A stretch of DNA of 25,235 bases. Source: a virus. Shown here piece by piece: positions 1-25,235 of this stretch. Under the pieces are notes generated by a model that saw nothing but the letters and a program-made list of their open reading frames with translations, ran no database searches and was not told where the DNA came from. How positions within the stretch are numbered: the first letter of the stretch is position 1; each line of letters opens with the position of its first letter. The position numbers were made by a program, and so were the translations under genes. The stretch covers positions 1-25,235 of IMG/VR virus record IMGVR_UViG_3300049595_002318. One strand, written 5' to 3'.

Positions 1-165
1 ACCTTTAATCTCGTCTTCTGTAATCAGTACTACCCTTAAAGGCATTTGTACCATACCGTCAAAGTCGCCTAGTTTTACCAACTCCCCTAGGTCTAAGGTA
101 ATAACTATTGACCTGTCTGCTCTTGTAGCTAACTTGGTCAACACTGCTCCCGTTACATCTATCAT
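1..165 (-). CDS. Partial hypothetical protein (N-terminal 55 residues)
   Basis: An open frame reads leftward from an ATG at 165 to the window edge without a stop, giving 55 codons beginning MIDVTGAVLTKL. It is short and mixed in character, with no motif I recognise. It lies 19 bases downstream of the glycosyltransferase gene on the same strand, so it is probably co-transcribed with the two glycosyltransferases. The C-terminus lies outside the window, so no function can be assigned. Confidence 0.6.
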   Translation of the reverse strand, partial: MIDVTGAVLTKLATRADRSIVITLDLGELVKLGDFDGMVQMPLRVVLITEDEIKG

Positions 166-184
166 AATTGATTGTTTTTATTTA

Positions 185-808
185 CTACAAATATAGGTAA
201 TGTGTCATTAACTCTCTCCACCCTGGTCCATATTTTTCTACCAACCTGTCGATAGTACCTTGGTCATGGTATTCCCTTAAGAACAACCTGGCATCAGTTA
301 CTGGGTGACGCATTAGATGTCTACTGTACATATGCCAGACTTCTACTTCATCTTCTACTACTAGTTCCCAACCTTTACACTTAGCCCTATAAGACCAGTC
401 AAAATCAAAACCCCAGTAAGGCATAAGCTCGTCTACATCGCCTACATCTACTAGTGTTTTGTACCTGAACATAGGTGCAGTAAATTCTATGAACGGTACC
501 TTACCTGATCCAAACCTGATATGTGGATGGTCTGATTGGAATTTAGGGTGTACGGCACCCACTTCTGGGTTGTCTATTAGTACACTCTCTAACTTTTCTT
601 TACTACCTTTTTCAAACTCTATGTTGGTGATCCACCACACATAGTCTACATCTTTACCTTTAAGTTTCTCTAAACCTTCATTGAACGCTTTGGCCATTGA
701 ACCTACGCCTTGCCTGTCTACCCTGACTATATCGCGTTTGTCAAAGTCCCTAAGTACGCCATAACATTGGCTTTCTTCATAGTCCAACACAAGTGCTATT
801 GTTTTCAT
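185..808 (-). CDS. GT2-like glycosyltransferase with degenerate DxD
   Basis: This 207-residue protein resembles the GT-A fold of family 2 glycosyltransferases, which transfer a sugar from a nucleotide-sugar donor. The supporting pieces are the N-terminal part with AKAFNEGLE (40-48), the strand DYVWWITNIEF (55-65) where family members usually carry the metal-binding DxD, and YWGFDFDWSYRAKCKGW (131-147), which matches the family's [E/D]D-x-D-...-R...G acceptor region, followed by a His at 159. The DxD position reads TN, so metal binding may be altered or the enzyme may be degenerate. Its ATG overlaps the stop of the upstream glycosyltransferase by four bases, which implies translational coupling. 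A likely role is modification of phage virion or host surface glycans. This is inferred from context only. Confidence 0.7.
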   Translation of the reverse strand: MKTIALVLDYEESQCYGVLRDFDKRDIVRVDRQGVGSMAKAFNEGLEKLKGKDVDYVWWITNIEFEKGSKEKLESVLIDNPEVGAVHPKFQSDHPHIRFGSGKVPFIEFTAPMFRYKTLVDVGDVDELMPYWGFDFDWSYRAKCKGWELVVEDEVEVWHMYSRHLMRHPVTDARLFLREYHDQGTIDRLVEKYGPGWRELMTHYLYL

Positions 809-1758
809 ATACTAATGATTTTTTCTATTATCTCTATATCCCATCTGATTTCTCTACAGTTCTTTCTCAAACCCTCTAGAAATTCCCTATTACTGTACAT
901 CTTATCAGCCCAGAATATCATCTCGTCTATATTATAGTTACAACGCACACTGTTGATTAAATGTTTTACGTCTTCATCGCCACTGATAATACCTCTACAT
1001 ACTGGTGTACCACAGCTTATACTTTCCATACCTACCAACGATCTGCAGTCAAACCTGGTAGCTTGTATGGTAAATAATGCTCCATTGTAGAGTTCTACTA
1101 AATCTTCAACCCCTGCATTAACTACATATTCATCACACACATCACTATATACTTTTGGCCTTTCAGCACCATACCCTACTATTTTTACACCGTATTTCTT
1201 TTTCAAAAACCCTGCTACCCTTGGACCCAGTATGTCTATATCTTTGACACTGTTCTGTGCATTCCAGTTAGCTACCAGTACATATCCCCTCTCTTTACCT
1301 TTGTTAACAAATCTTTCATCTACACCAGGATCTATGTAATGCATCTGACTATTTACTCCCATACTTCTAAGCCTGTGCATTAACCAGTGACTATAGGTTA
1401 TGATAGGTACACCACTATGATATCCAGCATTGCAAGAATAAAACCAGTCTAGGTTATCTGGCATAAACATTTCCTCTGCCATTTGTAAGAACATAAACTT
1501 TTTAACAGGGTAATCTTTAAGGATACCGGCTAAAGGAGGTGTGCCTATTATTATAACATCGTAGCCTAGTAAATACAAATCATTACCTTTAGTGTAATAG
1601 ACTTGTAAGTTGGCCCATTGTTCTTCCTCTTCAGTACTTGGGTCTATACTGTGGAATACTACATGATGACCTCTGTTTTTTAATAATGTGGCCATGTCTA
1701 CTAATAGTCTTATGCCACCGTGTGTCCTTAAACAAGGACTGATAATTAAAATATTCAT
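805..1758 (-). CDS. GT4-like (GT-B fold) glycosyltransferase
   Basis: A 317-residue protein with the look of a GT-B fold glycosyltransferase. It begins MNILIISPCLRTHGGI, where GGI near residue 15 is the usual N-terminal donor/acceptor loop of family 4. The C-terminal half has VLVANWNAQN at the start of the second Rossmann domain and ESISCGTPV (245-253), which corresponds to the family's E-x7-E nucleotide-sugar region (E-x-x-x-x-G-x-P). I chose the ATG at 1758. The frame stays open to an ATG at 1791, but the usual family start is MNILIISP and the extra 11 residues look unlike it. It overlaps the next leftward gene by four bases. Acceptor and donor cannot be read from the sequence. A short final helix suggests a complete protein, slightly smaller than most family members. 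Confidence 0.75.
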   Translation of the reverse strand: MNILIISPCLRTHGGIRLLVDMATLLKNRGHHVVFHSIDPSTEEEEQWANLQVYYTKGNDLYLLGYDVIIIGTPPLAGILKDYPVKKFMFLQMAEEMFMPDNLDWFYSCNAGYHSGVPIITYSHWLMHRLRSMGVNSQMHYIDPGVDERFVNKGKERGYVLVANWNAQNSVKDIDILGPRVAGFLKKKYGVKIVGYGAERPKVYSDVCDEYVVNAGVEDLVELYNGALFTIQATRFDCRSLVGMESISCGTPVCRGIISGDEDVKHLINSVRCNYNIDEMIFWADKMYSNREFLEGLRKNCREIRWDIEIIEKIISI

Positions 1759-1766
1759 AATTTGTC

Positions 1767-1797
1767 TTGTTTCTATCACAAAAATAAACAAACTTTG
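1767..1797 (+). promoter_or_regulatory. Possible Bacteroidota-type promoter for the rightward block
   Basis: In the 59-base divergent spacer, a TTG at 1767-1769 is followed, after 20 bases, by AAACTTTG at 1790-1797. Bacteroidota housekeeping promoters have a -33 TTTG and a -7 TAnnTTTG separated by about 19-21 bases, so spacing fits and the -7 box differs at its first base. The predicted start would lie just before the ATG at 1818. On the other strand TATTTTTG (1786 down to 1779) fits a -7 box for the glycosyltransferase operon, but no clear -33 box accompanies it. These are pattern matches only, and the phage may use its own polymerase. Confidence 0.3.
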
Positions 1798-1817
1798 TAA
1801 CCAGAAATAAGAATGTT

Positions 1818-2141
1818 ATGAATATTGTTAAACAATATGAAAATACCATCGAGTATTATAAAGTATGTTTAAGGTGTATATCATGTTTTCTAGAAGAAGA
1901 TAAACGTCTTACGTCTACTGAAGAACACATAGTTTCGTTTATATTAACGAATCCTGAACCTGTTGAAGGTAAGTCAAGGAAAATACTTCTTAAACAGTTA
2001 AAGATGTCTACACAGTCTTTATCAGGACATATGAAAAGGATACGTGATAAGGGTTGGATAGATCAAGGTAACAAGCCTGATAGCCTGTTGACCAAACTTA
2101 ATGGTACGTTGTCGATAAACATTTCAAATGGAGTTAAATAA
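1818..2141 (+). CDS. Winged-helix / HTH DNA-binding protein
   Basis: First gene of the rightward block, 107 residues. The segment SRKILLKQLKMSTQSLSGHM (53-72) followed by KRIRDKGWI has the shape of a helix-turn-helix with recognition helix and wing, as in MarR-type regulators: two helices, a polar turn (MSTQS) and a basic K-x-x-RDKGWI end. The N-terminus is helical and contains two Cys close together (residues 17 and 20). It overlaps the next gene by 14 bases. Being first in a morphogenesis block, it could be a regulator of late genes or a DNA-recognition subunit of the packaging apparatus. I cannot separate these. Confidence 0.5.
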   Translation: MNIVKQYENTIEYYKVCLRCISCFLEEDKRLTSTEEHIVSFILTNPEPVEGKSRKILLKQLKMSTQSLSGHMKRIRDKGWIDQGNKPDSLLTKLNGTLSINISNGVK

Positions 2142-2487
2142 ACGTGTAGCTGAGCATTTGTCTATAGATCAATCTATTGTTGATCAGGTAATACATGATT
2201 ACTGGAAGACATTAAAATCGTACACGTATGAACCGCATAAGATACTTGGTGGTATTGTTATAGGTAGTGTGTTTAGGTTAAAGGTCAGGTATAAACAGGT
2301 TAAGAGGTATGCGTATCAGTATGCCAACTCTGGGTTTTATAACTACAGGAACTTGTCGAGATACTACCACCAGATATGTTTTAACATCGAACAGTCTTCA
2401 AGGAAAACACCTAATCAGATAGCAGAAACTAAAAGGTTAAATATTTATTACGAAAATTTATTTAAAGATGGAAATACTGAAGAGTAA
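2128..2487 (+). CDS. HU/IHF-like phage DNA-binding protein (tentative)
   Basis: A 119-residue protein. Its first half, VAEHLSIDQSIVDQVIHDYW (8-27) then a helix and GIVIGSVFRLKVRYKQVKRY (42-61), parallels small phage proteins of the HU-like type: an N-terminal helical pair ending in a YW-K motif, then a G-x-x-x-G-x-F beta turn and a basic stretch. The rest is aromatic and basic (many Tyr, Arg, Lys). Such proteins commonly sit just before the terminase in Bacteroidota phages, from memory. The Gly-Ile-Val-Ile-Gly turn departs from the canonical G-x-G-x-F of HU, so the call is tentative. It overlaps both neighbours (14 bases and 20 bases). Confidence 0.4.
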   Translation: MELNKRVAEHLSIDQSIVDQVIHDYWKTLKSYTYEPHKILGGIVIGSVFRLKVRYKQVKRYAYQYANSGFYNYRNLSRYYHQICFNIEQSSRKTPNQIAETKRLNIYYENLFKDGNTEE

Positions 2488-3085
2488 TCAGAAATTAAAA
2501 AATGAAACGTTACAGGATTTTATCGAGTCCAAGAAAGATAAACCTACAACTGTAAGTTTCCAAACACCTATCCAACCTTCTAAACCTTATGATTGGCTGG
2601 AGAAGGAAAATATTATTAAACAACTGGAATCTGATACTGAAAAAAAGGCTTGGTACAATCAGCAAATACGTGACCTTGATCCTTTATACACTGTTCTCAA
2701 TCCTATCGATGGGTATATTATCAGGATGTTTATAAGGGAGAACATCACCACGTCATCTGGTTTGCTGATTAAACCTGAAGAAAAGGTACAATCTATCAGG
2801 CCTGGTTCGCATACACCTGGGGATTTGATTACTAACCCTTATGAATTTTCTTCATTAGCGGTTATTGTTTGTACACCTGATTATGAGCAGAAACTTAAGC
2901 CTGGTATGGTAGTACAAGTGATCAGGCCTAAAGCAGAAGTACTTGGTCAGGAAGTGGTAGGGTATGAGTTTGGTTATGCACACCCTGAATATCTTTTACC
3001 AGAATTACCAAAGGTTTGTACGGATAGACATTATGGATATTGTTTGGTACCTTATCAGAGGATAAAAGTAATTGTCAATGCGTGA
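2468..3085 (+). CDS. GroES-like co-chaperonin domain protein
   Basis: 205 residues: a charged N-terminal extension (1-74), then a Cpn10-like domain (about 75-203). The domain starts LNPIDGYIIRMFIRE (77-91), like the family's D-R-V-L-V-K strand, followed by ENITTSSGLLIKPEEK (91-106), which matches the GroES mobile loop with its T-x-x-G-hydrophobic tripeptide (here LLI, IVL in GroES). Later come KLKPGMVVQV (132-141), equivalent to k-x-G-D-x-V, and the closing strand YCLVPYQRIKVIV. It is about twice the length of GroES and has an insertion in the roof region. T4 gp31 and relatives use this fold to help host GroEL fold the major capsid protein. Position beside the head genes suits that role. Binding to GroEL is inferred, not shown. 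Confidence 0.62.
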   Translation: MEILKSNQKLKNETLQDFIESKKDKPTTVSFQTPIQPSKPYDWLEKENIIKQLESDTEKKAWYNQQIRDLDPLYTVLNPIDGYIIRMFIRENITTSSGLLIKPEEKVQSIRPGSHTPGDLITNPYEFSSLAVIVCTPDYEQKLKPGMVVQVIRPKAEVLGQEVVGYEFGYAHPEYLLPELPKVCTDRHYGYCLVPYQRIKVIVNA

Positions 3086-3320
3086 TTATCTTATTCTTTT
3101 AAGGCGAAATCCTTTACGAGCTTGGTATTATGTACAAGGTCATATATTATGGTTTTTGACTAAGTATTTTATACTAAAGTTTTTAAAAAGGTCTTATGAA
3201 TGTAAACCGTGTTATGACTCTGGTTTTTGCATACATTGCGGTTGTCAAGTAGGACCTTTATTTTTATCATCTTTAAAATGTATTCACCCTAATGGCAAAC
3301 TGGAAAACGACAGAGATTAG
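3078..3320 (+). CDS. Small Cys-rich protein with hydrophobic N-terminus
   Basis: 80 residues from the ATG at 3078, which overlaps the previous stop by eight bases; an in-frame TTG at 3072 is less likely. The N-terminal half is basic then hydrophobic (NPLRAWYYVQGHILWFLTKY, 11-30) and may lie on or in a membrane. The C-terminal half has Cys at 42, 45, 51, 54, 56 and 68, with CIHCGC as its core, suggesting a small zinc or iron-sulphur binding site. I recall uncharacterised phage proteins of the same plan (NPLR near the start, then C-x-x-CGC) next to DUF1573-like genes, as here. No function is known to me. Confidence 0.6.
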   Translation: MRDYLILLRRNPLRAWYYVQGHILWFLTKYFILKFLKRSYECKPCYDSGFCIHCGCQVGPLFLSSLKCIHPNGKLENDRD

Positions 3321-3591
3321 TTTAGGTGAACTTACACCAGGATCTGTTAGACATGTAAAGTTTGATTACGTAGGCAAGTCTTCTATTAAGAAAGCGGAGT
3401 CTGGTTGTTCATGTTCTGTAGCTAAGTTTGAAAATAAGTTTATTACTGTAAAGTTTACAGCACCACAGTTCCCAAGTCATCTTAAACTGGCTAAGATTAA
3501 AGAAACAGCTATATCTAGAAATATCAAGGTTACTACTGAAGATGGTGACCAAACACTTTTGGTTATTAACGCAATCATTAAAGATGTCTGA
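3292..3591 (+). CDS. DUF1573-like Ig-fold protein
   Basis: 99 residues, almost all beta strand by pattern. The order is: ISLGELTPG (9-17), where DUF1573 has the strand f-x-F-G-x-v-x-x-G; a HVKFDYVGKSSI strand (21-32); ESGCSCSVAKFENKFITVKF (36-55), equivalent to the family's C-G-C-T...I-x-V-x-F segment; and a final strand pair ending LLVINAIIKDV. Cys39 and Cys41 are the hallmark pair. DUF1573 is an Ig-like fold abundant in Bacteroidota. No signal peptide is present, so this copy should stay inside the cell or in the virion. It overlaps the Cys-rich gene before it by 29 bases and the next gene by eight, so the three are probably translationally coupled. Confidence 0.55.
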   Translation: MANWKTTEISLGELTPGSVRHVKFDYVGKSSIKKAESGCSCSVAKFENKFITVKFTAPQFPSHLKLAKIKETAISRNIKVTTEDGDQTLLVINAIIKDV

Positions 3592-4162
3592 TTTTGTAAA
3601 TGGTAATATAGATACTGATGATTTCTGGCAGCTTAACCCACAGCTTAAGTATATTTCACCTTTTGATAAGGTAAAAGATAGTAAACTTATGTGGTGTGTA
3701 TATTTATGGTGTGACCCTGATCCTAATAATAAACTGTATCGGTTGCGCACAGATGTCAAACTACAAGCTATACAAAAGTACTATTCTAAGTTTGACCCAG
3801 AAAACCCTGACCAGGTAACTATTATTGAAGCATATAATCAATACAGGTTATCACCTGCAGCTCGTGCACTTAAGCAAGAAGAAGAGGCATTAAATATGAG
3901 GTCTGAGATGATTAAACTGGTAAGGACTGAATTACTGGAAAGGACTAGGCAGAACCCTTTTTCTATGGTAGACAAAGATACACAAGCACTCTGGGCCAAG
4001 GTAGAAGCCATGCACAGTTCTACAGCTAAAGCTTATGCACAATATGAAGCTGCCAGGAAGTTATTTGAAGCAGAGTCTATATCACCTAAGGTATATGGTG
4101 GTAGGAAAGAAACGATTAGAGAAAAAGGTAATTTGATTGTACCAAAAGAAGACTATGAATAA
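3584..4162 (+). CDS. Hypothetical protein, possible small terminase
   Basis: 192 residues from the ATG at 3584 (MSDFVNGNIDTDDFW). The frame is open further upstream to 3542, but that start would bury 50 bases of the DUF1573-like gene. The N-terminal third is aromatic and Asp-rich (DSKLMWCVYLWCDPD). From about residue 80 onward it is helical and charged (ALKQEEEALNMRSEMIKLVR), consistent with an oligomerising coiled coil. It overlaps TerL by eight bases. Small terminase subunits usually sit exactly here and have helical oligomerisation regions, but I see no clear HTH, so the role is inferred from position alone. Confidence 0.45.
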   Translation: MSDFVNGNIDTDDFWQLNPQLKYISPFDKVKDSKLMWCVYLWCDPDPNNKLYRLRTDVKLQAIQKYYSKFDPENPDQVTIIEAYNQYRLSPAARALKQEEEALNMRSEMIKLVRTELLERTRQNPFSMVDKDTQALWAKVEAMHSSTAKAYAQYEAARKLFEAESISPKVYGGRKETIREKGNLIVPKEDYE

Positions 4163-6536
4163 TTACTTTATTGGGGATAGACAGGTATATACAGATTACA
4201 TCAGATTAGAAAACATTGATCATTTTCTGACTAACCCTCCTTTGTTACACCCTGATGATCCTAACTATACTGAATATTGGTCGTTACAGTTTAAAAGGTG
4301 TATAGAAGGTTTGTGGGGTAAGATGTTCGACAACTGGCGTTACTGTCCTGGTTTTTTATATTACTATGGTAACTTCTTTGTACTTGAAACTACGAGTAAG
4401 AAAACCAAGTCTACCAAGTATACTGTACCCAGGATAGATGACATTGAATGGGAGATAGCATATTATTTGATGGAGGCATTTGGATTTTCTGGTTTTGAAA
4501 AAGATGATACTTATTCTTGTCTAAAAGTACTTAATAACTCTAATGTCACTGAAGACTATATTAGGTCAGAATATCCTACAGCTATATCTTCATCTGGAAG
4601 TTTAAAGAAGTTTAAACCTGTTGAAGAGTATCTCAAAGAACTTAAATCTCATCCACTAGGCAATGCACTTTATGAAAATGAAACTAGGAATGCTATGATC
4701 CTAGGTACCAGGTCTGGTGGTAAGAGTTATTTTACTGCCGGTGTCATAGAACATAGGTTGATATTTGATGGTGCGATCAGATATGATGAGACCTTCATAA
4801 ACGGTGAACTTACATCTAAGCTTGTCTTAGGTTCATCTTTAACAGATAAGTCCAGTGATTTAGCTAATAAAGTACAGAAGTCTATACTAGCAAAAGCAGA
4901 TCCTGTCATAGGTAGAAGGTTTGGTGTATATGGTAAGCATGAAGATGATGACTTTACACCTAGCCCTATATTTAAAGATATGACTGGTTCGTTAGAAGCA
5001 CCTAATAAGAAAAACCCATACCGACACCAGTACAAAGTCAGTTCTGGTAACAGATGGGTGTCTAAGGGTACAGAGTCTGCACTTTATCATGTGAACTATT
5101 CTTTAAATAAAGGTGATGGTTCACAAGCTGCTGTTGGTGGTAGGTATTCGTTATCTGTTATCGAAGAGGTTGGTTTAGTACCTAATGTGTTGGATATACA
5201 TGTTGCCAATGAAGCTACCTTGACACGTGATGGTAGATTTGGTACTGAATTGTATTTAGGTACATCAGGAAACTTGTCCAGGGTCATAGGTGCTAAGAAG
5301 ATGTTTCTATCGCCACAGGATTACAATATTGTCGAAAGGCACAACAGGCATGGTACTGAAGGTAATGATGGTAAGGTAGCGTTCTTCTTACCTAATTACA
5401 TGATACATAGGGATTGTAAGGATCATAATGGTAACACGGATTATGCTATGGCTATAGCTAAGATCAATGCACTTAGAGCTGACTTTGCTAAATCCAATGA
5501 CCCTAATATCTTAAGGAATGAGAAGATAAACAGACCTTGTTTTGTAGATGAAATGTGGTTGGGTAGTGAAGAACAACTCATGCCTGTTGAAGAGTTACAA
5601 GTCCGTGAAAAACAACTTATCTCATATCAACACTACAAAGACTTGTACACACCTGTATCGCTCATATGGGATTCCGCATCTCCTAATGGTGTTACTTATA
5701 AAGTCGATCATGAAAGCGAACCATATACAGATTGGCCTTTAAACTTAGCTAAGAGAAAAGACCCAAGGGGGTGTCCGGTGATATATGATTTTCCCAGGAA
5801 GATTAACAATGCCATACCATCGGATATGTATATGTTTATAGGCCATGACCCTTATGTAGAAGAAGGGTTTACTAAAGGTGGATCAGTAGGCTCTACTTAC
5901 ATCCTTATGAACCCTGCTTATATATCCAGTGGTATGCCAGGGAATATTATCGTAGCTTCGTATATAGATAAGCCGTTAGGTGGCTTAGATGAATATTATG
6001 AGACACAAGAAAAACTACTGGCATTTTATGGTAACCCACCACAAGGGTTATGGTTTGAAAAGAATAGGGGAGCAGACTGTAGGGCACATTATGTAAGAAA
6101 ACATAAAGCTTATCTGTTATGCTTTACTCCACAGTACCAAGAAGGTATGGATATTAGGCAAAAGAATATTACATCTTTTGGTTACTTGGTAGGTAATAGG
6201 GTTACTAAGCTCAGGCTTGCTAAGATGATGCGGGACTGGCTATTAGAAGAGACAGAGATACACTGTGGTGATCCTAAGTATGATGGTATCAAAAAGAACT
6301 TTGAAAGGATACCATGTTTATTCCTTATAAAACAAATGATAGCTTACGACTTAGACGGTAACTTTGATGCCTTTGATGGTTTCAGGGGTGCCGTACTTGG
6401 CTTACGGGAACACGAGACTAAATTAGCTGCAACTACTTCAAAAGAAAGAAAGCAACAAGAAAAGAAGTTGTTACAGTATTATGTAACAAACGAAAGAATA
6501 TTTAAAACTAATGAACGACGCTATAAAACTTCGTGA
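4155..6536 (+). CDS. terL: Terminase large subunit (ATPase-nuclease)
   Basis: 793 residues from the ATG at 4155; a TTG six codons earlier is also in frame. This is the packaging motor that pumps DNA through the portal and cuts concatemers. Walker A is GTRSGGKS (184-191). Walker B is YSLSVIEEVG (331-340), with the catalytic Glu pair. The coupling motif is YLGTSGN (367-373). The C-terminal RNase H-like nuclease has GHDPY (563-567, Asp565), WFEKNRGAD (633-641, Glu635) and GNFDAFDGF (735-743), giving the three acidic positions expected of the family. It is longer than typical terminases (about 450-650), with an N-terminal region of about 180 residues before Walker A, a size seen in crAss-like and other large Bacteroidota phages. 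It overlaps the portal gene by 26 bases. Arginine is nearly always AGG or AGA here. Confidence 0.95.
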   Translation: MNNYFIGDRQVYTDYIRLENIDHFLTNPPLLHPDDPNYTEYWSLQFKRCIEGLWGKMFDNWRYCPGFLYYYGNFFVLETTSKKTKSTKYTVPRIDDIEWEIAYYLMEAFGFSGFEKDDTYSCLKVLNNSNVTEDYIRSEYPTAISSSGSLKKFKPVEEYLKELKSHPLGNALYENETRNAMILGTRSGGKSYFTAGVIEHRLIFDGAIRYDETFINGELTSKLVLGSSLTDKSSDLANKVQKSILAKADPVIGRRFGVYGKHEDDDFTPSPIFKDMTGSLEAPNKKNPYRHQYKVSSGNRWVSKGTESALYHVNYSLNKGDGSQAAVGGRYSLSVIEEVGLVPNVLDIHVANEATLTRDGRFGTELYLGTSGNLSRVIGAKKMFLSPQDYNIVERHNRHGTEGNDGKVAFFLPNYMIHRDCKDHNGNTDYAMAIAKINALRADFAKSNDPNILRNEKINRPCFVDEMWLGSEEQLMPVEELQVREKQLISYQHYKDLYTPVSLIWDSASPNGVTYKVDHESEPYTDWPLNLAKRKDPRGCPVIYDFPRKINNAIPSDMYMFIGHDPYVEEGFTKGGSVGSTYILMNPAYISSGMPGNIIVASYIDKPLGGLDEYYETQEKLLAFYGNPPQGLWFEKNRGADCRAHYVRKHKAYLLCFTPQYQEGMDIRQKNITSFGYLVGNRVTKLRLAKMMRDWLLEETEIHCGDPKYDGIKKNFERIPCLFLIKQMIAYDLDGNFDAFDGFRGAVLGLREHETKLAATTSKERKQQEKKLLQYYVTNERIFKTNERRYKTS

Positions 6537-9036
6537 AAAGATTAAAGACAGGGAATGGTATAAATATCAACTTGAGAGATATGTACCATACACTGCATCT
6601 CCTATAGTACATGACTATATGGAGATGAAAAAACTCTATGAGTTTGTAAACAATGATCTATCTAAGTTTAAAGATGACATTGCTTACTACTGTGGTTCTT
6701 TAGAGGAATATGGTGCTACTGAAGAAACCCTTGTACCATACAATCCTATACCCAATAAGCTGGAAGTACTTAAAGGTGATCTTCTAGCTCGTGGTCTCAA
6801 TCACAGGATTATGCTCCTTACGGCAAAAGCTATCAGGGATAAAAACCAAGAACTCTTGAAAGCTTTTGAAATGAGTATTAATGAAGACTTATCTCTTGAG
6901 ATACAAAAACAACAAGCTTTGATGGAGGGTATGTCTAAGGAAGAAGTCGATCAGTACATAGAATCACTAAGGACACAACTTTCCCCCAAGGACTTAGCAG
7001 TTAAAACATTTCAAGGAGAGTCCGAGTCACTGTATTCTAAGTTACTACAACATGCAAATGTAGATCAAGCTATTCAGTCTAAGAAACTGGAAACACTGGA
7101 AGACTTGGTTACTGTATCTAGGGTGTTTTTGTATACTGGTTGGAAGAATGGTAGACCTTATATTAAAGTACTTAATCCTTTACATGTTGGGTTTCAGAAA
7201 AGCCCTGATACACAGTTTATAGAAAAAGGTGATTATGTATTTCATTGGGACGAGATTACTGTAGGTGATGCACTCCTTGAATATCAGAACAGGCTCGATG
7301 ATGAAGAGATACAGAAAATCCTTGATTATAGCTATACGCTAAATCCGTTGACAGAAAGTCATATGACAAAACCCGTCTTTGACCATGTAAAGTATTATTC
7401 GTTACTTACTTCACTAGGTGAGTTTAGGAGAAAGGGTATTGGCACCCATCAAGGTAATCAGCTTACTAATTATAATCTTAATCAAACTATCCAACGTCTA
7501 CACTTGGAGTTCAGGGCTTTTAAAGAAGTTATCTTCTTGACCATTAAAGATGAGTATAATACGCATGTGACGTTACAAGTAGATACCGATGTTATACCAT
7601 CATATGCTTCTAAGGTTAAATATACAAACAGGTGGATGGAAGAATCTACTAAGTATGTATGGGTAGATGAAGTTTCTAATCTGGAAATGGAAGCTGAAAT
7701 CTTAATGATACCTAGGAGGTATGAGGTAACAAGGTTAGGTAGTGATATCTTAGTTGATTATCGTGAAGTACCTTTTCAACCTGATTATGGCGATAATCCA
7801 TTTTCTAAGTTTGAACTATCGTATAAAGGTACGATACTGTACAATAGGAACGCTAAGTGGATATCTTTGGTACAACGTGCCATGCCTACAGCATTTCAGT
7901 ACATGGCAGCTAAAAGACTTCAAGACAGGGAAATTAGTAAGTATGTTGGTCAGGAAAGGGCTATTGATGTTGACCAGGTACCTGATGAACTTGGACAAGA
8001 TCACGAGACCAATGCTGAAATGTCTACAGACCCTACACTAAAAGCTGAGGTAATAGCAAGGAAGACAGGTACCAGGTTTTATTCCAGTGGTAGGAGTGCA
8101 AATGGTTTGCCAGCAGCACCTACCAGGACTATTGGTGTTACATATAATGTGGTAGATACCAGCCCTCAACTTCTTAACATACAGAACTTCTGTTCTATGT
8201 TGGATATGGAAGTAGGTATGCGTATGGGTATACCGCCACAAAGGGAATCCCTTACCATGCCCAACACTAATGTTACAGATAACAGACAAGCACTGGTACA
8301 ATCTACATTAGCTACACAGACACTGTTCTTTACTCTTGATATGGTATGGGCACATGCCCTTGACGAGCATATTATGAATATGCGTACTTATATTAAGAAT
8401 TATCTACAGGATAACCCCAACCTCAAACACTTTGACTTGGAATATATGTTGCCTGATGGTACTAAGGAATATATGTCAGTAGAACCTAAACATGTAGATA
8501 AACTTGAAGGTCTAGGTCTGTACCTGTTTGATAATGGTAGGGAACAACTGTACTTTAATTATATGTTGCAGTCTGTATTCTCTTTTGCACAAAATGCTGG
8601 TCAAGGTGTGGAACAGGTATCCAGTGTACTTAAAGCACTCACTACCACTAACTCTGTAGAAGAGATGCATAAGATCTTAGCTACTGAATCAAGATCAATG
8701 CAGGAACGCATAGATAAGCAACAACAGGAACAGATGCGTTTAATAGAAGAACAGAAGAAAGCTATGCGCGAACTTGAACAATATCGTGCTGATCTTAAAC
8801 TGGAAGGAGATCTAGCTAAGATACGTGAGCAACGTATATCTTCCAGGGAGATAGCTGAACTACAGGCACAATCATTAGCTAATCAATATGACATCAATAA
8901 GAACAAAGAAAACGATCTTATTGAAAGAGATAGGGAAAAACAAATATTTGAAGCTAGCGAAAAAGAAAAAGACAGACAACATGAAGAAAACCTTGCCCGT
9001 ATCAAAGCAAGTAGTATGAATCAAAAATCAAAGTAA
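6511..9036 (+). CDS. Portal protein
   Basis: 841 residues. The portal is the dodecameric ring at the capsid vertex that docks the terminase and starts head assembly. Recognition rests on position after TerL, size, and conserved-looking stretches VPYNPIPNKLEVLKGDLL (75-92) and VLNPLHVGFQKSPDTQF (220-236), which match the N-K-x-x-V-L-x-G and P-x-x-V-x-x... strands common to long Bacteroidota phage portals. The region from about 570 to 620 (MGIPPQRESL and TNVTDNRQAL) is typical of the channel-side helical part. From about residue 730 to the end it is a continuous charged coiled coil rich in Glu, Lys, Gln and Arg, likely the extended helical barrel inside the capsid. No maturation protease domain is fused to it. 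Confidence 0.87.
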   Translation: MNDAIKLREKIKDREWYKYQLERYVPYTASPIVHDYMEMKKLYEFVNNDLSKFKDDIAYYCGSLEEYGATEETLVPYNPIPNKLEVLKGDLLARGLNHRIMLLTAKAIRDKNQELLKAFEMSINEDLSLEIQKQQALMEGMSKEEVDQYIESLRTQLSPKDLAVKTFQGESESLYSKLLQHANVDQAIQSKKLETLEDLVTVSRVFLYTGWKNGRPYIKVLNPLHVGFQKSPDTQFIEKGDYVFHWDEITVGDALLEYQNRLDDEEIQKILDYSYTLNPLTESHMTKPVFDHVKYYSLLTSLGEFRRKGIGTHQGNQLTNYNLNQTIQRLHLEFRAFKEVIFLTIKDEYNTHVTLQVDTDVIPSYASKVKYTNRWMEESTKYVWVDEVSNLEMEAEILMIPRRYEVTRLGSDILVDYREVPFQPDYGDNPFSKFELSYKGTILYNRNAKWISLVQRAMPTAFQYMAAKRLQDREISKYVGQERAIDVDQVPDELGQDHETNAEMSTDPTLKAEVIARKTGTRFYSSGRSANGLPAAPTRTIGVTYNVVDTSPQLLNIQNFCSMLDMEVGMRMGIPPQRESLTMPNTNVTDNRQALVQSTLATQTLFFTLDMVWAHALDEHIMNMRTYIKNYLQDNPNLKHFDLEYMLPDGTKEYMSVEPKHVDKLEGLGLYLFDNGREQLYFNYMLQSVFSFAQNAGQGVEQVSSVLKALTTTNSVEEMHKILATESRSMQERIDKQQQEQMRLIEEQKKAMRELEQYRADLKLEGDLAKIREQRISSREIAELQAQSLANQYDINKNKENDLIERDREKQIFEASEKEKDRQHEENLARIKASSMNQKSK

Positions 9037-9071
9037 AGTATTTTATTTAAGTTAATTCTAATTTTGAGACA

Positions 9072-10058
9072 ATGGAAAAAAAATCGCTGTTTGAAGATCT
9101 GATAGGATTTGATGAACCAGTGAACTTGGAAGAACCTGTAGAGAAGGAAGTCATTGAAGACGAACCTCAAGAAACCCCTGATAATAACCTTGAGGATAGT
9201 CCTGAAGAAGAAATTGATGATAGGGTAAAAGTACTCTATGATATTTTGGTAGAGTCCAACATCATACCTGAGGATGAAGAGTTTCAACCTACTGTTGAAA
9301 ACTTTGAAACATTAGTTGCCGATTTACCGGAACAGATGTTTGCCCAGGCAGTATCTACCTTACCTGATTTTGCACAAGAACTTCTTCAGTTAAGTTTTCA
9401 AAAACCTGATCTTTCCGTACAGGATTTTGCCGAGTTCTTTGACACATATTATTTAAGGCCTTCTTCCATAGAAGCGCCTACCACTGATGATGAAGCGTAT
9501 GAGTTCCTCAAACCGCTCATCATGCAGACCAAGTTGTTCCCTACAGAAGAAAAAGCCACACGTTATCTTGACGACTTGTTACAAGATGGTCTATTACTTG
9601 AAAAAGCACAGGAAGTATATAATGACCAACAACAACTTGTACAACAAGAAAAACAAGAACAGTTAGAACTTGTACGTCAACAAAAATTACAAGAAGAACA
9701 ACAGCGTGTGCAGTTTTACGAACAACTTTATGATACTGTACAAAGCCTTGATTGGGACCAGGCCAGGAAACAAGCGGTACTGGAAAACCTCAAACCCGAT
9801 GAAGCTGCACGTAAAAACGACTTGATCAGCAAATCACCAAAAGCACTTGCACAACTTGCTGACATCTACTCGTATTTTGACGAAGCTAAAGGGGAGTTTG
9901 ACTTTAGTGAACTAGGTATACGCAAAGTATCACAAAAAGTAAAAACATCTAAGGATAATATTGAGCGGGATAAGATATCCTCTCATCTTTCTAAAATCAA
10001 AACAAACCCGAAAGATCCTGGTGGTTCTTTCTGGTCTTCATTTAAACAAACCAATTAA
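9072..10058 (+). CDS. Capsid scaffolding protein
   Basis: 328 residues between portal and major capsid genes, the usual place of the scaffold. The first 50 residues are strongly acidic (Glu and Asp, with Pro). A Gln- and Glu-rich coiled coil occupies about 180-225 (QQQLVQQEKQEQLELVRQQK). The tail is basic and ends DPGGSFWSSFKQTN, a plausible capsid-binding tail. There is no protease motif, so it is a scaffold without the maturation protease seen in HK97-like and T4-like phages. The 35-base gap before it is A/T-rich and holds TAATTTTG at 9059-9066, but no matching upstream box (see rejected list). Acidic N-terminus, coiled coil and basic tail are all seen directly; function is inferred from position and composition. 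Confidence 0.8.
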   Translation: MEKKSLFEDLIGFDEPVNLEEPVEKEVIEDEPQETPDNNLEDSPEEEIDDRVKVLYDILVESNIIPEDEEFQPTVENFETLVADLPEQMFAQAVSTLPDFAQELLQLSFQKPDLSVQDFAEFFDTYYLRPSSIEAPTTDDEAYEFLKPLIMQTKLFPTEEKATRYLDDLLQDGLLLEKAQEVYNDQQQLVQQEKQEQLELVRQQKLQEEQQRVQFYEQLYDTVQSLDWDQARKQAVLENLKPDEAARKNDLISKSPKALAQLADIYSYFDEAKGEFDFSELGIRKVSQKVKTSKDNIERDKISSHLSKIKTNPKDPGGSFWSSFKQTN

Positions 10059-10068
10059 TTTTTAAAAC

Positions 10069-11667
10069 ATGTTAAGACGTAGATCGGCTCTTGAGAAAGT
10101 AGTGCGCACAGGTTGGGGAGGCTCTTATGCAGACTCTTTTACCCATGCACAGCTATTTCGCAGTTATGGCCCCACGTATTTCGGCATGGTAGATGCACAA
10201 CTCTTCTCCTCTGAAATTGAATCCAACATTATCAATAAGCCTTGGGTATGGATGACAATGGCACAAGGTAATATGATGACCACACAACCTGGTCACACTG
10301 ATTATTGTTGGAGGCTTGCAGAAGATGTGCAAACCGATGCCAGGATTACACGGGTAGACACAAACCTTCCTACCTATCCAGGTAAAGGTAACACACAGTT
10401 CAAGATTTATCTTGACAGGGGTTGGTTCCATGCACCTGTACTTCTGAAGACAGATAGTGCTGATGCACCACTCCTGCGCATTGTAGGTAGCCCTGTACAG
10501 GTAAGTGCTACTGAATGGGAATATGTTGTACAGCTCCAGTCTGGTGACCCGAATGTATACATCCTCCCTAAGTACCTTGAAACTAACCGTAGGGTTATTG
10601 ACGGTGGTACTTCTGTAGCAGATGAACTCAACTACGAATACGGTGGTGATTACTTCGGAAGCGTATTTGAACTTCAGTCGCACATTGGTTACGTAGCACG
10701 TAAAGTAGAAGTTACCGATAAATTTATCCGTCTTGAAATGGATGGTAAGTCTAACGGTATGAGCTATGGTATCTCTGGTAATGGCGGTGTATATGCTGAT
10801 GGTAAAGCTATCAGCGCAGGTTATCTATACCAGCCAGGTCTTACCGATAAGACTACACCTAAGGTACTTGAGAAAGGTTCTTTCATTTCTATGGCTGAAG
10901 CACGCTTGTCGGAAAGGCTTCTTGAAGACAAGAACTTCATGATGGAATTTGGACAGAACGAAGTTACCTATCACCCGACTACTAAGCGCGTGATGAAAGT
11001 AGCTCCAGGCTGGAGGCAAATTCGTAAAGATGGACATTACCATCCACACAACGGCTCCCTCACACTTTATGACATCTATGATCGCATCCAGACTATATTC
11101 ACTACCCGTTATGGTGTAGGCGAACCAGTAGTAGTCTTGCGTACAGGTAAAGGTGGTATTGAATGGTTCTCTAAACTTGTAAAGGATGAAGCTGGTCTTT
11201 CTCCGTTTACACTTCTGGATAGCTATTTTGTATCGCGTACCAGTTCAGAAATTACACCTAACGCACTTAAGTTTGGTGCCCAGTTTACTGAAATTCTGAT
11301 GCCTAACGGTATCACCTTGAAAGTAATGTACGATCCTACTAAGGACAACCCACGTTACTATCCTGAGAAAGTACCTGGTACCAACTACTCTTATGAGTCA
11401 TATACTTTTGATGTACTTGACCTTGGTAACACTGATGCAGCCCCTGCTGGTGCACGTACCAAGTCTAACATCTCTATGGTATATGAAGATGCGTATGAGT
11501 CTTACTTCATGGTATCCAATGTATATGATATCATGAGCGGTGCTAAGAAAAACGGTGAGGTAGTATCTGCCCTTGACAAAGAAGCAGGTATCTATCGTGA
11601 ATCTTCTTGCGCCTTAGCAGTATGGGATACTAGCCGTATCCTGAGTATGCCATATTTGGCACTGTAA
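10069..11667 (+). CDS. Major capsid protein (HK97-fold expected)
   Basis: 532 residues directly after the scaffold. The N-terminus MLRRRSALEKVVRTGWGG is basic, followed by a region with WVWMTMAQGNMMTTQPG (about 59-75) and GWRQIRKDGHYHP (about 318-330). I cannot point to a textbook HK97 motif, so the assignment rests on order, size and expression signals. Arginine codons switch from AGG/AGA in TerL to mostly CGT/CGC here, as expected of the most abundant phage protein. The start has an A/T-rich leader (TTTTTAAAAC before the ATG) and no Shine-Dalgarno motif, which is normal for strong Bacteroidota genes. No delta domain is evident at the N-terminus, in keeping with a separate scaffold. It is longer than HK97 gp5, close to crAss-like capsid proteins. 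Confidence 0.85.
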   Translation: MLRRRSALEKVVRTGWGGSYADSFTHAQLFRSYGPTYFGMVDAQLFSSEIESNIINKPWVWMTMAQGNMMTTQPGHTDYCWRLAEDVQTDARITRVDTNLPTYPGKGNTQFKIYLDRGWFHAPVLLKTDSADAPLLRIVGSPVQVSATEWEYVVQLQSGDPNVYILPKYLETNRRVIDGGTSVADELNYEYGGDYFGSVFELQSHIGYVARKVEVTDKFIRLEMDGKSNGMSYGISGNGGVYADGKAISAGYLYQPGLTDKTTPKVLEKGSFISMAEARLSERLLEDKNFMMEFGQNEVTYHPTTKRVMKVAPGWRQIRKDGHYHPHNGSLTLYDIYDRIQTIFTTRYGVGEPVVVLRTGKGGIEWFSKLVKDEAGLSPFTLLDSYFVSRTSSEITPNALKFGAQFTEILMPNGITLKVMYDPTKDNPRYYPEKVPGTNYSYESYTFDVLDLGNTDAAPAGARTKSNISMVYEDAYESYFMVSNVYDIMSGAKKNGEVVSALDKEAGIYRESSCALAVWDTSRILSMPYLAL

Positions 11668-11701
11668 TTATCTGTATAACCTTATAAAAGAATAGCAAGC
11701 A

Positions 11702-12814
11702 ATGCAAGGTTTAAGATTGATAGTAAAACCTGTTCCGAGAGATAGTGTACAACGTAGGCACTTGACACCTGTAAGGGTGTGGGATCCTGAGAAAAAAACA
11801 TTTATCGACACAGGGCAGGTTACGGCACAGACTAAAGCACGTGGTGCAGTTGAGATCCTAAGTTTTATACCTAACCTACAAACAGGTAGGTATGTTACTG
11901 GTCTCGAAGAGATGATAGTAAACCCGTTTAAAGATATGGAGGTACTTGCCCTTAAAGGTAGGTACCTCCTATCTGATGACTGGGATGCACAGATACCACA
12001 GATTGTACAATCAGATAAGATTATGCGTCAAACCTGGTATGAAATCCTTGATGGTGTATCGCCTAACTCATACACACCTTTGATACCAAAGAACATACAA
12101 ACTATTGGACCAATGCGTGTAACTAGTGATGAAAAGGTACCAAGGACTTTCATGGAAACTTTTAAAGTTACCTTAGTCGATGGTGCCAATGTATTTCTCT
12201 GGGACCATTCCAGGTCTAGGATGGCAATACAACTACTCAAGAACCATACAGCTATTGCACCGGACAGGGACACTGCAAACCCTACACTCCATAACTGGTA
12301 TATAGCGTTGGAAGATGAAGAAGAACTTACAAGGGTAGAGATCGATGATATGGAGAACGAGGCTATTGCCGAGCTTACTGCCATACAAAAGAACCTACCT
12401 GAAGACAGGTTGTACAAACTTGCTGTTGTCTTAGACCTGGCCAAAGGTGAGATGTCGCCACTTATTGTTAAAGATATGCTTAACAGGTATATCAAGGCTA
12501 AGTCGAATGACAAGAAACTCAGGATATCAAAGTTCTTGGACACCACATCTGTGCTTAAGGAACAACCTGGTAGGTTTGACGTGCTTTATGCTGTTGCACA
12601 AGCTATTAACGTAGGCTTGTTGAGTTTTGATGCCGGTTACTTATACTGGAGGTCTAAAGCAGATCAGGCACAAGTATACCGCTGGCGTTCCAAAGCTGAA
12701 TTTGCTGCTTTCCTTGAAGGTGAGCATCAGAAATATAAACCTAAGTCTAAGGATAACGGTGTTAATTATTACGCTGATCTGTTGGCAGAACTTGAAAGTA
12801 GAGGTGTAAGATGA
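11702..12814 (+). CDS. Hypothetical virion-associated protein
   Basis: 370 residues between capsid and neck genes. The N-terminal half looks beta-rich (LRLIVKPVPRDSVQRRHL, YVTGLEEMIVNPF). The middle (about 200-240) is an acidic helix run (EDEEELTRVEIDDMENEAIA), and the C-terminal part has SPLIVKDMLNRYIKAKSNDK (265-284) followed by an aromatic segment with WRSKADQAQVYRWRSKAEF. No catalytic motif is visible. Position suggests a head completion, head vertex or ring component. It overlaps the next gene by the four-base ATGA. I do not recognise the family. Confidence 0.6.
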   Translation: MQGLRLIVKPVPRDSVQRRHLTPVRVWDPEKKTFIDTGQVTAQTKARGAVEILSFIPNLQTGRYVTGLEEMIVNPFKDMEVLALKGRYLLSDDWDAQIPQIVQSDKIMRQTWYEILDGVSPNSYTPLIPKNIQTIGPMRVTSDEKVPRTFMETFKVTLVDGANVFLWDHSRSRMAIQLLKNHTAIAPDRDTANPTLHNWYIALEDEEELTRVEIDDMENEAIAELTAIQKNLPEDRLYKLAVVLDLAKGEMSPLIVKDMLNRYIKAKSNDKKLRISKFLDTTSVLKEQPGRFDVLYAVAQAINVGLLSFDAGYLYWRSKADQAQVYRWRSKAEFAAFLEGEHQKYKPKSKDNGVNYYADLLAELESRGVR

Positions 12815-13512
12815 TAATAAGTAAAATGCATTGGTTGTTCAAAGAGCGTTATAATAGGAACTCTTCTAACTATTATCCGGATTTTACACCGGTGCAGATA
12901 GATCAGTTCCTTAACGATGCATCTGAAATCTTACTTCAGCAGTTTGCTGAGCGTGAGGATAAACAGGTATTCTTTGACATGCTAAGTCCACTTATTACAT
13001 CTCAGGTTTTAACACCTACTGGTTCAAGCCCTGTATATGAAATAGATTTAGGTCAACTTACCAAACCGTATTTCTACAATAAAAGGATTGTACTCAATAC
13101 GGACTGTGGTAATGTTAAAGCTACTGTTATTGGTCACGGTATCCTCAACGATGTCCTTGCCGATGCATTACAGAAACCATCTAAGAAATGGTTTAGGGCG
13201 TATGCTGTCTTTCAAGAAGGGAAGGTGGTATTGTATACGGACCATGAAGTCACTTCTGTCTTGATAGAATACTTTCAGGTACCTACCCCTGTATTCTTTG
13301 GTGGCTATGATACACTGGAATATCTTGAATGTAAGAAGACCGATCAAGATTGTACTCAATATTATTCATCTGTATCGGCACCGGTATCTTCTCCTTTTTC
13401 ACCAAACTACCATGCCAGGATTGTTGACGTGGCTGTTATGGAAGCACAAAGGGGTTTAGGACAACAAGAGATAGCGTTGACAAGTAACAAGATTAATTCA
13501 CTTTTAAACTAA
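12811..13512 (+). CDS. Neck / head-tail connector (adaptor) protein
   Basis: 233 residues. Its N-terminus is helical, with WLFKERYNRNSSNYYPDF (8-25) then QIDQFLNDASEILLQQFAER (about 29-48). This plan, a short loop followed by the F-L-N-D-A helix, is typical of portal-bound adaptor proteins in podoviruses and crAss-like phages. The C-terminus has ECKKTDQD then HARIVDVAVMEAQRGLGQQE, a helix resembling the H-x-x-I-V-x-x-A-V segment of such connectors. Middle residues are beta-rich. The gene sits where the adaptor is expected, between capsid and tail genes. The assignment is by pattern and position, not by alignment. Confidence 0.55.
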   Translation: MIISKMHWLFKERYNRNSSNYYPDFTPVQIDQFLNDASEILLQQFAEREDKQVFFDMLSPLITSQVLTPTGSSPVYEIDLGQLTKPYFYNKRIVLNTDCGNVKATVIGHGILNDVLADALQKPSKKWFRAYAVFQEGKVVLYTDHEVTSVLIEYFQVPTPVFFGGYDTLEYLECKKTDQDCTQYYSSVSAPVSSPFSPNYHARIVDVAVMEAQRGLGQQEIALTSNKINSLLN

Positions 13513-13521
13513 TTTAAAATT

Positions 13522-14922
13522 ATGTATAGGTCTAATCGTTCACAAGCTCCCATGGAAACTTTCCTTGTGAGCAAATCTAACCAGTCCATTGTGGTAAGTG
13601 GTGATATGAACACTGCCGGTACATCCCTGAATATCAGTGATGGACAGCTTGGTGTACTCTCTGCTGACCCTAATGGTACTGTCAAACCAGGTAACTTTAT
13701 CCCTGCAGGTACTACTGCAGCCAATGTTAAAGCTATCGAAATCGTACAAGGTACACCTAACTCTAGCCAGACCACAGAAGTAAATGCTTTTGGTATCGGT
13801 CACAAAGCTATTGTCAAATCCGGTATCATCAAGAAAGACAAGATCCGTAGTGTTGCCACATATGTATATGAGCACCCACGCTATAGCATCTGGTACCTAC
13901 GTTCTGTAAGTGGCCTTGTTGCAAGCAAGAACTATTACCTTACTGTCACTATGGAAGGTGAGCGTATTGACACTACTCATGGTATGAACCGTGAAGTAAT
14001 CCGTAACAGTGTCAAAATGCCTGCAACACTTCCTACTGATCCTGATGATTTCTTGTTGCAGAACCTTGCACTTAAGATCAATCAGTCCAGTAAGTTTGTA
14101 AACCCAAATACCAACTATTCTGGTAACAAGCCTATTGTAGTTTTCGGTATTGACAGCAATGGTTCTGGTTCTGGTCAAGCCATTGGTACTATGACCAAGA
14201 ACACTGCTGCTTTTAACTTTGCTAAGTACACTGTTGGTGGTTCTACTATCCAGTCTACTTTCAAACCGGACCTGGAGTTGATCAACTCTCTTAAGACTGC
14301 GATCACTTCTGTTGCTGGTCTTGCAAATGCTAAGATCGAAAACCTTGGTAATGTGACCCCTGGTAGTGCAGATACTGTAGATGGTTTGCTTATCATTGCT
14401 TTCCGTGAGAAAGAAATCGCTGCTTACGATGATGTTAAAGAACTCTCTATCCGCGCAGATGTAAACTTTGGTGCAGAACTTGGTGAAACACAACCTACGT
14501 ATACCCTCAGCCATGTATGTACTCCTTCTGAAGGTGTAAATACTGGTAGGCAGGTAGCGTTGCGTTATGCAGATAGGGCTGAACAACAGATCTTCACCCT
14601 GCAGAACTGGCCTGTTGATGGTAGGCCTTACCCTGTACCAGAGTCTTACCTCAGCAAAACTGGTAAGTATACGGTAACTATTATCGAATACTACGATACT
14701 GATAATGTACTTAGTGGTGAGCATGAGTTTACCAAGACTGCTGTTATCTGCCTTCCTGCAGCTATCTCCAGTGAGACTGTAGACGCAAGCACTGGTCTTA
14801 CCATTGCTACGGTAGATACCAATACGGTAAGTTCTTTGAACAGTACACTTGCAGCTTGGATCAACGGTTCTGCTAATGTAGAATACTTAGGTTCTGCTGT
14901 TGCAAACACGATCTTTGTATAA
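13522..14922 (+). CDS. Abundant virion structural protein (tail tube or decoration candidate)
   Basis: 466 residues, beta-rich with Gly, Thr and Ser, no signal peptide and no coiled coil. It begins MYRSNRSQAPMETFLVSKSN. Features include IRSVATYVYEHPRYSIWYLR and a long C-terminal part rich in small residues that ends NVEYLGSAVANTIFV. Arginine is mainly CGT/CGC, as in the capsid gene and unlike neighbours, so I infer high expression. The leader before the ATG is A/T-rich (AATTTAAAATT). Its last codon overlaps the next gene in TAATG. The two best candidates are a major tail-tube protein or a capsid decoration or ring protein. Nothing in the sequence decides between them. Confidence 0.65.
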   Translation: MYRSNRSQAPMETFLVSKSNQSIVVSGDMNTAGTSLNISDGQLGVLSADPNGTVKPGNFIPAGTTAANVKAIEIVQGTPNSSQTTEVNAFGIGHKAIVKSGIIKKDKIRSVATYVYEHPRYSIWYLRSVSGLVASKNYYLTVTMEGERIDTTHGMNREVIRNSVKMPATLPTDPDDFLLQNLALKINQSSKFVNPNTNYSGNKPIVVFGIDSNGSGSGQAIGTMTKNTAAFNFAKYTVGGSTIQSTFKPDLELINSLKTAITSVAGLANAKIENLGNVTPGSADTVDGLLIIAFREKEIAAYDDVKELSIRADVNFGAELGETQPTYTLSHVCTPSEGVNTGRQVALRYADRAEQQIFTLQNWPVDGRPYPVPESYLSKTGKYTVTIIEYYDTDNVLSGEHEFTKTAVICLPAAISSETVDASTGLTIATVDTNTVSSLNSTLAAWINGSANVEYLGSAVANTIFV

Positions 14923-15260
14923 TGAACCAGTTTGTTGATACATTAATTAATCAAACTGCAAAAGCAAATCCTAGTACGGAGACTGTCTATTCATTGATCT
15001 TATTGATCTTGATAGCAGTCTCCGCACTGCTCTTTTATCTATACCGTTCTGAGAGAAAAGAAAACACGGAATGGGCAGCTAAGAGTATGAAGGCAGCAGA
15101 GTTACTTGCTACCATTCATCTCAGGCTTGAAGATCAGCGTAAAGACTCAGATAGGATAGAAGAATTTAACCACAAGATAGATACGCTGATTGACAATGTT
15201 GCCAAACTTCAGGAGCTTAGGGATTTACTTATTGCGATAAGAGAATCCGTAAACCGATGA
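14922..15260 (+). CDS. Membrane-anchored coiled-coil protein (holin or spanin candidate)
   Basis: 112 residues: a short polar N-terminus, one transmembrane segment (VYSLILLILIAVSALLFYLY, 22-41), a basic stop YRSERK, then a charged helical region of about 70 residues suited to a coiled coil. This is the plan of an inner-membrane spanin and also of some single-span phage holins. No lipoprotein partner (o-spanin) is found beside it. Its start codon overlaps the structural gene's stop, and it overlaps the next gene by ATGA. It could equally be a membrane-binding virion component. Confidence 0.55.
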   Translation: MNQFVDTLINQTAKANPSTETVYSLILLILIAVSALLFYLYRSERKENTEWAAKSMKAAELLATIHLRLEDQRKDSDRIEEFNHKIDTLIDNVAKLQELRDLLIAIRESVNR

Positions 15261-15448
15261 AAGCCAACAAAGCCCTCAAAGACTTCGATAAGAAAATCCA
15301 AGACCTTGAGAAAGCTCTTGAAAAAGCTTTAGGAGGTACGATTACAGAGATAGTAAAGGTTTTACCTGACACGTGTTTAAATAATCTATCTAATCCAGAA
15401 TTAATAAAACCAACAACTAATGAGCAAGGTGAAAGTAAAGTTGATTAG
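15257..15448 (+). CDS. Small coiled-coil protein, unknown
   Basis: 63 residues. The first 25 are a Lys/Glu amphipathic helix (MKANKALKDFDKKIQDLEKA) and the rest is loop-like with one Cys and no signal peptide. It starts inside the ATGA of the preceding membrane protein and extends 29 bases into the next gene, a dense packing that supports its being real. No family recognised. It may be a partner of the membrane coiled-coil protein. Confidence 0.45.
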   Translation: MKANKALKDFDKKIQDLEKALEKALGGTITEIVKVLPDTCLNNLSNPELIKPTTNEQGESKVD

Positions 15449-15974
15449 TGACACGCTGCGCACTGTAATGATGTTCATCCTTAAGGTGTTCCGTGGTCAA
15501 ATCCTTAAGCGTATTGATCAAGTAGAAGATGAAAACTTGTATAAAGGTGTTGAGATCAGTTTCATACCTATAGAAGAAATCGTAGTCGCACTCAATGACA
15601 ACGACCCTGATAATCAACAACAGGTGAAAGACATTACTTTACGCTGGATAAATGGTCCTGTTTCTAATCTGGTAGGTGAGATATTTGAAGACCTTATTGA
15701 TAAAAACAAAAACGACCACATAAAAGCTTTGCTCAAGCAAATACTTATTCTTGGTGTAGGTACGTTGAAGATCTATACCGATGATCAAGAGAAGAATAAT
15801 GAACAATTAAATCAGTTGTTCGATGCTTTTCTGGAATCCCCTGAATCTAAAGAACTTGTTCTTAACCATGTCCTTAAGCCTTTACTTACTAAAGTTATCA
15901 ATGATGAACAGGTCATACTGGACATTATTGAAATTATAGAAAAAGCACTTGAGGGTATACACAAAAATAAATAA
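15420..15974 (+). CDS. Hypothetical helical protein
   Basis: 184 residues, mostly helical, moderately acidic, with hydrophobic stretches (ALLKQILILGVGTLKIY, 103-119) that are too charged at their edges for a membrane segment. It ends EKALEGIHKNK, basic. No motif recognised. It overlaps the previous gene by 29 bases and touches the next through TAATG. A lysis, membrane or assembly factor is possible. Confidence 0.55.
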   Translation: MSKVKVKLISDTLRTVMMFILKVFRGQILKRIDQVEDENLYKGVEISFIPIEEIVVALNDNDPDNQQQVKDITLRWINGPVSNLVGEIFEDLIDKNKNDHIKALLKQILILGVGTLKIYTDDQEKNNEQLNQLFDAFLESPESKELVLNHVLKPLLTKVINDEQVILDIIEIIEKALEGIHKNK

Positions 15975-16477
15975 TGGTATTTACGTACACGAAAGATAGT
16001 ATGCCGATAACCCAAAGCCCTGCAATAACAGCTTTTCAAGCTGATCCTAGCAAGGCTTTGAAGATGACGGTATATCATAATTGTACAAAACTACCTGAGG
16101 TAAACATCTTAATAGGTAGTATTGTGAACAATGGTTATACATTGTTACCTGCTACAATATCTATGTCACCAGTATTTACCAATGGTGTGTATAGGGTACA
16201 ACTTAAACACTTAGGTACTACTGTTACAGAAGATAACGGTTTGTTTTATATTGGTGAAGGTGTGGACTGTAGTTTGATAAGTTTGTATGCTAAACACATT
16301 GAGTGCTTAGACAACAAACCTTGTACAGAAAACTATCTGTTCTGGCCTTTTGCTTTTCACAAACTGTTACAAAATATTCAATGGTGCGATGATCTCACCT
16401 ATGAAGATTCTTGTACGGTGTATAATAAGATGACAGAACTGATCGATAAAAACATAGACTGTGGATGTAACGAATAA
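15974..16477 (+). CDS. Hypothetical Cys-containing protein
   Basis: 167 residues, beta-rich, with two parts: an N-terminal region (YNC near residue 36 aside) with strands PEVNILIGSIVNNGYTLLPA and GVYRVQLKHLGTTVTEDN, then a C-terminal part with nine Cys spread from GVDCSL to DCGCNE at the end. The N-terminal strands resemble a small adhesin or baseplate-type beta domain. The C-terminal Cys pattern recurs at the start of the next gene (CGSSFFCDS, DNCTDS), so the two may work together. No signal peptide. The following gene begins 17 bases before this stop. Confidence 0.5.
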   Translation: MVFTYTKDSMPITQSPAITAFQADPSKALKMTVYHNCTKLPEVNILIGSIVNNGYTLLPATISMSPVFTNGVYRVQLKHLGTTVTEDNGLFYIGEGVDCSLISLYAKHIECLDNKPCTENYLFWPFAFHKLLQNIQWCDDLTYEDSCTVYNKMTELIDKNIDCGCNE

Positions 16478-17906
16478 ACTGGTCAATCAGTTAATTAAAA
16501 GTGCTGCAGATATCGCAAGGGACCATGACTACATGGCCTCTTGCGGTAGTTCTTTTTTTTGTGACAGTATAAGTGATTTCTTTGCCTATACCCTACCTGA
16601 TAACTGCACAGATTCTGTACGCAGGTATATATCCAATAAATACAAAGACTTACCTAAATGTGCATCGTTATCTACAAAAACACAAGATTGTACTATTTTG
16701 ATTAATGATGAATCAGATGTATTATCTTGTGTAGCAATAACTATTAAAGACGATTCTAATAAAAATATACTTATTACTTCTACTGGTCAAAGTATATCTA
16801 CTTTAAAAGTTAAAAAGTACAATATACTTTCAGCTAATGTAAGTGGTAAAGCTACAAGCAGTCCTAGTTTAACAAAGTTAAATAGTATATCTTCAACTGT
16901 TTCTGCTGTAGCTACAGCAAGCCCAGAATTAATTATACGTTCTAATACTGTACTTTCTGCTTCTGTATCAGGTAGGGGGAGTAGCAGTGGTGATATAAAA
17001 ACAACACATATATTAACTAGTACAGTATCAGGTATAGGTACTATAAATCTTACATTAGCTACTATTGCGCTACTAGATAAATATCCTAAAGCTGCTGTAG
17101 CATTTTCACTACGTAAAATAAACAGTGCATATACTGGACCTGCAATACGTGTACGTAGATCATTAGGTAATGATGAACTAGATATTTACTTTAATCCTGA
17201 TGGTACATTAGATGAAAAAGCAATAACTGATTTTGCAGGTAGTGGTAGTGTATTTGTATCTAAATGGTATGATCAAAGTGGTAACTTTAGACATGCTCAA
17301 AGTACAAACTTTCAATTTCAACCTCTTATTTACAACGGTGCTATAACTTATAAAGATAATAAACCAGCAATATTATTTGATGGTTATAAGTTTCTTGAAG
17401 TACCTAATACTAGATCTACATTTAACTATTTACATAACGGGAATAAATCTACAGTCCTAAGTGTGTTTCATACTAATATTTCTTACGGGGGTATAGTAGG
17501 TACATTAGGTAGTACTGGGTTTAGTCTAGAAGTACCTTCAGCTTATGAACCAGTTGCCAGGGCTTCTTATGAAGGCAAAATTGTATACTTTGGCTTAGGT
17601 GGATCATTTACAGTAGGTAGCTCTCAGTCTAAAAAAACAAGTTTAGTAATAGCTGAAATAGATGCGATAAATACAGTAGCTGACCAACGTGTAGCCTTGT
17701 ATGTAAACAATAACCCTGTAAAAAGAAATAATACTTTTGCCCATCCATCAGGTACTAAAAATGCTGATGTAAATTTAACGCTAGGTGTAGCTAATAACTA
17801 TAACCTAATAGGTACATTAAAAGAAATTATTATTTGGGATGTAGATATGACTAATAACAGAAGTGCTATACAACAACAAGTAAACGATTATTATAACATA
17901 TATTAA
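16461..17906 (+). CDS. Adhesin-like fibre with AbfB/LamG-type jelly-roll domain
   Basis: 481 residues from a GTG at 16461, which gives the usual short overlap with the previous gene; the next in-frame ATG, at residue 25, is the alternative. Residues 1-100 are helical then Cys-rich. Residues 122-199 hold four copies of a 20-22 residue repeat. From about 207 to the end there is a lectin-like beta domain: FSLRKINSAYTGPAIRVRRS (215-234) followed by LDIYFNPDGTLDE and KWYDQSGN (268-275). This signature matches the catalytic jelly-roll domain of alpha-L-arabinofuranosidase B (AbfB, GH54), widely reused in phage fibres. I cannot say if the catalytic residues remain. The gene is A/T-rich with many AGT, TTA and ATA codons, unlike the capsid genes. 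Likely role: carbohydrate binding at the host surface. Confidence 0.7.
   Translation: MDVTNKLVNQLIKSAADIARDHDYMASCGSSFFCDSISDFFAYTLPDNCTDSVRRYISNKYKDLPKCASLSTKTQDCTILINDESDVLSCVAITIKDDSNKNILITSTGQSISTLKVKKYNILSANVSGKATSSPSLTKLNSISSTVSAVATASPELIIRSNTVLSASVSGRGSSSGDIKTTHILTSTVSGIGTINLTLATIALLDKYPKAAVAFSLRKINSAYTGPAIRVRRSLGNDELDIYFNPDGTLDEKAITDFAGSGSVFVSKWYDQSGNFRHAQSTNFQFQPLIYNGAITYKDNKPAILFDGYKFLEVPNTRSTFNYLHNGNKSTVLSVFHTNISYGGIVGTLGSTGFSLEVPSAYEPVARASYEGKIVYFGLGGSFTVGSSQSKKTSLVIAEIDAINTVADQRVALYVNNNPVKRNNTFAHPSGTKNADVNLTLGVANNYNLIGTLKEIIIWDVDMTNNRSAIQQQVNDYYNIY
16824..17057 (+). repeat. Four protein-level repeats of 20-22 residues
   Basis: Within the adhesin-like fibre, the pattern V-S-(G)-x-x-x-S/T occurs with its VS at residues 127, 147, 169 and 189, each preceded by L/I-S/T-S/A. 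Copies read ILSANVSGKATSSPSL, ISSTVSAVATASPEL, VLSASVSGRGSSSGDI and ILTSTVSGIGTINLTL. The nucleotide copies are diverged and the spacing is 20, 22 and 20 residues. Probably a short beta stalk lifting the lectin domain. Confidence 0.8.
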
Positions 17907-17917
17907 ATCTTAATACA

Positions 17918-18331
17918 ATGTCTGCTTTTTCTAATTATCTTGAAGATGCTATTACTGCATGGATTAATGGTACTACATTTCCAACAGCACCTGCTAATGT
18001 ATATTTAGCTTTATATAACAATAGCCCTAGTGATGCTGGAAATTCAGGTACAGAACTTACTACTATATTAACAGGTAGCGCTAATCGTGTTGGTATTGCT
18101 GCTAATCAATGGACTAGGGTAACTGGCGGCACTGCTTCTATTACAAATACAAATGCTATTACTATTACAGCTACTGCTGCAGGTAATGCTACAGCTACAC
18201 ATTTTGGTGTATTTGATGCACAAACAGCAGGAAACTTGTTGTTCCATGGAGCACTTACAGCTTCTAAAACAATTACCACAGGAGATGAAATTAAATTTAA
18301 TGCCGCTTCTCTTACACTAAATATTGACTAA
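17918..18331 (+). CDS. Small phage tail fibre protein, copy 1
   Basis: 137 residues. The N-terminus MSAFSNYLEDAITAWINGTT, then VYLALYNNSPSDAGNSGTEL and the C-terminus THFGVFDAQTAGNLLFHGAL with SKTITTGDEIKF, make a well-known small phage fibre family: F-S-N-Y-L-E-(D/N)-x-(I/L), L-Y-V-A-L-x-x-x-x-P, H-x-G-I-(F/Y)-D and G-x-L-L-F-x-G-x-L. Members are all-beta and usually single-domain. No signal peptide. It follows the adhesin-like fibre after an 11-base gap and is followed by a second copy. Confidence 0.85.
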   Translation: MSAFSNYLEDAITAWINGTTFPTAPANVYLALYNNSPSDAGNSGTELTTILTGSANRVGIAANQWTRVTGGTASITNTNAITITATAAGNATATHFGVFDAQTAGNLLFHGALTASKTITTGDEIKFNAASLTLNID

Positions 18332-18333
18332 CT

Positions 18334-18750
18334 ATGGCAGCAATGTCTAATTATTTAGAAGATGCACTTACTAACTGGTTAAATGGTAGTGCATTTTTAC
18401 CAACATTATCTAGTGGTATATATTTAGCATTATTTAGTAGTGATCCAACAGAATTGTCTTCTGGTGGTACAGAAATTACTACTATAATAACAGGTTCCTC
18501 GTCAAGAGTAAACTTACCTAGTAATTGGGGTACAAGGACTACAGGTGGTATTGGTCAGATTATAAATACAAACTTAATAACTATTACAAGTGCTGCAACT
18601 GGAGAAGCTGTTGCTAGCCACTGGGCTTTATTTAATAGTGCTGTAGGAGGAGATAAGCTTTTACAAGGTAGTCTTGTAGAGTCTAAACCAATAACTACTG
18701 GAGATAGAGTTGAAATAATACCAGGTGGACTTGTAGTTACGTTTAATTAA
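18334..18750 (+). CDS. Small phage tail fibre protein, copy 2 (tandem paralogue)
   Basis: 138 residues with the same plan as copy 1: MSNYLEDALTNWLNGSAF, IYLALFSSDPTELSSGGTE, SHWALFNSAVGGDKLLQGSL and SKPITTGDRVEI. It begins two bases after the stop of copy 1. The ATG at 18334 is used here; the ATG at 18343 matches the start of copy 1 better. The copies share order and many positions but are clearly diverged, so the duplication is old or the second was acquired separately. Two paralogues may make a mixed fibre or give different binding. Confidence 0.82.
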   Translation: MAAMSNYLEDALTNWLNGSAFLPTLSSGIYLALFSSDPTELSSGGTEITTIITGSSSRVNLPSNWGTRTTGGIGQIINTNLITITSAATGEAVASHWALFNSAVGGDKLLQGSLVESKPITTGDRVEIIPGGLVVTFN

Positions 18751-18762
18751 AAATACACAGTA

Positions 18763-20220
18763 ATGATAACTATAAAAAAGAAAGTCAAAATAACTAGTGG
18801 GCAACCACCATTTCAATATCAATGGACTTCTTCTGATACCTGTTTGACTTTCTCTAACCCTACAGGTACGGTTACAGATGCACTTATACAAACTGATTTT
18901 ATACTAAGTAGCCAAACATGTGCAGGTGCAGCTACATTAACTATTACGTCTGCTTGTGGCAATAGTCAATCATTTCCTGTAGTATATACTTCCCCTTGTA
19001 ATGCAGTAACATTAAACCCTATTGTAGAAAAAGACCTTCTTTTCTCTGTTACATCATCTTCTCCAGGATGTAGTACAGGTACGTTTACCTGGTCATATGA
19101 TACTACAATTTTTGAAGTAGTATCTAATACGTCTACAATTTTCTCATCTGGGCTGCAACTTAAGCTAAAAGCTACTACGATAAACAAAACCAATACAAGT
19201 ATTTCTGTAACCTATAAGGATTGTAATGGTTGTGAGGTTACTGCAGTTTACTCATATCAGTTTATAATACCTGTAGTACAACCTATTACAGTAAACTTAT
19301 ATCCTGTAACAACAAATGGTGTTACTAATTATGTAGCTACTAATGTGGCATTACAGTTACCACCAAATACACAACCACTTACTACACTCTTTACATTGCC
19401 TAAGGATATGACAATAACATTTGTCAATTATCCTGGATACTACGAATATAACTTTTCAATACCAGCAAGTATCGTAGATACTATATCGTCTATAAACACA
19501 GATCCAGCATATAATACTGGTTCATACATAGTGAAATCTACACAAGGTATCTGGTCTAATAAAGGTAATGTTACTTTTGTATACAACTTGAACAAAGTAG
19601 AAGCTATTACCGTAGCAAATAAGACAATTACGTTACCATGTGAAGCTTCTGCAGGACAATCACTAGATATTGAAATAACAGATTGTGTAACACTTGCAAG
19701 TGGGTACAGTTTAAAACTTGATAGTTTTACTATACAGGGGACTTCTTTATCGCCAAGCATTACATCAAAAGCACAAAACAATAAGTTATTCATGGTATAT
19801 ACCATACCTACCCCTATAGCTTCTGATGTTGTCAGGTTTACACTTTCTACCACAACTGGTGAAATATCTAAAACAGCTACATTTACTATAGTACCATGTT
19901 CACCAGCACCTACTGCAAACAATGATGCCTTTACGATAGCTGCTAACTCTACGGTCACAAAAGACATACTTGTCAACGATAATGGTAATGGTGTCAACTT
20001 AGACCCTACTACTGTAGAAGTGTCAAATGTACAATCAGGTCTTCAAGTAATAACTAACCCTAACGGTAGCGTAACAATAACAGTGTTAAAAGAAGCTACT
20101 GGATCAAGGACATTTACATATACTGTAAAGAATGTATCCGGTAGGATATCGAACTCAGCTACAGTAACAGTTACCGTAGTCAATGCAGGTCAAAATACTA
20201 ACGTAATACTTTGTGATTAA
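18763..20220 (+). CDS. Ig-like domain fibre protein (Big_9-type C-terminus)
   Basis: 485 residues, all-beta. The N-terminal part (PPFQYQWTSSDTCLTFSNP) resembles PKD/Ig-type repeats of Bacteroidota adhesins, with Cys at several strand ends (CGNSQSFPVV, CNAVTL, GCSTGTFTW, DCNGCEV) that could form disulphides. Residues 383 to about 473 match a bacterial Ig-like (Big_9, cadherin-like) domain: A-N-N-D near the start, ILVNDNGNGV (20-29 of the domain) and the closing TFTYTVKNVSGRISNSATVT. There is no signal peptide. No enzyme motif was seen. Probable role: a rigid fibre or surface-binding spike; specificity unknown. Confidence 0.65.
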   Translation: MITIKKKVKITSGQPPFQYQWTSSDTCLTFSNPTGTVTDALIQTDFILSSQTCAGAATLTITSACGNSQSFPVVYTSPCNAVTLNPIVEKDLLFSVTSSSPGCSTGTFTWSYDTTIFEVVSNTSTIFSSGLQLKLKATTINKTNTSISVTYKDCNGCEVTAVYSYQFIIPVVQPITVNLYPVTTNGVTNYVATNVALQLPPNTQPLTTLFTLPKDMTITFVNYPGYYEYNFSIPASIVDTISSINTDPAYNTGSYIVKSTQGIWSNKGNVTFVYNLNKVEAITVANKTITLPCEASAGQSLDIEITDCVTLASGYSLKLDSFTIQGTSLSPSITSKAQNNKLFMVYTIPTPIASDVVRFTLSTTTGEISKTATFTIVPCSPAPTANNDAFTIAANSTVTKDILVNDNGNGVNLDPTTVEVSNVQSGLQVITNPNGSVTITVLKEATGSRTFTYTVKNVSGRISNSATVTVTVVNAGQNTNVILCD

Positions 20221-20924
20221 TGGCAACAACAATCGTGTTATATAATCAATTACAATATGCCGACATCAACGGATCGTGGTCTTTTGTTGGAACACAGGTA
20301 TCGTTCCCGCCTGCACCTGCCACCTATAATGGTACAGTTAACTTTAGTACTTATCCTGTAGGTACATATGTGTATAGATATACTAAAACTACTAATAGTG
20401 TAACACACACTAGTGATGTAACTATTAACTGGCAAGGTAGTTCTCCAGCAAGGCAGAACGACACTTGTGCTACAGCATTTAACATACAGAACCCTTTGAA
20501 CAAACAGTTCTCTATTATAGTGGAGGACGATAACCGTGATGATTGCCCTAGCGCAAAAGCACCTTCAATACCTAATCCATCGGATTATCCTGTAACATGG
20601 AACCAAGGTGTTTATACAGGGGATTTATGGTATGAAGCTAAACTACCTTTACGTGAGTACACTTACACTTTACAGATAGAAATATCTAGTGAGTCATATA
20701 CAGATGAATTTGCAGCTACAGGTTTTGCCGCACAGCTTTACACAAATACAATTTCTACAAACTGTAACGATAATGTGTCAGCTACAAGCGTATCATCACC
20801 AAGTATATCTAAGACATTAAAACTTGCATATACAGTATTTACAGGAACATCACCACTAATAAAGCTTAGGATAGCTTCTTTAAAAGCAGGGTTTTTTCAA
20901 ATAACATTTACAACAGTTTGCTGA
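20220..20924 (+). CDS. Ig-like fibre or adhesin protein
   Basis: 234 residues. The first 75 residues form an Ig-like domain: GSWSFVGTQVSFPPAPATYN, then GTVNFSTYPVGTYVYRYT and SDVTINW. The plan matches Bacteroidota surface-protein Ig domains (G-x-Y-x-Y-x-V/T). Cys at 93, 114, 175 and the last residue suggest disulphides. The start overlaps the previous stop (TAATG). No signal peptide and no enzyme motif. It is probably part of the same fibre as the preceding gene. Confidence 0.55.
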   Translation: MATTIVLYNQLQYADINGSWSFVGTQVSFPPAPATYNGTVNFSTYPVGTYVYRYTKTTNSVTHTSDVTINWQGSSPARQNDTCATAFNIQNPLNKQFSIIVEDDNRDDCPSAKAPSIPNPSDYPVTWNQGVYTGDLWYEAKLPLREYTYTLQIEISSESYTDEFAATGFAAQLYTNTISTNCNDNVSATSVSSPSISKTLKLAYTVFTGTSPLIKLRIASLKAGFFQITFTTVC

Positions 20925-21220
20925 TGCCTACGATAATATTTACCAATACGTTTGACTGTGGCCCTGGTGTTACAGGTGCTTCTATTAGAAAGGTAAAGAA
21001 CCTATATGATGCTACAGGCACTGGTCAACTTATCTGGGATCTTGACAATGGTGATTTACCTAGTGATTTAAACAATTACTTCGATGTGTTTCAGAACGGT
21101 AAACGGTTAGAGTATCCTGCAGAATACACAGTAAATGAGTTTATAACAGCTAATACATCCAGGATAAATATAATTAACCCCATACCTATGACGTATTACA
21201 CATTAATAAAATACGTATGA
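20924..21220 (+). CDS. Small virion or fibre protein with NG-strand motif
   Basis: 98 residues from the ATG at 20924, where TGATG couples it to the previous gene. An upstream in-frame TTG at 20918 exists but is less likely. The C-terminal half reads FDVFQNGKRLEYPAEYTV followed by INIINPIPMTYYTLIKY. This is the v-x-x-N-G-x-r-l-x-x-x-x-d-Y-t-v, then i-x-f-x-x-p pattern of a small beta domain common in phage appendages. N-terminal half not recognised. Confidence 0.55.
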   Translation: MPTIIFTNTFDCGPGVTGASIRKVKNLYDATGTGQLIWDLDNGDLPSDLNNYFDVFQNGKRLEYPAEYTVNEFITANTSRINIINPIPMTYYTLIKYV

Positions 21221-21864
21221 AGCATTTACTTGTTATACTTGTTGCTTTAATACCTACATTTTTATTTGGTCAGATACCAAATATAAACCCTAGGAATATT
21301 AGAATACTGTATCAGACTACAGGTAAAGGTACTGTATGGCATGGCAACGATACCATTAACTACACACCGCTTACAGATGGTAATGCTTGGCTGCATTTAG
21401 ATACTGTAAATAACAAACTTTATAGTTACGTACAGAACCAGTGGAAACTAGTTACTGCTGGTGGTGTGGAATCTTTTTACACTAATGGTGATACACTCTT
21501 TTTAGAAACTGCAGATACTACGTTTTATGTACTTTCACCTGTGCAAGGACTTGAACTTGATAGTATATCTACAAATAAAGTAAAACTCGACATTACCGGT
21601 TCTACACAAGATGTGTATATACAAGGTGGTACAAACATACAGTTACAAAAACAACAGGATACTTTGCTTATCAACAGCCCTACTTCGGTGTCTATATCAG
21701 AAGTAGATTTACCTGCAGGTGTTTTTGTGATAGCAGATAACCAAAACACTGTTGTCTGGGACGGTATAAACGTAATAGGTATAATATCCAACTCTAACAA
21801 GAAACGTATAACGTTGACTGTAAACGGTCAAAGTGCAAGTTTTGAAGTTTGTAAATGTGAATAA
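21217..21864 (+). CDS. Sec-exported fibre-like protein
   Basis: 215 residues with a clear Sec signal peptide: MKHLLVILVALIPTFLFGQ, predicted cut after Gly18, leaving Gln19. The mature part is beta-rich. WLHLDTVNNKLYSYVQNQW (about 59-77) then KLV is a common fibre linker motif, and a Gly-Gly turn leads into FYTNGDTLFLETADTTFYVL. The C-terminus FEVCKCE has Cys. It shares an architecture with the giant fibre at 22039: signal peptide, D-x-L-x-x-x-x-N-x-W-x-L, Gly turn, then D-T repeats. It starts in the ATGA of the previous gene. An exported protein in a virion block is unexpected: it may be a periplasmic or surface protein, or a fibre captured from a host secreted gene. Confidence 0.65.
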   Translation: MKHLLVILVALIPTFLFGQIPNINPRNIRILYQTTGKGTVWHGNDTINYTPLTDGNAWLHLDTVNNKLYSYVQNQWKLVTAGGVESFYTNGDTLFLETADTTFYVLSPVQGLELDSISTNKVKLDITGSTQDVYIQGGTNIQLQKQQDTLLINSPTSVSISEVDLPAGVFVIADNQNTVVWDGINVIGIISNSNKKRITLTVNGQSASFEVCKCE

Positions 21865-21865
21865 C

Positions 21866-22036
21866 ATGAGATACATAATTATGTTATCTTTGCTACTGTT
21901 TACATCAAGTATACAAGCACAGTATAACTTACCTTATAAGAAAAAAGATACACACAATGTAAAGTGTATCAAGTTCAAAAAAGTTTATAAAGTACCTGCT
22001 TATATTAAACGCAGGAATAAGAAAAAACTATTCTGA
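21866..22036 (+). CDS. Small basic secreted peptide
   Basis: 56 residues from the ATG at 21866, one base after the previous stop. The signal peptide MRYIIMLSLLLFTSSIQAQ is predicted to be cut after Ala18, leaving Gln19. The mature 38 residues are very basic: 12 Lys and 2 Arg against a single Asp, with one Cys. A frame open further upstream (21833) would overlap the previous gene and is not needed. It could be a membrane-acting peptide, a surface or periplasmic binding protein, or a cofactor of the flanking exported fibres. No family recognised. Confidence 0.55.
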   Translation: MRYIIMLSLLLFTSSIQAQYNLPYKKKDTHNVKCIKFKKVYKVPAYIKRRNKKKLF

Positions 22037-22038
22037 CA

Positions 22039-25000
22039 ATGAAAAGATTAATAACTTCTTTATTGTTTTTCATACCTTTTTTTGTATCTGCACAGGTACA
22101 AAAAGATACGGTATCTGTTATTTCTAAAGACCAGATACCTTTAGGTACAGCTGACAGCACTGAGTTTTATTTTATAGAGAACGGTGCCTGGCGTAAAGTA
22201 ACCACGCCTATGTACATTACCCTTTTAGAAGGTAAAAAACTACGTGCTTCGACTAAGGTGTATATTGTAAATTCTGTTTCAGATACATCTTCTATATCTA
22301 ATCCTTATGAAGGAGATATTGCTGTCAACCTTACCAAAGATACCCTTATCATAAGGGACTCTTTAAACTGGGTATTATTTTTTGGTGGACCAGGAGGGGG
22401 TAGTAGCAATATTGATACCATATACAACGGTTACGGCATCGTCACAAGCCCATCGCCAATGGTGTCAAGCGATACCATACGCGCAGACACATCTGTACTT
22501 GCGACAAAATCTTTTGTCAACAACAGCTTGTCTACAAAACTTGACAGCATTGCAGGTGAAGTAACTACATTCAACATTCGTGATACAGCTATTACAACAG
22601 GTAAAATTGCTACTGGGGCTGTAACTGGTGCTAAACTTGGAAGCATTACAAGTACTGAACTTCGCACAGCATTAAGTGACGAAACTGGAACTGGCTCTGC
22701 GGTGTTTGCAAATAACCCTGTTTTTACTGACATCATTCTAAATGGAACAATCGGAAATTCAACAGGCAATATTCTGCTTACCAATAATTTAATGTCAAGG
22801 TGGGGGATAAGTGCTACTGGTAGTAGTGCATCGGACTTGATTATTACAAATTGGTTAGACCCAAATAAACGACCATTTTTTATTAAGCGTGACAACAACT
22901 ATGTTGGCATCAACACGGGTGTACCATTGAGACAATTACATGTCGTTGGTAAGGTGCGCATAGATACCTTAAACAGTACTCCGGGTGCATTAATCGGGCT
23001 TGGAACAGACAGCACCATTGTAAGGCTTGATCCCGCAACGTACCCTACTATCACAGAGCTTAGTTATGTCAAGGGTGTAACATCTGCATTGCAGACACAA
23101 TTCAGCAATAAACTCGATAGCCTTGCTGGTGAAGTCACCACATTTGTAATCCGCGATACTTCCGTTACATGGGCAAAACTCGCTCAAGCTGTCAAGGATT
23201 CGATAAATCGTCCTACTACCAATGCAACATATTGGAGCACTGATGGTGCGGACTTAACGCTATCAATGACTGATAGTATCATCAACCTTGCTAAAATACA
23301 TGGATTTGTAATTAGGGCACAATCAGGTGCTACTTCAAATGTTATCGCAAACTTTAATTATCCGGATGATGACGACCTTGGCAAAATTATGGCCGTAACT
23401 TCAGAAGATGAAAGCGCAAGTTATTCTGTACAGCTATCTGGTATTAGGATAGGTGCTATAGATTCTTCGTTTTTTAACTTAGTAGATGATCAAAGCGTAG
23501 TCTTTTCCGCTCAAAAAACAAGCGATGGTAATAGATGGGTACTTGTATCCAATACTGTCGGTGCCGGCGGCGGTGGAGGTGGTGGCGTAACAAGTATTAC
23601 AGCTGGAACAGGGTTGACTGGTGGTACAATACTTACTTCCGGGACAATAGCGGCGGATACTAATTTCTTGGTGACGGTAAACGATACCGCTTCGATGTTG
23701 ACTAATTATATTAACATTGCCGACACCGCTACTATGTTGTCCACGTACATCAATGCTGCTGATACTTCATTGATGCTGACTAATTACATAAATGTAGTTG
23801 ATACTTCATCGATGCTTTTACCATATCTGAAAAAACAAGATACTACTGCCATGTTGACGAATTACATAAACATAGCAGACACAGCCTCCATGCTATTGAC
23901 TTACATTAACCGAGAGGACACGGCAGCAATGTTACTTTCTTATTTGCGTAAAGCGGATACCTTGGCAATGTTAAGTACTTACGTCAACTTTGCGGATACC
24001 GCTTCAATGCTTTCGACTTACATCAATGCTTCGGATACAGCTTCAATGTTGACGAATTATATCAACGCCGCTGACACCGCTGCCATGCTGACTAATTACA
24101 TCAATGCCGTGGATACGGCTGCTATGCTGCTAACCTATATCAACAGAGAGGACACAGCGGCGATGTTGACTAATTATGTTAACTTCATAGATACGCTAAC
24201 AACGATAGGCACTAAAGCTAATTTAGCGCTTAAGTTAAACGCAGCGGATACAGCTTCTCTATCTAACCGAATTAATTTGAAGCTGAACATATCCGATACA
24301 ACGGTATTTGCCAGGGATTTTGAGTTGGCGGCGAAGTTAAATATTTTGGATACTACCGCTATGCTAAACCCATATTTAAAAAGAACAGTGGATAGCATTA
24401 TGTTTAAAACAACTTACGATGGTATTGCGACTACCGGGGAGATGATATGGAACGATCAATCAGGGACAGTGCATTTAGGGATGACGGGCAATATCGAAAT
24501 ACCTCTTGGACAGGGAGAAGCGCACATGGTAAGGAACGTTACAGGTACGACTATTGCAAAAGGTAAAGTTGTTTATGTTAGTGGTGCTACCGGGCAAAGA
24601 CCAACTATTGCACTTGCAGATGCGGATAGCGAAGCAGCAAGTTCATCCACATTTGCTATTACCGCCGAAGCAATAGACAATAACGACACGGGATTTGTTT
24701 TTACAAGTGGATATATCAAGGGTATTAACACCAGCGCAATCGCTCCCGGTAGCGCACTTTGGTTGGACACTGTTCCCGGTGGGTTTACAGCTACGAAACG
24801 CGTTGCCCCTGTGCATACGGTACTTGTCGGCTACTCTATTACACAAGCTGCCAATGGCACAATATTTGTCAAAATCGTAAACGGTCAGGAACTTGGAGAG
24901 CTGCACGATGTAGATGTAACAAGCCCGGTAAATGGTAATCTATTGCGCTATAACTCTACCTCTGCAATTTGGGTAGATGCACAAGCGGACAGTGCGTCTA

Positions 25001-25235
25001 TTGCAACAAATGCGATTAAGAACATACATATTACCAATAACGCGATCAATACCTCTAAGATTGCGGATTCTACTGTAACCAGCGTAAAAATAGCAACTGC
25101 TACGATTGCAAATGCAAATATTGCCAATGCTACGATTACAGGGGCTAAACTTGTTGATTCGACAATCACCGGGGTTAAAATAGCAAGTTCAACCATCGGA
25201 ACTGCCAATATCGCCAATTCGTCTGTTACTGGGGC
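22039..25235 (+). CDS. Giant Sec-exported tail-fibre protein (partial, no stop in window)
   Basis: An open frame from the ATG at 22039 runs to the window edge: 1065 codons plus two bases, no stop seen when translated line by line. It starts two bases after the previous stop. Signal peptide MKRLITSLLFFIPFFVSAQ, cut expected after Ala18 with Gln19. Parts in order: an N-terminal D-T-rich domain; Gly linker GGPGGG (116-121); KLDSIAGEVTTFNIRDTA (167-184) repeated in near-copy at 358-375; SDETGTGSAVFANNPVFTD (213-231), a common fibre motif; GINTGVPLRQLHVVGKV (290-306), like the V-G-I-x-T-x-x-P repeat of bacterial fibres; a second Gly linker (508-516); thirteen 13-residue repeats (549-717); a domain with GKVVYVSGATGQRP; HDVDVTSPVNGNLLRY (956-971); then decapeptide repeats to the edge. 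Composition from about 22400 is more GC-rich than upstream fibre genes. Confidence 0.9.
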   Translation, partial: MKRLITSLLFFIPFFVSAQVQKDTVSVISKDQIPLGTADSTEFYFIENGAWRKVTTPMYITLLEGKKLRASTKVYIVNSVSDTSSISNPYEGDIAVNLTKDTLIIRDSLNWVLFFGGPGGGSSNIDTIYNGYGIVTSPSPMVSSDTIRADTSVLATKSFVNNSLSTKLDSIAGEVTTFNIRDTAITTGKIATGAVTGAKLGSITSTELRTALSDETGTGSAVFANNPVFTDIILNGTIGNSTGNILLTNNLMSRWGISATGSSASDLIITNWLDPNKRPFFIKRDNNYVGINTGVPLRQLHVVGKVRIDTLNSTPGALIGLGTDSTIVRLDPATYPTITELSYVKGVTSALQTQFSNKLDSLAGEVTTFVIRDTSVTWAKLAQAVKDSINRPTTNATYWSTDGADLTLSMTDSIINLAKIHGFVIRAQSGATSNVIANFNYPDDDDLGKIMAVTSEDESASYSVQLSGIRIGAIDSSFFNLVDDQSVVFSAQKTSDGNRWVLVSNTVGAGGGGGGGVTSITAGTGLTGGTILTSGTIAADTNFLVTVNDTASMLTNYINIADTATMLSTYINAADTSLMLTNYINVVDTSSMLLPYLKKQDTTAMLTNYINIADTASMLLTYINREDTAAMLLSYLRKADTLAMLSTYVNFADTASMLSTYINASDTASMLTNYINAADTAAMLTNYINAVDTAAMLLTYINREDTAAMLTNYVNFIDTLTTIGTKANLALKLNAADTASLSNRINLKLNISDTTVFARDFELAAKLNILDTTAMLNPYLKRTVDSIMFKTTYDGIATTGEMIWNDQSGTVHLGMTGNIEIPLGQGEAHMVRNVTGTTIAKGKVVYVSGATGQRPTIALADADSEAASSSTFAITAEAIDNNDTGFVFTSGYIKGINTSAIAPGSALWLDTVPGGFTATKRVAPVHTVLVGYSITQAANGTIFVKIVNGQELGELHDVDVTSPVNGNLLRYNSTSAIWVDAQADSASIATNAIKNIHITNNAINTSKIADSTVTSVKIATATIANANIANATITGAKLVDSTITGVKIASSTIGTANIANSSVTG
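23683..24189 (+). repeat. Thirteen tandem 39-base (13-residue) repeats
   Basis: Thirteen consecutive units of exactly 39 bases encode D-T-[ASTL]-x-M-L-x-x-Y-[ILV]-x-x-x, such as DTASMLTNYINIA, DTATMLSTYINAA, DTSSMLLPYLKKQ and DTAAMLLTYINRE. Asp, Thr, Met5, Leu6 and Tyr9 hold in all units. Beyond 24189 the pattern continues in degenerate form (DTASLSNRINLKL, DTTAMLNPYLKRT). Codon choice differs freely between copies (GATACC, GACACC, GATACT; GCTTCG, GCAGCA, GCTGCC). The period suggests a trimeric fibre shaft. Confidence 0.97.
25006..25235 (+). repeat. Decapeptide repeats (30 bases) at the window end
   Basis: From residue 990 the fibre carries seven full ten-residue units: TNAIKNIHIT, NNAINTSKIA, DSTVTSVKIA, TATIANANIA, NATITGAKLV, DSTITGVKIA, SSTIGTANIA, then NSSVTG at the edge. 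Consensus is (D/N/S)-(S/A)-T-(I/V)-T-G-x-K-I-A. Units like this are common in phage fibres (the "AITTAKIADG" type). They run beyond the window, so total copy number is unknown. Confidence 0.9.

Follow-up and report, generated by a model that had tools for sequence, protein, structure and literature searches.

On balance, we favour the view that two genes at the end of a crAss-like phage fragment, genes A and C, belong to a family of the phage's own tail fibres that are exported by Sec, cleaved, possibly glycosylated, and joined to virions outside the cytoplasm, probably at lysis. The predicted signals, their confinement to a single module, a conserved junction behind them, and the synteny of the tail locus can all be read from the sequence. 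Throughout, the window is the whole stretch of DNA analysed, a 25,235-base virus record.

A fibre module with signal peptides in a crAss-like phage

The window is a fragment of a crAss-like phage. It encodes a crAss-type major capsid protein (PF23898, E 9e-33), and its terminase is related to TerL of Cellulophaga phage phi14:2 (28.7% identity, E 7e-77). The predicted capsid protein, together with the terminase and portal of the late block, supports membership of the phage in Crassvirales. The features of the window are as follows.

4137-6536, + strand: large terminase, late block, crAss-like
6511-9036, + strand: portal, late block, crAss-like
10069-11667, + strand: crAss-type major capsid protein (PF23898)
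18763..20924, + strand: 485-aa gene (Big_9 domain) and 234-aa gene, adjoining the module upstream, without signal peptide, kept in relatives
20918..21220, + strand: 100-aa gene upstream of gene A, without signal peptide, kept in relatives; its stop overlaps the ATG of gene A
21217..21864, + strand: gene A, 215 aa; signal peptide in codons 1-18, Gln19, then the conserved N-terminal fibre domain
21217..21270, + strand: predicted signal peptide of gene A, MKHLLVILVALIPTFLFG followed by Q; rule-based prediction
21866..22036, + strand: gene B, 56 aa; predicted signal peptide 21866-21919, Gln19
22039..25235, + strand: gene C, encoding a fibre of 1065 aa or more; predicted signal peptide 22039-22092, Gln19
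22039..22515, + strand: N-terminal domain of gene C (second exported-fibre type, by prediction), with homologous signal-peptide genes at other loci
23670..24370, + strand: repeats (..DTASMLTNYINIADTATMLSTYI..) within gene C, rich in D-S/T-hydrophobic motifs

The initial annotation had described three adjacent genes, each with a Sec-type signal followed by Gln19, and we confirmed the open reading frames, their starts, and the codon in question. Codon 19 is CAG in A, B, and C (at 21271, 21920, and 22093), and each N-terminus combines a basic n-region with a hydrophobic stretch free of charges and a small residue at -1. Gene A starts at an ATG (21217) that shares bases with the stop codon before it (ATGA), and the ATGs of B and C lie 1 base and 2 bases beyond the preceding stop, respectively; the three starts are therefore secure. 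The same overlap between fibre start and preceding stop recurs in three relatives (G001, G003, and G004). Misannotated start codons were ruled out by these overlapping stops.

After its Gln, gene A carries a fibre domain with the motif 'N-P-R-N...QTTGxG..RG...LDTVN'. This domain stands alone in the window and is fused in relatives, where it forms the N-terminus of a single giant fibre; by this comparison, gene A by itself is less than a whole fibre. AlphaFold modelled gene A poorly (pLDDT 40). The mature part of gene B is very basic, with a net charge of +13 over 38 residues. The reading frame of gene C runs to beyond 25233, where it is cut by the contig end, and its product matches the tail fibre/spike families phrog_892 (E 6e-10) and phrog_28766 (E 2e-9), which upholds its description as a fibre of at least 1065 residues. 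Fibre relatives match another tail fibre/spike profile, phrog_4636 (E 5e-26). PDB sequence searches with the N-domain profile and with gene C gave no match. Homologues of the gene C N-domain were found in four loci (L126, L129, L136, and L137; E 3e-21 to 2e-20), placed directly after an A-type first fibre. For gene B, no homologue was found among the fetched loci.

Signal peptides with Gln at +1 are confined to the module

Single-sequence searches of the phage collection and of viral contigs returned no direct homologues for genes A and C, and homologues were reached by capsid-anchored retrieval and alignment-based search. Retrieval via the capsid gene yielded three relatives of 102-105 kb (G001, G002, and G003) and the shorter records G004-G009. 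The comparison covered the fibre region and the remainder of G001-G003, and most of G004. Signal peptides were predicted by a fixed written rule set, applied unchanged to all genomes scanned, which calls for a basic n-region, a hydrophobic 9-mer, a small residue at -1, and the absence of acidic residues from the core and from everything ahead of it.

Among approximately 440 open reading frames scanned in the window and G001-G004, 13 carried a predicted signal followed by Gln, and 12 of these lay in the fibre module. The remaining one is a small basic peptide in G002, and a scan of short reading frames revealed its homologue, also outside the module, in G001. The clustering in the module led us to reject chance hydrophobic starts. 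At the module site, the relatives encode a giant fibre of 1389-2780 aa (G001-G004) or 2733 aa (G008). Next in line are a 312-314 aa protein and then a 210-aa protein in G003 and G004, and a 207-aa protein in G001; all of these, including the fibres, have signal and Gln. The G001 fibre contains Fib_succ_major and Peptidase_S74 domains, and a C-terminal S74 domain was also found in G008. Fib_succ_major is known from secreted bacterial proteins.

The Gln at the junction is invariant in the seven crAss-like sequences aligned (7/7). The predicted signals span 15-20 residues in close relatives and 13-61 across the wider N-domain family, some members of which have long basic n-regions. Since the lengths vary in this way, the common length of 18 residues in the window, to which the initial annotation had attached meaning, is a coincidence. 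We saw no lipobox, the +1 residue being Gln and not Cys. No Pfam match to a T9SS C-terminal domain was obtained in the complete relatives; the C-terminus of gene C lies beyond the window.

The junction is conserved across the N-domain family

A profile search showed that at least 169 viral contigs carry the N-domain of gene A. We kept 80 of them, which provided 77 new loci with the open reading frame. Three of these frames were truncated; the other 74 have intact N-termini, and every one shows a small residue before Gln (Ala in 65, Gly in 8, and Ser in 1). The junction was defined as the last pair of small residue and Gln ahead of the QTTG motif, and the distance from Q to this motif is nearly fixed at 13-15 residues, indicating a single site and no artefact of the search. 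The possibility that homologues begin farther downstream, without the signal segment, is not borne out, since all 74 keep the junction. Together with the confinement to the module and the invariant Gln of the close relatives, this agrees with the earlier proposal of Bacteroidota-type Sec export under the Q-rule.

Mean pairwise identity is 31% for the signal h-regions versus 78% for the 16-residue block of the mature protein. The properties of the signal are kept while its letters diverge, which is the predicted pattern of a working, cleaved signal. The N-terminus of the fibre is conserved and the bodies are variable. In genome_contigs, the N-domain occurred at two loci only, both on Saprospiraceae (Bacteroidota) MAG contigs. 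Both encode a signal-peptide fibre and then a signal-peptide protein of approximately 200 aa, and one adjoins a distal-tail gene.

The genes lie at the receptor-binding position of the tail locus

Four loci of the N-domain family are crAss-like, and 45 of the 77 have siphovirus-like neighbours (tape measure or distal tail protein). A distal tail protein is encoded no more than 3.5 kb upstream of the fibre in 39 loci, and a related endolysin downstream of it in 39 loci. Many siphovirus-like loci share the order tape measure, distal tail, fibre, approximately 200-aa gene, and endolysin. Judged by gene order, the module site is the usual place of receptor-binding proteins. The corresponding interval of phi14:2 encodes virion proteins, annotated by tandem MS (MS/MS), without signals.

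The approximately 200-aa signal-peptide gene lies, as a rule, directly downstream of the fibre. A profile of this third gene (207-210 aa) detected homologues in 34 loci (E 1e-45 to 5e-5). Its product has a confidently predicted structure (pLDDT 80), for which PDB and viral-structure searches gave no credible match. This partner may be a folding or attachment helper.

Analogous modules occur in Cellulophaga phages

In Cellulophaga phages from three families (Pachyviridae, Assiduviridae, and Duneviridae), three to five signal-peptide genes follow one another in a module. Almost all of these genes have Gln, and their annotations read structural protein, pectate lyase, or tail fibre. According to record notes, MS/MS detected gp091-094 of phi10:1, gp101-104 of phi19:1, and gp085-087 of phi18:3 in virions. 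Signals are predicted in 11/11 of these MS/MS-annotated module proteins, with Gln in 10/11; their virion presence rests on the deposited annotation, and the modules are not homologous to that of the window. Among the remaining MS/MS-annotated proteins, those checked in phi10:1 and phi19:1 are without signals. Fibres from three families that differ in their C-termini share the N-terminus MKHTISIVLFFILSLGLNAQTVEGTVG..., with close variants. The C-terminal module ..NQKLIYWRY was found on proteins with and without signal. The signal therefore goes with the fibre N-terminus rather than with a particular class of protein body.

Fibres with homologous bodies from Pseudomonas, Nitrincola, and Acinetobacter phages lack a signal, as do those from Synechococcus, Pelagibacter, and Bacillus phages. 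Within Bacteroidota, the tail genes of crAss001, phi14:2, phi4:1, phi38:1, and phi18:1, and of Flavobacterium phage 11b, FCL-2, B124-14, and immuto, are signal-less. In FCL-2, one small gene carries a signal. The idea that the signal is a habit of all Bacteroidota phage fibres was rejected on the strength of these nine phages. As the tail genes of several phages do without signals, we regard the export route as common, yet not obligatory, in Bacteroidota.

Candidate O-glycosylation sites in the fibres

Non-cytoplasmic proteins of Bacteroidota are glycosylated at D-S/T-A/I/L/V/M/T sites (PMC12871550). We counted the motif D[ST][AILVMT], deriving the expectation from shuffling, with E-S/T-hydrophobic and D-S/T-other as control motifs. 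Gene A contains 6 sites versus 0.8 expected, and gene C 33 versus 7.7. Enrichment was 6.9x in the N-domains, 5.2x in the approximately 200-aa partners, and 2-fold in the fibre bodies, compared to 1.01x in 253 proteins outside the module. In the pooled sets, neither control motif was enriched. Three conserved columns account for much of the raw excess; when distinct alignment columns of the N-domains were counted, the motif occurred 33 times versus 31.6 expected, with the control motifs at approximately 0.25-0.7 of expectation. In the exported fibres of Cellulophaga phages, the motif was depleted (16 versus 38.1 expected), which could reflect avoidance in those hosts. O-glycosylation of the window's fibre family is likely, judging from these counts.

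Discussion

How the fibres would be cleaved and glycosylated, and where and when they would be attached, we infer as follows. The tail fibres of the Bacteroidota crAss-like phage, its presumed receptor-binding proteins, would be synthesised as Sec pre-proteins and, once translocated, be cut by signal peptidase I before Gln19; a host glutaminyl cyclase would convert this residue to pyroglutamate. In the periplasm, the mature chains would fold and form trimers, and the O-glycosylation system of the host may act there on their numerous D-S/T-hydrophobic sites. Virions would be assembled in the cytoplasm and acquire the fibres once holin and endolysin open the cell, probably at lysis; until the holin acts, particles in the cytoplasm have no access to fibres in the periplasm, so loading would be late. 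Docking would proceed through the conserved N-terminal domain, which starts exactly at the mature N-terminus.

Tail-fibre assembly is taught as a cytoplasmic process. On the grounds that fibres are not exported, the initial annotation had seen in these genes a likely separate system. Their products occupy the fibre position and match fibre and spike profiles, and in cultured Cellulophaga phages the analogous signal-bearing proteins are recorded as virion proteins detected by MS/MS, which argues against such a separation. The main rival to exported fibres, though an unlikely one, is nevertheless a non-virion role such as exclusion, in which the exported proteins remain in the periplasm or on the surface of the infected cell, or are shed, and serve to block receptors (superinfection exclusion) or as decoys or adhesins. 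Such a role would suit the convincing export signals, the accessory look of the small basic exported peptide and the approximately 200-aa exported partner, and the existence of Q-rule proteins without assigned function in other phages (PMC10367356). It fits poorly with genes placed between distal tail protein and endolysin, with the profile matches and the MS/MS annotations, and with the lack of a visible lipobox and, in the complete relatives, of a T9SS C-terminal domain match; the suggestion of a receptor-blocking or exclusion apparatus is not supported. The points that weigh against exported fibres are that the virion evidence consists of record notes on non-homologous Cellulophaga modules, that the fibres of many Bacteroidota phages are signal-less, that the glycosylation motif is depleted in the Cellulophaga fibres, and that few conserved columns carry much of its raw enrichment. 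Moreover, we found no precedent in the literature (open papers) for the export of a tailed-phage fibre.

Three further readings are improbable. The hydrophobic N-terminus might stay uncleaved as a membrane- or tail-binding anchor, by which a fibre kept in the cytoplasm binds the virion or is later inserted into the target membrane. Fibre-attachment domains are generally N-terminal, and some of the signals, with long n-regions, reach a total length of approximately 60 residues. Yet the small -1 residue and the Gln at +1 are fixed while the hydrophobic sequence, the n-region, and the length drift, and since an anchor offers no reason for conservation of the Q-rule, we disfavour this reading. Unrelated module proteins carry the same junction, and homologous fibre bodies from phages of other phyla are without such an N-terminus, which also counts against it. 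Dual use, to which we give an equally slim chance, would divide the fibre into an exported pool (surface or soluble form) and a retained pool, which lacks the signal through a downstream start or escapes Sec, with the latter alone on virions. Alternative starts are compatible with the sequence, and giant S74-type fibres usually fold in the cytoplasm; against this, the conserved block begins immediately after the Gln, the stop of the preceding gene shares bases with the annotated ATG, in relatives as in the window, and no conserved internal start was noticed in the alignments. Slightly less probable still is the capture of secreted proteins from a host, with the signals brought along as passengers, a reading for which the Fib_succ_major and Peptidase_S74 domains of the G001 fibre speak. 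For the N-domain, capture of a host adhesin, as had been suggested, is unlikely: at least 169 viral contigs carry it versus two loci in genome_contigs, one of them beside a distal-tail gene, and the signals are strictly kept across large divergence.

The proposed exported fibres resemble tailed-phage fibres and tailspikes, including those chaperoned by Peptidase_S74, in their locus between distal tail genes and endolysin, in a conserved N-terminus with exchangeable bodies, in their profile matches, and in the S74 domains of G001 and G008. They differ in the Sec signal with Gln at +1 on every module member here, which, to our knowledge, is not known for tailed-phage fibres. The fibres are thus of a known kind, and it is the proposed export route that had gone unrecognised. 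P22 offers a partial parallel: its tailspikes attach to finished tailless heads in vitro, so that a receptor-binding protein joins a finished particle outside the cell, whereas the P22 tailspike is cytoplasmic and has no signal peptide.

The Q-rule describes Bacteroidota signal peptidase I substrates with Gln at +1, which are host proteins (PMC5837995, PMC10653852). The module genes share this signal architecture and Gln but are fibre-like and lie in a phage tail locus, and the word 'phage' is absent from the Q-rule paper. Phages of Porphyromonas gingivalis also use the host Q-rule; their five Q-rule proteins, of unassigned function, are discussed as modifiers of the host surface and, unlike those described here, are not tied to fibres or virions (PMC10367356). 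The Cellulophaga fibre modules (phi10:1, phi19:1, phi18:3, Ingeline, and Nekkels) likewise have consecutive fibre or pectate-lyase genes with signal and Gln ahead of the lysis genes, but with N-domains that are not homologous to those of the window by the searches used. We found no earlier mention in the literature of the signals in Cellulophaga phages, and no link of fibres to export in the flavophage paper.

Fibres are probably exported in this crAss-like phage and in many unrelated Bacteroidota phages and join the particle afterwards. The broader proposition, which we regard as evenly balanced, is that widespread tailed phages of Bacteroidota have fibres that are exported by Sec, trimmed under the Q-rule, O-glycosylated in some lineages by the periplasmic machinery of the host, and loaded at lysis, with intracellular particles being fibreless. 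If true, a conserved export route would revise the view of how some Bacteroidota phages mature and would explain how phages gain host-made glycans on their fibres. It would also tie infectivity to the host signal peptidase, glutaminyl cyclase, and O-glycosylation machinery. In uncultured phages, a signal peptide followed by Gln in the tail locus would serve as a sequence rule that points to the receptor-binding proteins and to the host phylum.

Genes upstream of the fibre module and domains of a fibre predicted to be exported

The following window genes lie upstream of the module; the fibre in the last line is from another locus.

Window 17918-18750: two adjoining paralogues of gp80, the fibre I protein of podophage GP4 (PF23140; E values, 1e-31 and 2e-18)
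Window 18763-20220: 485-aa protein without a signal peptide; Big_9 Ig domain at the C-terminal end
L041:10208-18550: 2,780-aa fibre with a predicted export signal; internal Fib_succ_major domain and C-terminal Peptidase_S74 chaperone domain

The 485-aa protein matched the SprB repeat below threshold only, and its gene is also kept 5' of the module in relatives. On the viral contig L163, a TnpB-like OrfB_IS605 gene with a Cas12f1-like TNB domain (8201-9412) lies a short way upstream of an exported fibre gene.

Signal peptides outside the module

Very basic small peptides with a predicted Sec signal followed by Gln were also found outside the module in two crAss-like relatives.

G001:C1:87226 (L055)
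G002:C1:68618-68863 (L060)

These peptides (74 to 81 aa) are homologues of each other and resemble window gene B in style but not in sequence. The crAss-like phage phi14:2, whose own fibres lack signals, encodes an 85-aa signal-peptide-plus-Gln protein, adjoining an OmpA-domain protein (g001-g002; L051:9-1278). FCL-2 gp71 (L089:45363-45806), a 147-aa signal-peptide-plus-Gln protein whose start, GIATTTPTETLDVNG, is fibre-like, is encoded far from the FCL-2 tail genes.

In exported virion fibres of Cellulophaga phages (L080-L086), the O-glycosylation motif D[ST][AILVMT] was depleted (16 versus 38 expected), opposite to the trend in the window's family.
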